A program made the position numbers and the translations under genes. Positions 1 to 64,000 of a stretch of 64,000 nt of DNA are shown piece by piece. A model generated the notes under the pieces. It saw only the letters and a program-made list of their open reading frames with translations, did no database searches and was not told the origin of the DNA. The DNA is from Agrococcus pavilionensis RW1 (GTDB taxonomy: Bacteria; Actinomycetota; Actinomycetes; Actinomycetales; Microbacteriaceae): contig NZ_ASHR01000028.1 of assembly GCF_000400485.1 (NCBI RefSeq), positions 62,001 through 126,000 of the forward strand, written 5' to 3'. Position 1 is the first letter of the stretch. The number at the start of each line of letters is the position of its first letter.

Positions 1-84
1 AAGCTCAAGGGCGACGAGCGGGCGACGCTCGTCGCGACGCGCGTCGGCGGCCGGCATCGCGCGATCCTCGCCGACCGAGCGTGA
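1..84 (+). CDS. C-terminal fragment of a plus-strand gene, function unknown
   Basis: Frame 1 is open from the window edge to a TGA at 82-84 and would encode the last 27 residues of a protein, ending in RHRAILADRA. The fragment is charged and shows no family motif. It converges on the minus-strand gene whose stop starts at 87, which fits a real gene end, but the piece is too short to exclude a chance open frame. No function can be given. Confidence 0.35.
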   Translation, partial: KLKGDERATLVATRVGGRHRAILADRA

Positions 85-86
85 GC

Positions 87-389
87 TCAGCCCAGGAGCA
101 TCCCCGGCAGCACCGGCAGCCACTCGACCGCGGTCACGATCGCGAGGATGAGCGCGAGCATCGAGCCGACCGATCCCGCCGCGACCGCGACGTACGGCCA
201 CGGGCTGTCGTCGGGGCGCCGGCGGAGGGCGAAGAGCCCGCACACGGTGCCGGCGGCGGCGATCGGGAGCCCGGCCCCGCTCATGAACGCGAGAGCGAGG
301 CCGAGTCCCGAGAGGATGAGCGCGACCCACGTGAGGTCGCTCAGCCGGCGCGCGCCGCGCGCCGACCGGGGCCGAGCCGGCTCGATCAA
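87..389 (-). CDS. Small DUF4190-like membrane protein (TTG start)
   Basis: Predicted 100-aa protein with a short basic N-terminus and about three hydrophobic segments ([40 protein letters not shown]). The layout, with a loop carrying [11 protein letters not shown], matches the DUF4190-like part of the upstream neighbour (residues about 210-290), so these are probably paralogues. I chose the TTG at 387-389 because it overlaps the upstream stop codon as TTGA, implying translational coupling; no ATG or GTG gives a better start. Function of the family is unknown; location is the cytoplasmic membrane. Confidence 0.6.
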
Positions 390-1258
390 CCGCCCATGAT
401 CGAGTAGTACTCGATCCACTGCGCGAGGCGGATGGCGTTCACGACGCCGACGATGATCGAGATCACGGCCGCGACGGCGCCGACGATGCCCGCGACGAGC
501 GGCCACGGCTTGCCCTCGGGGTTCTTGCGGATCGCGACGAAGCCGAGGATCGCGCCCACGAGCGCGGGCAGGAAGCCGAGCCCGAAGACGAACGAGAGCA
601 GCAGGCCGAGGCCCGAGAGCACGAGCGCCCAGACGGTGATGCCCTTGAGCTTCTTCTCGCCGGGCGTGGCGTAGGCGGCGGGCGCATACCCGCCGGCGGC
701 CGCGTCGCCGTAGCCGGGCGCCTGGCCGTAGCCGGCCGAGTCGGCGCCGTACCCGGGCTGCTGACCGTACGACGGCTGCTGGCCGTAGGCGGGCTGCTGG
801 CCGTACGCCGGCGCGCTGCCGTAGGGCTGCTGCTGGCCGTAGCCGGCCTGCTCGCCGTAGGCGGGCGCCTGCTCGCCGTAGGCGGGCGCGGGCTGCCCGT
901 AGGCCGGCTGCGACTGCTGGCCGTAGCCGGGCTGCTCGCCGTAGGGCTGCTGCCCGTAGCCCGATGCCGGAGCCGACTGGCCGTACGCCGCGTCGCCCTG
1001 CGGGGCCTGCTGGTCGAAGGCCGGCTGCGAGAAGGGCTGCCCCTGGTCGCCGAACGGCTGCTGCTGCCCGTACGCGGGCGACTGGCCGAAGCCCGGCTCC
1101 TGCTGGCCGTACGCCGGGGCGTCGGGCTGCGGGTCGTAGGCCGGCTGCGCCGACTGCTGGCCGAAGTCCGCGGTGGGCTGCTCACCGGCCTGGGGCTCGG
1201 CGCCCTCCTGGTCGGGTCGACGGAATCGGTCGTCGGCCTGCGAGAACTGGTCGGTCAC
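386..1258 (-). CDS. DUF4190-like membrane protein with a Tyr-Gly-Gln-rich repeat region
   Basis: 290 aa. Residues about 20-200 are a low-complexity tail made of repeated YGQQ, AYGQ and PAYGE blocks. Residues about 210-290 hold three hydrophobic segments typical of DUF4190-like small membrane proteins ([45 protein letters not shown]). The GTG at 1258 is chosen because AAGGAGG lies six bases upstream; a more upstream GTG would place that ribosome site inside the gene. The N-terminal half is probably disordered and cytoplasmic. It overlaps the downstream paralogue by 4 bp. Function is unknown; proteins of this layout are common in Actinobacteria. Confidence 0.7.
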
Positions 1259-1306
1259 GGGGCTCCTCCTTGGCACGCGCGCGGATGCGCGTGATCAACG
1301 TATCGC

Positions 1307-1675
1307 CTAGAGGCCGGGCTGCACCTGCTCGGCGAGCTGCACGATCATCGCGATGCCGGTGATCGTCGCCGAGAGCATCGCGACGATCGTGATGGCGCCG
1401 AGGATGATCGCCCAGATCGCGAGCAGCCGGCCGTCCTCGCCGGTGCGCTTGATGCGGCCGAGCGCGATCGCGCCCATGACCATCGCCCCGATCGAGCCGA
1501 TGATCGGCAGGATCGTCGCGCCGCACACGGCCGCGATGATCGCGAGCACCGCGAGCGTGCTCGTCGTCGGTCCCGGATGCGTCGGCGCGCTCCACGCCGT
1601 CGGCTGCGGTCCCGGAGCGGGCTGGCTCGGCGCCGGAGCGCCCCATCCCTGCTGCTGCCACACGGCCTGGCTCAT
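1307..1675 (-). CDS. DUF4190 family membrane protein
   Basis: 122 aa: a Pro/Gln/Trp-rich N-terminal tail of about 40 residues (WQQQGWGAPAPSQP), then hydrophobic segments TLAVLAIIAAVCGATILP, AMVMGAIALGRI and AIWAIILGAITIVAMLSATI. The GRIKRTGEDGR loop is typical of DUF4190. The ATG at 1675 has GAGGAGG about six bases upstream. It is the first of three similar membrane genes in a row on this strand. Biochemical role unknown. Confidence 0.7.
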   Translation of the reverse strand: MSQAVWQQQGWGAPAPSQPAPGPQPTAWSAPTHPGPTTSTLAVLAIIAAVCGATILPIIGSIGAMVMGAIALGRIKRTGEDGRLLAIWAIILGAITIVAMLSATITGIAMIVQLAEQVQPGL

Positions 1676-1751
1676 GCTGCGCCTCCTCGGTCTCGGCTCC
1701 GATCCTGCCAGCCCCGGCTGTGCGGGCCGTCGGCGACCCGCACCGCGCTCG

Positions 1752-1803
1752 CACCTGCCCGGCGCACACCTGCCCGGCTCACACCTGCCCGGCTCACACC
1801 TGC
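1752..1803. repeat. 15-bp tandem repeat spanning the tsaD stop codon
   Basis: Three consecutive copies of cacctgcccggcKca occupy 1752-1766, 1767-1781 and 1782-1796, with a partial fourth from 1797. The TGA stop of tsaD is the last three bases of the third copy (1794-1796); the second copy carries the same TGA trinucleotide and the first a variant. Confidence 0.8.
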
Positions 1804-2843
1804 ACCGTGCTCGCGTCGAGCGTCGACTCGGCCGCGAAGCCCGGGTCGCTCGGGGCGTCGCCGCGGGCGACGAGCATCGCGCCGACCGCCGCGATCATCG
1901 CGCCGTTGTCGGTGCAGAGCTCGAGCGGCGGGATGCGCAGCTCGACTCCCTGCGCGGCCGCGCGCTCGGCGGCGACCTCGCGCAAGCGGCGGTTCGCGAC
2001 GACGCCGCCGCCGAGCAGCAGCCGCGGGATGCCGAGCTCGGCGCACGCGTCGAGCGCCTTCGCGACGAGCACGTCGACGACCGCCTCGCGGAAGCTCGCC
2101 GCGACGTCGGCGATCGGCAGCTGCTCCCCCGCCGCCTCGGCGCGCTCGACGTGCCGGGCGACGGCGGTCTTGAGGCCCGAGAAGGAGAAGTCGAAGCGGT
2201 GCCGCTGCCGGTCCTTCGGCGCCGTGAGGCCGCGCGGGAAGCGGATCGCGTCGGGGTCGCCGCCGACGGCCGCGGCGTCGATCGAGGGCCCGCCGGGATA
2301 ACCGAGCCCGAGCAGGCGCGCGGTCTTGTCGAACGCCTCGCCCGCGGCGTCGTCGATCGTCTCGCCGAGCAGCTCGACGTCTCCGGCGAGGTCGCGCACG
2401 AGCAGCAGCGACGTGTGGCCGCCCGAGACGAGCAGCGCGACGGTCGGCAGCTCGAGCGGCTCGCCCGAGAGCACGTCGGCGGCGACATGGCCGACGAGGT
2501 GGTTGACGCCGTAGAGCGGCAGCTCCCGCGCGGTCGCGAGGCCCTTCGCGGCGCCGATGCCGACCATGAGGGCGCCCGCGAGTCCCGGACCGGCGGTGAC
2601 GGCGATCGCGTCGAGGTCGTCGAGGGTCATGGATGCGTCGTCGAGCGCCGCGAGGATCGTCGGCTGCATCTGCTCGAGGTGCGCGCGCGCCGCGATCTCG
2701 GGCACGACGCCGCCGAAGCGCGCGTGCAGCTCCATCGACGACGCGATGCGGTTCGCGAGCAGCTCGGTGCCGCGCACGATGCCGACGCCGGTCTCGTCGC
2801 AGCTCGACTCGATCCCGAGCACGACCGGTGCGCGCTCGCTCAT
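1794..2843 (-). CDS. tsaD: tRNA N6-adenosine threonylcarbamoyltransferase TsaD
   Basis: 349 aa. With TsaB and TsaE it transfers threonylcarbamoyl from TC-AMP to A37 of ANN-decoding tRNAs (t6A). Visible motifs: IESSCDETG near the N-terminus, [11 protein letters not shown] around residues 48-58, the metal-binding pair H115/H119 in [20 protein letters not shown] around 140 and [12 protein letters not shown] near the C-terminus. Length is normal for the family. The ATG at 2843 overlaps the rimI stop as ATGA, so it is translationally coupled in the acpS-alr-tsaE-tsaB-rimI-tsaD operon. Its 3' end runs into a 15-bp tandem repeat. Confidence 0.97.
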
Positions 2844-3310
2844 CGCGCCTCCCGCTTCATCACCACGGCATCCACGTCCTCCGGCTGGTAGTAGCGCGGC
2901 CGCACCCCGATCTCGCGGAAGCCGACCGACTCGTAGAGGCCGCGCGCGACGGGGTTGTCGGCGCGCACCTCGAGGAAGAGCTCCTGCACGCCGCGGCGCT
3001 CGGCCTCGGCGAGCAGCTCGGCGAGCAGCGCCCGCCCGATGCCTCGACCGCGGGCGTCGGCCGCGACCGCGATCGTCTGCACGTCGCCCTCGACGCCCAC
3101 GGCGCGGAGCCCCGCGTAGCCGACGAGCCGCCCCTCGGCGTCGACCGCGGCGAGGTAGCGCCCCCACTCGCTCGCGATCTCGGCCCGCATCGTCTCGGCC
3201 TCCCACGCGCTCGGGCCGAAGGATGCGCGCTCGAGCGCCATGATCGCGTCGAGGTCGGCGGCGCCGGCGGTGCGGACGCGCACGCCCGCCTCGGGGAGGT
3301 CGGCGCTCAC
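2840..3310 (-). CDS. rimI: Ribosomal protein S18-alanine N-acetyltransferase (RimI-like GNAT)
   Basis: 156 aa GNAT acetyltransferase. Motif A, with the acetyl-CoA pyrophosphate loop, reads [15 protein letters not shown] around residues 81-95, and the motif B region contains [13 protein letters not shown]. By family knowledge it acetylates the N-terminal alanine of S18, although actinobacterial homologues may modify other N-termini. Placement between tsaB and tsaD is the classic actinobacterial arrangement, where RimI is sometimes fused to TsaD. It overlaps both neighbours by 4 bp (ATGA). Substrate is inferred. Confidence 0.9.
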
Positions 3311-3873
3311 TGCGACACCCGCTTCGGGCCCGCTGACGGCACCGCGTCAGCCTCGCGCAGGTAGAGCGGCTCGGTCACCTCGGCGGCGCCGCGCGCGGCG
3401 GCGCGAGCGAGCAGTCCCGCGTCGATCGCCTCGGCGTCGACGCGCGGCAGCCCCGCGTGCTCGCCGGCGGGCTCGGGCACCGCGTCGGCGGGCGCGAGGT
3501 GCGGCCCCTCGACGACGGCACCGCCCGCGACGACGCTCCACGCGCGCTCGCGCCGGCGGACGTCGGTCGTGACCTGCGCATCGCCAGTCGCCCCGCCGAG
3601 GTGGCTCGCGACGCCGAGGCAGCGCACGCCGAGCCCCATCGCCGTCGCGCGCGCGGCGGCGATGCCGACGCGCAGCCCGGTGAACGCGCCGGGCCCCATG
3701 CCCGCGACGACGAGCTCGATCCGGCTCCTGCGCCCCTCGAGCGCGCGCTCGAGCATCGGCCCGAGCCGCTCGGCGTGCCCGCGCCGGTCGTCGGAGCGCT
3801 CCTCGAAGACGAGCTCATCGCCGTCGAGCACCGCGACCGCGGTGCCGAGCGAGGTGTCGATCGCGAGGATCAT
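3307..3873 (-). CDS. tsaB: tRNA threonylcarbamoyladenosine biosynthesis protein TsaB
   Basis: 188 aa, slightly short for the family. N-terminal actin-fold start [16 protein letters not shown] and the characteristic [13 protein letters not shown] block around residues 59-71 identify it. TsaB is a catalytically inactive TsaD paralogue that scaffolds the TsaB-TsaD-TsaE complex in t6A synthesis. The ATG at 3873 overlaps the tsaE stop as ATGA; its own stop overlaps rimI. The C-terminal half is more divergent and Ala-rich, as is usual. Confidence 0.93.
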
Positions 3874-5747
3874 CGCGCCGCCCCCTCGAGCGCGAGCCCG
3901 CGCAGCCGCGCCGCGTCCCACCCCGGGCCGTGACCGCTCAGCCGCACGTGCCGCGGCGCATCCGCCTCGTCATCCATGTCGTCCTCTCCCGCGGTCGCCG
4001 GCCGCTCGATCTCGACCCGCAGCCACGAGTCGAGCGCGTGCTCGAGCGGCGCGCCCCACTCGGCGACCGTGATGGCGCCGTCGAGGTCGAGGTCGAGGTC
4101 GTCGAGCTGCGCCTCGCTGCCCTCGTCGCCGCCGAGCCGGTAGGCGTCGACGTGCTGGAGATCGGGGCCGGCCTCGGTGCGGTGCGTGCGGGCGATCACG
4201 AAGGTCGGGCTCTGCACCGTGCCGCGGGCGCCGAGCGCCCTGCCGATGCCGCGCGTGAGGGTCGTCTTGCCGGCGCCGAGCGGCCCGATGAGCAGCACTG
4301 CGTCGCCCGCGACGAGGCGGCGCCCGATGCGCTCGCCGAGCAGCTCCATCGCGTCGGCATCGGGCACGGTCCCGGCGACCTCGACCGCGACGCGCGGGCC
4401 GACCATGCCGGTGAGCTCGGGGGCGGATGCGTGCTCGATCGCGACGGGGTCGCCGACGGCCGCGAGGCGGTCGCCGATGTCGAGCACGACCTGGTCCATC
4501 GCGACGCGCCCGCGGATGGGCTCGACTCCGCCGCGGAGCATGACCGGCCGGCCGCTCGCCGCGCGCGTGACGCCGTCGGCGTAGCCGAGGCCGACGAGCG
4601 CGAGCGTCGTCGGCCGCGCCGTCACGTGCTCGCCGCCGTAGGAGACGCCGAGCCCCGCCTCGACGCGCTTGATGCCGACGAGCTCGCCGAGCAGCCGCCG
4701 CGGCGCGCCGTCGAGCCCGAGCTCGAGCGCGCGCCGCGGGGCGAGCGCGGGATCGGGGGCCGTGCCGTGCGCGCCGAGCGCGAGCGAGCCCATCCGCGTC
4801 ACGACCTCGTACGTGATCGTGCCGGCCGCGAGCGCCCACGCGTCGGCGCTCGGCGCGCCCGTCGCGGGGTCGCCGAAGAGCACGCCCTCGCCCGTGAGCG
4901 GCGGCTCGATGCGGAGCGCGCCCGCGGCGACCGCCGCGACGCGCGCGAGCTCGTCGCGCACGCGCACCGGGGCGCCGATCGCGGGCAGCAGGCCCGCGTC
5001 GAGGCCGCCTTCCGCGAGGCCGTCGCGGAAGGCTGCGGTGACGCGCATCGCAGGCAGGAGCCCGAGCGCGGCCGCGCTCGCGCCGTCGCCGGCGCCCGGC
5101 CCGGCGGGGTCGACGCCGTAGGCGGCCATGCCGAGCCGCACGAGGTCGAAGCGCGACTCGGGCAGCGCGAGCGCGGCGGCGGAGGCCGCGAGGTGGCGCA
5201 CCTCGAGCGCGAGCGGCTCGGCGGCGGCGGCCGCCGCCGCGAAGTCGGCGACCTGCGCGAGGTCGGCCTCGCGGCTCGAGCCGGCGAGGTGCGACATGAG
5301 GCCGCGCACGCGCGCGCCGCCGCGCACGAGCTCGACCGCGCGAGCGAGGGCCGCGGCGCGGTCGCCGCGCGCGACGCCGTTGCGGCCAAGCCCCGTGTCG
5401 ACCTTGAGGTGGATCGTCGCGCCGGCGTCGGCGGCCGCCTCGAGCTGCGCGATCGACGAGACCGCGACCTCGACGCCGCGCCGGGCGGCGATGCGGAAGT
5501 CGGTGCGGGGGCCGTGCAGCCAGGCGAGCAGCGGCGCATCGAGCCCTGCGTCGCGCAGCGCGACGGCCTCGGCGAGGTCGACGACCCCGAGCATCACGGC
5601 GCCGCCATCGAGCATCGCGCGCGCCGACGCGAGCGCGCCGTGGCCGTAGCCCTCGGCCTTCACGACGCCGAGCACCGGCACGCCGACGCGCGCCCGGAGC
5701 GCGCGCACGTTCGCCGCGATCGCCGCGGCGTCGACCTCGACGCGCAT
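3870..5747 (-). CDS. alr-tsaE: Alanine racemase fused to TsaE, with a rearranged racemase C-domain
   Basis: One uninterrupted 625-aa frame. Residues 1-238 are the PLP TIM barrel of alanine racemase (PLP lysine K30 in VVKAEGYGHGA). Residues about 353-460 carry the second catalytic residue Y370 in GVSYGG, then GLGYADG and RGRVAMDQ. Between them, residues 239-352 form an extra segment containing VLFGDPATGAPSADAW and AGTITYEVVTRMG, motifs that normally lie at the very C-terminus of Alr. Residues about 461-625 are TsaE (Walker A GPLGAGKTTL at 488-497, SPTFVIAR, HVDAYRLGG, VAEWG), the ATPase of t6A synthesis. A typical Alr is about 370 aa and ends with TITYE; here that motif precedes Y370. It produces D-alanine for peptidoglycan if active. 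Start ATG shares one base with the acpS stop (TGATG). Confidence 0.88.
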   Translation of the reverse strand: MRVEVDAAAIAANVRALRARVGVPVLGVVKAEGYGHGALASARAMLDGGAVMLGVVDLAEAVALRDAGLDAPLLAWLHGPRTDFRIAARRGVEVAVSSIAQLEAAADAGATIHLKVDTGLGRNGVARGDRAAALARAVELVRGGARVRGLMSHLAGSSREADLAQVADFAAAAAAAEPLALEVRHLAASAAALALPESRFDLVRLGMAAYGVDPAGPGAGDGASAAALGLLPAMRVTAAFRDGLAEGGLDAGLLPAIGAPVRVRDELARVAAVAAGALRIEPPLTGEGVLFGDPATGAPSADAWALAAGTITYEVVTRMGSLALGAHGTAPDPALAPRRALELGLDGAPRRLLGELVGIKRVEAGLGVSYGGEHVTARPTTLALVGLGYADGVTRAASGRPVMLRGGVEPIRGRVAMDQVVLDIGDRLAAVGDPVAIEHASAPELTGMVGPRVAVEVAGTVPDADAMELLGERIGRRLVAGDAVLLIGPLGAGKTTLTRGIGRALGARGTVQSPTFVIARTHRTEAGPDLQHVDAYRLGGDEGSEAQLDDLDLDLDGAITVAEWGAPLEHALDSWLRVEIERPATAGEDDMDDEADAPRHVRLSGHGPGWDAARLRGLALEGAAR

Positions 5748-6115
5748 CAGTCCTCCGCGATGACGGTCGCGGTCGCGACGCCGCCGTCGTGGCTCATCGA
5801 GAGGTGCACCCGCCGGGCGCCTATCGCCACGGCCCGCGTCGCAGCGGTGCCGCGCAGCTCGAGCTCCGGGTCCCCCTCGGGCGAGGGCACGACCACGAGG
5901 TCGACCCACCGCATCCCGGCGTGCGCGCCGAGCGCCTTGATCGCTGCCTCCTTCGCGGCGAAGCGGGCCGCGAGCGAGTGGAGGCCGCGCGCCTGCCCGT
6001 CGCTGCGCACGAGCTCCTCCGGCGCGAACAGCCGCGGCTTGAGCGCGGGCGTGCGCGTGACGGCGCGCTCGAAGCGGGCGACGTCGACGACGTCGACGCC
6101 GAGCCCCACGATCAC
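5747..6115 (-). CDS. acpS: Holo-[acyl-carrier-protein] synthase AcpS
   Basis: 122 aa, normal length. Transfers the 4'-phosphopantetheine of CoA to a serine of acyl carrier protein. Mg-binding residues are seen in GVDVVDVARFERA (D8 region) and RFAAKEAAIKALG, and the C-terminal SMSHDGGVATATVIAE strand is typical. First gene of the acpS-alr-tsaE-tsaB-rimI-tsaD run and immediately downstream of glmS (gap 41 bp), so it may be co-transcribed with glmS. Confidence 0.95.
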   Translation of the reverse strand: MIVGLGVDVVDVARFERAVTRTPALKPRLFAPEELVRSDGQARGLHSLAARFAAKEAAIKALGAHAGMRWVDLVVVPSPEGDPELELRGTAATRAVAIGARRVHLSMSHDGGVATATVIAED

Positions 6116-6156
6116 GAGCCGACCCCGCTCATCCGCGCCCGTTCAGGTCCCGAGCG

Positions 6157-8001
<1,845 letters not shown>

Positions 8002-8021
8002 GGGGTCGATCCTACCGGCGG

Positions 8022-8038
8022 TAGAGTCGCGCTCGATG
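8022..8038 (+). promoter_or_regulatory. Probable leaderless promoter of coaA
   Basis: The hexamer TAGAGT (8022-8027) fits an actinobacterial -10 and is followed after eight bases by the coaA ATG at 8036. No ribosome-binding site lies in the 34 bp between the divergent glmS and coaA starts, so the transcript probably begins at or next to the start codon. Confidence 0.5.
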
Positions 8039-8968
8039 TCGCACCCGATCAGCTCGCCGTTCGTCGAGATCGACCGCGCCGATTGGGCGAGGCTCGCGCC
8101 CCACGTGCCCGACCCGCTCACCGAGGCCGAGGTGCGGCGCATCCGCGGCACGGGCGACCGGCTCGAGCTGCGCGAGGTGGCGGAGGTCTACCTGCCGCTG
8201 TCGAAGCTCATCAGCCTCTACCGCGACTCGGCCGCCCGCCTGCATCGCGAGACGACCGAGTTCCTGGGCGCCCCGACGCATCCGACCCCCTTCGTGCTCG
8301 GCGTCGCCGGCTCCGTCGCGGTCGGCAAGTCGACGACCGCACGCCTGCTCAAGGAGCTCCTCGGCCGGTGGCAGGGCGAGCTGCGCGTCGACCTCGTGAC
8401 GACCGACGGCTTCCTGCACCCGAACCGCGTGCTCGAGCAGCGCGGCATCATGGGCCGCAAGGGCTTCCCCGAGTCGTACGACCGGCGCGCGCTGCTGCAG
8501 TTCGTGACGCGCGTGAAGTCGGGCGAGGCCGAGGTGCGGGCCCCGGTCTACTCGCACCTCTCGTACGACATCGTGCCGGGCGAGGAGATCGTGGTGCGGC
8601 GCCCCGACCTCCTCATCGTCGAGGGGCTCAACGTGCTGCAGCCGCCGCCGACGGGCTCGCACCTCGCGGTCTCCGACCTCTTCGACTTCTCGGTCTACGT
8701 GGATGCGCGCACGCGCGCGATCCGGGAGTGGTACATCGAGCGCTTCTTCACTCTCAAGGCGACCGCGTTCCAAGACCCGCAGTCGTACTTCCACCGCTTC
8801 GCGGACATGACGGATGCGCAGGCGCGCGCGTACTCGTCGGACATCTGGGACTCGATCAACGGCCCGAACCTCGTCGAGCACATCCTGCCGACCCGCTCGC
8901 GCGCCGACCTCGTGCTGCGGAAGGACGACGACCACACGATCCGGAGCGTTCTGCTCCGCAAGGTGTAG
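8036..8968 (+). CDS. coaA: Type I pantothenate kinase
   Basis: 310 aa, standard bacterial CoaA length. Phosphorylates pantothenate, the committed step of CoA synthesis. P-loop [14 protein letters not shown] lies around residues 96-109; [18 protein letters not shown] and VEGLNVLQ follow in the family order, and the C-terminus has SYFHRFADM. The ATG at 8036 matches the family's usual N-terminus; an upstream in-frame start would run into glmS. Divergent from glmS with a very short shared regulatory region. Confidence 0.97.
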
Positions 8969-8975
8969 CCCTGCC

Positions 8976-9017
8976 CCCGCTGGTCGAGTAGCCGCCGAAG
9001 GCGGCGCATCGAGACCC
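8976..9017. repeat. Interspersed palindromic element (GGTCGAGTAGC...GCATCGAGACC type)
   Basis: The arms ggtcgagtag (8982-8991) and atcgagacc (9008-9016) flank an inner hairpin gccgcc-gaa-ggcggc (8991-9005). The same element recurs at 21733-21920 and, inverted, at 21956-21997. It lies just after the coaA stop codon, where it could act as a transcription end or mRNA stabiliser. Confidence 0.7.
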
Positions 9018-9029
9018 GGCTCCGCCGAG

Positions 9030-9200
9030 CTGACCGCTCACGCGCCGGCTGACCGCTCACCCGCGGCAGTGACCCGCGCAAGTGACCACTCACCCGCGCA
9101 AGTGACCACTCACACGCGGGAGGCGCCACTCACACGCGGAAGGCGCCGCTCACACGCGGGAGGCGCCGCTCAAGTGCGGGAGGCGCCACTCAGATGCGGG
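9030..9200. repeat. Array of about eight imperfect 20-bp tandem repeats between coaA and an EamA gene
   Basis: From 9030 the sequence repeats every 20 bp with slow drift. Units read like tgaccRctcacNcgcggcag in the first part and gcgccRctcacacgcgggag in the second, and the array stops exactly at the TAG of the convergent transporter gene (9201). Together with the palindromic element this fills the 232-bp gap after coaA; I see no gene in it. Confidence 0.75.
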
Positions 9201-10154
9201 CTACGGGGCCGGGACGCCCTCGACGACGTTCGGCGATCGCGCGGCGCGCGTGCGCGGGCTCTGCCCGAGCCGCACGAGCACGACGCCCGCGATGATCGCG
9301 GCGGCGCCGAGCAGCTGCGGCGGGGTCGGCAGGATCCACAGCAGCAGCGCGGTCCAGGCGATCGCGAACATCGTCTCGGAGTAGCCGACGAAGCTCGCGA
9401 GCGTCGCGCCGAGCCGGCGGCCGCCGAGGATGCCGAGCACGTAGGCGGCGGCGGTCGAGACGAGCACCACGAGCGCGACCGCGACCCACATCGGCACGGT
9501 CGAGCCGGCGAGCACGACCGGCTCAGCGGTCGCCTCGAACGGCAGCAGCCCCGAGAGCGACGCGGCGCCGAGCACGACCGCGCCGACGACCATGCCGAGG
9601 CCCGCGAGCGCGATGGGGTGCAGCTCGGAGTCGGGCTTCGACGCGACGACCCAGTAGGCGGCGTTGCCGATCGCCGAGCCGAGCGCGAGGAGCACCCCGA
9701 TCGGGTGCAGCGCGTCGCCGCCGACCCCCGAGATGAGGGCGAGACCGACGAGCGCGACGCCCGCGCCCGCGAGCGTGAGCCACGCCGGCGCGCGGCGCGT
9801 GACGGCCCACGTGGCGAAGACGAGGAGCACGGGTCCGAGGAACTCGATGAGCAGCGCGAGCGAGGGCTGGATGTAGGCGACGGCGCTGAAGAACGCGAGC
9901 TGGCACAGCGCGATCGCGAGCACGCCGAGCACGAGCACCTCCTTCCACGACCGGGCCACCGCATCCCACCGACCGCGCAGCAGCCACAGCGTCGGGCCGA
10001 GCAGCACGAGCGCGCCGCCGCTGATGCGCACGGTCGTGACCGCCCCGGAGGACCATCCCGCGTCGAGGAGCGAGGAGGCGAGGATGCCGGAGATGCCGAA
10101 CGACGCGGCGCTCGCGAGCGCGAAGGCGAGGCCGATCGATCGACGAGCGTGCAT
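9201..10154 (-). CDS. EamA/DMT-superfamily transporter
   Basis: 317 aa with about ten hydrophobic segments arranged as two EamA repeats (residues about 5-140 and 150-290), the standard drug/metabolite transporter layout. Typical pieces are ISGILASSLLDAGWSSGAVTTVR, SLALLIEFLGPVLLVF at the end of repeat 1, and VGYSETMFAIAWTALLLWILPTPPQLLGAA in repeat 2. This resembles the RhtA/EamA amino-acid or metabolite exporters, but the substrate is unknown. The start MHARRS (10154) is preferred to a longer non-hydrophobic extension. Divergent from the CGNR regulator gene 94 bp away, which may control it. Confidence 0.85.
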   Translation of the reverse strand: MHARRSIGLAFALASAASFGISGILASSLLDAGWSSGAVTTVRISGGALVLLGPTLWLLRGRWDAVARSWKEVLVLGVLAIALCQLAFFSAVAYIQPSLALLIEFLGPVLLVFATWAVTRRAPAWLTLAGAGVALVGLALISGVGGDALHPIGVLLALGSAIGNAAYWVVASKPDSELHPIALAGLGMVVGAVVLGAASLSGLLPFEATAEPVVLAGSTVPMWVAVALVVLVSTAAAYVLGILGGRRLGATLASFVGYSETMFAIAWTALLLWILPTPPQLLGAAAIIAGVVLVRLGQSPRTRAARSPNVVEGVPAP

Positions 10155-10248
10155 CGGCGGGGCCCCTGTCTCGATAGCATCGTGCTCACGACGGCACGGT
10201 GTCACGACCGTCGGGCCTGACAGTCGCGATCCTAACCGAGGTCAACCA

Positions 10249-10788
10249 GTGTCGCTGCCGTATCCGAAGGAGCTCGTGCAAGTGCTCGAGTTCGCCGCCG
10301 ACCTGTGCAATCGGCGACGCGATGCAGAGCTCCAGACGGCCGTGAGCCTGCGGCAGACGTGCGCCTCGTGGGGCTTCCCCGGCGCGAGCGGCGCGACGCG
10401 CGCCGACCTCGAGGCGACGTGGGGCCGGATCGAGGCGATCGAGCGCATGTGGGACGCGGACCGCGACACCGTCGCGTCGATGGTGAACCGCATCTTCGAG
10501 GAGACCGGAGCGAGCCCGCGGCTCGTGCGGCACGACGCCTTCGACTGGCACCTGCACGGGCTGCCGCACGGCGCATCGCTCGCCGACACGATCGCGGTCG
10601 ACGCCGCGATGGCGCTCGGCGACCTCGTGCGCCTCGACGACCTCGAGCGCTGCCGGCGCTGCGCCGACGTGCGCTGCGAGCGGATGTTCCTCGACCTCTC
10701 GCGCAACCGATCGCGCCGGTTCTGCTCGACGCGATGCCAGTCCCGCACGAACGTCGCCGCCTTCCGCGCACGCGCGCTCGAGGGGTAG
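10249..10788 (+). CDS. CGNR zinc-finger transcriptional regulator (ABATE-type)
   Basis: 179 aa. N-terminal helical stress-sensing-like region (residues 1-125) and a C-terminal CGNR-type zinc finger around residues 134-176: CRRCADVRCERMFLDLSRN, then RRFCSTRCQSRTNVAAFRAR. The second pair, normally CGNR, reads CQSR here. GTG at 10249 is chosen because GAGG lies seven bases upstream and the upstream extension is low-quality sequence. Family members are predicted transcription factors that often regulate an adjacent transporter, which fits the divergent EamA gene. Confidence 0.8.
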   Translation: MSLPYPKELVQVLEFAADLCNRRRDAELQTAVSLRQTCASWGFPGASGATRADLEATWGRIEAIERMWDADRDTVASMVNRIFEETGASPRLVRHDAFDWHLHGLPHGASLADTIAVDAAMALGDLVRLDDLERCRRCADVRCERMFLDLSRNRSRRFCSTRCQSRTNVAAFRARALEG

Positions 10789-10831
10789 CCGTCGGACGAC
10801 CTCCCAGGTTGCCGGGAGGATGCTGTCGCGC

Positions 10832-11661
10832 ATGGCAACGACCACGACCGCGGAGCCTGCGGGTCACTCGACGAAGCTGAAGCGCGGCATCACGACGCTG
10901 CTGCTGTTCTTCTTCTTCATCGTCGGCGACACGCTCGGCGCAGGCATCTACACGCTCGTCGGCACGATGGCGGCCGACGTCGGCGGCGTGCTGTGGGTGC
11001 CGCTCGTCCTCGCGCTCGTGCTCGCACTGCTGACGGCCGGCACGTACGCCGAGCTCATCACGAAGTACCCGCACGCGGGCGGCGCCGCCCGCTACGCGGA
11101 GCGCGCCTTCGACAAGCCGTACGTGACGTTCCTCATCGGCTTCCTCATGCTCGCGGCGGGCATCACGACCGCCGCGGCGCTCGCCAACGCGTTCGCGGGC
11201 GACTACCTGCAGGCGCTCGTGCCCGACATCCCGACGATCCCGGTCGCGATCGGCTTCATCGCGCTGCTCGTGCTCGTCAACCTGCGGGGCGTGCGGGAGT
11301 CGCTCATCGCGAACGTGGGTGCGACCGTCGTCGAGATGACGGGGCTCATCATCATCGTCGTCGTCGCGGCGATCGTCTTCGGCTCCGGCGGCGGCGAGCC
11401 CGCGCGCCTCACGAGCTTCGCCGAGGGCGTGCCGCCGCTCTCCGGCGCCTTCGCGGCTCTGTGCTCGCGCTCAGCGCGTCCGTCGCCCTGCTGACGCAGC
11501 AGAGCCTGCAGACGTGGCTCATCGCGGGAGGCTACGTCGTGGTCGGCACGATCCTGTTCCTCGTCGCCCGCGCCGCCCGCCGGCGCGAGCACCGGCAGGG
11601 CACGGCGGAGCCGACGCGCGAGCTGCGGCTCGAGCGGCCGATCGTGCGCGACGACGACTGA
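10832..11661 (+). pseudogene. Amino acid permease (APC family), frameshifted with internal deletion
   Basis: The first frame encodes about 210 residues of an APC-family permease (LGAGIYTLVGTMAADVGG, PHAGGAARYAERAF, LVNLRGVRESLIANVG) and then hits a stop at 11492-11494 after out-of-frame residues. From about 11461 a different frame resumes permease sequence (VLALSASVALLTQQSL, then GGYVVVGTILFLVARAARRRE) to a TAG... region ending at 11661. Full-length relatives are about 430-480 aa, so roughly 150 residues from the middle are missing in addition to the frame change. Expression as a functional transporter is unlikely. A sequencing error alone would not explain the missing segment. Confidence 0.8.
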
Positions 11662-11667
11662 CGCGAA

Positions 11668-11682
11668 GCGGGCGGAGCCCGC
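11668..11682. terminator. Weak hairpin between the permease remnant and glmM
   Basis: A 6-bp stem gcgggc-gga-gcccgc sits in the 29-bp gap between two convergent gene ends. It could be a weak bidirectional terminator; no T-tract is present. Confidence 0.35.
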
Positions 11683-11690
11683 GACCGGCG

Positions 11691-13043
11691 CTAGGCGCTG
11701 ACCGCGAGCTCCGCGCGCACGAGCTCCGCGAGCTCGTCGGCGATCGACTGGGCGACGTGGTGCTCCTGCGCCTCGACCATGACGCGCACCATCTTCTCGG
11801 TGCCCGAGGGGCGCAGCAGCACGCGGCCGTTCGAGCCGAGCTCCGCCTCGGCGCGCGCGACGGCGTCGGCGATCGGCTGGTTGCCGCGCAGGCCGAGCCG
11901 GTCGACGCCCGAGACGTTGACGAGCACTTGCGGGTAGACCTCCATGACCGCGGCGAGCTCGCTGAGCGGCTTGCCGGTGCGCGCCATCTCGGCGGCGATC
12001 TGCAGGCCCGTGAGGATGCCGTCGCCGGTCGTGGCGTAGCGGGAGAAGATGATGTGCCCCGACTGCTCGCCGCCGAGCGCGAGCCCGTACTCCCGCAGCG
12101 CCTCGAGCACGTAGCGGTCGCCGACGGCGGTCTGCACGAGCTCGATGCCGTGCCGCTCCATCGCCACCCGCAGGCCGAGGTTCGACATGACGGTCGCGAC
12201 GAGGGTGTCGTCGGTGAGGCGGCCGCGGCGCTTGCCGGAGAGCGCGAGGATCGCCATGATCTGGTCGCCGTCGACGACCTTCCCGTCGGCGTCGATCGCG
12301 AGGCAGCGATCGGCGTCGCCGTCGTGGGCGATGCCGAGGTCGGCGCCCGACGAGACGACGAGCTCGCGCAGCTGCTCGAGGTGGGTCGAGCCGACCTCGC
12401 GGTTGATGTTGAGCCCGTCGGGGTCGTTGCCCATCACGGTCACGCGCGCGCCCGCATCCGCGAAGGCGCGCGGGCTCACGCCCGCGGCGGCGCCGTGCGC
12501 GCAGTCGAGCGCGACGTGCAGCCCCTCGAGGCTCACGTCGAGCGTGCCGAGCAGGTGCACGAGGTAGCGGTCCTCGGCGTCCGAGAAGCGGCGGATCGTG
12601 CCGACCTCGGCCCCGATCGGGCGCAGCGGCGCCCCGGCGAGCGCGAGCTCGATCTCGTCCTCGACCGCGTCGGGCAGCTTGCGGCCGCCGCGGGCGAAGA
12701 ACTTGATGCCGTTGTCGGGCGCCGGGTTGTGCGACGCCGAGACCATGACGCCGAAGTCGGCGTCGATGTCCTGCACGAGGTAGGCCGCGGCGGGGGTCGT
12801 GATCACGCCGGCGTCGAGCACGTCGACGCCGCTCGAGGCGAGGCCCGCCGAGACGGCCGCGGCGATGAACTCACCCGAGACGCGCGGATCCCGCGCGACG
12901 ACGGCGACAGGGCGCCGCGACTCCTGCCGGGCGGTTCGCCCGAGCACGAGTGCGGCGCCCTGTGCCAGCGCCAGCGCCGATTCTGCCGTGATGTCGAGGC
13001 CTGCGAGGCCTCGGACGCCATCCGTGCCGAAGAGGCGCGACAT
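11691..13043 (-). CDS. glmM: Phosphoglucosamine mutase
   Basis: 450 aa, normal length. Converts glucosamine-6-phosphate to glucosamine-1-phosphate for UDP-GlcNAc synthesis, following GlmS. N-terminus [12 protein letters not shown], phosphoserine loop [14 protein letters not shown] with catalytic S104, Mg-binding DGDADRC, the GGEQSGHI sugar-binding loop and the [15 protein letters not shown] phosphate-binding loop are all intact. It starts 3 bp after the rpsI stop, so is likely part of the rplM-rpsI-glmM operon as in other Actinobacteria. Confidence 0.98.
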
Positions 13044-13046
13044 CGA

Positions 13047-13526
13047 TCAGCGCTTCGAGTACTGCGGTGCCTTGCGGGCCTTCTTGAGGCCGGCCTTCTT
13101 GCGCTCGATGACGCGCGCGTCGCGCGAGAGGAAGCCGGCCTTCTTGAGCTCCGGGCGGTTGTTCTCGACGTCGATCTCGTTGAGCGCGCGGGCGATGCCG
13201 AGGCGCAGCGCGCCGGCCTGGCCCGAGGGGCCGCCGCCCGAGATGCGGGCGATCACGTCGTACGAGCCCTGCAGCTCGAGGAGCGTGAACGGGTCGTTGA
13301 TGAGCTGCTGGTGCAGCTTGTTCGGGAAGTAGTCCTCGAGCGTGCGGCCGTTCACGGTGAACGAGCCGGAGCCGGGGACGAGCCGCACGCGGGCGATGGC
13401 CTGCTTGCGACGGCCGACGGCCTGGCCGCCGATGTTGACGACGCGGGGCGCGCGGGGAGCCTCAGCCGCCGGCGTCTCGGTCGAGAAGCTCTCGGGAGCC
13501 TCGATGGAGTCTGCGATCTTCGCCAT
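13047..13526 (-). CDS. rpsI: 30S ribosomal protein S9 (uS9)
   Basis: 159 aa with an N-terminal acidic/Ala-rich extension of about 30 residues before the conserved core. [52 protein letters not shown] and the C-terminal tail ending [12 protein letters not shown], which contacts P-site tRNA, are intact. ATG at 13526 follows rplM by 20 bp, the usual L13-S9 pair. Confidence 0.98.
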
Positions 13527-13546
13527 GTCTGGTGTCTCCTCGCGCC

Positions 13547-13993
13547 CTACTGGGCGACCTGGTCGAACGTGTAGGGGGTCGGCTGCTGCGCCGCGTGCGG
13601 GTGCTCGGGGCCGGCGTAGACCTTGAGCTTCTTGATCTGGGCGCGGCCGAGCGAGTTCTTCGGCAGCATGCCGCGGATCGCCTTCTCGACGGTGCGGACG
13701 GGGTAGCGCTCGAGCATCTCCTCGTAGCCGACCGCCTTGAGGCCGCCGGGCTGGCCCGAGTGGCGGTAGGCGATCTTCTTCTGGAGCTTCTGGCCCGTGA
13801 GGGCCACCTTCTCGGCGTTGACGACGATGACGAAGTCGCCCATGTCCATGTGGGGGGCGAAGGTCGGCTTGTGCTTGCCGCGGAGCACCGCGGCAGCGTG
13901 GCTGGCCAGGCGGCCGAGCACCACGTCGGTGGCGTCGATGACGATCCAGTCGTGCTGGACCTCCGCCGCCTTGGGCGAGTACGTGCGAGTCAT
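13547..13993 (-). CDS. rplM: 50S ribosomal protein L13 (uL13)
   Basis: 148 aa, normal length. [21 protein letters not shown] at the start, [36 protein letters not shown] and [13 protein letters not shown] are family signatures. Assembly-critical 23S-binding protein. First gene of the L13-S9-GlmM operon; a promoter is visible about 125 bp upstream, giving a 5' leader of about 115 nt. Confidence 0.98.
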
Positions 13994-14117
13994 TGGTTGC
14001 CTCACTGATCGAATGGATGGTCGTGAATCCCGCTCCGAGGTGTTGTCGCGGCGATGCCGGGCAACCATCCGGTGGAGGGCTCATTCGGGTGGGCACGGGC
14101 GTGCGCACCAAGGATCG

Positions 14118-14147
14118 AGCATAGCCGCTCGCTCCCGGGCAGGTCAA
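14118..14147 (-). promoter_or_regulatory. Promoter of rplM-rpsI-glmM
   Basis: On the minus strand TTGACC (complement of 14142-14147) and TATGCT (complement of 14118-14123) are separated by 18 bp. It points at rplM and lies just beyond the end of the DivIVA-like gene (14155). Confidence 0.7.
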
Positions 14148-14154
14148 CCGGCGG

Positions 14155-15546
14155 TCACCGGTCGATCGAGGGGTCGTACTCCTCCTCGTCCTCGTGCCAC
14201 ACGACCTCGACGACCTCCTCGCGCGTCGCGGGCTCCTCGATCGCCTCCGCCTCGATCGGCGAGCCGAGCGCGAGCTCCTCGAGCGGGTCGACGACGGGGG
14301 CGGATGCGGTGAAGGCGTCGGGCACGACGGCCCGGTCCTCGGCCGCGACCGTCGGCACCGCCGAGCCGGACGCATCCGCCGTCGAGCCCGACGCATCCGC
14401 GGCCCCCGGCGCCTCGGCGCCCGCGCTGCTCCACGTGCGCGGGTCGGCGGCGTCGGCGACGTGCATGAGCGACTGCACCTCGGCCATGAAGCCCGTGAGC
14501 TGCGTCTGCTGGTAGCGGAGGCCGCGAGCGCGGTCCTCCGCGTCGCGCAGCACGTCCTTCGTGTGCTTCGTGACGGTGTCGACGATCGCCTGCGAGCGCT
14601 GCCGGGCCTCGTCGAGCATCGCGGAGGCGCGCGCCTTCGCGCTCGCCTCGATCTGCGCGGCCTGCGCCTTCGAGAGCTGCTCGTACGCCTCCGACTGCTC
14701 GGCGACGTGCTTCGCGTGCGCGAGCGCCGAGGCGACCTTCTCGTTCGCGTCGGCGGTGATGCGCTCGGCGTGCGCGACGGCCTGGTTGTGCAGGCGCAGG
14801 AACTCCTGCTGCGCGTCGTCCTGCCGGCGGGTGAGCGCCGCGTCGAGCTCGACCCGGCGCGCCTTGGCCTCGCGGACGATGCGGTCGGCGTCGAGCTTGA
14901 GGTCGTCGGTCTCGCGCGTCACCTGCGCGCGCAGCGCGGCGGCGGCGCGCTCGGCCTCGCCGAGCAGGACCTGCGCCTCGCGGTCGGCCTGCGCGACCTT
15001 CTCGCCGATCGAGCCGAGCTCGGTCTCGATGCGCGCGCGGTGGGCCGTCTGCTCCGTCTCGCTGCGGCGGCGCACGAGCTCGGCCTCGTGCTGCGCCTCC
15101 TGCAGCACGCGCGCGGCCTCCTCCTGCGCGTCGCGGCGGATGCGGTCGCGCTCGGCGTTCGCCTCGTCGAGGATCCGCTGCGCGGCGCTCGAGGCGTTCT
15201 CGACGAGCGACGACGCCTGGTCCTCGGCGACGCGCAGGATCTCGGCGAAGCGCACGCGCGTCTGGCGACCCTCCTTCGAGTCGTCCTCGTCGGTCTCCTC
15301 GGCGTCGTCGAGCGTCTGCACCTGCTGCGCGAGCCGCAGCATGCGCGCCTCGGCCTGGTCGGCGCGCGCGACGGCCGCGTCGAGGTCCTCGCTCAAGTGC
15401 TGCGCGCGCGCCTCGGCCTCGAGGCTGCGCGCCTCGGCCGTGCGCCGCACCTCGTCGAGCTCGGCGCGCAGCGCCGCGAGGGCGCCGTCCACCTGCTCGC
15501 GGTCGTACCCGCGGAAGACCTGATCGAACGACGACTGCTCCGTCAT
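14155..15546 (-). CDS. DivIVA-domain coiled-coil protein
   Basis: 463 aa, strongly acidic and Ala/Glu/Arg-rich. Residues about 3-30 ([19 protein letters not shown]) resemble the DivIVA N-terminal lipid-binding domain; residues about 15-375 are predicted coiled coil (long runs of A, E, R, Q with heptad spacing); the last 90 residues are an acidic disordered tail. DivIVA/Wag31-like proteins organise polar growth in Actinobacteria; this one is longer than Wag31 and probably a paralogue with a cytoskeletal or scaffold role. ATG at 15546 has GAGGAG five bases upstream. Divergent from the HAD gene. Confidence 0.8.
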
Positions 15547-15651
15547 CACCACTCCTCGACTGACCGGTGCTGGGGCCCGGCCGCCTCGATCCTACGCCGC
15601 GCGCGAACCCGCCTGGCCCGCTCGAGCGCCGCTCTGGGAGCATGGGAGGAC

Positions 15652-16290
15652 ATGGCACCCCACGGCATCATCTTCGACCTCGACGGCACGCTCACCGACT
15701 CCAAGCCCGGCCTCTTCGCGAGCCTGCGGCACATGCACGCCGCGCTCGACTGGGAGCAGCCCAGCGACGAGGCCCTCCAGGCGTGGCTCGGCCCGCCGGT
15801 CGGCCAGAGCCTCAAGGAGGCCGGGCACGACGAGGCGACCGTCGAGCGCGCGCTCGCGGCCTTCCGCGAGCGGCTCGAGACGGGCCTCTTCGAGAGCGAG
15901 GTCTACCCGGGCATCGACGCGCTGCTCGCCGACCTCGACGGCGAGGGCACGCCGCTCGCCGTCGCGACGTTCAAGGTGCAGCCCGACGCGGAGCGCGTCA
16001 TCGACCACTACGGGCTGCGCCACCGCTTCCGCGGCGTGCACGGCCGCAGCCCCGAGCTGCTCGGCCACTCGAAGGCGACCGTGATCGAGCGCGCCGTCGC
16101 CTCGATCGGCCGCGACGCGACCGACGTCGTCATGGTCGGCGACCGCGAGCACGACATCGCCTCGGCCGCCGAGCTCGGCATCCGCGCCATCGGCGTCGCC
16201 TACGGCTACGGCTCGCGCGCGGGGCTCGAGGCCGCGGGCGCCTGGCGGGTCGTCGACTCCGTCGACGAGCTGGGCGCCGCGCTGCGCTGA
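15652..16290 (+). CDS. HAD-family phosphatase (phosphoglycolate phosphatase-like)
   Basis: 212 aa, HAD subfamily IA. Motif I FDLDGTLTDS (nucleophile D9, acid/base D11), motif II region VATFKV, motif III lysine in GHSKATVIERA and motif IV VMVGDREHDIASA are all present, with an alpha-helical cap (residues about 15-85). Resembles Gph/PGP-type enzymes that hydrolyse phosphoglycolate or other small phosphomonoesters; exact substrate cannot be read from sequence. GGGAGGA lies just upstream of the ATG at 15652. Ends 16 bp from the convergent truA. Confidence 0.88.
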   Translation: MAPHGIIFDLDGTLTDSKPGLFASLRHMHAALDWEQPSDEALQAWLGPPVGQSLKEAGHDEATVERALAAFRERLETGLFESEVYPGIDALLADLDGEGTPLAVATFKVQPDAERVIDHYGLRHRFRGVHGRSPELLGHSKATVIERAVASIGRDATDVVMVGDREHDIASAAELGIRAIGVAYGYGSRAGLEAAGAWRVVDSVDELGAALR

Positions 16291-16306
16291 CCCGGCCGGC
16301 CCGGCC

Positions 16307-17131
16307 TCACTCCTCGAGATCGGATGCGCTCCGTCGCGCCCGGGCGCGCTCGGCCTGCTGCGCGAGCCCTTCGTCGGGCGGGTAGCCGACCCCCACGAGC
16401 GTGAGGCCGTGCGCGGGCATGAGCCCCGTGAGAGGCGAGCGGCGACGCTCGTCGAGGAGCGCCACGGCCTGCGCGAGCCCGAGCCGCCCCTCCCCCACCC
16501 GCACGCACGCCGCCACGAGCGCCCGCACCATCGAGTGGCAGAACGCATCGGCGGTGAGCGACGCCGTCAGGAGCTGTCCGTGCTGCGCCCACGAGAACTC
16601 GCGCAGCTCGCGGATCGTCGTCGCCCCCTCGCGCGGCCGGCAGAACGCGGCGAAGTCGCGCAGCCCCACGAGCGCCGCCGCGGCGCGGCGCATCGCCTCG
16701 ACGTCGAGCCCGTGCGGCACGTGCGCGGCGGTGCGGCGCTCGAGCGGGTCGGCGGGACCCGTCACGATGCGGTAGCGGTACGAGCGCGAGGTCGCCGAGA
16801 ACCGCGCGTCGAAGCCCGGCGGTGCGATCGACACCCCGCGCACGACGAGGTCGCCCTCGGGCGCGGCGAGCCGCGAGAGCCGATGCGCGAGACGCTCCGG
16901 GCGCCGGCCGGCATCGGCCGCGAGCGCGTCGGGCACGTCGGCGTGCGCGACCTGCCCGCTCGCGTGCACGCCCGCATCCGTGCGACCCGCGACCGTCACC
17001 CTGATCGCCTCGCGCGCGACCGTCGAGAGCGCGCGCTCGAGCTCGCCCTGGCACGTGCGCAGCCCCGGCTGCGCGGCCCAGCCGGCGAAGCCGCCGCCGT
17101 CGTACGCGAGGTCGAGGCGGAGGCGCGGCAT
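16307..17131 (-). CDS. truA: tRNA pseudouridine(38-40) synthase TruA
   Basis: 274 aa. Makes pseudouridine at positions 38-40 of tRNA anticodon stems. RLDLAYDGGGFAGWAAQPG at the N-terminus, catalytic aspartate D52 in GRTDAGVHASGQVAH, SRSYRYRI and FCHSMVRALV are diagnostic. In many Actinobacteria truA directly follows rplQ; here a GH15 gene on the opposite strand separates them. Confidence 0.96.
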   Translation of the reverse strand: MPRLRLDLAYDGGGFAGWAAQPGLRTCQGELERALSTVAREAIRVTVAGRTDAGVHASGQVAHADVPDALAADAGRRPERLAHRLSRLAAPEGDLVVRGVSIAPPGFDARFSATSRSYRYRIVTGPADPLERRTAAHVPHGLDVEAMRRAAAALVGLRDFAAFCRPREGATTIRELREFSWAQHGQLLTASLTADAFCHSMVRALVAACVRVGEGRLGLAQAVALLDERRRSPLTGLMPAHGLTLVGVGYPPDEGLAQQAERARARRSASDLEE

Positions 17132-17193
17132 GCGCCCAGCCTATGCAGGCGGGCGGGGGCGGCCGCGCCCACGGGCCGCGGAGGTCACCTCGG

Positions 17194-17208
17194 TAGCCTC
17201 TCGCCATG
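17194..17208 (+). promoter_or_regulatory. Probable leaderless promoter of the GH15 gene
   Basis: TAGCCT (17194-17199) is followed after six bases by the ATG at 17206, with no ribosome-binding site between. The spacing matches the pattern seen before coaA and the hutG-like gene. Confidence 0.5.
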
Positions 17209-19002
17209 CGAGTCCAGGAGCCCTTGCCCATCGAGCACTACGCCATGATCGGCGACCGCTCGACCGCCGCGCTCGTCGGGCGCGACGGCTCGATCGACTG
17301 GCTGTGCCTGCCGCACTTCGACTCGCACGCGTGCTTCGCCGCGCTGCTCGGCGACCGGCGGAACGGGCACTGGCGCATCGGCCCCGCGGGTCCCGCGACG
17401 ACGACGCGCCGCTACCTGCCGGGCAGCCTCGTGCTCGAGACGACCCACGAGACCGCGAGCGGCACCGTGCGGGTGACGGATGCGATGCCCACCGGCGACG
17501 ACCGCGCCGACGTCGTGCGCATCGTCGAGGGCGTCGCGGGCGAGGTCGAGATGGAGCAGGAGCTCGTCGTGCGCTTCGGCTACGGCTCGGTGCCGCCGTG
17601 GGTGCGCCGCGTGCGCGATCGCGGCGAGGAGGTGCTCGTGGCGATCGCCGGCCCCGACCGGCTCGTGCTGCGCGGCGCCCCGCTGCCCCGCAGCGCGCAG
17701 CACGCGCACCGCGGGACGTTCGCGGTGCGCGCGGGCGAGCGGTTCGTGCTCGACCTCTGCTGGCAGCACTCGTGGCTCCCGATCGCCGAGCCCGTCGGCG
17801 AGCCCGAGGTGGTCGCGACGACGGTCGCGGAGTCGGCCGAGTGGCTCGCCGAGCTCGACTACGACGGCCCGTACCTCGAGGCAGTGCAGTCGAGCGTGCT
17901 CGTGCTGCGCGCGCTCACCGACGAGGCGACCGGCGGCATCCTCGCCGCACCCACGACGTCGCTGCCCGAGGAACCGGGCGGCGTGCGCAACTGGGACTAC
18001 CGCTTCACGTGGCTGCGCGACGCATCCCTCACCGTCGACGCGATGCTCGCCGTGCGGCTCGTCGAGCGCGTGGGCCTGTGGCGCGACTGGCTCCTGCGCG
18101 CGATCGCCGGCGACCCGCAGGACATGCGCATCATGTACCGCCGCGACGGCGGCCGCGACCTGCTCGAGCGGGAGCTGCCGCACCTGCCGGGCTACGGCGG
18201 CGCGCGGCCCGTGCGGATCGGCAACGGCGCCGCCGACCAGCGGCAGCACGACGTGCTCGGGCAGGTCATGCTCACGCTGCAGCGGCTCCGCGAGCTCGGC
18301 ATCGCCGACAGCCACGACTCCTGGCACATGCAGCGCGCGCTGCTCGACGAGCTCGCGACCCACTGGCGCGAGCCCGATCACGGGCTGTGGGAGATGCGCG
18401 GCGAGCCGCAGCTCTTCACGCACTCGCGCGCGATGATGTGGGCGGCGTTCGACTGCGGCGTGCGGGCGGTCGAGGGCGGCTGCGACGGCGATGCGAGCCG
18501 CTGGGCGGAGCTGCGGGATGCGCTCCGCGAGGAGGTGCTCACGCGCGGCTTCGACGAGTCCACGGGCTCCTTCCGTCAGCACTACGGCACGAGCGACGTC
18601 GACGCCTCGCTCCTCCAGCTGCCGACGATCGGGATCGTCGAGCCGACCGACCCGCGCTTCCTCGGCACGATCGCGCGCATCGAGCAGGAGCTGCTCGTCG
18701 ACGGCCTGCCGCTGCGCTACCGCACGACCGGGCTCGACGGGCTGCCGGGCGACGAGCACCCCTTCGTGCTGTGCGGCTTCTGGCTGGTGAGCGCCTACGC
18801 CCAGGCGGGCCGGATCGACGACGCGACCGCGCTCATGGACCGGCTCGTCGCGCTCCGCAACGACGTGGGGCTGCTGGCCGAGGAGATCGACCCGACGACC
18901 GGTCGCCACTGGGGCAACTTCCCGCAGGCCTTCTCGCACCTCGGCCTCGTGCTCGCCGCGACCGACCTCGAGCGGGCGCGGTCGTCGGCCGACGGCGCGT
19001 GA
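17206..19002 (+). CDS. Glycoside hydrolase family 15 protein (glucoamylase/trehalase-like)
   Basis: 598 aa, full length for actinobacterial GH15 enzymes. N-terminal beta-sandwich (residues about 1-210, GRDGSIDWLCLPHFDS) followed by an (alpha/alpha)6 barrel with RNWDYRFTWLRDAS at 261-273, the candidate general acid E396 in GLWEMRG and the second acidic site in LAEEIDPTTGRHWGNFPQAFSH near the C-terminus. No signal peptide, so cytosolic. Related mycobacterial enzymes hydrolyse trehalose; others act on maltooligosaccharides, so the substrate is uncertain. Sits on the opposite strand between rplQ and truA; transcription ends at a strong hairpin. Confidence 0.88.
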   Translation: MRVQEPLPIEHYAMIGDRSTAALVGRDGSIDWLCLPHFDSHACFAALLGDRRNGHWRIGPAGPATTTRRYLPGSLVLETTHETASGTVRVTDAMPTGDDRADVVRIVEGVAGEVEMEQELVVRFGYGSVPPWVRRVRDRGEEVLVAIAGPDRLVLRGAPLPRSAQHAHRGTFAVRAGERFVLDLCWQHSWLPIAEPVGEPEVVATTVAESAEWLAELDYDGPYLEAVQSSVLVLRALTDEATGGILAAPTTSLPEEPGGVRNWDYRFTWLRDASLTVDAMLAVRLVERVGLWRDWLLRAIAGDPQDMRIMYRRDGGRDLLERELPHLPGYGGARPVRIGNGAADQRQHDVLGQVMLTLQRLRELGIADSHDSWHMQRALLDELATHWREPDHGLWEMRGEPQLFTHSRAMMWAAFDCGVRAVEGGCDGDASRWAELRDALREEVLTRGFDESTGSFRQHYGTSDVDASLLQLPTIGIVEPTDPRFLGTIARIEQELLVDGLPLRYRTTGLDGLPGDEHPFVLCGFWLVSAYAQAGRIDDATALMDRLVALRNDVGLLAEEIDPTTGRHWGNFPQAFSHLGLVLAATDLERARSSADGA

Positions 19003-19007
19003 GACGA

Positions 19008-19037
19008 CGAAGGGCCCCGCTCGCGCGGGGCCCTTCG
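19008..19037. terminator. Bidirectional terminator between GH15 gene and rplQ
   Basis: Perfect 13-bp stem cgaagggccccgc / gcggggcccttcg with loop TCGC, placed between two convergent genes ending at 19002 and 19052. Confidence 0.8.
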
Positions 19038-19051
19038 ATCGTGGAGCGGTG

Positions 19052-19699
19052 CTACTTGTTCTCGCGCGCCTGCGCCTCGGCCTGCGTCGCGGCGTCCTGC
19101 GTCGCGTCCGCGGCGTCCGCAGCAGCGGCGTCGGCGGCCTCGGCGGCGACCTGCTCGCCCTCGACCGTCGACTCCTGCGTCTCCGCGGCGTCGGCCTCGG
19201 CGACCTCGGTCTCGGCGTCGGTCGACTCGACCTCGGCCTCGTCCTCGGCTGCCTCGGCGGACTTCGCCTCCGCGGCCTCCTGGTCGGCGGCCGCGGTCGA
19301 CGCCGCGGCGGCGGCCTTCGACTTCGACGGCTTCTTCGCGACCGGCTCGAGGACGAGCTCGATCTGCGCCATCGGGGCGTTGTCGCCCTTGCGGTAGCCG
19401 AGCTTCGTGATGCGGGTGTAGCCGCCCTCGCGCTCGGCGACGAGCGGCGCGATCTCGGTGAAGAGCTCGTGCACGACGCCCTTGTCGCCGATCACGGCGA
19501 GCACGCGACGACGCGCGTGCAGGTCGCCGCGCTTGGCGAACGTGATGAGGCGCTCGGCGATCGGGCGGAGGCGCTTGGCCTTCGTCTCGGTCGTCTTGAT
19601 CGACTTGTGCGTGAACAGCGCGGCCGCGAGGTTCGCGAGCAGCAGGCGCTCGTGCGCCGGACCGCCTCCGAGGCGGGGACCCTTGGTGGGCTTGGGCAT
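19052..19699 (-). CDS. rplQ: 50S ribosomal protein L17 (bL17) with long acidic tail
   Basis: 215 aa. Residues 1-125 are the L17 core ([55 protein letters not shown]). Residues about 126-215 form an Ala/Glu/Asp-rich extension without structure-forming motifs; E. coli L17 is 127 aa. Such tails are common in high-GC Actinobacteria. Start ATG follows rpoA by 35 bp. Last gene of the alpha cluster before a strong terminator. Confidence 0.98.
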
Positions 19700-19734
19700 G
19701 GTTCCTTTATCCCTTGATCGTCAATCGGCCCGCG

Positions 19735-20724
19735 TCAGCGAGCGTCCTCGTCGTAACCGCTGTAGAAGTGCGCGCCGTCGAAGCCGGGCACCGCATCCTT
19801 GAGCGAGAGGCCGAGCTCGGTGAGCTTGTCGCGCACCTCGTCGACCGACTTCTGGCCGAAGTTGCGGATGTTCATGAGCTGCGTCTCGCTGAGCGCGACG
19901 AGCTCCGACACCGTGTTGATGCCCTCGCGCTTGAGGCAGTTGTAGGAGCGCACCGACAGGTCGAGCTCCTCGATCGGCGTGGCGAGCTCGCCCGAACCGA
20001 TGGCCTCGGCGGGCGCCTGGCCGATCTCGATGCCCTCGGCCTCGGCGTTCAGGTCGCGCGTGAGGCCGAACAGCTCGACGAGCGTGCGACCGGCCGACGC
20101 GATGGCGTCGCGCGGCGAGATGGCCGGCTTCGTCTCGACGTCGACGACGAGCGAGTCGAAGTCGGTGCGCTCACCGGCACGCGTCGCCTCGACGCGGTAG
20201 GTGACCTTGAGCACGGGCGAGTAGATCGAGTCGACCGGGATGACGCCGGCCTCGGCGAACTCGTCGCGGTTCTGCGCTGCCGAGACGTAGCCGCGGCCGC
20301 GCTCGACGGTCAGCTCGAGCTGGAGCTTGGCCGAGTCGTTGAGCGTCGCGAGCACGAGCTCGGGGTTGTGGATCTCGACGCCGGCGGGCGTCGTGATGTC
20401 GCCGGCCGTCACCGTGCCCGCGCCCTGGCGCGAGAGGTAGGCGACGACGGGCTCGTCGTGCTCCGACGAGACGACGAGCTGCTTGATGTTCAGGATGATC
20501 TCGGTGACGTCCTCCTTGACACCGGCGATCGTCGAGAACTCGTGCAGCACGCCGTCGAGGCGGATGCTCGTGACGGCCGCGCCGGGGATCGACGACAGGA
20601 GGGTGCGGCGGAGCGAGTTGCCGAGGGTGTAGCCGAAGCCCGGCTCGAGCGGCTCGATCGTGAACCGCGAGCGGTGCTCGGCGATGGACTCCTCGGAGAC
20701 AGTGGGGCGCTGGGCGATCAGCAC
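19735..20724 (-). CDS. rpoA: DNA-directed RNA polymerase alpha subunit
   Basis: 329 aa. N-terminal dimerisation domain ([45 protein letters not shown]) and C-terminal helix-hairpin-helix domain contacting DNA/activators ([38 protein letters not shown]). A 13-bp-stem hairpin lies in the gap to the upstream rpsK, so alpha could be expressed at a different level from S13-S11. Confidence 0.99.
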
Positions 20725-20785
20725 GTGTCGGTTCCTTTCGGTCGCGAGTCCGCTATATGACTCGCGTGTTCAGTGACGGCGGAAT

Positions 20786-20814
20786 GCCGGGCAGGCGAGG
20801 ATCGCCTGCCCGGC
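20786..20814 (-). terminator. Intra-operon hairpin between rpsK and rpoA
   Basis: Perfect 13-bp stem gccgggcaggcga / tcgcctgcccggc with a 3-nt loop, 9 bp after the rpsK stop. It looks like a terminator or attenuator that lowers read-through into rpoA-rplQ; no T-tract follows. Confidence 0.6.
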
Positions 20815-20822
20815 AGGAGCGA

Positions 20823-21221
20823 CTAGTTGCGGCGCGGCTTCGGCGGGCGAACGCCGTTGTGCGCCTGCGGCGTCACGTCGTGGATCGCGCCGATCTCGAG
20901 GCCGGCGGCCTGGAGCGAGCGGATCGCCGTCTCACGGCCCGAACCGGCGCCCTTGACGAAGACGTCGACCTTCTTCATGCCGTGGTCCTGCGCCTGGCGC
21001 GCAGCCGACTCGGCGGCGAGCTGGGCGGCGTAGGGCGTCGACTTGCGCGAGCCCTTCATGCCGACCGCGCCGCCCGAGGCCTGCGTGATGACGGCGCCGG
21101 TGGTGTCGGTGATCGAGACGATCGTGTTGTTGAACGTCGACTTGATGTGGGCCTGGCCCACGGCGACGTTCTTCTTGTCCTTCTTGCGCGGCTTGCGGAC
21201 CGCGGACTTGGGAGCTGCCAT
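20823..21221 (-). CDS. rpsK: 30S ribosomal protein S11 (uS11)
   Basis: 132 aa, normal length. Core [38 protein letters not shown]-like block ([18 protein letters not shown]) and the C-terminal [18 protein letters not shown] identify it. Basic N-terminus. Follows rpsM by 21 bp; rpsD is not located between it and rpoA. Confidence 0.98.
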
Positions 21222-21242
21222 GTTTCTCTACCTCCACGCGGC

Positions 21243-21620
21243 CTAGCGGCCGGCCTTCTTCTTGCCGGCGACCGTCTGCTTCTTGCCCTTGCGGGTGCGC
21301 GCGTTCGTCTTGGTGCGCTGACCGCGCACGGGGAGGCCGCGGCGGTGGCGGATGCCCTCGTACGAGCCGATCTCGACCTTGCGGCGGATGTCGGCGGCCA
21401 CCTCGCGGCGCAGGTCGCCCTCCACCTTGAATGTGCCCTCGATGTGGTCGCGGAGCGCGACGAGCTGGTCGTCGGTCAGGTCCTTGACGCGGGTGTTGCG
21501 GTCGATGCCCGTGGCCTCGAGCGTCGCGACCGACCGGGTGCGGCCGACGCCGTAGATGTACGTCAGTGCGATCTCCACGCGCTTCTCGCGCGGGATGTCG
21601 ACACCTGCGATGCGTGCCAT
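21243..21620 (-). CDS. rpsM: 30S ribosomal protein S13 (uS13)
   Basis: 125 aa. [30 protein letters not shown], the [18 protein letters not shown] block that contacts 16S rRNA, and the basic tail [17 protein letters not shown] are intact. GGAG lies upstream of the ATG at 21620. It is separated from rpmJ by a terminator and a repeat array, so it probably has its own promoter in 21621-21995, which I could not locate. Confidence 0.98.
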
Positions 21621-21732
21621 CGTGTGTCTCCTCAGGAGTATGAGAGGTGTGGAGCAGCGGAGGTGCCTGGGCCTCTCCCCAAGGTGTCGCCCCTCGTGGA
21701 GCTCTTACCGCTGCTGGGATGTGCACCGCAGC

Positions 21733-21920
21733 CCCGCTGGTCGAGCAGCCGGCGAAGCCGGCGCCCTCCCGCTGGTCGAGTAGCCGGCGAAGCCGGCGCC
21801 CTCCCGCTGGTCGAGTAGCCGGCGAAGCCGGCACCCTCCCGCTGGTCGAGTAGCCGGCGAAGCCGGCACCCTCCCGCTGGTCGAGTAGCCGGCGAAGCCG
21901 GCGTATCGAGACCTGGACTC
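21733..21920. repeat. Five-copy 35-bp tandem array of the palindromic element
   Basis: Four full copies start at 21733, 21768, 21803 and 21838, each cccgctggtcgagYagccggcgaagccggcRccct; a fifth from 21873 continues into gcgtatcgagacctgg, the complete right arm of the element. Each copy contains an inner hairpin gccggc-gaa-gccggc. Only the last copy is complete, so the array looks like repeated duplication of the left part. Confidence 0.85.
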
Positions 21921-21955
21921 GGTGCTGTTCAGTTGTGGGGTCTTGCTGTGGTGTG

Positions 21956-21997
21956 GATCTCGATACGCGTGCGCCTGCGGCGCGCGCTACTCGATCC
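21956..21997. repeat. Inverted copy of the palindromic element
   Basis: gatctcgatacgc ... gctactcgatcc is the reverse-oriented counterpart of the element at 21873-21915, with a GC-rich centre (gtgcgcctgcggcgcgc). Confidence 0.65.
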
Positions 21998-22049
21998 TGA
22001 TGCCTCCGCGCTCAGATCGGCCCTGCCGATCTGAGCGCTGCGGCATCAG
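21997..22049 (-). terminator. Strong terminator of infA-rpmJ
   Basis: A 14-bp perfect stem gcgctcagatcggc / gccgatctgagcgc (22008-22021 and 22025-22038) with a 3-nt loop, extended outwards by ctgatgcc / ggcatcag (21997-22004 and 22042-22049). The outer arm includes the rpmJ stop codon. Confidence 0.75.
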
Positions 22050-22159
22050 CCCTGCCGCTGCTTGTGGCGGGGGTCCTGGCAGATGACCATCACGCGACCG
22101 TGGCGGCGGATGACCTTGCACTTGCCGCAGATGCGCTTGACGCTGGGGTTGACCTTCAT
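22046..22159 (-). CDS. rpmJ: 50S ribosomal protein L36 (bL36), zinc-binding form
   Basis: 37 aa: [19 protein letters not shown] followed by [14 protein letters not shown]11, C14, C27 and H33 form the zinc ribbon of the C+ type. ATG at 22159 is preceded by GAGGAAG. Follows infA by 67 bp and is ended by a strong hairpin overlapping its stop codon. Confidence 0.97.
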
Positions 22160-22226
22160 GATTGCTTCCTCGCTGGCCTCGTGCTCGCGCGGTCGCGCGA
22201 GCCGTTCCTTATCCAGCGACCAGGGG

Positions 22227-22448
22227 CTACTTGTAGCGGTAGACGATGCGACCACGGGTGAGGTCGTAGGGGCTGAGCTCCACGATCACCCGGTCGCCCT
22301 GCAGGATGCGGATGTAGTTCTGCCGCATCTTGCCGGAGATGTGTGCGAGCACGATGTGCCCGTTCGAGAGCTCCACGCGGAACATCGCGTTGGGGAGCGC
22401 CTCGCTCACCGAGCCTTCGATCTCGATGACGCCGTCTTTCTTGGCCAT
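22227..22448 (-). CDS. infA: Translation initiation factor IF-1
   Basis: 73 aa OB-fold protein, normal length: [63 protein letters not shown]. Binds the 30S A site during initiation. It is normally directly downstream of map; here map lies 11 kb away, and infA has its own promoter. Confidence 0.98.
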
Positions 22449-22520
22449 ATCCTCTTCTACAAGTCCTGGTCGCCAGTCATGCGAGTGACGCGCGCAGAGG
22501 GCGCACGACACCAACGATCA

Positions 22521-22550
22521 AGCCTACGCGCGGCGCAGCGGTTTGTGCAA
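22521..22550 (-). promoter_or_regulatory. Promoter of infA-rpmJ
   Basis: Minus-strand TTGCAC (complement of 22545-22550) and TAGGCT (complement of 22521-22526) separated by 18 bp, about 65 bp before the infA start. Overlaps the gap after the DUF3419 gene. Confidence 0.65.
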
Positions 22551-22571
22551 GCCGGGCGTGTCGCCTCGACG

Positions 22572-23474
22572 CTACGGCGCTGCGCGTTGCACGACGATCG
22601 ACCCCCACAGCATCGCGCGGTCGCGACGCGCGCGCTTCGCCGCGTCGTCGTCCATCGTCGTCGCGAACGACCGGGCGATGAGCGGGCCGCCGGGCACGAG
22701 CGCGCGCACCGCGGCCTTCCGCACGTCGCGCACCCAGCGCTCGTCGGCACCGTCGACGACGTTCGAGATCGTGATCGCGTCGTAGGCGCCGGGCTCCGCG
22801 CGCTCGAGGTGGTCGAGCAGCGGCTCATCGACCCACTCGATCGCATCGGCGCCGACGCGCGGGAGCGCGTGGCCGGGCAGCTCCTCCCCCAGCAGCAGCC
22901 GCCACGCGAAGGGGTTGCCGCTCGGCGCGTGCTTGCGCAGCGCGCGGCCGATGCGCCCGCGGATCGCCTCGTCGAAGTGGGGTGGGAGCGGCGTCGAGAA
23001 GTCGCGCAGGACGAGGGCCGACAGGCTCCCGGCCGGCCCGAGCATCGTCTTGAGGATCGAGGCGAGCGTGCGGTTGTCGAGCCGCGAGCGCCAGTGCTCG
23101 GCCGCGCGGAGCGCATCCTGCTCCTGCAGGAACTGCCGCACGCGGCGACGGCTCCACGCGGGGCTCGCCGCTCGCACCATGCCGCGGCCGATGTCGAACA
23201 GGCGCTCCGCGGCGCCCGGCTCGAAGTCGCCGCCCGCGACGCGCCGGCGGGCGTAGTCGAGCTGCGTGCGGTTCGAGGTGATCGCCGAGACCCGGTGCCC
23301 GGCGGCGGCGAGCTGCGCGACGACCTCGCCCGCGCCCGCGGAGGCGAGCACGCGGCTGCCGGGGCGCAGCTCGTCGAGCTCGATCCGGGCGTCCGCCCAG
23401 TCCCAGCCGTGCAGCAGCCGCTGCCGCGGGTTCGCGCTCGAGCGTCCTCGTCGCCTCGAGGTGCTGGTCACCAC
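22572..23474 (-). CDS. DUF3419 (BtaA-like aminocarboxypropyltransferase fold) protein
   Basis: 300 aa. A SAM-binding-like segment at about 38-80 ([24 protein letters not shown], then AITSNRTQLDYARRRVA) and a C-terminal segment YDAITISNVVDG...LVPGGPLIARSF resemble DUF3419 proteins. That family includes BtaA, which transfers the 3-amino-3-carboxypropyl group of SAM to diacylglycerol in betaine-lipid synthesis. BtaB, the N-methyltransferase, is not nearby, so betaine-lipid synthesis is not supported; the acceptor is unknown. Two consecutive GTG codons (23474 and 23471) are possible starts, with GGAGG just upstream. Confidence 0.6.
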   Translation of the reverse strand: MVTSTSRRRGRSSANPRQRLLHGWDWADARIELDELRPGSRVLASAGAGEVVAQLAAAGHRVSAITSNRTQLDYARRRVAGGDFEPGAAERLFDIGRGMVRAASPAWSRRRVRQFLQEQDALRAAEHWRSRLDNRTLASILKTMLGPAGSLSALVLRDFSTPLPPHFDEAIRGRIGRALRKHAPSGNPFAWRLLLGEELPGHALPRVGADAIEWVDEPLLDHLERAEPGAYDAITISNVVDGADERWVRDVRKAAVRALVPGGPLIARSFATTMDDDAAKRARRDRAMLWGSIVVQRAAP

Positions 23475-23532
23475 CGCCGCCTCCGCTCGATCTCCACCGC
23501 CCCATTCTCCCCGACGGCGGCGAGGCCGCGGC

Positions 23533-24666
23533 TCAGCGGGCCCGAGCCTCCCGCACGACCTCGACGAGCCGCGCGGTGAGCGGGTGCTCCGCCTCGAGCC
23601 CCGTGACCCGCGCGACGAACGCCGCCGGATCGAGCGAGCGGAGCAGCTCCTGGAGCTCGAGCGCCTGCTCGTCGCCCGGGGCGTCGAAGCGCAGCGCGGT
23701 GCCGAACGCCGCGACGAGCGCGTCGGCGGACTCGCCGCGGTCGACGAGCTGCGCGGCCGGCTCGACGAAGCGCTCGTGGCGCGACAGCTTGCGCAGCGGC
23801 TGCCGGCCGATGCGCTCGCACGTGTCGGGCAGCGCCGGGTTCTCGAACCGCGCGATCGCCCGGGCGACGTAGGCGGCGTGCTCGGCCTCGTCGAAGCCGT
23901 GCTTCGCCACGAGCAGCCTCGAGGTGTCGGTGAGCGCCGCCTCGACGGCCGCGCGGATCTCGGGCAGCTCGAGCGCGGCCGCGATCGTGCCGGCGCCGGC
24001 GACCCAGCCCGCGTAGGCGGTCGTCGCGTGGCCGGTGTTGACCGTGAAGAGCTTGCGCTCGATGTAGGGCCCGAGATCGTCGACGAAGTGCGCGTCGCCG
24101 ATCTCGGGGGCCGCGATCCCGCCGCGCTCGAAGGCCGCGCGATCGATCGACCACTCGAAGAAGTCCTCCACGACGACGTCGAGGCCGTGCGGGTCCTGCG
24201 GCGGGATGATCCGGTCGACGGCCGTGTTCGCGAAGACCGCCCGGTCGGCGAGCTCCGGCGCGCCGTCGAGCACGTGCTCGCGGAGCGTGTCGGAGGCGCC
24301 GATGGCGTTCTCGCACGCCATCACCACGACCGGCGCGCCCTCGCGCTGCTCGAGCCCGGCGCGGATCGCGGGCGCGATGAAGCGCATGGCGCTCGGCCCG
24401 ACGGCGCACGTGACGACGTCCGCCTCCGCGACCGCGCGCGCCGCCGCTTCCGGGTCGGCGCTCGAGTCGATGCCGGAGAAGCCCGTGACCGTGTGGATCC
24501 GGGCCTCGGGCCCGACCTCCCGCACCCGGTACGCATCCGCCGACTGCAGCATCCCGATGAGCTCGGCGTTCACGTCGACGAACGTGACCTCGAAGCCCGC
24601 GCGATGCAGGATGAGTCCGACGAAGCCGCGGCCGATGTTGCCCGCGCCGAAGTGGACGGCGCGCAT
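23533..24666 (-). CDS. mtlD: Mannitol-1-phosphate 5-dehydrogenase
   Basis: 377 aa, normal length. Oxidises mannitol-1-phosphate from the PTS to fructose-6-phosphate with NAD. Rossmann start MRAVHFGAGNIGRGFVG, then ACENAIGASDTL, FANTAVDRIIPP and the catalytic-lysine block ERKLFTVNTGHATTAYAGW. ATG at 24666 shares a base with the mtlF stop (TGATG). Last gene of the HPr-mtlA-mtlF-mtlD set. Confidence 0.96.
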   Translation of the reverse strand: MRAVHFGAGNIGRGFVGLILHRAGFEVTFVDVNAELIGMLQSADAYRVREVGPEARIHTVTGFSGIDSSADPEAAARAVAEADVVTCAVGPSAMRFIAPAIRAGLEQREGAPVVVMACENAIGASDTLREHVLDGAPELADRAVFANTAVDRIIPPQDPHGLDVVVEDFFEWSIDRAAFERGGIAAPEIGDAHFVDDLGPYIERKLFTVNTGHATTAYAGWVAGAGTIAAALELPEIRAAVEAALTDTSRLLVAKHGFDEAEHAAYVARAIARFENPALPDTCERIGRQPLRKLSRHERFVEPAAQLVDRGESADALVAAFGTALRFDAPGDEQALELQELLRSLDPAAFVARVTGLEAEHPLTARLVEVVREARAR

Positions 24667-25097
24667 CACTCGTTGACGTCGCCGAGCAGTTCGAGGATCG
24701 CCGCCGCGTCGGGCGCCGCCTCGAGCTTCGCGACGTCGTCCTCCTCCGAGAAGACGATCGCGATCTTCGAGAGGATCTCGAGGTGGCCGCCGTCCTTGCC
24801 GGCGATGCCGATGACGAACTTCACCGGGTTGCCGTCCCAGTCGAGCGGCGTCTCGTAGCGCGCGACCGAGAGCGCCGAGGCGAGGATCGAGTCCTTCGAC
24901 TCGTTCGTGCCGTGCGGGATCGCCAGCAGGTTGCCCATGTAGGTCGACACGCTCGCCTCGCGAGCGCGCATCGCGTCGGCGTAGTCGGGCGTGACGGCGC
25001 CGGCGGCGACGAGCATGTCCGCCGCCTCCTGGATCGCCTCGTCCTTCGTGGTCGCTCGCGGGCTCGTGGTGATCTGCTCGAGGGTCAGGACGGGCAT
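24666..25097 (-). CDS. mtlF: PTS mannitol-specific EIIA component
   Basis: 143 aa. Accepts phosphate from HPr on H62 in LAIPHGTNESKD and passes it to EIIB. Fold typical of the mannitol/fructose EIIA family (AIQEAADMLVAAGAVTPDYADAM). Free-standing, as in Gram-positive bacteria. Sits 8 bp after mtlA. Confidence 0.95.
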   Translation of the reverse strand: MPVLTLEQITTSPRATTKDEAIQEAADMLVAAGAVTPDYADAMRAREASVSTYMGNLLAIPHGTNESKDSILASALSVARYETPLDWDGNPVKFVIGIAGKDGGHLEILSKIAIVFSEEDDVAKLEAAPDAAAILELLGDVNE

Positions 25098-25105
25098 GGG
25101 TCTCC

Positions 25106-26701
25106 TCACGCGGTCGTGTCGCTGCCGTCGCGATTGGCGCGCTGCACCATCTCGACGACCTCGTCGTACTTGGGGCTGTTCATGAAGTTGTCGACCGACA
25201 CGTGCGTCGCGCCGGGCGTGCGCTGGCGGGCGCGCTCGGTGAGCTCCTGCTGCGTGATGACGAGGTCGACGTCGGTCCCGAGCGCCGCGATCGCGACGTT
25301 CTTGACGTCGACGCCCTCGATGCCCGCCTTCTTGATCTTGTTGCGCAGCACGCTCGCGCCCATCGCGCTCGAGCCCATCCCCGCGTCGCACGCGAAGACG
25401 ATCGAGCGGATCGGCTCGGCCGAGACCGCGGCCCGGCCGTCGGTCGCGCTCGGGGCAGCGGCGGCCGAGCCGGACGCGGCGCCCGCGGCGGCGAGCCCGG
25501 CGAGGGCCTCGGAGGACTTGCCCTTGTTGGCCTGCGTCTGCGCCACGGCGGCGCCGAGCGCGTCGTCGCCGGCCGCCTCGCGCTCGAGGTCGCGCTTGCG
25601 GCTCAGCCGCAGGATGAGCGCGCCGACCGCGAAGGACACCGCCGCCGAGAGCACGACCGAGAGCACGACGCCGAGGTAGCTGTCGGTCGCCGTCTGCGCG
25701 ACGATCGCGAAGATCGAGCCCGGCGACGCGGGCGCCCGCAGGCCGGTCGCGAAGAGCGCGTTGGTCGCCACGCCCGTCATGCCGCCGGCGATCACCGCGA
25801 GCAGCAGCGCCGGCTTCATGAGCACGTAGGGGAAGTAGACCTCGTGGATGCCGCCGAGGAACTGGATGACGGCGGCGCCCGGCGCGGTCGCGCGCGCGGC
25901 GCCGACGCCGAAGAACGTGAAGGCGAGCAGCACGCCGAGGCCCGGGCCCGGGTTCGCCTCGAGCAGGAACAGGATCGACTTGCCCTGCTCCGCCGCCTCG
26001 GAGATGCCGAGCGGGGTGAGCACGCCGTGGTTGATGGCGTTGTTGAGGAAGAAGACCTTCGCGGGCTCGATGAGGATCGAGGCGAGCGGCAGCAGGCCGG
26101 TCGAGACGAGCCAGCCGACGGCACCGCCGATGACGTCCATGATCCAGTTGACGACCGGTGCGAGCAGGTAGAAGCCGGCGATGCCGAGGATGAACGCGAC
26201 GATGCCCGCCGAGAACATGTTGACGAGCATCTCGAAGCCCGCCTTGACCTTGCCCTCCCAGAGCGCGTCGAGCTTCTTCATCACCCACGCGGCGAGCGGG
26301 CCCATGATCATCGCGCCGATGAACATGTGCACCTGGCCGAGCTCCCCCTGCCCCTCGGCGGGCGGGTTGGCGGCGTTGAACTGCGCGATGAGCCAGTCGG
26401 AGCCGGCGATCACGCCGAGCGTCGCGAAGGCGCCGACCACGGCACCGCGCGCCTCGTAGACCATCCGACCGCCGGTCGCGGCGATGAGGATGGGGAGGAG
26501 GTAGTGGATCGTCGGCCCCACGATCGACGCGAGCCCCTCGTTGGGGAACGGGCCGTCGGCGATGAAGAGGGCCGTGACGATGCCCCAAGCGATGAGCGCG
26601 GGGATGTTGGGCATGATCATGCCCGAGAGGAACGTGCCGAACCGCTGGACGCGGACGCGGGCGCCGCTGCCGGACGCCGTGGCTGCTGTGGTGGTGGTCA
26701 T
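25106..26701 (-). CDS. mtlA: PTS mannitol-specific EIICB component
   Basis: 531 aa. N-terminal EIIC (residues about 20-350) with 6-8 membrane segments and the substrate motif GGIHEVYFPYVLMKP. A flexible Ala/Gly/Ser-rich linker (about 370-425) joins the C-terminal EIIB, whose phosphocysteine is C438 in IVFACDAGMGSSAMGAS. Imports mannitol as mannitol-1-phosphate. No EIIA is fused; mtlF supplies it. ATG at 26701 follows the HPr gene by 41 bp. Confidence 0.96.
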   Translation of the reverse strand: MTTTTAATASGSGARVRVQRFGTFLSGMIMPNIPALIAWGIVTALFIADGPFPNEGLASIVGPTIHYLLPILIAATGGRMVYEARGAVVGAFATLGVIAGSDWLIAQFNAANPPAEGQGELGQVHMFIGAMIMGPLAAWVMKKLDALWEGKVKAGFEMLVNMFSAGIVAFILGIAGFYLLAPVVNWIMDVIGGAVGWLVSTGLLPLASILIEPAKVFFLNNAINHGVLTPLGISEAAEQGKSILFLLEANPGPGLGVLLAFTFFGVGAARATAPGAAVIQFLGGIHEVYFPYVLMKPALLLAVIAGGMTGVATNALFATGLRAPASPGSIFAIVAQTATDSYLGVVLSVVLSAAVSFAVGALILRLSRKRDLEREAAGDDALGAAVAQTQANKGKSSEALAGLAAAGAASGSAAAAPSATDGRAAVSAEPIRSIVFACDAGMGSSAMGASVLRNKIKKAGIEGVDVKNVAIAALGTDVDLVITQQELTERARQRTPGATHVSVDNFMNSPKYDEVVEMVQRANRDGSDTTA

Positions 26702-26742
26702 CTCGGCTCCTGTGCTCGCTGGCGGATCAGGGCTCGCGGCGC

Positions 26743-26997
26743 CTACACGTCGTGGTCGGTCGAGAGCAGCTGCTCGAGCTCGTCGAGCGCCGCCTCGTCG
26801 TCGGAGGCGATCGTCACGGTGTCGCCCTTGTTCACGCCGAGCGAGATCACCGACAGGATGCTCGCCGCGTTCACCTGCTTGTCGCCGACGGCGACGGTGA
26901 CGGGGGCGGATGCCTTGGCGGCGGCCTGGGCGAACAGGGAGGCGGGCCGCGCGTGGAGGCCGTGCGACGATTCGACGGTGACGGTGCGCTCGGCCAT
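26743..26997 (-). CDS. ptsH: Phosphocarrier protein HPr
   Basis: 84 aa. H15 in GLHARPAS is the EI-phosphorylated residue; S46 in NAASILSVISLGV is the site that HPr kinase modifies in Firmicutes. Its place at the head of the mannitol operon suggests it is either the general HPr or a dedicated one; EI is not in this window. Confidence 0.93.
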   Translation of the reverse strand: MAERTVTVESSHGLHARPASLFAQAAAKASAPVTVAVGDKQVNAASILSVISLGVNKGDTVTIASDDEAALDELEQLLSTDHDV

Positions 26998-27083
26998 GCT
27001 GCTCCTCTGACTCGGTCCGGCGGGACGCCGGGTGGCGCTCACGGTACCACCGGTTCCCCGACCGTCGGCAGGATCCCGCGGCG

Positions 27084-27848
27084 TCAGCGGGGGCGGCCGC
27101 CGCGCAGCCGCGCCCAGGCCGCGAGCACCGCGACGGCGCTCCAGCCGACGAGCGCCGCGGCGGCCAGTCGCAGCTCGGCGGCACCGATCGGGGCGAGCAC
27201 GGTGCCGCCCGCGACGATGCCCTCGGAGACCGCGCGGAGCGCCTGGCCGGGCAGCAGCCAGCGGACGCCGTCGAGGCCCGCGAGGGCGAGCGCGCCGGCG
27301 ATGCCCGGCTCGACGAGCAGCGGCAGCGCGAGACCGACCGCGAGCACGAGCAGCGGCGAGCGGGAGGCGTGCGCGAGCGCGGCCATCCACACGGCCCACG
27401 CGGCCGCGGTGCCGAGGTGGATGCTCACGACGACGAGCGCCGCATCGAGGCTCGGGCGCACGAGCGCCGCCGCGCCCGCGAGCGCCGCCGCGCTCGAGAG
27501 CGCCGCGAGGAGGAGCGCCGGCACGAGCGTCGACCCGATCGACAGCGCGAGCCGGTGCGCCGGTCTCGGGTGGGCGAGCGCGGCATGCATCCAGCTGCCG
27601 TCGCGGTAGGGCGCGGCGACGCCCAGGCTCGCGAGCACGGCGATCGCGGGCTGCGCGGCTGAGCCGCGCGCGATGACGACGGTCGCGGCCTCGAGGTCGG
27701 TCGAGGCCGCGGCGTGCGCGAGGAGCGCGCCGGTCGCGAGCCCGCCGAGGCCGGATCCGACGAGCGCGAGCGTCAGGGGGATCCACGGTCGCCGGCCCAG
27801 CAGCATCGTCGCGAGCTCGGCCCTCGCTTCGCGCAGCACGGCGCTCAC
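27084..27848 (-). CDS. ABC-2-type permease, last gene of the bacteriocin-like operon
   Basis: 254 aa with about six hydrophobic segments (IPLTLALVGSGLGGLATGALL, VPALLLAALSSAAALAGAAAL, LLVLAVGLALPLLVEPGIAGAL) and no ATPase motif. Start GTG at 27848 overlaps the stop of the upstream ATPase gene as GTGA. Best read as the membrane partner of that ATPase, for export or self-protection. Sequence is Ala/Leu-rich, so family assignment rests mainly on topology and context. Confidence 0.7.
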   Translation of the reverse strand: MSAVLREARAELATMLLGRRPWIPLTLALVGSGLGGLATGALLAHAAASTDLEAATVVIARGSAAQPAIAVLASLGVAAPYRDGSWMHAALAHPRPAHRLALSIGSTLVPALLLAALSSAAALAGAAALVRPSLDAALVVVSIHLGTAAAWAVWMAALAHASRSPLLVLAVGLALPLLVEPGIAGALALAGLDGVRWLLPGQALRAVSEGIVAGGTVLAPIGAAELRLAAAALVGWSAVAVLAAWARLRGGRPR

Positions 27849-28735
27849 GGGCCGCCCTCGATCGCCGCGGCGAACGCGGCGCTCAGCGAGAGGCGCCGAG
27901 GGGAGAGCTCCGTCACGAGCAGTCCCTCCCGTGCCGCGATGCGCGCGATGCGCTCAGGGTCGAGCCCCCGCACCGCGAGCGCGCCCGACGCGCGGCCGTG
28001 CACGACGGCGCTCGCCGCGCGCAGCGCTCCCGCGAAGCGGTCGCCCTCCGTCGACCGCACGATGACCACGGGCGCGGCGTGCGCGCGCAGGAACGCATCC
28101 ACGTCGCCCTCGAACCTCGTGCGTCCGCCGTGGAGGCACACGAGCCGGTCGAGGAGCGGCTCGATCTCGTCGAGCGCGTGCGCCGAGAGCAGCACGGCCC
28201 CGCCGCTGTCGGCGTGCGCGCGCAGGAGTGCCGAGAGCCACCGCCGGCCGGCCGGGTCGAGGCCGTCGAAGGGCTCGTCGAGCACGAGGATGCGCGGTGA
28301 GGGCAGCAGCGCTCCCGCGATCGCGAGGCGGCGGCGCATGCCGAGCGAGAACGAGCGCACCGGGCCGCGCGCCTCCGCGAGTCCCACCGCCTGCAGCGTG
28401 CGGTCGATCGCGTCGCGCGCGACGCCCGCGCGCAGGGCGAGCGGTACGAGGTGCGACCGAGCGCTCGCACCGGGCGCGGCTCCCAGCGCATCGGCGCAGA
28501 AGCCGACCGAGCGCAAGGGCGTGCCGAGCGACCGGTAGCGGGCGCCCGCGACGCGAGCGATGCCCTCGTGACGCTCGAGGCCGAGGAGGCAGCGGAGGGT
28601 CGTCGTCTTGCCGGCGCCGTTGACGCCGACGAAGCCCGTCACGCTGCCCCACGGCACGAGGAAGGAGACGCCGTCGAGCACGGTGCGACCGCCGTAGCCG
28701 CGGCGCAGCGCCGCGACCTCGATCGCCGGCCTCAT
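27845..28735 (-). CDS. ABC transporter ATPase (BcrA/CcmA-like)
   Basis: 296 aa. Walker A GVNGAGKTTTLR around residues 37-48, signature FSLGMRRRLAIAGALL around 129-144, Walker B RILVLDEPFDGLDPAG and the H-loop serine/histidine in LLSAHALDEIEP. The variant signature LGMRRR and a C-terminal accessory part of about 80 residues are typical of bacitracin/lantibiotic-export ATPases. ATGA overlap with the upstream ATPase and GTGA overlap with the downstream permease indicate strict co-translation. Confidence 0.9.
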   Translation of the reverse strand: MRPAIEVAALRRGYGGRTVLDGVSFLVPWGSVTGFVGVNGAGKTTTLRCLLGLERHEGIARVAGARYRSLGTPLRSVGFCADALGAAPGASARSHLVPLALRAGVARDAIDRTLQAVGLAEARGPVRSFSLGMRRRLAIAGALLPSPRILVLDEPFDGLDPAGRRWLSALLRAHADSGGAVLLSAHALDEIEPLLDRLVCLHGGRTRFEGDVDAFLRAHAAPVVIVRSTEGDRFAGALRAASAVVHGRASGALAVRGLDPERIARIAAREGLLVTELSPRRLSLSAAFAAAIEGGP

Positions 28736-29340
28736 GCGGGCTCCATGCGCACGACACCGGTGTCGGCGGCGAGTGCGCGCTCGCCGTGGTCGACGAGCAC
28801 GACGAGCCGCGTCGACGCCCAGCGCTCGACGCTCCCCGCGAGCCGCGCGGCGGCCTCGTCGTCGAGGCCGAGGAACGGCTCGTCGAGGAGCATGACGCCG
28901 GCCTCGCGAAGGGTCGTGAGCACGACCCACGCACTGCGCCGCTGGCCGGTGGAGAGGGCGTCGGCGCGCATCGCGAGGCAGCCCTCGAGCCCGGCGGCTG
29001 CGAGCGCCGCGATCGCGCGATCGGCGCCGACGCCCGCCGCGCGACCGAACAGGCGCGCGTGCCGCTCGAGGCTCACGGCCGGCAGCAGCGCGGGCTCGCT
29101 GCGCGTCACGGTGCGTCCAGCGCGCGCGAGCGGGTCGCTCGCGAGCCTGCCCGCCACGAGCACGCGGCCGCGCGGCGGCCGCGCGGCGCCCGCGAGCAGC
29201 TCGACGACCGTGCTCTTCCCGATCCCGTTGCGACCGACGAGGCGCAGCAGTCGCGGCGCGCGCCCCTCGAGGTCGGGGACGCGGACGCGCGAGCGGCCGA
29301 CCGGCACGATGCCGACGCCCTCCATGAGCACGCTCGTCAC
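28732..29340 (-). CDS. Second ABC transporter ATPase of the bacteriocin-like operon
   Basis: 202 aa, short. Walker A GRNGIGKSTVVELLAG, signature LSTGQRRSAWVVL, Walker B VMLLDEPFLGLDD; a recognisable H-loop reads VVLVDHGERA. The N-terminus lacks the usual A-loop strand, making it a compact ATPase. Start GTG at 29340 overlaps the upstream permease stop as GTGA; an ATG 15 bases later is the alternative. It probably powers the 374-aa polytopic protein encoded just before it. Confidence 0.85.
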   Translation of the reverse strand: MTSVLMEGVGIVPVGRSRVRVPDLEGRAPRLLRLVGRNGIGKSTVVELLAGAARPPRGRVLVAGRLASDPLARAGRTVTRSEPALLPAVSLERHARLFGRAAGVGADRAIAALAAAGLEGCLAMRADALSTGQRRSAWVVLTTLREAGVMLLDEPFLGLDDEAAARLAGSVERWASTRLVVLVDHGERALAADTGVVRMEPA

Positions 29341-30461
29341 CGCCGCCTGCCGAGCGTCGCCGCGACGGCGACCGCGACGAGCGCGGTGCCCGGTAGGAGC
29401 AGCCACGCCGCGGCGAGGCCGCCGGTCGCGACGAGGCACGGCGCGGCGAGGAGCATGGCGAAGGCCAGCGCGCGCACCGCGAGGCGCTCGGTGCCGGGCT
29501 CGAGCAGCACGACGGTCGACGCCGCCACCGCGACGTACCAGCCGATCGCCGCGGCCTCCCACGACCGCTCGGCGCCGCTCCCCGCGAGCGCCGCGAGCGC
29601 ACTCGAGAGCGGCGCCGCCGCGAAGCCCACCGCGAGCACGGCTATCGCGAGGGTCGCCGTGACCGCCGCCCTCGGCGCGCCGCACGACACGAGCTCGCGC
29701 GCGAGCCGCTCGAGCGGCCGCGCATCCTGCGCCAGGAGCTGCGTGGCGATCCAGAGCGCGGGGGCCGTCGCGATCGCGAGCACGAGCGGCTGCGACGCGG
29801 CGATCGCAGCCCAGGCCGCCGCGAGCTCCGCGCTCGGCGCCGCGCGCTCGAGCGAGCCGGCCGCGATCGCGGCCCAGGCCGCGACGCCGGCCGCGAGCAC
29901 AGCGCCGAGCCGCGCCCCCGCGCCGCGGATTAGCGGCCGTCCCCCGCCGATGGCAGCGACCGCCATCGCCCCGGCGATCCCCGCCGCTGCCGCCGCGAGC
30001 ACCGCGACCGCGCGGCCGTCGCCCGCGGTCGACAGCGAGACCGCCGCAGCGCCCGCCACGACGCTCGAGCTCAGCAGCAGCGGAGCGACGGCCGCGAGCG
30101 CTCCCCACCCTCGCGCGCCGCCGAGGTCGAGGGTGCGCAGCAGTCCGGCGACGGCGTCGAGCGACACGACGAGCGGCGGCGTCGCGCCGACCGCGAGGCG
30201 CGAGGCGGGCCCGAGCGCGAGCGCCGCGAGCAGCACCGGCACCGCGACCTCGGGCGACAGGCGCACGGCGAGGTGCACGGCGGCGGCGGCGACCGCCACG
30301 ACGCCGAGGAGCGCGCTGAGCGACGCCACGAGCAGCGGCAGCCGCAGCGGGCTCGAGAGCGCGGCGAGCATCCATCCCGGCAGCACGTGGTGCGCGACGA
30401 CCCAGCCGACCTCGGCGGCAGCCGCCGTCGCCCGCCGAGCCCTCGCGCGCCCGTCGCTCAT
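29337..30461 (-). CDS. Large polytopic membrane protein, likely ABC permease partner
   Basis: 374 aa, about ten hydrophobic segments (PLLVASLSALLGVVAVAAAAVHLA, VAVPVLLAALALGPASRLAVG, VAVLAAAAAGIAGAMAVAAIGG, and WLLLPGTALVAVAVAATLG at the end). No catalytic motif. ATG at 30461 overlaps the upstream stop (ATGA) and its stop overlaps the 202-aa ATPase start (GTGA). Position and topology suggest the membrane half of an ABC exporter for the peptide at 32034-32312. Very Ala-rich, no family name can be given. Confidence 0.65.
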   Translation of the reverse strand: MSDGRARARRATAAAAEVGWVVAHHVLPGWMLAALSSPLRLPLLVASLSALLGVVAVAAAAVHLAVRLSPEVAVPVLLAALALGPASRLAVGATPPLVVSLDAVAGLLRTLDLGGARGWGALAAVAPLLLSSSVVAGAAAVSLSTAGDGRAVAVLAAAAAGIAGAMAVAAIGGGRPLIRGAGARLGAVLAAGVAAWAAIAAGSLERAAPSAELAAAWAAIAASQPLVLAIATAPALWIATQLLAQDARPLERLARELVSCGAPRAAVTATLAIAVLAVGFAAAPLSSALAALAGSGAERSWEAAAIGWYVAVAASTVVLLEPGTERLAVRALAFAMLLAAPCLVATGGLAAAWLLLPGTALVAVAVAATLGRRR

Positions 30462-30874
30462 GGCTCGCGCGAGCGACCCGCGGCTCGATGCCCGGAGCCG
30501 ACGAGGTGGTAGGCGACGGCGAGCATCGAGACGGCGAGCAGCGGCCACCCGAACAGGTGCGCGGGCCAGGTGCGCACGAGCCCGACGAGGGTCATCGCGA
30601 CGAGCGCCGTCACGGCCGATCCCGCGCCGGCGAGCGCGAAGCGGAAGCGCCCGTCGACCAGCGCGGGCACGCTCGTCGCGAGCGCGCAGGCGGAGGCCGC
30701 GAGCGTCAGCCACGTGCTCGCCACCCGGAGCTCCGGCGCGACGTCGGTCGCCGCCGCCGCGCTCAGCACGCCCGTGACGAGCAGCAGCTGCGCGAGCGCG
30801 ATCCCGCGGACCCCGGTGCGCGAGAGCGGCAGCGCGATGCCGAGCTCGGGGATGCGGAAGGTCGCGCGCGTCAC
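30458..30874 (-). CDS. Small four-helix membrane protein of the bacteriocin-like operon
   Basis: 138 aa with four hydrophobic segments (GIALAQLLLVTGVLSAA, TWLTLAASACALATSVPAL, FALAGAGSAVTALVAMTLVGLV, FGWPLLAVSMLAVAYHLVG) and a basic C-terminus ending HRAAGRSREP. I do not recognise a family. Start GTG at 30874 overlaps the upstream gene by GTGA. A small basic membrane protein in such a cluster is a candidate immunity factor, but known circular-bacteriocin immunity proteins are usually only about 50-60 aa. Confidence 0.65.
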   Translation of the reverse strand: MTRATFRIPELGIALPLSRTGVRGIALAQLLLVTGVLSAAAATDVAPELRVASTWLTLAASACALATSVPALVDGRFRFALAGAGSAVTALVAMTLVGLVRTWPAHLFGWPLLAVSMLAVAYHLVGSGHRAAGRSREP

Positions 30875-31431
30875 CCGAGGCACAGCAGCACCCCCGTCGC
30901 CACTGCCGCCGCGAGCGAGCGCGCGTAGTCCCGCGCCGAGCGGCGTGCCGCGGGGAAGGCGAGCGGCGCGACCGCGGCGACCGCGATCGCCGCGACCCAC
31001 AGCTGCCAGCCGCGCGGCACGGCGGCGACGCCCATCGCGAGCGCGGCGACCTGCTGGCCGAGCACGAGCACCGCGAGCACGAGGCCCGCGACGCCGAGCC
31101 GCACCCTGCCCGCGCCGCGCGCGGGTCGCAGCGCGACCGGCCCGAGCCAGCGCTCGAGCAGCGTCGCGATCACGGCCGCGACGATGAGGACGAGCAGGTG
31201 CAGCGCGATGGCGCTCACCGCTCCGACCGTCGTCGCGGCAGCCGCGAGCGCCGCATCGCCGAGCGCGTCCGCAGCCTCCTGCCCTGCAGCCGCGGCGACG
31301 TCGACGAACATCGGCAGGCGCACGAGCAGCAGCGCGCTCACGAGCGCGATCACGACGCACCAGACCACCGCCGAGGTCGTCGACCGCTCGAGCGCGGGGC
31401 GAGCGACCCCCGCCCGGATGGGCGCATCCAT
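30871..31431 (-). CDS. Membrane protein with four to five helices (Yip1-like topology)
   Basis: 186 aa. Hydrophobic segments at about residues 20-43 (VVWCVVIALVSALLLVRLP), 67-93 (AIALHLLVLIVAAVIATLL), 110-137, 142-160 and 171-186. Topology resembles Yip1-type proteins; no conserved catalytic residues. ATG at 31431 has AGGGAGGAAG close upstream, the one non-overlapping junction (12-bp gap) in the operon, so this gene may be re-initiated strongly. Possible part of the maturation or secretion complex; function inferred from context only. Confidence 0.65.
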   Translation of the reverse strand: MDAPIRAGVARPALERSTTSAVVWCVVIALVSALLLVRLPMFVDVAAAAGQEAADALGDAALAAAATTVGAVSAIALHLLVLIVAAVIATLLERWLGPVALRPARGAGRVRLGVAGLVLAVLVLGQQVAALAMGVAAVPRGWQLWVAAIAVAAVAPLAFPAARRSARDYARSLAAAVATGVLLCLG

Positions 31432-31443
31432 GGCTTCCTCCCT

Positions 31444-32037
31444 TCACGTGCCGCGAGCGACGCAGAGCGATTCCGTGACGGCCGCGAGCACGACGAGCAG
31501 CGCGGCGACGGCCGTGAGGCGCAGACCGTAGCCGAGCCCGATCGCGTACGCAGCGGTCGGGCGTCGACCTGTGCACAGCCATGCCGACGCGACGTGCGCG
31601 ACGGGCAGCAGGCCCGCTGTCGCCGCGAGCAGCACCGCGGCGACCTCGAAGACGATGTACGGAGCGATGCGCGCGAGCGTCTCCACCGCTCCGAGGGCCG
31701 CGACGACCGAAGCGGCCGAGACGCCGATGCCGATCCCGATGAGCGAAATGCCCACGAGGGTGAGCGACCCGAGCACCGGCGCGCCCGACGCGAGCAGCGC
31801 GATGGCTGCGAGGTTGCTCGCGGCGATGCCGAGCGCGCTGCCGTCGGCGGCGAGCACGGCCGAGTCGATCGATCCGCCGGCGACGGCCGCCGCGTTGGCG
31901 GCAGCGATGTCACCGGAAGCCGCAGCGGTGGCCGCCGAGGCCGCGCCCAGCAGACCGGCAGCGAGCACGGCCGACGACGCGAGCGCGAGCCGGAGCGCGC
32001 CCCGCTCGCTCGCGGCGCCGACCGTGCTCCGGCTCAT
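31444..32037 (-). CDS. SpoIIM/DUF95-like membrane protein beside the bacteriocin-like peptide
   Basis: 197 aa with about five hydrophobic segments. The stretch NLAAIALLASGAPVLGSL...GISLIGIGIGVS, then IAPYIVFEVAAVLLAATAGLL, follows the DUF95 pattern (asparagine-led helix, Gly-rich helix, then PHGxxE-xPA-llAgxaG), with the family histidine replaced by tyrosine. DUF95 proteins are a hallmark of circular-bacteriocin loci, where they are needed for maturation or secretion. Start overlaps the peptide gene stop as ATGA. The family match is by eye and should be tested with a profile search. Confidence 0.65.
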   Translation of the reverse strand: MSRSTVGAASERGALRLALASSAVLAAGLLGAASAATAAASGDIAAANAAAVAGGSIDSAVLAADGSALGIAASNLAAIALLASGAPVLGSLTLVGISLIGIGIGVSAASVVAALGAVETLARIAPYIVFEVAAVLLAATAGLLPVAHVASAWLCTGRRPTAAYAIGLGYGLRLTAVAALLVVLAAVTESLCVARGT

Positions 32038-32312
32038 CGGATGGCCAGCGTGCGGAGCTTCCGCTTCAAGTACCACGTGACCGTGGAGATGACGGCCCCG
32101 AGGAGGCCGCCCGAGAAGAGCGCGGCGACGACGGCGAGGGCCGCACCGCCGATCTCGATGGCCGCGACGACCTGCGCGGCCGCGATGCCGGACAGCCCGA
32201 AGCTGGCCATGAGCCACGACAGCGACACGCCTGCCGCCGCCAGGCCGACGACCGTCACGGCCGCCGATGCCGTCCACACGGCCGCACGGCCGCGCTTCGA
32301 TTCGATCTGCAT
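32034..32312 (-). CDS. Candidate circular bacteriocin prepeptide (AS-48-like)
   Basis: 92 aa. A basic N-terminus (MQIESKRGRAAVW) and one hydrophobic helix make a leader of about 34 residues. From M35 the sequence (MASFGLSGIAAAQVV, EIGG, SGGLLGAV, YLKRKLRTLAIR) parallels mature AS-48 (MAKEFGIPAAVAGTVL, EAGG, SGGLSLLA, YLKKEIKKK). Predicted core M35-R92 is 58 aa with five basic and one acidic residue; circular bacteriocins are 58-70 aa and cationic. ATG at 32312 has a very strong ribosome site (GGAGGAAGGAG, six bases away). Coupled by ATGA to the DUF95-like gene. The C-terminal arginine is unusual, as known members end in a hydrophobic residue. Confidence 0.72.
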   Translation of the reverse strand: MQIESKRGRAAVWTASAAVTVVGLAAAGVSLSWLMASFGLSGIAAAQVVAAIEIGGAALAVVAALFSGGLLGAVISTVTWYLKRKLRTLAIR

Positions 32313-32330
32313 GAGTTGACTCCTTCCTCC

Positions 32331-32391
32331 CACCCGTTCGCCGGGTGCTCGTGCCGCGCGGCACGAGACCGTGGGCGTCGCCCGCGACGCC
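32331..32391 (-). promoter_or_regulatory. Three adjacent inverted repeats in the leader of the bacteriocin-like operon
   Basis: Inverted repeats at 32331-32347 (cacccg-ttcgc-cgggtg), 32348-32367 (perfect 20-bp palindrome ctcgtgccgcgcggcacgag) and 32374-32391 (ggcgtcg-cccg-cgacgcc) fill almost the whole 80-bp gap between the XRE gene and the peptide start. Could be an operator, terminator/attenuator, or RNA leader placed directly before the ribosome site. Confidence 0.65.
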
Positions 32392-32392
32392 A

Positions 32393-32608
32393 TCACTCGC
32401 CCTCCTCCCGCAGCCGCGCCGCGATGGCCGCCGCCAAGCGCGCCACGAGCGACGCGGGCGGCTCGATCGAGCCGTCCTCCACGCCGACGACCGTCGCGAC
32501 CGGCGTGCCGGCGCGATCGGCGAGCGCGCGCTGCGTCATGCCGGCGTGCGAGCGCAGGGATGCGAGTGAGGTCCCGATGCGCGATTCGACCGCCATGTCG
32601 GAAAGCAT
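32393..32608 (-). CDS. Small XRE-family regulator upstream of the bacteriocin-like operon
   Basis: 71 aa, a stand-alone helix-turn-helix: ESRIGTSLASLRSHAGMTQRALADRAGTPVATVVGVEDGSIEPPASLVARL. The motif MTQRALADRAGTPVATVVGVE is a typical XRE/Cro HTH. Either ATG (32608 or 32596) may be used; neither has a clear ribosome site, so translation may be leaderless. Same strand and 80 bp before the peptide gene, so it is the obvious candidate for its control. Confidence 0.8.
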   Translation of the reverse strand: MLSDMAVESRIGTSLASLRSHAGMTQRALADRAGTPVATVVGVEDGSIEPPASLVARLAAAIAARLREEGE

Positions 32609-32690
32609 GCCAGGTTTTCAACGGTCGCGCAACCACTTCTCGACAACGGGTAGCCGATCTTGCCGCTGCATGTCGAACAACCATCGAATA

Positions 32691-32724
32691 CCGTGATCGG
32701 TGTTCGGCACTCGTGCGGATAATG
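32691..32724 (+). promoter_or_regulatory. Candidate promoter and operator of the XRE-ImmA pair
   Basis: GATAAT (32719-32724) fits a -10 on the plus strand. An inverted repeat ACCG-TGAT-CGGT (32691-32702) lies where the -35 should be and could be the regulator's own operator. Weak evidence, position-based. Confidence 0.4.
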
Positions 32725-32751
32725 GGGTGACGCAGGAAGCGGGGTCGAGCG

Positions 32752-33228
32752 ATGTCCATCCACCTTCGCGGCGCGAGCGCGAGCGAGCGCGCGCGCTACG
32801 CCGAGCTCGTGCGACCCGCCCGCGTGCGCCGCGGCCTCAGCCAGAAGGCGCTCGCGACGCTCGCGGAGGTCGACCGCACGACCGTGAGCAACATCGAGCG
32901 CGGTGCCGGCGCTCCGCAGGAGGACGTCCTCCGACGGCTGTTCGCAGCGCTGGGCCTCGCCACCGATGCGCAGCCGCGCGACCCCGAGGTCGAGCTCTGG
33001 GTCGCCGTGATGTCCGAGCTGCTCTCGAGCGTGCCCGCCGATCGCAGGCACCTCGCCGCCGACGCCGCGATCGCGACGCTCGCCGCGCACGTGCGGGCGG
33101 GCGAGGTGTCAGCGGTCGGCCCTACCCTCACCGCCATCCACGACGAGGGCGGACTCGAGGAGCGCGACATCCATGGACTTGCGGCGCGGCGCGGCATCGC
33201 TCGAAGGGACGAGCCCCACGCTGAGTGA
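32752..33228 (+). CDS. XRE-family transcriptional regulator, partner of an ImmA/IrrE-like protease
   Basis: 158 aa. Residues about 15-75 form an XRE HTH (VRRGLSQKALATLAEVDRTT, then VSNIERGAGAPQEDVLRRLFAALGLA). The C-terminal half is a helical domain of unknown role (ADAAIATLAAHVRAG). Its end overlaps the start of the ImmA/IrrE-type gene by 56 bp. By analogy with ImmR-ImmA, it may repress the divergent operon or itself until cleaved by the protease. Confidence 0.82.
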   Translation: MSIHLRGASASERARYAELVRPARVRRGLSQKALATLAEVDRTTVSNIERGAGAPQEDVLRRLFAALGLATDAQPRDPEVELWVAVMSELLSSVPADRRHLAADAAIATLAAHVRAGEVSAVGPTLTAIHDEGGLEERDIHGLAARRGIARRDEPHAE

Positions 33229-33592
33229 GCTCGTCCGGCTGTGCGCGCAAGCGGGGCTCGAGGTGCACGTCGCAGCGCTCCCGGCCGGCTGCCTCGGCGC
33301 CTACGAGCACGAGCGCGAGCGCATCCTGCTCGCCCGCGGCCTCACGCCCGTCGAGCAGCGCTGCGTGCTGGCCCACGAGCTCGGGCACGCGCTGCTCTCG
33401 CACGTCGGCTCGTCGGCAGCCGACGAGCGCGCCGCGGAGCGGTTCGCCGCGCGCCTGCTCATCGATCCGCGGGCGCTCGCCGAGGCGTGCAGGTGGGCGC
33501 GCGACGACGCCGAGCTCGCGGACGAGCTGGGCGTCACGATCGACATCGTGCGGGACTACCGGGAGCATCGCGGCGTGCGCCGCGCCGCGTGA
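33173..33592 (+). CDS. ImmA/IrrE family metallopeptidase-like protein
   Basis: 139 aa. The zinc-protease motif HELGHALLSH lies around residues 68-77, preceded by VEQRCVLA, with the third-ligand region AERFAARLLIDP: the family order (IrrE/ImmA, domain DUF955). ATG at 33173 has GAGGAG about ten bases upstream and overlaps the XRE gene. Such proteases cleave XRE repressors after a signal, linking stress to derepression. Short for the family, which is often 130-180 aa when stand-alone. Confidence 0.85.
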   Translation: MDLRRGAASLEGTSPTLSELVRLCAQAGLEVHVAALPAGCLGAYEHERERILLARGLTPVEQRCVLAHELGHALLSHVGSSAADERAAERFAARLLIDPRALAEACRWARDDAELADELGVTIDIVRDYREHRGVRRAA

Positions 33593-33601
33593 GCCGCCGC
33601 G

Positions 33602-34432
33602 TCAGCGATCCGGGATCGGCACCGGCTCGACGCCGAGCGGCGCGAGCCGGGAGGCGCCGCCGTCGAGCGCGGTCAGCACCCAGATGCCGCCGGAGTGGAC
33701 CGCGACGGAGTGCTCCCACTGGCATGCGTCGGAGCCGTCGGCGCTGCGCACCGTCCAGCCGTCGGCGTCGACGGTCGTCGCGGTGCCCTTCGCGTGGATG
33801 ATCGGCTCGATCGCGACGCACAGCCCCGGCTTGACCGCCGGCCCCTTGACGCGCGTGCTGTAGTTGAAGACCGGCGGCTCCTCGTGCATCGCGCGGCCGA
33901 TGCCGTGGCCGATGTAGTCCTCGCTGATGCCGTAGTCGCTGTGCGCCTCGATGTGCTCCTCGATCGCCGCGCCGACCTCGCCGAGCTGCTTCGCGCCGGC
34001 GAGCGCGGCGATCCCGGCCCACAGCGCGTCGTGCGTGACGTCGCTCAGCCGCTGCCGCGCATCCGTCAGCGCGGGGTCGCCGCCCGGCACGACGACCGAG
34101 ATCGCGGCGTCGCCGTGGAAGCCGCCGATCGTCGCACCGCAGTCGACGGTGACGATGTCGCCCGGCTGCAGCGGCGTGCCGTTCGGGATGCCGTGCACGA
34201 CCACGTCGTTCACGTTGGTGCACAGCGTGTGCTCGTAGCCGGGCTCGAGCTGGAAGTTCGGCACGGCGCCGTGCTCGCGGATGACGCGCTCGGCGATCGC
34301 GTCGAGCTCGAGCGTCGTGACCCCCGGCGCGATGGCGCGCTCGACCGCCTCGAGCGCGAGGGCGGTGATGCGACCGGGCTCCCGCATGCCGGCGAGCTCG
34401 CGGCGCGACTTGTAGGGGCCGCGGCCGCGCAT
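33602..34432 (-). CDS. map: Type I methionine aminopeptidase
   Basis: 276 aa. Removes N-terminal Met from nascent proteins. Metal ligands: D in VTVDCGATIGGFHGDAA (two Asp), H in YIGHGIGRAMHEEP, and E residues in CVAIEPIIH and WEHSVAVH. ATG at 34432 shares a base with the adk stop. Normally infA follows; here the next minus-strand genes belong to the bacteriocin-like locus. Confidence 0.97.
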   Translation of the reverse strand: MRGRGPYKSRRELAGMREPGRITALALEAVERAIAPGVTTLELDAIAERVIREHGAVPNFQLEPGYEHTLCTNVNDVVVHGIPNGTPLQPGDIVTVDCGATIGGFHGDAAISVVVPGGDPALTDARQRLSDVTHDALWAGIAALAGAKQLGEVGAAIEEHIEAHSDYGISEDYIGHGIGRAMHEEPPVFNYSTRVKGPAVKPGLCVAIEPIIHAKGTATTVDADGWTVRSADGSDACQWEHSVAVHSGGIWVLTALDGGASRLAPLGVEPVPIPDR

Positions 34433-35013
34433 CAGGCCTCGATGCCGCGAGCCGCGAGGCCCGCGAGGATGCGCTCGGTCACCTCGTCGACCGCGCCGAT
34501 GCCGTCGACCTCGACGACGAGGCCGCGCTCCTCGAAGATCGCGATGAGCGGCGCGGTCTCGCGCTCGTAGACGTCGAGGCGGTGGCGGATGACCTCTTCG
34601 GTGTCGTCGCTGCGGCCCTGCTCGAGCGCGCGGGCCGAGAGTCGGCGGACGACCTCGTCGGTGTCGGCGATGAGCCGCACGACCGCGTCGAGCTGCTCGC
34701 CGCGGCGCAGGTTCACGCCGTCGAGGTACTCGACCTGGCCCGCGGTGCGCGGGTAGCCGTCGAGGAGGTAGCCGCGCTCGGCGTCGGGCTGCGCGAGCCG
34801 GTCGTCGACGAGCTCGTTCGTGAGCTCGTCGGGCACGTACTCCCCCGCGTCGAGGATGGCCGTGACCCGCTTGCCGAGCTCGGTCTGCTCCTTGATGTTC
34901 TGGCGGAAGATGTCCCCGGTCGAGACCGCTGGCACGCGCAGTGCCGCGGCCAGCCGAGCTGCCTGGGTACCCTTGCCCGCTCCGGGCGGGCCGACGATGA
35001 GGAGGTTCGCCAT
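34432..35013 (-). CDS. adk: Adenylate kinase (short form)
   Basis: 193 aa. P-loop [15 protein letters not shown] at residues 8-22, [25 protein letters not shown]. The LID domain is short and lacks the zinc cysteines, as is usual in Actinobacteria. Converts ATP + AMP to 2 ADP. Starts directly after the secY stop, in the standard secY-adk-map order. Confidence 0.98.
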
Positions 35014-36345
35014 TTAGCGGATGAGCCCTTCGTAGTGGCGCTGCTGCAGCTGCGCGTCGATCTGGCGGACCGTCTCGAGGCCGACGCCGACGATGATGAG
35101 GATCGAAGCCCCGCCGAACGGGAAGTTCTGGTTCGCGCCGACCGTGGCGAGCGCGATGAGCGGGATGAGGGCGATGAGCCCCAGGTAGAGCGATCCCGGG
35201 AACGTGATGCGCGTGAGCACGTAGTCGAGGTACTCGGCCGTCGGGCGGCCCGCGCGGATGCCGGGGATGAAGCCGCCGTACTTCTTCATGTTGTCGGCGA
35301 CGTCCTCGGGGTTGAAGGTGATCGCCACGTAGAAGTACGTGAAGCCGACGATGAGCAGGAAGAACACCAGCATGTAGAGCGGGTGGTCGCCCGTCGTGAA
35401 GTTCGCCTGCACCCACAGCACCCAGTCAGCGGGGGCGGTGCCGTCCACCGGCATGTTGAACTGCGCGACGAGCGCCGGCAGGTAGAGCAGCGACGAGGCG
35501 AAGATGACGGGCACGACGCCGGCCATGTTGACCTTGATGGGGATGTACGTCGACTGCCCGCCGTACATGCGCCGGCCGACCATGCGCTTGGCGTACTGCA
35601 CGGGGATGCGTCGCTGCGACTGCTCGACGAAGACGACGAGGCCCATGATGAGCACGCCGACGAGCAGCACCATGATGAAGGTGTTGACGCCCTGCGTCTC
35701 GAAGATGATGCCGAGGGCGCCGGGGAAGGTCGCCGCGATCGACGTGAAGATGAGCAGCGACATGCCGTTGCCGATGCCGCGCTCGGTGATGAGCTCGCCG
35801 AGCCACATGATGAGGCCCGTGCCCGCGGTCATGGTGATGATCATGAGCGCGATCGACCACCACGAGTCGTTCGTCAGCAGGTTCTGGCACTGCGGGAGCG
35901 AGGGGCCGCCGGTCGCCGAGAAGAGGGCGCCGGAGCGCGCGACGGTGATGAGCGTCGTCGACTGCAGCACGCCGAGCGCGATCGTGAGGTAGCGCGTGTA
36001 CTGCGTGAGCTTCGCCTGGCCCTGCTGGCCCTCCTTGTAGAGGGTCTCGAAGTGCGGGATCACCACGCGCAGCAGCTGCACGATGATCGCGGCGGTGATG
36101 TAGGGCATGATGCCGAGCGCGAAGATGCTCAGCTGGAGCAGCGCGCCACCCGAGAACAGGTTGACGAGCTGGTAGAGCCCGGTGGCCTGGGAGTTGGCCG
36201 CGATGCACTGCTGCACGTTGCTGTAGTCGACGAACGGCGCGGGGATGAACGACCCGAGCCGGAAGATCGCGACGATCGCGAGCGTGAAGAGGATCTTCCG
36301 ACGCAGGTCGCGCGTCTTGAAGATGCGTGCGATGGCACTGAACAC
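35014..36345 (-). CDS. secY: Preprotein translocase subunit SecY
   Basis: 443 aa, ten membrane segments. FRLGSFIPAPFVDYS plug region, GIMPYITAAIIVQLL in segment 2, GIGNGMSLLIF, and the cytosolic loop with QRRIPVQYAKRMVGRRMYGGQ contacting SecA/ribosome are intact. GTG start at 36345. A GC-rich hairpin lies between rplO and secY. Confidence 0.98.
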   Translation of the reverse strand: MFSAIARIFKTRDLRRKILFTLAIVAIFRLGSFIPAPFVDYSNVQQCIAANSQATGLYQLVNLFSGGALLQLSIFALGIMPYITAAIIVQLLRVVIPHFETLYKEGQQGQAKLTQYTRYLTIALGVLQSTTLITVARSGALFSATGGPSLPQCQNLLTNDSWWSIALMIITMTAGTGLIMWLGELITERGIGNGMSLLIFTSIAATFPGALGIIFETQGVNTFIMVLLVGVLIMGLVVFVEQSQRRIPVQYAKRMVGRRMYGGQSTYIPIKVNMAGVVPVIFASSLLYLPALVAQFNMPVDGTAPADWVLWVQANFTTGDHPLYMLVFFLLIVGFTYFYVAITFNPEDVADNMKKYGGFIPGIRAGRPTAEYLDYVLTRITFPGSLYLGLIALIPLIALATVGANQNFPFGGASILIIVGVGLETVRQIDAQLQQRHYEGLIR

Positions 36346-36370
36346 GTGCAGCCTTCCGGGAATGGCAATC

Positions 36371-36396
36371 GGGGCGGCCCGCGAACGGACCGCCCC
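36371..36396 (-). terminator. Hairpin between rplO and secY
   Basis: Seven-bp stem ggggcgg / ccgcccc (36371-36377 and 36390-36396) with a 12-nt loop, in the 60-bp gap. May attenuate transcription or mark an RNA-processing site before secY. Confidence 0.4.
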
Positions 36397-36405
36397 TCAG
36401 CCTAC

Positions 36406-36870
36406 TTACTTGACGGAGCCGCCTGCGGCCACGATCTTCTGCTCGGCCGCCGACGACACCTTGTCGACGTCGATCGTGAGCGCGACCGTGAGCTCGCCGC
36501 CGGCGAGCACCTTCACGAGCTCGTTCTTGCGGACCGCGCCCTTGGCCACCAGGTCGGCGACCGTGACGTCGCCGCCGTTCGGGTAGAGCGACTGCAGCTG
36601 CCCGACGTTGACGACCTGGTACTCGGTGCGGAACGGGTTCTTGAACCCGCGCAGCTTCGGGGCGCGCATGACGCTGTTGAGCTGGCCGCCCTCGAAGCCG
36701 GCGCGCACGGAGTTGCGGGCCTTCGTGCCCTTGGTGCCGCGACCGGCCGTCTTGCCCTTCGACGCCTCACCGCGGCCGACGCGCGTGCGGGCGGTCTTCG
36801 CGCCCGGCGCGGGCCGGAGGTGGTGCACCTTGAGCGACGGCAGCTCGGTCGACTCGTTCTTGTCAGTCAT
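36406..36870 (-). CDS. rplO: 50S ribosomal protein L15 (uL15)
   Basis: 154 aa. [33 protein letters not shown]-type basic N-terminal tail (given in parts: [32 protein letters not shown]) and globular [20 protein letters not shown]-like core ([20 protein letters not shown]). Overlaps the rpmD end by 8 bp. Confidence 0.98.
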
Positions 36871-37051
36871 TCTGGATCTCCTCGACCTTGACGAGGTGCC
36901 GAACCGTGTTGACGTAACCGCGGTTCTGCTCGTTGTCCTCGCGCTCGACCGACTGGCCGATGCGCTTGAGGCCCAGCGAGCGGAGCGTCTCGCGCTGGTA
37001 CTGCTTCTCGCTGATCACGGACTTGATCTGCGTGATCTTCAGCTTGCTCAC
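36863..37051 (-). CDS. rpmD: 50S ribosomal protein L30 (uL30)
   Basis: 62 aa, normal bacterial length: [52 protein letters not shown]. Start GTG at 37051 overlaps the rpsE stop as GTGA. Confidence 0.97.
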
Positions 37052-37758
37052 TTCGATGCCGCCTTCGCGATCTCGGCCTCGTGCTTCGTGAACTCGGCCT
37101 GGATGCGCGCGAGCTGCTTGGGCAGCACGCGGTCGAGGTCGAGGCCACGGCGAGCGGCGACGGCGCGGGGCTCCTCGAGCATCCGCAGCGCCGCCACGGT
37201 GGCGTGCACGATGTTGATGGAGTTCGACGAGCCGAGCGACTTGCTCAGCACGTCGTGGATGCCGGCGCACTCGAGCACGGCGCGCACGGGGCCACCGGCG
37301 ATGACACCGGTACCGGCGGCTGCGGGGCGCAGCAGCACGACGCCGGCAGCGGCCTCGCCCTGCACGGGGTGCGGGATCGAGCGGCCGATGCGCGGGACGC
37401 GGAAGAAGTTCTTCTTCGCCTCCTCGACGCCCTTCGAGATCGCCGTCGGGACCTCGCGGGCCTTGCCGTAGCCGACGCCCACGAGGCCGTCGCCGTCGCC
37501 CACGACGACGAGCGCCGTGAAGCTGAAGCGGCGGCCGCCCTTGACGACCTTCGAGACGCGGTTGATCGTGACGACGCGCTCGAGGAACTGGTTCTCCGTG
37601 CGGTCGTCGCGGCGGCCGCGCTCGTTGCGGGTGCCGCGGTCGCGGCTCCCCCGGCGCTGCTCGCGCGGCTCGTCGCGGTGGTCGGCCGTCGTCGCGGCCT
37701 CAGCAGCAGGCTGCTGCGTGGTGTCCGTCACCTGCGTGTCCTTGTTCTCTTCGCTCAC
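37048..37758 (-). CDS. rpsE: 30S ribosomal protein S5 (uS5)
   Basis: 236 aa. Residues 1-55 are a charged, disordered N-terminal extension rich in Arg/Asp/Glu; then the S5 domain ([23 protein letters not shown]), [17 protein letters not shown] and [23 protein letters not shown]. Such extensions are usual in Actinobacteria. GTG start overlaps the rplR stop. Confidence 0.98.
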
Positions 37759-38126
37759 AGTCCCAGCCCTGCCTCTCGTGCGCCGTCGGCGATCGCCGCG
37801 ACCCGGCCGGCGTAGCGGTTGCCGCCGCGGTCGAAGACGACCGACTCGATGCCGGCAGCCTTGGCGCGCTCGGCGACGAGCTCGCCCACGCGCTTGGCCT
37901 TCGCGGTCTTGTCGCCGTCGAAGGCGCGGAGGTCGGCCTCCATCGTCGACGCGGATGCGACCGTGACGCCCTGCGAGTCGTCGACGACCTGCACGAACAC
38001 GTGGCGTGCCGAGCGGGTGACGACCAGGCGCGGCACCAGCGGGGTGCCGACGATCTTCTTGCGGAGGCGTGCGTGACGACGACCGCGGGCAGCCGACTTG
38101 CTCTTGCCTCGGGTACCGATGCCCAT
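37755..38126 (-). CDS. rplR: 50S ribosomal protein L18 (uL18)
   Basis: 123 aa, a 5S rRNA-binding protein. [46 protein letters not shown] and [22 protein letters not shown] are characteristic. ATG at 38126 shares a base with the rplF stop (TGATG). Confidence 0.98.
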
Positions 38127-38662
38127 CACTTACCAGCCTTTCCAGCCTTGCGGCGGATCTGCTCGCCCGCGTACCGCACGCCCTTGCCCTTGTAGGGCTC
38201 CGGCTTGCGCAGCTTGCGGAGGTTCGCAGCCACCTCGCCGACGGCCTGCTTCGAGATGCCGCTGACGGTGACCTTGTTGTTGCCCTCGACCGTGAGCGTG
38301 ATGCCGGCGGGCGGCTCGACGCTGATCGGGTGCGAGTAGCCGAGCGCGAACTCGACCCCGGTGCCCTTGGCCTGCACGCGGTAGCCCGTGCCGACGACCT
38401 CGAGAGCCTTCGAGTAGCCCTCGGTGACGCCGACGATGTCGTTCGCGATGAGGGTGCGGGTGAGGCCGTGCAGCGAGCGCGACTCGCGCTCGTCGTCGGG
38501 GCGGGTGACCTGCACCTGGCCGTCGACGACCTCGACCTCGATGGGCTGCGCGACCTGCAGCTGCAGCTCGCCCTTCGGGCCCTTGACGGTGACGACGCCG
38601 TCGTTCACCGTGACCTCGACACCCGCGGGGATGTCGATGGGGAGACGTCCGATTCGTGACAT
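38126..38662 (-). CDS. rplF: 50S ribosomal protein L6 (uL6)
   Basis: 178 aa, two tandem L6 folds: [19 protein letters not shown] at the start and the C-terminal signature [24 protein letters not shown] region. Binds near the sarcin-ricin loop. Follows rpsH closely (6 bp). Confidence 0.98.
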
Positions 38663-38668
38663 GTCAGC

Positions 38669-39067
38669 TCACCACACGTAGGCGAGGACTTCCCCGCCGA
38701 CGCCCTTCTGCTCGGCCTCACGGTCCGTGAGGAGGCCCGAGCTCGTGGACAGGATGGCGACGCCGAGGCCGCCGTGCACCTGGGGGATCTCCGTCGAGCG
38801 CGCGTAGACGCGCAGGCCCGGCTTCGAGACCCGCTTGATGCCCGAGATCGCGCGCTCGCGGTTGGGGCCGTACTTCAGGCCGAGCGTGAGGGTCTTGCCG
38901 ACGCGCGCGTCCTCGACCTTCCAGCTCGTGATGTAGCCCTCGCGCTCGAGGATCTCGGCGATGTTCGCCTTGAGGGTCGACGACGGCAGCGTGACCTCGT
39001 CGTGCATCGCCGTATTGGCGTTGCGCAGACGCGTCAGCATGTCGGCGACCGGATCGGTCATCGTCAT
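38669..39067 (-). CDS. rpsH: 30S ribosomal protein S8 (uS8)
   Basis: 132 aa. [20 protein letters not shown] start, [25 protein letters not shown] and the C-terminal GGEVLAYVW are diagnostic. The first of two in-frame ATGs (39067) matches the family N-terminus and has GGAGA upstream. The 81-bp gap to rplE contains no rpsN. Confidence 0.98.
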
Positions 39068-39148
39068 GGGTGTTCTCCGTTCTGGTTTCGCTGCCCGTTC
39101 CGCGGACAGCGACCTTGAATCTGCTCGGCGCCGGCGGCGCCGATGGGG

Positions 39149-39709
39149 TCAGGACTGGAAGGGGAAGCCGAGCGCCTTGAGCAGCGCGCGACCCTCGTCG
39201 TCGTTCTTCGCCGTCGTGACGACGGTGATGTCGAAGCCGCGGACGCGGTCGATCTTGTCCTGGTCGATCTCGTGGAACACCGACTGCTCCTGGAGGCCGA
39301 ACGTGTAGTTGCCGTTGCCGTCGAACTGCTTCGGGCTCAGGCCGCGGAAGTCGCGGATGCGCGGGAGGGCGAGCGTCAGCAGGCGGTCGAGGAACTCCCA
39401 CATGCGGTCGCCGCGCAGCGTGACGTGCGCGCCGATCGGCATGCCCTCACGCAGCTTGAACTGCGCGATCGACTTGCGGGCGCTCGTGACCATCGGCTTC
39501 TGGCCGGTGATCTGCGTGAGGTCGCGGATCGCGCCCTCGATCACCTTCGAGTCGCGCGCGGCCTCGCCGACGCCGGTGTTCACGACGATCTTCGTGAGGC
39601 CCGGCACCTGCATGACGTTGGCGTACCCGAACTCCTCGCGGAGCGACGGGATGATCGTCTCGCGGTACTGCTGCTTGAGCCGCGGGAGGCGCACAGCGGT
39701 GTCAGTCAT
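39149..39709 (-). CDS. rplE: 50S ribosomal protein L5 (uL5)
   Basis: 186 aa. 5S rRNA and P-tRNA contact protein. [45 protein letters not shown]-type core ([12 protein letters not shown]), and [23 protein letters not shown] identify it. Start overlaps rplX end by 8 bp. Confidence 0.98.
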
Positions 39710-40073
39710 TGCTCTTGATCTCCTTGCCCGACTTCGTCGCGACGCGGACCTTCGTCGTGGTCGTGACGCCGTTCTTCTCGACGCTCTTGACCTCGCGGCG
39801 CACGCGGGTGGGCTTCTTGGTCTCGGGGTCGACGAGCGCGACGTTCGACACGTGGATCGGGGCCTCGTGGGTCTCGATGCCGCCCGTGCGGGTGCCGCGG
39901 TTGGTCTGCCCGACCTTGATGTGCTTGGTGACGAGGTTGACGCCCTCGACGATCACGCGGTTCTGCTCGGGCAGGACCTCGATCACGCGACCGGTCTTCC
40001 CCCGGTCGCCGCCGCGCGACTCGCGCGCGCCGGCGATGACGACGACGAGGTCGCCCTTCTTGATGCTGGCCAT
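39702..40073 (-). CDS. rplX: 50S ribosomal protein L24 (uL24)
   Basis: 123 aa with a KOW motif: [23 protein letters not shown], then [13 protein letters not shown] and the loop near [15 protein letters not shown]. Assembly initiator. Slightly longer than the roughly 105-aa average, with a charged C-terminal tail. Confidence 0.97.
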
Positions 40074-40076
40074 GGG

Positions 40077-40445
40077 TCAGATCACCTCCGGTGCGAGCGA
40101 CACGATCTTCATGAAGCGCTTGTCGCGGAGCTCGCGACCGACGGGTCCGAAGATGCGGGTGCCGCGGGGGTCGCCGTCGTTCTTGAGGATGACCGCTGCG
40201 TTCTCGTCGAACTTGATGTACGAGCCGTCGGCGCGGCGCGTCGACTTCACGGTGCGGACGACGACGGCCTTGACCACGTCGCCCTTCTTGACGTTGCCGC
40301 CGGGGATGGCGTCCTTGACCGTGGCCACGATGGTGTCACCGAGGCCGGCGTAGCGACGGCCGGAGCCGCCGAGCACGCGGATGGTCAGGAGCTCCTTGGC
40401 GCCGGTGTTGTCGGCGACCTTGATGCGGGATTCCTGCTGGATCAT
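40077..40445 (-). CDS. rplN: 50S ribosomal protein L14 (uL14)
   Basis: 122 aa, exact family length. [44 protein letters not shown] and [29 protein letters not shown] ending are conserved. Sits 3 bp before rplX. Confidence 0.98.
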
Positions 40446-40470
40446 TCTGGATCTCCTTCGAGGCCGAGGC

Positions 40471-40755
40471 CTACTTGGCCTTCTCGAGGATCTCGACGAT
40501 GCGCCACCGCTTGGTCGCGCTCATCGGGCGGGTCTCTGCGATCAGGACGCGGTCGCCGATGCCGGCTGCGTTCTGCTCGTCGTGCGCCTTGACCTTGGAC
40601 GACTTGCGGATGACCTTGCCGTACAGCGGGTGCTTCACGCGGTCCTCGACCTCGACGACGACCGTCTTCTCCATCTTGTCGGAGACGACGTAGCCGATGC
40701 GCGACTTGCGGTAACCGCGCTGGACGGTCTCGTCCTTCTGCTCGGTGCTAGCCAT
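40471..40755 (-). CDS. rpsQ: 30S ribosomal protein S17 (uS17)
   Basis: 94 aa. [41 protein letters not shown], and [24 protein letters not shown] identify it. Start shares a base with the rpmC stop. Confidence 0.98.
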
Positions 40756-41072
40756 CAGTTGTCCTCAGCCTTCTCGTCCTTCTCAGAAGCCGGGGCCGCG
40801 TCGGCCTTCTTCGACTTCTTCTTGTCCGCCGGCTTCTCGACGGGCGCCGGAGAGGCGCTGATGCCGAGCTCGCGCTCGCGGATCACGGTGTAGAGCCGCG
40901 CGATGTCGCGCTTGACGGCGCGCAGGCGGCCGTGCGAGTCCAGCTGGCCGGTGGCCGACTGGAAGCGCAGGTTGAACAGCTCCTCCTTGGCCCGCTTCAG
41001 CTCGACGACGAGTCGCTCGTCGTCCATGGTGGCGAGCTCGGCGGGCATGAGCTCCTTGGAACCGATCGCCAT
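40755..41072 (-). CDS. rpmC: 50S ribosomal protein L29 (uL29) with C-terminal extension
   Basis: 105 aa. The first 70 residues are L29 ([33 protein letters not shown] in parts, [18 protein letters not shown]). The last 35 form a Lys/Ala/Glu-rich tail not found in E. coli L29 (63 aa). The start shares a base with the rplP stop (TAATG). Confidence 0.97.
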
Positions 41073-41491
41073 TATGCGTCAGCCTCCTCGCGCTTGATGA
41101 TGCGTGCCTTGAGCGGCAGCTTGTGGATGGCTCGCGTCAGCGCTTCGCGCGCGAGCTGCTCGTCGACACCGGCGACCTCGAAGAGGACGCGGCCCGGCTT
41201 GACGTTGGCGACCCACCACTCGGGCGAGCCCTTGCCGGAGCCCATGCGGGTCTCGGCGGGCTTCTTCGTGAGGGGACGGTCGGGGTAGATGTTGATCCAC
41301 ACCTTGCCGCCACGCTTGATGTGGCGGGTCATGGCGATTCGCGCGGACTCGATCTGCCGGTTCGTGACGTACGCAGGCGTGAGCGCCTGGATGCCGAACT
41401 CGCCGAAGCTGACCTTCGTGCCACCGGTCGCCTGACCCGAGCGCTTCGGGTGGTGCTGCTTGCGGTGCTTGACTCGACGGGGGATGAGCAT
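41072..41491 (-). CDS. rplP: 50S ribosomal protein L16 (uL16)
   Basis: 139 aa. [19 protein letters not shown] start, [37 protein letters not shown] and [13 protein letters not shown] are conserved; the site around residue 81 is where 50S hydroxylation occurs in some bacteria. Follows rpsC by 2 bp. Confidence 0.98.
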
Positions 41492-41493
41492 GA

Positions 41494-42228
41494 TTACGCC
41501 TCGACTCCTGCTGCGGCCGGCGCGTCGCGACGGGGACCCCGACGCTCTCGCTGCGGCTTCTGGTTCGCCTGCTCGCGAGCGAGCTCGCGGTTGGTGAGCT
41601 CACCGTTGTAGATCCAGACCTTCACGCCGATGCGGCCGAAGGTCGTGCGGGCCTCGTAGAAGCCGTAGTCGATGTTCGACCGGAGGGTGTGCAGGGGCAC
41701 GCGGCCCTCGCGGTACGACTCGCTGCGGCTCATCTCGGCGCCGCCGAGGCGGCCCGAGACCTTGATCTTCACGCCCTTGGCGCCGGCGCGCTGCGCCGAC
41801 TGGAGGCCCTTGCGCATCGCGCGGCGGAACGCCACGCGAGCGCTGAGCTGCTCCGCGATGCCCTGCGCGACGAGCTGCGCCGAGGCCTCGGGGTTCTTGA
41901 CCTCGAGGATGTTCAGCTGGATCTGCTTGCCGGTGAGCTTCTCGAGGTCGGCGCGGATGCGCTCGGCCTCGGCGCCGCGGCGGCCGATCACGATGCCCGG
42001 GCGGGCGGTGTGGATGTCGACGCGGACCCGGTCGCGGGTGCGCTCGATCTCGATGCGGGCGACGCCGGCGCGGTCGAGGCTCGTCTTCAGCATCTTGCGG
42101 ATGCGGACGTCCTCGGCGACGTAGTCGGCGTAGCGCTGCCCCGGCTTCGTCGACTCGGCGAACCAGCGCGACACGTGGTCGGTGGTGATGCCGAGGCGGA
42201 AGCCGTACGGGTTGACCTTCTGTCCCAT
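41494..42228 (-). CDS. rpsC: 30S ribosomal protein S3 (uS3)
   Basis: 244 aa. N-terminal [16 protein letters not shown] domain with [22 protein letters not shown], and C-terminal [27 protein letters not shown]. Lines the mRNA entry channel. Start shares a base with the rplV stop. C-terminal tail is Arg/Ala-rich. Confidence 0.98.
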
Positions 42229-42596
42229 TACTTCTCGTCCTCCGTGGTCGGCGTCGCGAGCACGACGGTGATGTGGCTCGTCCGCTTGTTGATGCGGAAC
42301 GCGCGACCCTGTGCACGCGGCTGGAACCGCTTGAGCGTGGTGCCCTCGTCGACGAACGCGCGGGCCACGTAGAGGTCCTGCTCGTCGAGGTACTCGTTCG
42401 CCTGGTCCGCCTTGACCCGGGCGTTCGCCATCGCCGAGGCGACGAGCTTGAACACCGGCTCCGAGGCGCCCTGGGGGGCGAACTTCAGGATCGCGAGGGC
42501 CTCTTCGGCCTGCTTGCCGCGGATCATGTCGACGACGCGGCGGGCCTTCTGAGGGGTCACGCGGATGTGACGAACGCGAGCGATCGACTCAACCAT
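42228..42596 (-). CDS. rplV: 50S ribosomal protein L22 (uL22)
   Basis: 122 aa. [23 protein letters not shown] start and the tunnel-lining hairpin region around [21 protein letters not shown]. Changes in that loop give macrolide resistance in other species; here it looks ordinary. Confidence 0.98.
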
Positions 42597-42621
42597 TGCC
42601 TTCTCCTTCTCCGTCGCCGCG

Positions 42622-42903
42622 TCAGCGGCGACGGCCCTTCTTGTCGTCCTTCACGTGACCGCGGAAGGTGCGGGTGGGCGCGAACTCGCCCAGCTTGTGG
42701 CCGACCATCGTCTCGGTGACGAAGACCGGGATGTGCTTGCGACCGTCGTGCACGGCGATCGTGTGGCCGAGCATGGCCGGCACGATCATCGAGCGGCGCG
42801 ACCACGTCTTGATGACGTTCTTGCTGCCGGCCTCGTTCTGCCGAACCACCTTGGTGAGGAGGTGGTCGTCGACGAACGGACCCTTCTTGAGGCTGCGGGG
42901 CAT
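42622..42903 (-). CDS. rpsS: 30S ribosomal protein S19 (uS19)
   Basis: 93 aa: [69 protein letters not shown]. Normal length and intact. Confidence 0.98.
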
Positions 42904-42915
42904 CGGACTCTCCTA

Positions 42916-43755
42916 CTAGCGCTTCTTCTTGCCGGTGGGGCGGCGACGGACGATGAGCTGGTCGCTCGGCTTGTTCGGGCGGCGCGTGCGGCCCTCGGCC
43001 TGGCCCCAGGGGCTGACGGGGTGGCGGCCACCGCTCGTCTTGCCCTCGCCACCGCCGTGCGGGTGGTCGACCGGGTTCATCGCGACACCGCGGACCGTCG
43101 GGCGGATGCCCTTCCAGCGGTTGCGGCCGGCCTTGCCCCAGTTGATGTTCGACTGCTCGGCGTTGCCGACCTCGCCGATCGTGGCGCGGCAGCGCGCGTC
43201 GACGTTGCGGATCTCGCCCGACGGCAGGCGGAGCTGCGCGTAGGGGCCGTCCTTGGCGACGAGGCGCACCGAGGCGCCGGCCGAGCGCGCGAGCTTCGCG
43301 CCGCCACCGGGGCGGAGCTCGATCGCGTGCACGACGGTGCCCGTGGGGATGTTGCGCAGCGGCAGGTTGTTGCCCGGCTTGATGTCGGCGCCGGCGCCCG
43401 ACTCCACGACGTCGCCCTGCGAGAGCTTGTTCGGAGCCAGGATGTAGCGCTTCGTGCCGTCCTCGAAGTGCAGCAGCGCGATGCGCGCCGTGCGGTTGGG
43501 GTCGTACTCGATGTGCGCGACGCGGGCGTTCACGCCGTCCTTGTCGTTGCGACGGAAGTCGATGACGCGGTACTGGCGCTTGTGGCCGCCACCGATGTGG
43601 CGGGTCGTGATGCGACCGGTGTTGTTGCGGCCGCCGGTCTTGGGCAGCGGGCGCAGCAGCGACTTCTCGGGCGTCGACCGGGTGATCTCAGCGAAGTCGG
43701 CGACGGAGGAGCCACGACGACCGGGGGTCGTCGGCTTGTACTTGCGGATTGCCAT
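42916..43755 (-). CDS. rplB: 50S ribosomal protein L2 (uL2)
   Basis: 279 aa. [17 protein letters not shown] start, [17 protein letters not shown], and the catalytic-centre-proximal block [29 protein letters not shown] (residues about 223-251) with its conserved histidines. Normal length. Confidence 0.99.
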
Positions 43756-43774
43756 GCTCTTGTTCCTTCCGTCC

Positions 43775-44071
43775 TCAGCCGACAGCCGTGAAGATGTCGA
43801 TCGAGCCGGACTTCAGCTTGACGATGGCGCGCTTGGTGTCCTTGCGCTTGCCGATGCCGAAGCGGGTGCGGCGCGCCTTGCCGACGCGGTTGAGGGTGTT
43901 CACGCGGGCGACCTTGACGCCGAAGATCTTCTCGATCGCCAGCTTGATCTCGGTCTTGGACGCGCGGGGGTCGACCTCGAAGGTGTAGCTGCCCATGTCG
44001 ATGAGCGCGTAGCTCTTCTCGGACACGACGGGTCGGATGATGATGTCGCGAGGGTCCTTGTTGCCGCTCAT
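43775..44071 (-). CDS. rplW: 50S ribosomal protein L23 (uL23)
   Basis: 98 aa. [48 protein letters not shown]. Lies at the polypeptide exit and docks trigger factor and SRP. Start overlaps rplD stop as ATGA. Confidence 0.98.
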
Positions 44072-44751
44072 CGGTTCTCGTCCTTGTCTGCCTCGGCGGC
44101 CGCGGCGGCGGGCGCCTCGCCCTTGGTCTTCGCCGCGACGAACGCGTCGAAGGCGGTCTTGGAGAAGACGATGTCGTCGCTCACGAGCACGTCGTACGCG
44201 TTGAGCTGGTCCCACGCGAGCACGTGCACCTCGGCGAGGTTGCGCACCGACAGGAACGCGTTCTCCTCCGAGCGGTCGAGCACGACCAGCACGTTCTTCG
44301 CGACGCCGAGCGCCTTGAGCGTCTCGACGGCGACGCGCGTCTTCGGGGCCTCGGCGGCGCCGAAGGCCTCGACGATGTGCAGGCGGCCGCCGCGAGCGCG
44401 GTCGGAGAGCGCGCCGAGCAGGGCTGCGGCGATCATCTTCTTGGGGGTGCGCTGCGCGTAGTCGCGCGGCACGGGGCCGTGGACGATGCCGCCGCCGCGG
44501 TGCTGCGGCATGCGGATCGAGCCCTGGCGGGCGCGGCCGGTGCCCTTCTGCTTGAAGGGCTTCGTGCCGGAGCCGGAGACCTCGCCGCGGCCCTTGGCCG
44601 AGTGCGTGCCCTGGCGCGCGGCGGCGAGCTGCGCGACGACGACCTGGTGGATCAGCGGAACGTTCGTCTGGACGTCGAAGATGCTCGCGGGCAGCTCGAC
44701 GGAGCCGGCCTGCTGGCCCTCGGCGTTGACGATGGCGACCTGTGCGGTCAT
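44068..44751 (-). CDS. rplD: 50S ribosomal protein L4 (uL4)
   Basis: 227 aa. The extended tunnel loop [31 protein letters not shown] (about residues 48-78) and [23 protein letters not shown]-terminal 15 residues are an Ala/Glu tail. Follows rplC by 2 bp. Confidence 0.98.
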
Positions 44752-44753
44752 GC

Positions 44754-45404
44754 TCAGGCTCCCTTCACAGCGTTGCGGACGAACACGAGTCGGCCGCGAG
44801 CGCCGGGGACGGCGCCCTTGACGAGCATGAGGCCCTGCTCGACGTCGATCGAGTGGACCGTGAGGTTCAGCACCGACACGCGGGCGCCGCCCATGCGGCC
44901 GGCCATGCGCGTGCCGCGGAAGACGCGGCTCGGCGTGGCCGAGGCGCCGATGGAGCCCGGCTTGCGGTGGTTGCGGTGCGCACCGTGCGATGCGGAGACG
45001 CCGGCGAAGTTGTGGCGCTTCATCACACCGGCGAAGCCCTTGCCCTTGGAGGTGCCGACGACGTCGATCTTCTGCCCGGGGGCGAAGAGGTCGACGCTCA
45101 GCTCCTGGCCGAGCTCGTACTCGCCGGCGTTGTCCGTGCGGACCTCGGCGAGGTGGCGGCGCGGCGTGACGCCGGCAGCGGTGAAGTGACCGGCCGACGG
45201 CTGGTTGACCTTGCGCGGGTCGATCTGGCCCGCGGCGATCTGGATCGCGGCGTAGCCGTCCTTCTCGGGCGTGCGGATCTGCGTGACCACGTTCGGCGTG
45301 ATCTCGAGCACCGTGACGGGGACGAGCTTGTTCTGCTCATCCCACACCTGGGTCATCCCGAGCTTCGTGCCGAGCAGGCCCCGCGTCGTCATGATCTTCG
45401 ACAT
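44754..45404 (-). CDS. rplC: 50S ribosomal protein L3 (uL3)
   Basis: 216 aa. [50 protein letters not shown] in part, and the [14 protein letters not shown] core near the peptidyl-transferase centre. Normal length. Confidence 0.98.
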
Positions 45405-45412
45405 GGCGTTCC

Positions 45413-45721
45413 TTAGAGCTTGATCTCGATGTTGACGTCAGCAGGCAGGTCGAGGCGCATGAGCGAGTCGACGGCCTTCGGCGTCGGGTCGATGATGTCG
45501 ATGAGACGCTTGTGCGTGCGCTTCTCGAAGTGCTCGCGGCTGTCCTTGTACTTGTGCGGCGAACGGATCACGACGACCACGTTCTTCTCGGTCGGCAGCG
45601 GCACGGGGCCCACCACCGTCGCGCCCGCACGGGTCACGGTGTCGACGATCTTCCGCGCCGACGAGTCGATGACCTCGTGGTCGTACGACTTCAGTCGGAT
45701 GCGGATCTTCTGTCCCGCCAT
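45413..45721 (-). CDS. rpsJ: 30S ribosomal protein S10 (uS10)
   Basis: 102 aa. [52 protein letters not shown] in part, [26 protein letters not shown]. Also NusE in antitermination. First gene of the S10 operon, with a leader of about 225 nt from the promoter at 45955-45984. Confidence 0.99.
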
Positions 45722-45954
45722 GGCTGACTCTCTTCCTGTCGACGCAGCGTTCTACGGCTGCTCGCAACGCACCTGTCAGTGCACCGCTGTTCTTCTGTCA
45801 ATGCCCCTCGCGGAGCGCGCACCGCCGCGGAGCATGGACGAGCCCTGCTCTGCATCGGCGAAGTTCTTGTTGGCTGCCCGCGGCCCAGGATCGTGATCGT
45901 CCAGTGCACTGCAGGGCAGTGAGCGGCGGAGAGCGCCGCGTTTGCAACCTGACG

Positions 45955-45984
45955 ATTCTCGCACGGATGCGAATGTCCGTGCAA
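45955..45984 (-). promoter_or_regulatory. Promoter of the S10 operon
   Basis: Minus-strand TTGCAC (complement of 45979-45984), 18-bp spacer, GAGAAT (complement of 45955-45960). Confidence 0.6.
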
Positions 45985-46038
45985 CCCGGGCGTGTCGCGG
46001 CTTGGACCGCGGAACGACGCGGGGATCCGGGGCATGAC

Positions 46039-46068
46039 GACGGGGGCGGGCCGCAGCCCGCCCCCGTC
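46039..46068 (-). terminator. Terminator of the MT0933-like gene
   Basis: Perfect 13-bp stem gacgggggcgggc / gcccgcccccgtc with loop CGCA, 9 bp after the stop codon at 46078. Confidence 0.8.
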
Positions 46069-46077
46069 GCGCAGCGA

Positions 46078-46290
46078 CTACTGCTGCTGTTCCTGCCGCG
46101 CCTGCTGGTCGCCCTGGCCGACGGCGCCGTCGACGTGCTCCTGCACGCGATCCGTGTGCTCGGCGAAGCGGCCGCCCGACATCGAGTCGAACGCGTCGCC
46201 CGCGCCCGCGATGCCCTTGTCGCTCGCCTGCTCGCCGTGCTCGCTGTTCATGGCGGCCTTGCCCTTGTCCACGAGGTCGTCGAGACCCAT
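46078..46290 (-). CDS. MT0933-like small acidic protein (annotated antitoxin family)
   Basis: 70 aa: MGLDDLVDKGKAAMNSEHGEQ, ASDKGIAGAGDAFDSMSGGRF and EHTDRVQEHVDGAVGQ followed by a Gln-rich end. The repeated amphipathic helices match the MT0933-like family, labelled as antitoxin from one mycobacterial locus. No toxin gene is adjacent, and a structural or stress role as for CsbD-like proteins is equally possible. Ribosome site AGGAGG lies upstream of the ATG at 46290. Confidence 0.7.
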   Translation of the reverse strand: MGLDDLVDKGKAAMNSEHGEQASDKGIAGAGDAFDSMSGGRFAEHTDRVQEHVDGAVGQGDQQARQEQQQ

Positions 46291-46389
46291 GCGCACCTCC
46301 TGTCCACTCCGCGCGCCGCCGGCGGCGGCGCTGCCCGACCACAGAAGCACGATCCGCGGCCGCGCGGCTGGGAGTGCGGTGCGACTTGC

Positions 46390-46405
46390 TAGCGTCGCGG
46401 GCATG
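46390..46405 (+). promoter_or_regulatory. Probable leaderless promoter of the hutG-like gene
   Basis: TAGCGT (46390-46395) followed after seven bases by the ATG at 46403, no ribosome site. Same layout as before coaA and the GH15 gene. Confidence 0.45.
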
Positions 46406-47320
46406 CCCCCGCCGTCGACGCTCCCCCACGACCCGAGCTGGCCCCGCGCGGGGGGCTGGCCCGCGCTCGATGCGGTCGACGGCCCGCTCGACGCTGCCCT
46501 CGTCGGCATCGGCACGCACGCGACCTCGATCAGCCCGACCGCGGCGCACGGCACTCCGGGCGCCGTGCGCTCGGCGCTCCGCCGCAGCTCGCCGCACGCC
46601 GAGGGCGCAGACGTCGCGGCGCTGCGCATCGCCGACGCGGGTGACGCCCCGGATCCCGACGGCGACGAGCCGGCAGCGGCGCGCCTCGTCGCGCGTGCCG
46701 CGGCGCGCGCTCGGCTCGTGCTCGCGCTCGGCGGCGACAACGCCGCGACCGTGCCGGCGGCGCTCGGCGCGTGGGGCGAGCGCATCGGCACCGCGGGCCT
46801 CATCACGATCGATGCCCACCACGACCTGCGCGACGGCCGCAGCAACGGCTCGCCGGTGCGGCGGCTGCTCGAGGCGGGCCTCGACGGCCGGCGCGTCGTG
46901 CAGATCGGCATCCAGGACTTCGCGAACTCGGATGCGTACGCGCGCCGGGCGGCGGAGGCCGGCATCTCGGTCATCGGGCGGGACGCGTGCGAGGAGGCGC
47001 CGATGCGCGAGATCGCCGCTCGGGCGCTCGCGATCGCGGGCGCGGCCGGCGGCCCGGTGCACGTCGACGTCGACGTCGACGCGTGCGACCGGGCGGTCGC
47101 GCCCGGCTGCCCGGCCTCCCTGCCCGGGGGCCTCTCCGCGTGGCAGCTGCGGCAGCTCGTGCGGGCGCTCGCGTCGTCGCCCGCGGTGACGTCGATCGAC
47201 TTCACCGAGGTCGACGCATCCGCCGACGCCCCCGACGGCCGCACGGTGCGGCTCGTCGCCGTGTGCGTGCTCGAGGCGCTCGCGGGCCTCGCCTCGCGGC
47301 CCCCGGCGAGCGCGGCCTAG
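46403..47320 (+). CDS. hutG: Ureohydrolase, probable formimidoylglutamase (HutG-like)
   Basis: 305 aa, arginase/agmatinase fold. Manganese motifs: GGDNAATVPA (residues 111-120, where the family usually has GGDHS, so N113 replaces a metal-ligand histidine), DAHHD (137-141) and DVDVDACDRAVAPGCPA. Histidine utilisation genes hutI-hutU-hutH lie 3 kb away, so the likely reaction is N-formimino-glutamate to glutamate plus formamide. Agmatinase or another ureohydrolase cannot be excluded. Stop codon overlaps that of the convergent flavoprotein (shared CTAG). Confidence 0.75.
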   Translation: MPPPSTLPHDPSWPRAGGWPALDAVDGPLDAALVGIGTHATSISPTAAHGTPGAVRSALRRSSPHAEGADVAALRIADAGDAPDPDGDEPAAARLVARAAARARLVLALGGDNAATVPAALGAWGERIGTAGLITIDAHHDLRDGRSNGSPVRRLLEAGLDGRRVVQIGIQDFANSDAYARRAAEAGISVIGRDACEEAPMREIAARALAIAGAAGGPVHVDVDVDACDRAVAPGCPASLPGGLSAWQLRQLVRALASSPAVTSIDFTEVDASADAPDGRTVRLVAVCVLEALAGLASRPPASAA

Positions 47321-48420
47321 AGCCCGCGCATCGTGAACGCGGCGGCGAGCGCGCCGCGGGCGGGCGGGAGCCCGAGCGCTCGCGCGAGCGCGAGGCGCGC
47401 GGCGCGACCCGCGGGCTGCACGGGCGCGCCCATGCCCATGTTCCACGCCGCGCGCCGCATGGCACGCAGGGCGGCGCGCCGCCGCGCCGCCGCGTAGGCG
47501 GCGAAGGGATCGGGGCCGGCCGCGGCCGCGATCGCACGATCGAGCTCGAGCGCGTCGAGCCAGCCGAGGCTCATGCCCTGCCCGCCGATCGGGCTCACCT
47601 CGTGGGCCGCGTCGCCGATGAGTGCGATCGGGCCGCGCGCGAACGTCGTCGCGAGCCGCTGCCGCGCGACGAACGCGCTCGCGGGGGCATCGGACGGCAG
47701 TCGGGGCGGCTCGGCGAGCCGCGCGGCGAGGATGGCCTGCAGTCGCTCGGCGGTCATGGCCGGCTCGGGCTCGCGCAGCCGCGCGACCCACCGGCGGGCG
47801 CCGCCGGGGAGCGGGAACGACTCGACGATGCCGTCGCGCTCGAGGTGGAGCAGGGCGATGCCGCGCGCGCCCGTGCCGTCGGGGCCGTCCGCCATCGCGT
47901 AGGGGCCCGTGCCGCGGTGCGCGCGGACGCCGATGCCGGCGAGCTCGCGCACGGTGCTGCGGACGCCGTCGGCGCCGACGACCCAGCGGGCGTCGACGCG
48001 GCCCTCCGCCGTCTCGAGCGCGACGCCGTCGGCCGCGGCGCGGACCCCGGTGGCCTCCGTGCCCTGCCGCAGCGCCCCGGGGGCGAGCGCCGCGAGCCGC
48101 TCGCGCAGCAGCGCCTCGGTGCGGTGCTGCGGCAGCGTGTGGATGAGGTCGTCGAAGCGCAGCCGCGCGAGCTGCCGGCCGCCGGCCAGCGCGATCCCGC
48201 CCCGCACCCGGTGCCCCTCGGCTCGCACGGCGGCGCCGACGCCCGCGGCGTCGAGGGCGCGGAGGCCGGGCGGGTGGATGCCGATCGCGCGCGAGCTGCG
48301 CGACGGCGACGCCCGGCGCTCGAGCACGACGACGTCGATGCCCCGCTGCGCGAGCAGGCAGCCGAGCAGCAGGCCGGCGGCGCCGCCGCCGACGATCGCG
48401 ACGTCGCGGCGCTCGGTCAC
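47317..48420 (-). CDS. FAD-dependent monooxygenase of the type III PKS operon (SrsC-like)
   Basis: 367 aa. N-terminal FAD loop VAIVGGGAAGLLLGCLLAQRG with E/R motif, middle motif ADGVRSTVRELAG (DG motif, residues about 150-162) and the second FAD/ribityl motif GDAAHEVSPIGGQGMSLGWLDA. Class A flavin monooxygenase (UbiH/PHBH type). With a type III PKS and a methyltransferase upstream it matches srsC, which hydroxylates alkylresorcinols toward quinones. GTG start overlaps the methyltransferase stop as GTGA. Confidence 0.85.
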   Translation of the reverse strand: MTERRDVAIVGGGAAGLLLGCLLAQRGIDVVVLERRASPSRSSRAIGIHPPGLRALDAAGVGAAVRAEGHRVRGGIALAGGRQLARLRFDDLIHTLPQHRTEALLRERLAALAPGALRQGTEATGVRAAADGVALETAEGRVDARWVVGADGVRSTVRELAGIGVRAHRGTGPYAMADGPDGTGARGIALLHLERDGIVESFPLPGGARRWVARLREPEPAMTAERLQAILAARLAEPPRLPSDAPASAFVARQRLATTFARGPIALIGDAAHEVSPIGGQGMSLGWLDALELDRAIAAAAGPDPFAAYAAARRRAALRAMRRAAWNMGMGAPVQPAGRAARLALARALGLPPARGALAAAFTMRGL

Positions 48421-49127
48421 GGCACTCGCCGGACGAGCTCGAGCCGGTACGGGATGCCGCGGCGCACGCACCAGCCGGGCGGCGCGGCGGCGGCGAGCTC
48501 GCGCGCCGTGTGGCTGCGGCGGATGGAGGCGAGCCCGTCGGCGCGGATGAAGGTGCCGCGCAGGAGCGTCGGCTGGAACGGCGCGGTGCCCGCGGCGAAC
48601 GCGGCGTAGGCGAGCGCCGAGCGCGCGATGTCGCCGTGCACCGCGACGCCGCCGGGCCGCAGGAGTGCCTCGGAGTCGGCGAGGATCGCGCCGAGCTCGG
48701 CGCCCGAGAGGTGGTGGAGCACGTGGTTCGAGAGCACGACGTCGAAGCGCTCGCCCGCGCGCGCGAGGTCGAGCGTCGTCGCTTGCCGCAGCTCGAGTCC
48801 CGGCACCGGCGGGAGCGAGCGCGCGTACGCGATCGAGCGCGCGTCGGGGTCGATCGCGACGACCCGGAGGTCGCCGTCGGCGGCGGCCCAGCGCAGCAGC
48901 CGGCGCGGGAGGTCGGCGCCGCCCGTGCCGATGTCGAGCAGCCGCACCGTCCCGCCTGCGCGGAGCCGCGGCCGCACCCACTCGCGGTAGACGGCGCGGG
49001 GCGCCGAGACGACGGCGTTGACGATGCCGAAGCGCGCGTAGGTGCGCTCGAGCGCCCGCGGGTCGCACGCGGGGTCGTCCATCTCCTCCCGCACGTCGGG
49101 GTCGCGCGAGCGCAGCTGCGGCAGCAC
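48417..49127 (-). CDS. Class I SAM-dependent methyltransferase of the PKS operon (SrsB-like)
   Basis: 236 aa. Motif I VRLLDIGTGGADLPRRLL around residues 61-78, acidic residue in VVAIDPDARS, motif with FDVVLSNHVLHHL, and SEALLRPGGVAVHGDI. Substrate inferred from context: O- or C-methylation of the polyketide phenolic product. Start GTG at 49127 is 3 bp after the PKS stop, tight coupling. Confidence 0.85.
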   Translation of the reverse strand: MLPQLRSRDPDVREEMDDPACDPRALERTYARFGIVNAVVSAPRAVYREWVRPRLRAGGTVRLLDIGTGGADLPRRLLRWAAADGDLRVVAIDPDARSIAYARSLPPVPGLELRQATTLDLARAGERFDVVLSNHVLHHLSGAELGAILADSEALLRPGGVAVHGDIARSALAYAAFAAGTAPFQPTLLRGTFIRADGLASIRRSHTARELAAAAPPGWCVRRGIPYRLELVRRVP

Positions 49128-49130
49128 GCC

Positions 49131-50276
49131 TCAGCCCTCGACGGTCAGGAGCGCCGACTCGACGGTGAGGCCCGGCCCGAAGGCCATCGCCGCGACCCGG
49201 TCGCCGTCTTGCGCGGCGCCGCCCTCGAGGATGCGCTGCAGCACGAACAGCACGGTCGCGCTCGACATGTTGCCGAAGTCGCGGAGCGTGTCGCGCGCGG
49301 GCTCGAGCTGCGCCTCGGAGAGCGAGAGCGTCGACTCGACGTGGTCGAGGATGCTGCGGCCGCCGGGGTGGATCGCCCAGTGCTCGATCGGGCTGCCGAC
49401 GGCGCCGCCGCGGAGCGCCTCGACGAGCGACGGCTCGGGCTCGAGCAGCGGCTCGATCGCGCCGGTCACGTGCTCGCCGATGAGCGAGGGCACCGCGTTC
49501 GAGAGCACCATCTCGAAGCCGTGGTCGCCGATGCGCCACGCCATGTCGCCTTCGCCCTCGGGCGTCGTGCGGGTCGCGAAGCGGTCGAGGCGCAGCGCGC
49601 GCTCCCCCGGCTCGAGCGGCCTCGCCGTGACGATGCCGGCGCCGGCGCCGTCGCCGAAGAGGGAGGTCGCGACGATCGTGTCGGGGTCGTTGGAGGTGCG
49701 CAGGTGCAGGGTGCACAGCTCGACGCTCACGACGAGCACGACCGCCGACGCATCCGCCTCGCACAGCTGCGCCGCGAGCCGCAGCGCGGGCATCGACGCG
49801 TAGCAGCCCATGAAGCCGAGGTGGTAGCGCTGGACGCCGGCGGGCAGGCCGAGGTCGCGCGCGAGGACGAAGTCGGGCCCGGGCGCGTAGAAGCCCGTGC
49901 ACGAGACGGTGATGACGTGCGTGACGTCGCCCGCCTCGATGCCGGGCGTCGCCGCGAGCGCCGCCCGGCCGGCCTCGACGTAGAGGCGCGTCGCGTGCTC
50001 GGCGTAGCGGTCGTTGCGCAGCCGCGTGCCGGGGTCGAGGATGAGCCCGCTCGAGCGGTCGTAGAACTCGGGCTGCGCGACCTCGGGGCCGCTCGTCGAG
50101 AGCTCCTCGAGCACGGTGTAGCGGCGCCCGATGCCCGAGAGGCCGAAGGAGGTCGAGACGATGCGCTGGGCGAGGCGGCTCAGCCCCGGCTGGCCGCCGA
50201 AGACCTCCGCGACCTCGGTCTGCTGGAGCTGCGTCGGCGGCACTGCCGTCGACAGGCCGCGAAGTCGCACCGTCAT
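49131..50276 (-). CDS. Type III polyketide synthase (alkylresorcinol/pyrone synthase-like)
   Basis: 381 aa, chalcone-synthase superfamily. Catalytic triad C158 in HLGFMGCYASMPAL, H303 in HWAIHPGGRSIL and N336 in DFGNMSSATVLF. The Gly-Asp-Gly-Ala-Gly loop (FGDGAGAGIV) and length distinguish it from FabH, which is about 320 aa. Operon order PKS-methyltransferase-flavoprotein is that of srsABC in Streptomyces griseus, giving alkylresorcinols and their methylated/quinone forms from fatty starter units. Chain length and product cannot be read. Confidence 0.92.
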   Translation of the reverse strand: MTVRLRGLSTAVPPTQLQQTEVAEVFGGQPGLSRLAQRIVSTSFGLSGIGRRYTVLEELSTSGPEVAQPEFYDRSSGLILDPGTRLRNDRYAEHATRLYVEAGRAALAATPGIEAGDVTHVITVSCTGFYAPGPDFVLARDLGLPAGVQRYHLGFMGCYASMPALRLAAQLCEADASAVVLVVSVELCTLHLRTSNDPDTIVATSLFGDGAGAGIVTARPLEPGERALRLDRFATRTTPEGEGDMAWRIGDHGFEMVLSNAVPSLIGEHVTGAIEPLLEPEPSLVEALRGGAVGSPIEHWAIHPGGRSILDHVESTLSLSEAQLEPARDTLRDFGNMSSATVLFVLQRILEGGAAQDGDRVAAMAFGPGLTVESALLTVEG

Positions 50277-50309
50277 AGCGCGAGACTACGGCGCGCGTCC
50301 CTGAGGAAC

Positions 50310-51518
50310 CTAGGAGCGCGGGCGGAGGACCGCTTCGCCGCGGCGCCACACCGCGTGCACGAGGGGCACGCCCGGTCGGTAGGCGAGGTGCGTCGCCGAG
50401 GGGGCGTCGAGCACCTGCAGGTCGGCGCGCGCGCCGGGGCGGAGGCGGCCGAGCGGCGGGAGCGGCTGCCCGTGCCGGTCGAAGCGCGGCGCGTCGCGAT
50501 CGAGCGCGACGGCGCCGCCGAGGGTCGCGGCGCGCACGGCCTCCTCGACCGAGAGCCCCATCTGCAGCACGGCGGTCGCGACGCAGTACGCCATCGAGGT
50601 CGTGTAGCTCGAGCCGGGGTTGCAGTTGCTCGCGATCGCGACGACGGCGCCGGCGTCGAGGAGCCGCCGCGCGGGCGCGAGCGGCATGCGCGTCGAGAGG
50701 TCGCACGCGGGCAGCACCGTCGCGACCGTGCCGCGGCCGCCGTGCCACGAGTCGGCGAGCAGCGCGACCTCGTCGTCGTCGAGGAACGCGACGTGGTCGA
50801 CGCTCAGCGCGCCGAGCTCGACCGCGAGCCGCACGCCCGGGCCCGGGCCCAGCTGGTTGCCGTGCACGCGCATCGCGAGGCCGCGCTCCTTCGCCGCCTC
50901 GAGCACGCGGCGCGATTGCGCCTCGTCGAACGCGCCGCGCTCGCAGAACACGTCGACGGCGTCGACGAGCGGCGCGACGGCCTCGAGCATCTCGCCCGCG
51001 ACGAGGTCGACGTAGCCGTCCGCATCCGCCCCCTCGGGCACGAGGTGCGCGCCGAGGAACGTGACCGCGTCGGCGCGGCCGCGGGCGATGCGCGCCGAGC
51101 GGGCCTCGTCGGCGATCGTGAGGCCGTAGCCGGTCTTGACCTCGATCGCGGTCGTGCCGCCGCGCAGCGCCTCGTCGGCGAGCCGGTCGAGGGTCGCCGC
51201 GAGCTCGGGGTCGCTCGCCTCGCGCGTCGCGGCGACCGTCGCTGCGATGCCACCGGCGGCGTAGGGCTCGCCGGCCATCCGCGCCTCGAACTCCGCGGTG
51301 CGGTCGCCCGCGAAGACGAGGTGCGTGTGGCTGTCGACCCAGCCGGGCAGCACCGCGCGGCCGCCGACGTCGACGGCGTCGTCGGCCGCGGGCGCCTCGG
51401 CGGCCGGGCCGACCCACGCCACGAGCTCGCCCTCGAGCACGAGCGCCGCGTCGCGCATCCGGCCCAGCTCGTCGTCGTTCGTCGTGAGCTCGCCGATGCC
51501 GGTCACGAGGGTCGCCAT
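50310..51518 (-). CDS. hutI: Imidazolonepropionase
   Basis: 402 aa amidohydrolase. HxH metal motif [10 protein letters not shown] around residues 62-71, third ligand in [16 protein letters not shown] and metal Asp in SNCNPGSS. Opens the imidazolone ring to formiminoglutamate. ATG at 51518 is 2 bp after the hutU stop; a GTG six bases earlier (GTGA overlap) is possible. Confidence 0.95.
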
Positions 51519-51520
51519 CG

Positions 51521-53179
51521 TCACGCCCCTCGCCGCATGGGGATCGGGATGCCCTGCAGCTGCGCGAAGCGCTCGGCCTCGTCGTAGCCCGCGTCGACGT
51601 GGCGGATGACGCCCATCGCCGGGTCGTTCGAGAGCACGCGCTCGAGCTTCTCTGCTGCGAGCGGCGAGCCGTCGGCGACCGTCACCTGCCCCGCGTGGAT
51701 CGAGCGGCCGATGCCGACGCCGCCGCCGTGGTGGATCGAGACCCAGCTCGCGCCCGAGGCGGTGTTGACGAGCGCGTTGAGCAGCGGCCAGTCGGCGATC
51801 GCGTCGGAGCCGTCGCGCATCGCCTCGGTCTCGCGGTAGGGGCTCGCGACCGAGCCGGAGTCGAGGTGGTCGCGGCCGATGACGATCGGCGCCGAGAGCG
51901 TGCCGTCGGCGACCATCTCGTTGAAGCGCAGCCCCGCGCGGTGGCGCTCGCCGGCGCCGAGCCAGCAGATGCGCGCGGGGAGCCCCTGGAAGTGCACCCG
52001 CTCCTGCGCCATGCGGATCCAGCGGTGCAGGTGCGCGTCGTCGGGGAAGAGCTCGAGGATCGCCTCGTCGGTGCGGCGGATGTCCTCGGGGTCGCCCGAG
52101 AGCGCCGCCCAGCGGAAGGGGCCCTTGCCCTCGCAGAAGAGCGGCCGGATGTAGGCGGGCACGAAGCCGGGGAACGCGAACGCGTCGGCGAAGCCGCCGA
52201 GCTGCGCCTCGGCGCGGATCGAGTTGCCGTAGTCGAAGACCTCCGCGCCCGCGCGCTGGAAGCCGACCATCGCCTCGACGTGGCGCGCCATCGAGGCGCG
52301 GGCGCGCTCGGTGAAGGCCGCGGGGTCGCGCTCGCGCTCGGCCGCCCAGTCGTCGAACGCGACGCCGCTCGGGAGGTACGCGAGCGGGTCGTGCGCGCTC
52401 GTCTGATCGGTGACGACGTCGATCGGCGCGCCCATCGCGAGCAGCGCCGGCACGACGTCGGCGGCGTTCGCGTGGAGGCCGATCGAGAGCGCCCGCCCGG
52501 CGTCCCTCGCCTCGATCGCGCGAGCGAGCGCATCCGCCACGTCCTCCGCCTCGACGTCGAGGTAGCGGTGCTCGATGCGGCGCGCGATGCGCGAGCGATC
52601 CACCTCGACGCAGATCGCGACGCCGTCGTTCATCGTCACCGCGAGCGGCTGGGCGCCGCCCATGCCGCCGAGCCCCGCGGTGAGCGTGATGGTGCCCGCG
52701 AGCGACTCGCGCCCGAGCTTCTGCGCGACGGCCGCGAAGGTCTCGAACGTGCCCTGCAGGATGCCCTGGGTGCCGATGTAGATCCAGCTGCCGGCCGTCA
52801 TCTGGCCGTACATCGTGAGCCCCTCGGCCTCGAGCCGGCGGAACTCGGGCCACGTCGCCCAGTCGCCGACGAGGTTGGAGTTGGCGATGAGCACGCGCGG
52901 CGCCCACTCGTGGGTGCGCATGACGCCCACGGGGCGCCCCGACTGCACGAGCAGCGTCTCGTCGGCCTCGAGCGACTCGAGCTCGCGCACGATCGCGTCG
53001 AACGAGCGCCAGTCGCGCGCCGCGCGCCCCGTGCCGCCGTAGACGACGAGCTCGTCGGGGTGCTCGGCGACCTCGGGGTCGAGGTTGTTCTGCAGCATCC
53101 GCAGCGCCGCCTCCTGCGGCCAGCCCTTCGCGTGCAGCTCGCTGCCGCGGTGCGCCCTCACCTCGCGTGCGCCCTCCAT
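51521..53179 (-). CDS. hutU: Urocanate hydratase
   Basis: 552 aa, full length. NAD-dependent hydration of urocanate. [10 protein letters not shown] start region, [32 protein letters not shown]-binding loop (about 167-178), active-site CEGKGPFRW cysteine and [17 protein letters not shown] near the end. Middle gene of hutHUI; 49 bp from hutH. Confidence 0.97.
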
Positions 53180-53228
53180 GGCGTCCTCCTGTCCCTGTCG
53201 ATCGTTCCGTCTCCGTCGTGCAAGCGCG

Positions 53229-54785
53229 TCATCGCGCGGCGGCGGCAGCGGGCGCCCAGGCGTCGGCCGAGCCGAGCAGGTCCGCCGCCACGAGCGCCCT
53301 GCCGCCGACGACGAAGGCGACAGATGCCTCGATGTCGCGGGCGAGGAAGCGGTCGGGCCCGATGCCCGGCACGCTCCTGCGCAGGTGCTCGACGACGCGG
53401 CCGGTCCGGGGCCCGGGCGCGTCGTCGCGCAGCTCGATGCCGCGCGCCGCCGTCATGATCTCGATCGCGAGCACGCGCCCGAGCCCGTCGATCGCGCGGC
53501 GCAGCTTGCGCGCGGCGCCCCAGCCCATCGAGACGTGGTCCTCCTGCATCGCGCTCGAGGGGATCGAGTCGACCGAGGCGGGCGCCGCGAGCCGTTTGAG
53601 CTCGGAGACGATGCCGGCCTGCGTGTACTGCGCGATCATGAGGCCCGAGTCGACGCCCGGGTCGTCGGCGAGGAACGGCGGCAGGCCGAAGGAGCGCGCG
53701 GGATCGAGGAAGCGGTCGGAGCGGCGCTCGCTCATCGAGGCGACGTCGGCGATCGCGATCGCGAGGAAGTCGAGCACCGCCGCGATCGGCGCGCCGTGGA
53801 AGTTGCCGTTCGAGACGACCCGGCCGTCGGGCAGCACGACCGGGTTGTCGATCGCGCTCGCGAGCTCGATCTCGGCGACGCGCGCGGCATGGGCGGCGGT
53901 GTCGCGCGCGGTGCCGTGCACCTGGGGCGCGCAGCGCAGCGAGTAGGCGTCCTGCACGCGCGTGTCCTCGGGGCCCTTGTGGCTCGCGACGATCGGGCTG
54001 CCCTCGAGCAGCGCCGCGATGTTCGCCGCGCTCGCCGCCTGCCCGGGGTGCGGGCGCAGCGCCATGAGCTCGGGCGCGAACGGCGCGTCGGTGCCGAGCA
54101 GCCCCTCGACGCTCATCGCCGCGGCGAGGTCGGCCGCGTCGAGCAGCTTGTCGAGGTCGGCGAGCGCGAGGCACAGCATCGCGAGCATGCCGTCGGTGCC
54201 GTTGACGAGCGCGAGCCCCTCCTTCTCGGCGAGCACGACGGGAGCGAGCCCGGCGCGCTCGAGCGCGGTCGACGCATCCATCACCTCGCCGCCCAGCTCC
54301 ACGACCCCCTCCCCCATCGCCGCGAGCGCGACGTGCGAGAGCGGCGCGAGGTCGCCCGAGCAGCCGAGCGAGCCGTACTCGCCGACGACCGGCGTGATGC
54401 CGGCGTTGAGCATGCCGGCGTAGCGCTCGGCGGTCGCTCGGCGGACGCCCGTGCGGCCCGTCGCGAGCGTCTGGAGCCGCAGGAGCATGAGGCCGCGCAC
54501 GACCTCGCGCTCGACCGCCTCGCCGCTCGAGGCGGCGTGCGAGCGGATGAGCGACTGCTGCAAGCGCGTGCGGTCGCCGGGCGCGATCGCCGTGTTCGCG
54601 AGCGCCCCGAAGCCGGTCGAGATGCCGTAGTGGGGCCGCTCGTCGGCCGCGAGCGCGTCGATCACGTCGCGCGCCGCGTCGATGCGCGCGAGCGCCGCGT
54701 CGCTGAGCGCCACGGGGGCGTCGAAGCGCGCGACCTGCACGACCTCGCGTCGGGTGAGGGGGTTGTCGCCGATGACCACTGCCAC
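53229..54785 (-). CDS. hutH: Histidine ammonia-lyase
   Basis: 518 aa. Deaminates histidine to urocanate. The MIO prosthetic group forms from C142-S143-G144 in [14 protein letters not shown] (Ala-Ser-Gly in most bacteria, Cys-Ser-Gly is known in actinobacterial enzymes). [12 protein letters not shown] with the catalytic Tyr, and [14 protein letters not shown] are conserved. Start taken as GTG 54785 ([15 protein letters not shown]), the nearest to the family N-terminus; GTG 54779 is possible. Divergent from hutR across a perfect palindrome. Confidence 0.95.
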
Positions 54786-54839
54786 GACCCCATCCCAGCG
54801 CGCTCGACCGCTCGGCGCACCCGCTCGCCGCATACTGGT

Positions 54840-54855
54840 GTCTGAGATCTCAGAC
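54840..54855. promoter_or_regulatory. 16-bp perfect palindrome between hutH and the IclR gene
   Basis: GTCTGAGATCTCAGAC, fully symmetric, in the 91-bp gap between the two divergent genes. CATACT (54831-54836) could be the -10 of the plus-strand gene, putting the palindrome on the transcription start; on the minus strand it would lie in the -35/spacer region of hutH. Likely operator of the adjacent IclR regulator. Confidence 0.65.
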
Positions 54856-54876
54856 TCTGTTGCGGGAGGCGGCACG

Positions 54877-55638
54877 GTGGGAGCCCCGAGGATGCCGGCG
54901 GCGCGCAGCGCGCTGCGCGTGCTCGCGCTGCTCGCCGAGCAGCCCGGCCCCGTGCGCGCGGCGACGATCGCGCGCGAGCTCGGACTGCCGCGCTCGAGCG
55001 CCTACCAGCTGCTGCAGGTCATGCGCGACGAGGGCTTCCTCGTGCACTACCCCGAGCTCGGCGCGTGGGGAGCGAGCGCCCGCGTGCAGCAGCTCGGCTC
55101 GCGCGTCGCGGCTGCGACGCGGCTCGAGCGGCTCGCGCAGCCCATCCTCGACCGGCTCGTCGCCGCCGCGGGCCTCCCGGCGACGAGCCACCTCGCCGTG
55201 CTCGCGGGCCGCGACGTCGCTTACGCGGGCCGCGGCGAGGGCCGGCGCTCGCCCGCGACGGTCTCGCGCGTGGGCGTGCGGCTGCCTGCGGTGCGCACCG
55301 CGACGGGACGCGCGATGCTCGCGGCGCTCGGTCCCGACCAGGTGCGGGCGCTGCTGCCGCACGACCGCGACCTCGAGGGCGAGCGACCGGCGACGCGCGC
55401 GGCGCTCACGGCGATGCTCGCGGCCGTGCGTCGGCGGGGCTTCGCGATCGAGGAGGGCGAGGTGGATGCGTCCTACGGCTCGGTCGCGGCCGCCGCGCGC
55501 GATGCCGCGGGGCACCCCGCGGCCGCGGTGGGGCTGACGTTCCGGCTCGCCGACGCGCACGCCGCCGACTGGGCCGCGCTCGGCGCGCGCTGCGCCGACG
55601 CCGCCGCCGAGCTCACGCGGAGGCTCGGCGGCGGCTGA
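54877..55638 (+). CDS. IclR-family regulator, probable histidine utilisation repressor
   Basis: 253 aa. Winged HTH in residues about 8-65 (ALRVLALLAEQPGPVRAATIAREL, LPRSSAYQLLQVMRDEGFL) and an IclR effector-binding domain (ATSHLAVLAGRDVAYAGRGEG, AVRTATGRAMLAALG). GTG at 54877 has GGGAGG eight bases upstream. Divergent from hutHUI, so it probably controls them, with urocanate or a related ligand as signal (inferred). Confidence 0.85.
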   Translation: MGAPRMPAARSALRVLALLAEQPGPVRAATIARELGLPRSSAYQLLQVMRDEGFLVHYPELGAWGASARVQQLGSRVAAATRLERLAQPILDRLVAAAGLPATSHLAVLAGRDVAYAGRGEGRRSPATVSRVGVRLPAVRTATGRAMLAALGPDQVRALLPHDRDLEGERPATRAALTAMLAAVRRRGFAIEEGEVDASYGSVAAAARDAAGHPAAAVGLTFRLADAHAADWAALGARCADAAAELTRRLGGG

Positions 55639-55653
55639 GCCGGCGGCCCAGGC

Positions 55654-56193
55654 TCACGCGAGGCGCGTCTCGATCGGCGTCGGGTTCGAGAACAGGTCGT
55701 GCACGGGGCAGTGGGCGTCGACGACGCGCCGCAGCTCCTCGAAGCGCTCGCGCTCGTGCGGTCCGTCGATGTCGACGACGACGCGCACGCCCGCGAACCC
55801 GGGCCGCACGTCGTCGGCGCCGAAGAGCCCGCGCACGTCGAGCTCGCCCTCGGCGCGCAGCTCGAGCCGGTCGATCGTCACCCCGAGCCGCTGCGCGTAG
55901 AGGCGATAGACGACCGTCTGGCACGCGAGCAGGGCACCGAGCGCCGCCTCGACGGGGCTCGCGCCGGCGTCGTCGCCCGCGAGCCCGGCGGGCTCGTCGA
56001 TGAGCCACGAGTGGCGGCCCGCGGTGATGCGGGTCGCGACGGACCCCTCGGCGTCACCCGCGACGGCGACCGCGAGGCGCGCGCTCCCGGGGTCGGCGGC
56101 GAGCCGGTCGCCCCACGCGCGCTCGGCGCGCTCGAGGCGGCCCGCGCGATCGGCGGCGGTGACGGTGACGGCGGATGCGGTGGTGACGGGCAT
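55654..56193 (-). CDS. OsmC-like protein
   Basis: 179 aa, OsmC/Ohr superfamily. Conserved cysteines in GALLACQTVVYRLYAQ (about residue 94) and VDAHCPVHDLFSN (about 167), and GASPVEAALGAL. These families reduce organic peroxides, but many OsmC-like members have unknown substrate. ATG at 56193 has AAGGAG seven bases upstream, preferred over an in-frame extension. Convergent with the hutR-like gene. Confidence 0.85.
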   Translation of the reverse strand: MPVTTASAVTVTAADRAGRLERAERAWGDRLAADPGSARLAVAVAGDAEGSVATRITAGRHSWLIDEPAGLAGDDAGASPVEAALGALLACQTVVYRLYAQRLGVTIDRLELRAEGELDVRGLFGADDVRPGFAGVRVVVDIDGPHERERFEELRRVVDAHCPVHDLFSNPTPIETRLA

Positions 56194-56316
56194 GCGGTGC
56201 TCCTTCGGTTCGGGATCCACACGCTCGCACGCGCGCGGCGGGCCGTGCAGCCCGCCGCGTCACGCGCCGTCATGCCGGGTCACGCGACGTCACGCGGCGC
56301 CGCTCGAGGCCGAGCG

Positions 56317-56607
56317 TCAGACCGGCCGCTCGTCCGCATCGGGCCCCGGGGGCTCGGAGCCCTCCACGACCGCCGCGGCCGCGTCGTCGGGCTCGAGCTC
56401 GGCGTTGGCCGTCGCATCGTCGCGCTCGATCGCCGCTCGGGCGAGGTCCGAGAGCTCGTCGTACGAGCGGCCCGAGAGGTCGCCCGAGATGCCGTCCGGG
56501 ACGTCGGCGTCGAGCGCGAGCTCCGGCGCCTCGTCGTCGTCGCGGGAGCGCTCGGGCTCCTCGATGTCCTCGATGCCGTCGATGGGCTCGATGTCGTCGT
56601 GCTGCAC
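56317..56607 (-). CDS. Small acidic protein, function unknown
   Basis: 96 aa, about 30% Asp+Glu and almost no basic residues apart from a few Arg. No domain recognised. A short middle segment (SGRSYDELSDLARAAIE) may form a helix. GTG start at 56607 has GGGGGAG just upstream. Lies in a row with two other acidic low-complexity genes. Confidence 0.55.
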   Translation of the reverse strand: MQHDDIEPIDGIEDIEEPERSRDDDEAPELALDADVPDGISGDLSGRSYDELSDLARAAIERDDATANAELEPDDAAAAVVEGSEPPGPDADERPV

Positions 56608-56618
56608 GTCTCCCCCTC

Positions 56619-57179
56619 TCAGGACTGCGCCCTGTCGATGTCGTCGAGCGCGCTCGCGTCGCCCGCCGGGTCGCCGACCGGCGCGGCGGGGTCGAGCGTG
56701 CCCGGGCCCCGCGGCGCCGTGGGCGCCGTGGGCGCGCCGGGCGCGGTCGGGTCGGGAGCGGCCGGGTCGGGCTCGGCGACGCCGGCGTCGCCGGAGCCGA
56801 CGGGGCCGCCCGGCACGTCGGGCGCGCCCGGGCCGGCCGGCAGCGACGAGCCGGAGGAGCCGACGGCCGCACCCGGCTGCTCGGCCTCGAGCTCCTCGAT
56901 GCGCGCGCGGTGCTCGTCGATGCGCTCGAGCCCCTCGTCGACGGTGCGCTCGTAGCGCTCGCCGGTCGCGTCGGCGACGAAGTCCGACTGCCCGTCGCGA
57001 TCCGCGTTCGGGTACGGCAGACCAGGCTCGCCGCCCGCGGGCAGCTGCCGGTCGTCCTCCGGCGGGTGGTCGCCGGCTCGGCGCACGGGCACCGTGTCGA
57101 GCGGGTCGGTGCCGTCGGGGCGCTTCGGCTCGTCGTCGAGGGGCTGGTCGCCGCCGTCGCGGATGGGGCTGTCTGCCAT
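56619..57179 (-). CDS. Low-complexity acidic protein, function unknown
   Basis: 186 aa. N-terminal 100 residues are charged with a possible helix (ERYERTVDEGLERIDEHRARIEELEAE in part); residues 105-170 are Pro/Gly/Ala-rich and likely disordered. No signal peptide or domain. ATG at 57179 preceded by GGAGGTGCGAGC. Not recognised. Confidence 0.55.
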   Translation of the reverse strand: MADSPIRDGGDQPLDDEPKRPDGTDPLDTVPVRRAGDHPPEDDRQLPAGGEPGLPYPNADRDGQSDFVADATGERYERTVDEGLERIDEHRARIEELEAEQPGAAVGSSGSSLPAGPGAPDVPGGPVGSGDAGVAEPDPAAPDPTAPGAPTAPTAPRGPGTLDPAAPVGDPAGDASALDDIDRAQS

Positions 57180-57260
57180 GCTCGCACCTCCAGGTCAGGG
57201 CCGGCACCGGTGCGCCGGCTCCGCTCCCAGCCAAGCACCGCCGGCTGGGAGCGGCATCAG

Positions 57261-57614
57261 TCAGTCGCCGCGCACGTCGACGGCGCCGCCGTCGAAGGGG
57301 TCGCCGAAGCCGCTCGCGTCGATGTCGGCGTCGCCGGGCTCGCCCGTGCCCATCGCGTCGGGCTCGGTCGCGGGCGAGCGGGTGCCCTCGGGCCCGAAGC
57401 CGTCGCCGCCCTCCTCCGAGCCGGTGTGGTCTGCCGCGGCCCAGGCGCCGCTCGTCGCCTCGGTGTCGGCGCTCGGCACGTTCGGGTCGGTGCTCGACTC
57501 GTCCGATCCGGCGCCGTCGGCGCCGATGAGCTCGTTCGCGGGCGATCGCGTGCCGGGCATCTCGTCGTCGCGCGGCTCGCGCGCCTCGTCGGCGAGGTCC
57601 TCGAATCCAGCCAT
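57261..57614 (-). CDS. Acidic disordered protein, function unknown
   Basis: 117 aa, Gly/Asp/Glu/Ser-rich with two copies of a short motif GTRSPANE / GTRSPATE (about residues 21-28 and 77-84). No hydrophobic core, so probably disordered. ATG at 57614 has GAGAGGAG upstream. Function unknown. Confidence 0.55.
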   Translation of the reverse strand: MAGFEDLADEAREPRDDEMPGTRSPANELIGADGAGSDESSTDPNVPSADTEATSGAWAAADHTGSEEGGDGFGPEGTRSPATEPDAMGTGEPGDADIDASGFGDPFDGGAVDVRGD

Positions 57615-57715
57615 GCTGCAGCTCTCCTCTCGCGCGGCCGCGGTCGCGACCGCTGCGACCAGCCAAGCGGATGCGGCTGGGAGCGCGCTCCCCGGGCTCG
57701 GGACGCCGGCCGTGC

Positions 57716-57946
57716 TCAGGAGACGGCGAGCCACCAGATGCCGGCGACGGCCTGCGCGATCGCGATGACGATCGCGATCGCGACGAGGGTCACGTGCACG
57801 GTGAGGAACCTCGTCGGCCGCCCCGCCGAGTCGCGGGCGCGCTCATCGCGCGCGACGCGCCGGAGGAAGGCGGGCCAGACGATGACGCTGAACGCGGCGC
57901 CGACGAGCAGCAGCATCGCGCCGAGCGTGCCGACCGCCTCAGGCAT
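57716..57946 (-). CDS. SCO4848-family small membrane protein
   Basis: 76 aa with two hydrophobic helices (LGAMLLLVGAAFSVIVWPAFL and VTLVAIAIVIAIAQAVAGIWWL) around a polar loop RRVARDERARDSAGRPTRFLTVH, the pattern of the SCO4848-type actinobacterial family. Function unknown. Overlaps the DUF1801 gene end by 8 bp, so likely co-translated. Confidence 0.75.
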   Translation of the reverse strand: MPEAVGTLGAMLLLVGAAFSVIVWPAFLRRVARDERARDSAGRPTRFLTVHVTLVAIAIVIAIAQAVAGIWWLAVS

Positions 57947-58364
57947 CGCGCGTCCCGTCGTCCTCGCGCTGCCACGCGATGCGCACGAGCCTGCGCAGCA
58001 CGTCCTCGTCGATCGCCTCGAGCCGCTTGACGTAGACGCACCCCGCGCCCTCGGTGTACTCGCCGAGCTCGGGGAGCAGCGCCGCGCCCTCGGGGAGGTC
58101 CTTGAGCCCGTAGAGCGTGAGCGCAGCCCTCCGCGGCGACAGCGCGACCTTGGGCCAGTCGCCGGTCGAGGAGCCGGAGGGGGAGACGTAGCGGAACGAG
58201 CCGAAGCCGACCATCGACGGCCCCCACATGACGGGCTCGGCGCCCGTCTCCTCGCGGATGAGCGCCACGAGCCGCTTCGCGTCCTCCGCGCGCCGCGCGG
58301 GCTGCGCGGCGTCCAGGAAGTCGGCGACGCTCGCGTCGGTCGGCTTCGTCTTCGCCTCTGCCAT
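57939..58364 (-). CDS. DUF1801 (YdhG-like) domain protein
   Basis: 141 aa. VADFLDAAQPARRAEDAKRLVALI, EPVMWGPSMVGFGSFRYVSPSG and KVALSPRRAALTLYGLK follow the DUF1801 pattern. Cytosolic, small; some members are iron-chaperone-like (frataxin-like fold), but no function is established here. ATG at 58364. Confidence 0.85.
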   Translation of the reverse strand: MAEAKTKPTDASVADFLDAAQPARRAEDAKRLVALIREETGAEPVMWGPSMVGFGSFRYVSPSGSSTGDWPKVALSPRRAALTLYGLKDLPEGAALLPELGEYTEGAGCVYVKRLEAIDEDVLRRLVRIAWQREDDGTRDA

Positions 58365-58403
58365 GCCGACAGGCTAGTCGCCCCACGCGCGGGCGCGCGC
58401 TCC

Positions 58404-59183
58404 TCACAGCCCGGCAGCGAGCCGATCGCGCACGGCGGTCGCGAGCGACGCGGGCCACCAGGGCGCAGACCCGGCGACGCGCGCGGCGAGGTCGGCGATC
58501 GCCACCGCGGCGCCGAGGTCGGACCTGGCGAGGGCCGCCTCGAGCTCGGCGGCGATCGCCGGTTGCGCTGCCTCGGCGCGCCGCCACGGATCGTGCGGAT
58601 CGCGAGGGCCGAGCGCGTCGGCGTCCGTGCCGCTCGCGGGCAGCGCTCCCGCGAGCTCGAGGAGCGCGCCGGCGGCGTCGAGCAGGTGCCTGCGCGCCGC
58701 GAGCCGCTCGCCGCGCGCGCCACGGCCGCCGCCGACGAGGAGCGCGCGGTGCAGCCGGGTCGCGGCGGTACGCGCGTCTCGGCGCGGCGGCTCGAGCGAG
58801 TGGCGCAGCCGCGACTCGAGGCCGCCGATGCGGTCGACGGCGATCCGGTACGCGTCAGCGCGGGCGAGGGCGAGCTCCTCGGGCGTGAAGACGGCGTACT
58901 CGAGCAGGTGCCCGTCATCGAAGACGACCCACGCGCCGTGCTCGGTGTCGCGCTCGTGCAGCACGATCCGGGTGCCGCGCGGCGGCAACCACGCGCTGCT
59001 CGCCCGGAGCTGCTCGGCCGCCCCCGGTGCGGCGACGACGAAGAAGTCGTGGTCGCTCCAGGCGTCGGGTGAGCGGGCGCCGTCGGCGGTGCTGCCGACG
59101 AGCACGAGGCCCAGCACGCCGTCCGCCTGAGCGGCCCACCCGGTCAGCGCCTCCGAGAGCGCGGCGTAGTCGTTCGGCTGCAT
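58404..59183 (-). CDS. Nucleotidyltransferase-like protein
   Basis: 259 aa. N-terminal [25 protein letters not shown] carries the Gly-Ser...Asp-x-Asp pattern of the DNA polymerase beta-like nucleotidyltransferase superfamily (aminoglycoside adenylyltransferase type); a later carboxylate is in [15 protein letters not shown]-terminal helical half. Substrate unknown; may be an uncharacterised enzyme rather than resistance. ATG at 59183. Confidence 0.7.
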
Positions 59184-59248
59184 CCGTGCACGATATCGAT
59201 GCGCGGTGGTCTCCGCCGCAGACCCGGAGCAGCACGCTGCACGACGAG

Positions 59249-59282
59249 AACGGGGGCCCCTGCGAATGCAGGAGCCCCCGTT
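59249..59282 (-). terminator. Terminator of the str operon (after tuf)
   Basis: Stem aacgggggcccctgc / gcaggagcccccgtt (15 bp with one mismatch), loop GAAT, 14 bp after the tuf stop. Confidence 0.8.
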
Positions 59283-59296
59283 GGGCAGTCCGAAGA

Positions 59297-60490
<1,194 letters not shown>

Positions 60491-60608
60491 TATGTCCTCC
60501 TAGGACTGTTCTCATGAGTGCACCGCCGCTTCGCGGCAGAGCGTTCGGTGGTGTTGAACTATGGTACTTGCGCCGCGGGCTCAGAGAAACCGCGGCAGGT
60601 CGGTGGGG

Positions 60609-60632
60609 CCGGGGCGGCGCTCGCCGCCCCGG
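60609..60632 (-). terminator. GC-rich hairpin between fusA and tuf
   Basis: Inverted repeat ccggggcggcg-ct-cgccgccccgg (11-bp arms) directly after the fusA stop. May modulate read-through or mRNA stability; tuf may have an additional promoter in this 146-bp gap. Confidence 0.45.
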
Positions 60633-60636
60633 GCAC

Positions 60637-62751
60637 TCACTCTCCCTTGCTCTTCTGGACGATCTCGTCCGAGACGGCCTTCGGCACCTCGGCGTAGGTC
60701 GAGAACTCCATCGAGTAGACGGCACGGCCGGACGTCTTCGACCGCAGGTCGCCGACGTAGCCGAACATCTCCGACAGCGGCACGAGGGCCTTGACGACCT
60801 TCACGCCCTGGGCGTCCTCCATCGACTGGATCTGCCCGCGACGCGAGTTCAGATCGCCGATGACGTCGCCCATGTACTCCTCGGGCGTGCGCACCTCGAC
60901 CGCCATGAGCGGCTCGAGGAGCACCGGCTGCGCCTTGCGCGCGGCCTCCTTGTACGCCATCGAGCCGGCGATCTTGAACGCCATCTCCGACGAGTCGACG
61001 TCGTGCGCGGCGCCGTCGAGCAGCGTCGCCTTCACGCCGACCGTCGGGAAGCCGGCGAGCACGCCGACCTGCATCGCGTCCTGCATGCCCGCGTCGACCG
61101 AGGGGATGTACTCGCGGGGCACGCGACCGCCGGTGACGGCGTTCACGAACTCGTACGTCTGCTCCGCGGTGATCTCGAGCGGCTCGAGCTTGATCTGCAC
61201 CTTGGCGAACTGGCCGGAGCCACCCGTCTGCTTCTTGTGGGTGTAGTCGTACTTGTCGACCGTGCCCTTGATCGTCTCGCGGTAGGCCACCTGGGGCTTG
61301 CCCACGTTGGCCTCGACCTTGAACTCGCGCTTCATGCGGTCGACGAGGATGTCGAGGTGCAGCTCGCCCATGCCCTTGATGACGGTCTGGCCCGTCTCGG
61401 GGTTGTTCTCGGTGCGGAAGGTCGGGTCCTCCTCGGCGAGCTTCTGGATGGCCGTGGAGAGCTTCTCCTGGTCGGCCTTCGTCTTCGGCTCGATCGCGAC
61501 CTCGATCACGGGCGCGGGGAACGTCATCGACTCGAGCACGACCTGGTTCGACGGGTCGCTCAGCGTGTCGCCGGTCGTCGTGTCCTTGAGGCCGATCACC
61601 GCGTAGATGTGGCCCGCGGTCATCGAGTCGACCGGGTTCTCCTTGTTGGCGTGCATCTGGAAGATCTTCCCGATGCGCTCCTTCTTGCCCTTCGTGGAGT
61701 TCGCGACTGCGGCGCCCGACTCCACGTGGCCCGAGTAGACGCGCACGTAGGTGAGGCGGCCGAAGAACGGGTGCACGGCGACCTTGAACGCGAGCGCGGC
61801 GAACGGCTCGTCGCGGTCGGCGTGGCGCTCGATGACGACCTCCTCGTCGCGCACGTCGCGGCCGGGGATGGCCGGCACGTCGACGGGCGAGGGGAGGTAG
61901 TCGACGACCGCGTCGAGCATCGGCTGCACGCCGCGGTTCTTGAACGCCGAGCCGCACAGCACGGGGTAGAGCTCGGAGTTGATCGTCATCTTGCGGATGG
62001 CGGCCTTGATCTCGGCGACCGAGATCTCCTCGCCCTCGAAGAACTTCTCCATGAGCGCGTCGTCGCTCTCGGCGATCGTCTCGATGAGGGCTGCGCGGTA
62101 CTCCTCGGCCTTCTCCTTGAGGTCGGCCGGGATCTCCTCGACGGCGTACTCGGCGCCCATCTTCACGTCACCCTTGGCGTCGCCGCGCCAGGTCTTCGCG
62201 TTCATCTCGACCAGGTCGACGATGCCCTCGAAGCTGCTCTCCGCGCCGATCGGCAGCTGGATGACGAGCGGGCGCGCGCCGAGGCGGTTCACGATCGTGT
62301 CGACCGTGAAGTAGAAGTCGGCACCGAGCTTGTCCATCTTGTTGACGAAGCAGATGCGCGGCACGTCGTACTTGTCGGCCTGGCGCCACACCGTCTCGGA
62401 CTGGGGCTCGACGCCCTCCTTGCCGTCGAAGACGGCGACCGCGCCGTCGAGCACGCGGAGCGAGCGCTCGACCTCGACCGTGAAGTCGACGTGACCGGGG
62501 GTGTCGATGATGTTGATCTGGTTCTTGTCCCAGAAGCAGGTCACGGCGGCCGACGTGATCGTGATGCCGCGCTCCTGCTCCTGCTCCATCCAGTCGGTGG
62601 TCGCTCCGCCGTCGTGCGTCTCGCCCATCTTGTGGTTGACGCCCGTGTAGAACAGGATGCGCTCGGTCGTGGTGGTCTTGCCGGCATCGATGTGGGCCAT
62701 GATGCCGATGTTGCGGACCTTGTTCAGGTCGGTGAGCACGTCCTGTGCCAC
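60637..62751 (-). CDS. fusA: Elongation factor G
   Basis: 704 aa. G1 [43 protein letters not shown], and the domain IV tip [17 protein letters not shown] region are present. Catalyses translocation. GTG start at 62751. Confidence 0.99.
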
Positions 62752-62792
62752 AGGGTTCCTCCGATGGTGGATGGAGCGGGTGAGTTGGTGAG

Positions 62793-62824
62793 GTGAGGGC
62801 GGCGCCGGTGGGCTCCGCCCTCAC
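62793..62824 (-). terminator. Hairpin between rpsG and fusA
   Basis: 10-bp stem gtgagggcgg / ccgccctcac with a 12-nt loop, just after the rpsG stop; an attenuator or RNA-processing site is possible. Confidence 0.45.
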
Positions 62825-62834
62825 CAGTGCTGGA

Positions 62835-63305
62835 TTACCAGCGGTAGTGCGCGAAGGCCTTGTTCGACTCGGCCATCTTGTGCGTGTCCTCGCGACGCTT
62901 CACGGCGGCGCCGAGGCCGTTCGAGGCGTCGAGGATCTCGTTCATGAGGCGCTCGGTCATCGTCTTCTCGCGACGCGCCTTGGCGTACGAGACGAGCCAG
63001 CGCAGCGCGAGCGTGTTCGCGCGGTGCGGCTTGACCTCGACGGGCACCTGGTAGGTCGAGCCGCCGACGCGGCGCGACTTCACCTCGAGGGTGGGGCGGA
63101 TGTTGTCGAGCGCCTTCTTGAGCACGGTCACGGCGTCCTGGCCCGACTTGGTGCCGACGCCGGCGAGCGCGCCGTAGACGATGCGCTCGGCGAGGCCCTT
63201 CTTGCCGTCGAGGAGGATCTTGTTGACGAGCTGCGAGACGATCGGTGCGCCGTAGACGGGGTCAGCAACGACCGGGCGCTTGGGAGCGGGACCCTTGCGA
63301 GGCAT
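62835..63305 (-). CDS. rpsG: 30S ribosomal protein S7 (uS7)
   Basis: 156 aa. [64 protein letters not shown] and the C-terminal helix ending AHYRW. Start shares a base with the rpsL stop (TAATG). Confidence 0.98.
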
Positions 63306-63679
63306 TACTTCTTCTCCATCTTCGCGCCGTAGCGGCTGCGAGCCTGCTTGCGGTTCTTCACGGCCTGGGTGTCGAGCGCGCCGCGCACGATCTTGTAGCG
63401 CACGCCGGGGAGGTCCTTCACTCGACCGCCGCGCACGAGCACCATCGAGTGCTCCTGGAGGTTGTGGCCCTCACCGGGGATGTAGGCGGTGACCTCGGTG
63501 CCGTTCGAGAGCTTCACGCGCGCGACCTTGCGGAGCGCCGAGTTCGGCTTCTTGGGAGTGGTGGTGTAGACGCGGGTGCAGACGCCGCGCTGCTGGGGGT
63601 TCGCCTTGAGCGCCGGCGCCTTGGTCTTCGAGACCTTCGGCGACCGGCCCTTGCGGACCAGCTGCTGGATGGTGGGCAC
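63305..63679 (-). CDS. rpsL: 30S ribosomal protein S12 (uS12)
   Basis: 124 aa. [12 protein letters not shown] start, [17 protein letters not shown] with K43/K44, and [14 protein letters not shown] with K88 - the residues that mutate to streptomycin resistance are wild type here. GTG start at 63679 after a GAAGAAG-rich ribosome site. Confidence 0.98.
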
Positions 63680-63915
63680 GTTGCTTCTTCCTGCTGCACG
63701 GTGACAGCGATTTCGATGTGGTTCGCCGGCTCGGCCGGCTCCATCGGTGATCCACCGCACGCGCTCTCGCGCGCTCTTCTCAGGTGGTGGATATGCCGTG
63801 GGGGCTCGCGGACCGGTGTCCGCTGCCCGAGTGCTGCCCGCCCGCTCCCCGCGCATGACGCAGGGCGCGCGTGTGCGCACACCCGGTCAATGGTAGGGCC
63901 ACCGCCCATGCACGG
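63680..63915. other. Leader region of the str operon
   Basis: About 200 nt of untranslated leader from the promoter at 63890-63919 to rpsL. Contains a short inverted repeat (gccggctcggccggc, 63725-63740 region). No gene seen. Confidence 0.55.
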
Positions 63916-63919
63916 TCAA
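63890..63919 (-). promoter_or_regulatory. Promoter of the str operon
   Basis: Minus-strand TTGACC (complement of 63914-63919), 18-bp spacer, TACCAT (complement of 63890-63895). The -35 overlaps the stop codon of the upstream partial frame. Confidence 0.65.
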
Positions 63920-64000
63920 GCGTCGGCCGCGACTCGATCCGGAGCCTCGAATCGGGCGGCGGTCGCGATCGCGTCGCACAGCGCGAGCAGCAGCGCGGCG
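63916..64000 (-). CDS. C-terminal fragment of a minus-strand gene, function unknown
   Basis: An open frame from the window edge to a TGA (complement of 63916-63918) encodes about 27 residues, LLLALCDAIATAARFEAPDRVAADA. Codon use is similar to neighbours, but the piece is too short for a family call. Confidence 0.35.
   Translation of the reverse strand, partial: AALLLALCDAIATAARFEAPDRVAADA

Follow-up and report, generated by a model that had tools for sequence, protein, structure and literature searches.

A probable circular-bacteriocin cassette at a fixed chromosomal site in Agrococcus

Organization of the locus

The sequence analysed (hereafter the window) is a stretch of 64,000 nucleotides from Agrococcus pavilionensis RW1 (contig NZ_ASHR01000028.1). 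Eight ORFs run head to tail on its minus strand, from a gene for a small peptide to a gene for a membrane protein, P8 (Table 1). All eight lie where the original prediction placed them, and their reading frames are open. Adjacent genes overlap by 4 bp (ATGA or GTGA) at six of the seven junctions, and the remaining junction is a 12-bp gap; the gene run and its junctions are thus confirmed as first listed. The coding status of the operon genes is supported by codon-level constraint. The extent originally given to the unit (27084 to 32312) was, however, too small, since a small HTH gene, a divergent gene for an XRE-type regulator and a gene for an M78 metalloprotease also belong to it.

Table 1. 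Features of the cassette (window coordinates)
Feature	Position	Strand	Description
Whole cassette	27060..33601	.	map stop codon to HPr promoter region; lower end approximate
Membrane protein P8	27084..27848	-	254 aa; ~5 hydrophobic segments (topology estimate)
ABC ATPase P7	27845..28735	-	296 aa; PF00005 E 1.3e-19
ABC ATPase P6	28732..29340	-	202 aa; PF00005 E 8.8e-16
Membrane protein P5	29337..30461	-	374 aa; ~10 hydrophobic segments
Small membrane protein P4	30458..30874	-	138 aa; ~4 hydrophobic segments
Membrane protein P3	30871..31431	-	186 aa; ~5 hydrophobic segments
SpoIIM/DUF95 membrane protein	31444..32037	-	197 aa; ~6 hydrophobic segments; PF01944
Precursor peptide	32034..32312	-	92 aa; predicted 33-aa leader + 59-aa core
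Predicted core	32037..32213	-	codons 34-92, Leu34 to Arg92
HTH protein	32393..32608	-	71 aa; PF13560 E 2.3e-9; 80 bp upstream of peptide gene
Divergent promoter region, candidate operator	32609..32751	.	TTCGAC/GTCGAA half-sites
XRE-type regulator	32752..33228	+	158 aa; PF13560 E 1.3e-11; divergent from operon
M78 (ImmA/IrrE-like) metalloprotease	33173..33592	+	139 aa; HELGH; PF06114 51.2 bits

Family assignment of the precursor peptide

The suggestion that the 92-aa peptide belongs to a circular-bacteriocin family stands for its relatives, but the window peptide itself stays under the curated cut-offs. Among five relatives' peptides scanned against Pfam, three exceed the PF09221 cut-off of 23.6 bits (L013, 30.8; L018, 30.0; L023, 26.8) and two are under it (L019 and L025), whereas the window peptide fails to match PF09221 even at E 1. 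With TIGR03651 (cut-off 30.7) it scores 14.8 bits, and the NCBIfam model that ranks first for it is an unrelated one (E 0.0033). All nine members of the peptide family have a TIGR03651 match with an E of 1 or less, the best at 2e-6 and all under the cut-off, which is reached by none of ten relatives' peptides scanned singly. None of ten shuffled controls (five from the window peptide and five from that of L013) matches either model up to E 1.

When a profile of the peptide family was compared with the PDB, the sole matches up to E 10 were enterocin NKR-5-3B (0.0023) and AS-48 (0.018 and 0.019). Residue 1 of NKR-5-3B aligns to residue 34 of the window peptide, and residue 3 of AS-48 to position 36 of the family profile, so that the PDB matches are in register at the start of the core. 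Aligned with hhalign to one bona fide PF09221 peptide, the profile gave a probability of 0.5% (E 0.11), short of significance. Since three relatives exceed the PF09221 cut-off, the idea that the peptide founds an entirely new family is rejected. The outcome named in the original prediction as telling against it, a lack of any profile match and of a conserved core, was looked for and did not occur.

Properties and selection of the predicted core

The predicted core is free of Cys, contains a KRKLR patch and has a GRAVY of 1.26, a pI of 11.0 and a charge of +3.8; the calculated mass of its cyclic form is 5911.06 Da (average) or 5907.41 Da (monoisotopic), 18 Da less than that of the linear core. 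The core predicted in A. lahaulensis DSM 17612 is identical. The C-terminal residue is Arg in three of the 11 aligned members (the window and its two nearest relatives) and Ala in the other eight. In the available text of PMC8659200, the cores of the published circular-bacteriocin groups end in an aromatic residue or Ala, which is a usual and not an absolute trait; an Arg ending, as in the window's clade, is unusual in this respect. With low confidence (pLDDT 70.7, pTM 0.32; 6 sequences), AlphaFold modelled the core as a single long helix and not as a saposin-like bundle; the model is of too low a quality for comparison with fold libraries.

The dN/dS values of the peptide gene against the two nearest relatives are 0.04 and 0.12, the lowest among the nine genes compared; those of the partner genes, against the same relatives, are 0.23-0.58. 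In the Mycetocola precursor, the part before the core, about 75 residues long with the chosen start codon, is poorly conserved, while the core is kept.

The SpoIIM/DUF95 protein and the transport genes

The description of the 197-aa protein as DUF95-like is borne out. It matches PF01944 at E 5.7e-6 with 26.8 bits, 0.1 bit short of the cut-off of 26.9. Nine of the ten copies scanned match this family, five of them over the cut-off (L011, L013, L015, L016 and L024) and four under it (the window, L018, L023 and L025); the L031 protein has no match. An hhalign comparison with the SpoIIM protein of an independent PF09221 cluster gives a probability of 71% (E 3.7e-5). The gene follows that of the peptide at the loci of Agrococcus, Mycetocola, Arthrobacter and Pseudarthrobacter, and it is termed class-defining for circular bacteriocins in the available text of PMC13289728 and PMC11580447.

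The operon encodes two ATPases, as first described, P6 and P7 both being PF00005 members. The best NCBIfam match of P7 is the lantibiotic-protection type TIGR03740, at 121.3 bits (cut-off 309.75, not reached). P5 and P8 have no match in Pfam at E 1 or below, nor have two P8 homologues up to E 0.1; P5 is taken, by position, as the permease partner of P6, and P8, by position only, as that of P7. Homologues of P3 stand at the equivalent place in all four genera named above, and P3 is a conserved component of the lineage and a candidate for immunity or for an exporter subunit. P4 and P5 evolve fast. P4, an immunity candidate, is 29-86% identical across the four pairs compared and is found by BLAST in five of the seven Agrococcus relatives. 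P5 is found by BLAST in two of the seven, and in the other five its place is taken by an ORF for which about 8-10 hydrophobic segments are predicted.

The view that two ATPases mark a distinct type is not upheld, because AS-48 and carnocyclin A are likewise described as having accessory ABC systems, as-48EFGH and cclEGHI respectively; the available text of PMC6131525 says that these increase production and immunity.

Distribution, synteny and insertion site

The locus is a discrete chromosomal cassette at a fixed site. In eight genomes it fills the site between map and the HPr gene with about 6.6 kb, and in 13 genomes the site is empty. The close pair G022/G009, with and without the cassette, gives clean cassette ends. 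The peptide occurs in eight of 24 Agrococcus genomes, the carriers being interspersed on the marker tree. In all seven Agrococcus relatives compared it is followed by SpoIIM, P3, P6, P7 and P8, and the overlapping junctions are retained in the nearest relatives. In Mycetocola, Arthrobacter and Pseudarthrobacter, the peptide, SpoIIM, P3 and ATPase genes are in identical order, a second ATPase not being found in the Mycetocola operon; G468 has the peptide, a SpoIIM-like protein and both ATPases.

No tRNA or tmRNA gene is present in the window between 24000 and 36500, and none of the 20 listed direct-repeat families, out of 41 in 26700-34000, pairs the two cassette ends. A tblastn search of plasmids with the L013 peptide gave no match. 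A match in G048 (L032, E 8.8e-4) was set aside, no bacteriocin-type partner being seen alongside, as was one in G635 (23.1 bits), which is under the cut-off. In G439 (L031) the match is weak, and the ORF next to it is not taken as a SpoIIM gene, since Pfam gave nothing for it up to E 0.1.

The regulator-protease module

The HTH gene is present in all seven Agrococcus relatives compared. The XRE gene (E <= 1e-10) is inherited with the peptide, occurring in all eight Agrococcus genomes that have the peptide and in none of the 16 without it. An M78 gene with the HELGH motif adjoins the XRE gene in all eight occupied Agrococcus loci; in the window the two genes overlap, and the M78 protein is above the PF06114 cut-off of 22 bits. 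Pairs of an XRE repressor with an ImmA/IrrE-type protease are known, as in ImmR/ImmA and DdrO/IrrE, and the Agrococcus pair resembles them in that an XRE gene overlaps the gene of an M78 HExxH protease. It differs from them in being linked to a bacteriocin operon; in the literature searched, no paper was found that joins 'ImmA IrrE' with 'bacteriocin'.

The eight orthologous divergent regions together contain 18 copies of the half-sites TTCGAC/GTCGAA, one of them in the window; shuffled sequences contain 1.2 on average. This test is a weak one, because the motif was picked after the alignment had been viewed and the eight sequences are kin.

It may be asked whether the M78 protein acts on the precursor, as a leader peptidase or as a part of the ring-closing machinery, instead of or besides acting on the XRE protein. 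This would make the system a circular bacteriocin with a dedicated maturation enzyme of its own and an Arg junction, and is decidedly improbable. With tblastn up to E 0.01, the protease was unmatched in the Arthrobacter, Mycetocola, Pseudarthrobacter, G468 and G439 stretches examined, and therefore a regulatory role is likelier than that of a maturation enzyme.

Comparison with known systems

The locus shares with NKR-5-3B, AS-48 and circularin A/uberolysin the core register, a hydrophobic, cationic and Cys-free core, a SpoIIM/DUF95 partner, an ATPase and a coupled operon. It differs from them in the remoteness of its sequence and in the C-terminal Arg of the window's clade. The gene order in the window is peptide-SpoIIM-P3-P4-P5-ATPase-ATPase-P8, whereas the L051 cluster, classical in appearance, runs peptide-large membrane protein (620 aa)-ATPase-SpoIIM-small membrane protein. 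In having another ABC system in addition to the minimal cluster, the locus is reminiscent of as-48EFGH and cclEGHI, a likeness of gene content; in Agrococcus, however, this system sits inside the same coupled operon.

The cluster of Arthrobacter sp. APC 3897 is likewise actinobacterial and, in the available text of PMC10456417, contains a peptide gene, a DUF95 gene and several ATP-binding transport genes. Its precursor is given there as 71.3% identical to AS-48, whereas the window peptide reaches AS-48 only via a profile (E 0.018). Circular bacteriocins had already been reported in actinobacteria.

Interpretation

The PF09221 matches of the relatives, the NKR-5-3B and AS-48 matches in the PDB and the SpoIIM/DUF95 partner support the circular-bacteriocin locus originally proposed, and the cassette probably serves an Agrococcus species to produce a circular bacteriocin of the circularin A/uberolysin kind. 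To our knowledge, the cleavage and ring-closing enzymes of circular bacteriocins are still unknown. No leader protease or cyclase was identified at this locus, which counts against such a reading.

With no known cyclase to look for, the product might be a processed, secreted linear peptide, a bacteriocin or a signal, that shares ancestry with circular bacteriocins and is left uncyclised. The three members ending in Arg, which depart from the published groups, and the scores of the window peptide under the curated cut-offs would fit this. It nevertheless appears unlikely, considering that the other eight of 11 members end in Ala, that the class-defining SpoIIM gene follows the peptide in four genera and that the core start is aligned to residue 1 of NKR-5-3B. 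The peptide is also strongly conserved, hydrophobic and translationally coupled to transporter genes, its partners are mostly membrane proteins, and P7 resembles a lantibiotic-protection ATPase, as might be expected of a small structural membrane subunit of ABC transporters in an ordinary export or resistance system. Such a role is highly improbable in view of the PF09221 matches of the relatives, which none of the shuffles reproduces with either bacteriocin model, and of the Mycetocola precursor, in which the core is kept and the part before it is little conserved. Finally, the patchy distribution would be compatible with a decayed or silent bacteriocin locus retained by hitchhiking, but the eight open genes, the low dN/dS of the peptide and junctions that still overlap in the nearest relatives make this extremely improbable.

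Under the circular-bacteriocin reading, the precursor would be cut between Trp33 and Leu34 with loss of the leader of about 33 residues, and the 59-residue core, Leu34-Arg92, would be closed head to tail. On the model of leucocyclicin Q, the SpoIIM protein may export the ring together with an ABC ATPase. P5/P6 and P7/P8 probably form two ABC exporters, of which the second may take the role of the accessory production and immunity systems of AS-48 and carnocyclin A, and P3 and P4 are candidates for immunity or for the exporter. The released peptide would permeabilise the membranes of related Gram-positive bacteria. Control of the operon, via the divergent promoter, may lie with the XRE repressor and its M78 protease, along with the small HTH protein; as in pairs of this type, the protease would remove the repressor and so free the operon for expression.

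Significance

Circular bacteriocins are stable antimicrobial peptides, and nearly all studied examples come from Bacillota. What is new here is the larger unit including the HTH, XRE and M78 genes, its site between map and the HPr gene, the co-inheritance of the XRE gene with the peptide, and the relatives in Mycetocola, Arthrobacter and Pseudarthrobacter. The locus would represent a separate actinobacterial branch, with a cassette present or absent at a fixed site, a compact eight-gene operon and a repressor-protease module of its own. Such a branch would provide new material for comparison on the question of which genes are indispensable, and the G022/G009 pair could make activity and immunity directly testable.

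Precursor peptide family

A profile check of the 92-aa peptide supported the predicted circular bacteriocin in its relatives, some of which exceed the PF09221 cut-off, but not in the window peptide, which lies under the cut-offs of both circular bacteriocin models. The latter matches TIGR03651 (circularin A/uberolysin) with E 0.027 and 14.8 bits (cut-off 30.7), is matched better by an unrelated model (E 0.0033), and gives no PF09221 match up to E 1. By itself the window peptide gives weak evidence, and the case for a putative circular bacteriocin is carried by the family of its relatives.

All nine members of the peptide alignment, three of which are nearly identical, match TIGR03651 (best 2e-6), and for six of them PF09221 gives a match within E 1 (best 3.5e-7). 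The PF09221 cut-off (23.6 bits) is exceeded by the single peptides of loci L013 (30.8), L018 (30.0) and L023 (26.8), while those of L025 (21.2) and L019 (16.9) fall under it. The TIGR03651 cut-off is reached by none of ten peptides scanned singly, and none of ten shuffled peptides matches either model. Up to E 10, the alignment profile finds three sequences in the PDB, every one a circular bacteriocin: NKR-5-3B (0.0023) and AS-48 (0.018 and 0.019). When the alignment was compared by hhalign with a single classical PF09221 peptide, the match fell short of significance but had the same core start.

Because residue 1 of NKR-5-3B aligns on peptide residue 34, a 33-residue leader is predicted. It ends in Trp, or in Tyr in two of the 11 members aligned, and the first residue of the predicted core is Leu, Val or Ile in these members. 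Cysteine is absent from the core, which carries a KRKLR patch and has a predicted pI of 11.0. Its AlphaFold model, built from only six sequences and taken as uninformative, is one long helix (pLDDT 70.7, pTM 0.32). The core ends in Ala in eight of the 11 members and in Arg in three, namely the window peptide and its two nearest relatives. In contrast to this Arg, the published groups of circular bacteriocins end mostly in Trp or Tyr, with Ala in two groups, according to passages of PMC8659200. The Arg would be either tolerated at the ring junction or trimmed off.

Features of the predicted precursor and promoter region
Feature	Position	Basis
Candidate operator, half-sites	window 32609-32751 and orthologous regions	half-site counts
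C-terminal Arg codon of core	window 32037-32039	

Operon structure and transport partners

The eight minus-strand ORFs of the original prediction were all found at exactly the coordinates it gave, and the layout of their junctions was confirmed: six of the seven are 4-bp ATGA or GTGA overlaps, and that between the SpoIIM and P3 genes is a 12-bp gap. The order peptide-SpoIIM-P3-P6-P7-P8 is kept in all seven Agrococcus relatives compared. BLAST matches to P4 are present in five of them and to P5 in two; the place of P5 in the other five is taken by a long ORF for which about 8-10 hydrophobic segments are predicted. In a comparison of nine genes, dN/dS is lowest for the peptide gene, both against G015 (0.04; others 0.23-0.58) and against G017 (0.12; others 0.23-0.47). 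The eight-gene operon is real and under selection. The window covers 62001-126000 of contig C28 in a host genome of 2.88 Mb. The peptide of Agrococcus lahaulensis DSM 17612 is 99% identical to that of the window, and a further locus belongs to Agrococcus sp. Marseille-P2731.

For the 197-aa P2, the proposed DUF95 membership stood on its PF01944 E-value (5.7e-6), with a score 0.1 bit short of the cut-off (26.9 bits); we assign it by homology to SpoIIM/DUF95. Ten SpoIIM proteins or copies were scanned with this model. Five exceed the cut-off (L011 30.8, L013 31.3, L015 30.6, L016 29.3, L024 31.9), four match under it (window 26.8, L018 25.2, L025 24.2, L023 21.9), and the neighbouring protein in L031 has no PF01944 match. 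Fourteen columns are invariant among 11 P2 homologues, two of them Glu. By hhalign, the P2 family aligns with the SpoIIM of an independent cluster, which itself scores 59.7 bits, at a probability of 71% (E 3.7e-5). When the DUF95 gene of leucocyclicin Q is removed, the mature peptide stays inside the cell, as recounted in PMC7132975.

P6 and P7 are ABC ATPases by Pfam, the best model of P7 being of the lantibiotic-protection type, with a score under its cut-off. P3, P4, P5 and P8 match no Pfam family above cut-off; hydropathy gives about 5, 4, 10 and 5 membrane segments, respectively, and from position and hydropathy P5 and P8 are candidate permeases. P3 homologues also occur in Mycetocola, Arthrobacter and Pseudarthrobacter, a recurrence that makes P3 a core part of the lineage. 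The Mycetocola operon has one ATPase match downstream of the membrane genes, and a search there for a second found none. Both AS-48 and carnocyclin A have accessory ABC operons, as PMC6131525 describes.

Insertion site and distribution in Agrococcus

The peptide is present in eight of 24 Agrococcus genomes (E ≤ 0.001). The divergent XRE gene is found in all eight of these and in none of the 16 others (E ≤ 1e-10), four of which are under 90% complete (G003, G005, G010, G016). The adk-to-HPr span, the identities of both genes being confirmed by Pfam, is 7429-7515 bp in the eight occupied genomes and 891-1028 bp in 13 of the 16 others, where it holds map and a short spacer alone. G003, with adk and HPr on different contigs, and G010 and G016, in which neither gene was found, were left out of this comparison. 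The gene between adk and the cassette is presumably map, and directly downstream of the cassette, at 24666-27000, lie HPr and what we take to be a mannitol-type PTS permease gene.

Between two closely related genomes, the occupied G022 and the empty G009, one flank aligns at 96.7% (3160 bp) and the other at 93.3% (1789 bp), which leaves 6576 bp of G022 without a counterpart in G009. No tRNA gene was found near the cassette, and none of the 20 direct-repeat families listed, out of 41, pairs the two cassette ends. Occupied and empty genomes are interleaved on the marker tree, some branches of which are poorly supported; repeated losses or transfers at a single site are therefore likely.

In contig C3 of G007, two inverted locus copies (L016 and L017), about 46 kb apart, are 100% identical over 18992 bp. 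An assembly duplication is probable, the contamination listed for G007 being 8%, and the two were counted as one.

Proposed regulation

XRE regulators paired with an M78 protease are known as switches (ImmR/ImmA, DdrO/IrrE), the repressor being removed by its protease. In the occupied loci the M78 protease gene adjoins the XRE gene, and the pair may serve as the regulatory module of the cassette. A genome-wide M78 protease search took in 15 of the 24 Agrococcus genomes. Peptide-free G013 has a 42% identical M78 protease gene adjoining a resolvase-family recombinase gene (L033:7337-9315); the remaining matches in the genus outside the cassette are weak, the ORFs that hold them being about 500 aa long.

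The divergent promoter regions of eight loci hold 18 TTCGAC/GTCGAA half-sites, against a shuffle mean of 1.2 for this motif chosen post hoc; the region in the window has one exact copy. TTCGAC half-sites are paired 11 bp apart in five of the eight loci, and an inverted GTCGAA copy lies near the HTH gene in six. These counts are suggestive of a candidate operator.

Distribution in the order and phylum

A search with the family profile of 396 genomes drawn evenly from the order matched five: two Agrococcus, G468, G439 and G048. The G468 match, accompanied by SpoIIM-like and ATPase matches, is true, and that in G439 is possible; that in G048 was set aside as chance. The G439 locus (L031), in another family of the order, has a remote peptide relative (E 1.3e-7), a neighbouring 203-aa ORF with no Pfam match and an ATPase match nearby.

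In a phylum sample of 396 genomes, PF09221 matches four, three of them over cut-off (L051, L052 and L053; one family, two genera). The L051 peptide scores 46.6 bits beside a large membrane protein, an ATPase, SpoIIM and a small membrane protein. This cluster, our independent yardstick, is of a classical-looking circular-bacteriocin type; L052 and L053 have comparable ORFs for a large membrane protein and an ATPase and one in the position of SpoIIM.

Discussion

Circular bacteriocins beyond Bacillota are rare and already known. Actinobacteria hold two of 6,928 precursors (Xin 2020, PMC8534725), propionibacteria five clusters (the pumilarin paper, PMC5695211), and Arthrobacter sp. APC 3897 an AS-48-like cluster (PMC10456417). 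PMC11580447 mentions Agrococcus for leaderless bacteriocins. In PMC11679952 circular bacteriocins and Agrococcus are unconnected. In open-licence literature without supplements, searched for circular bacteriocins with Microbacteriaceae or Agrococcus, no report of the peptide family was found. The kind is already known; no description of the branch, the cassette or the link between regulator and protease came up in that literature, for which Actinomycetota and Arthrobacter were covered as well.

The circular-bacteriocin locus originally proposed is upheld as a cassette of a remote actinobacterial branch. It sits at a fixed insertion site and carries a putative regulatory module of its own, and its chemistry and activity are predicted.
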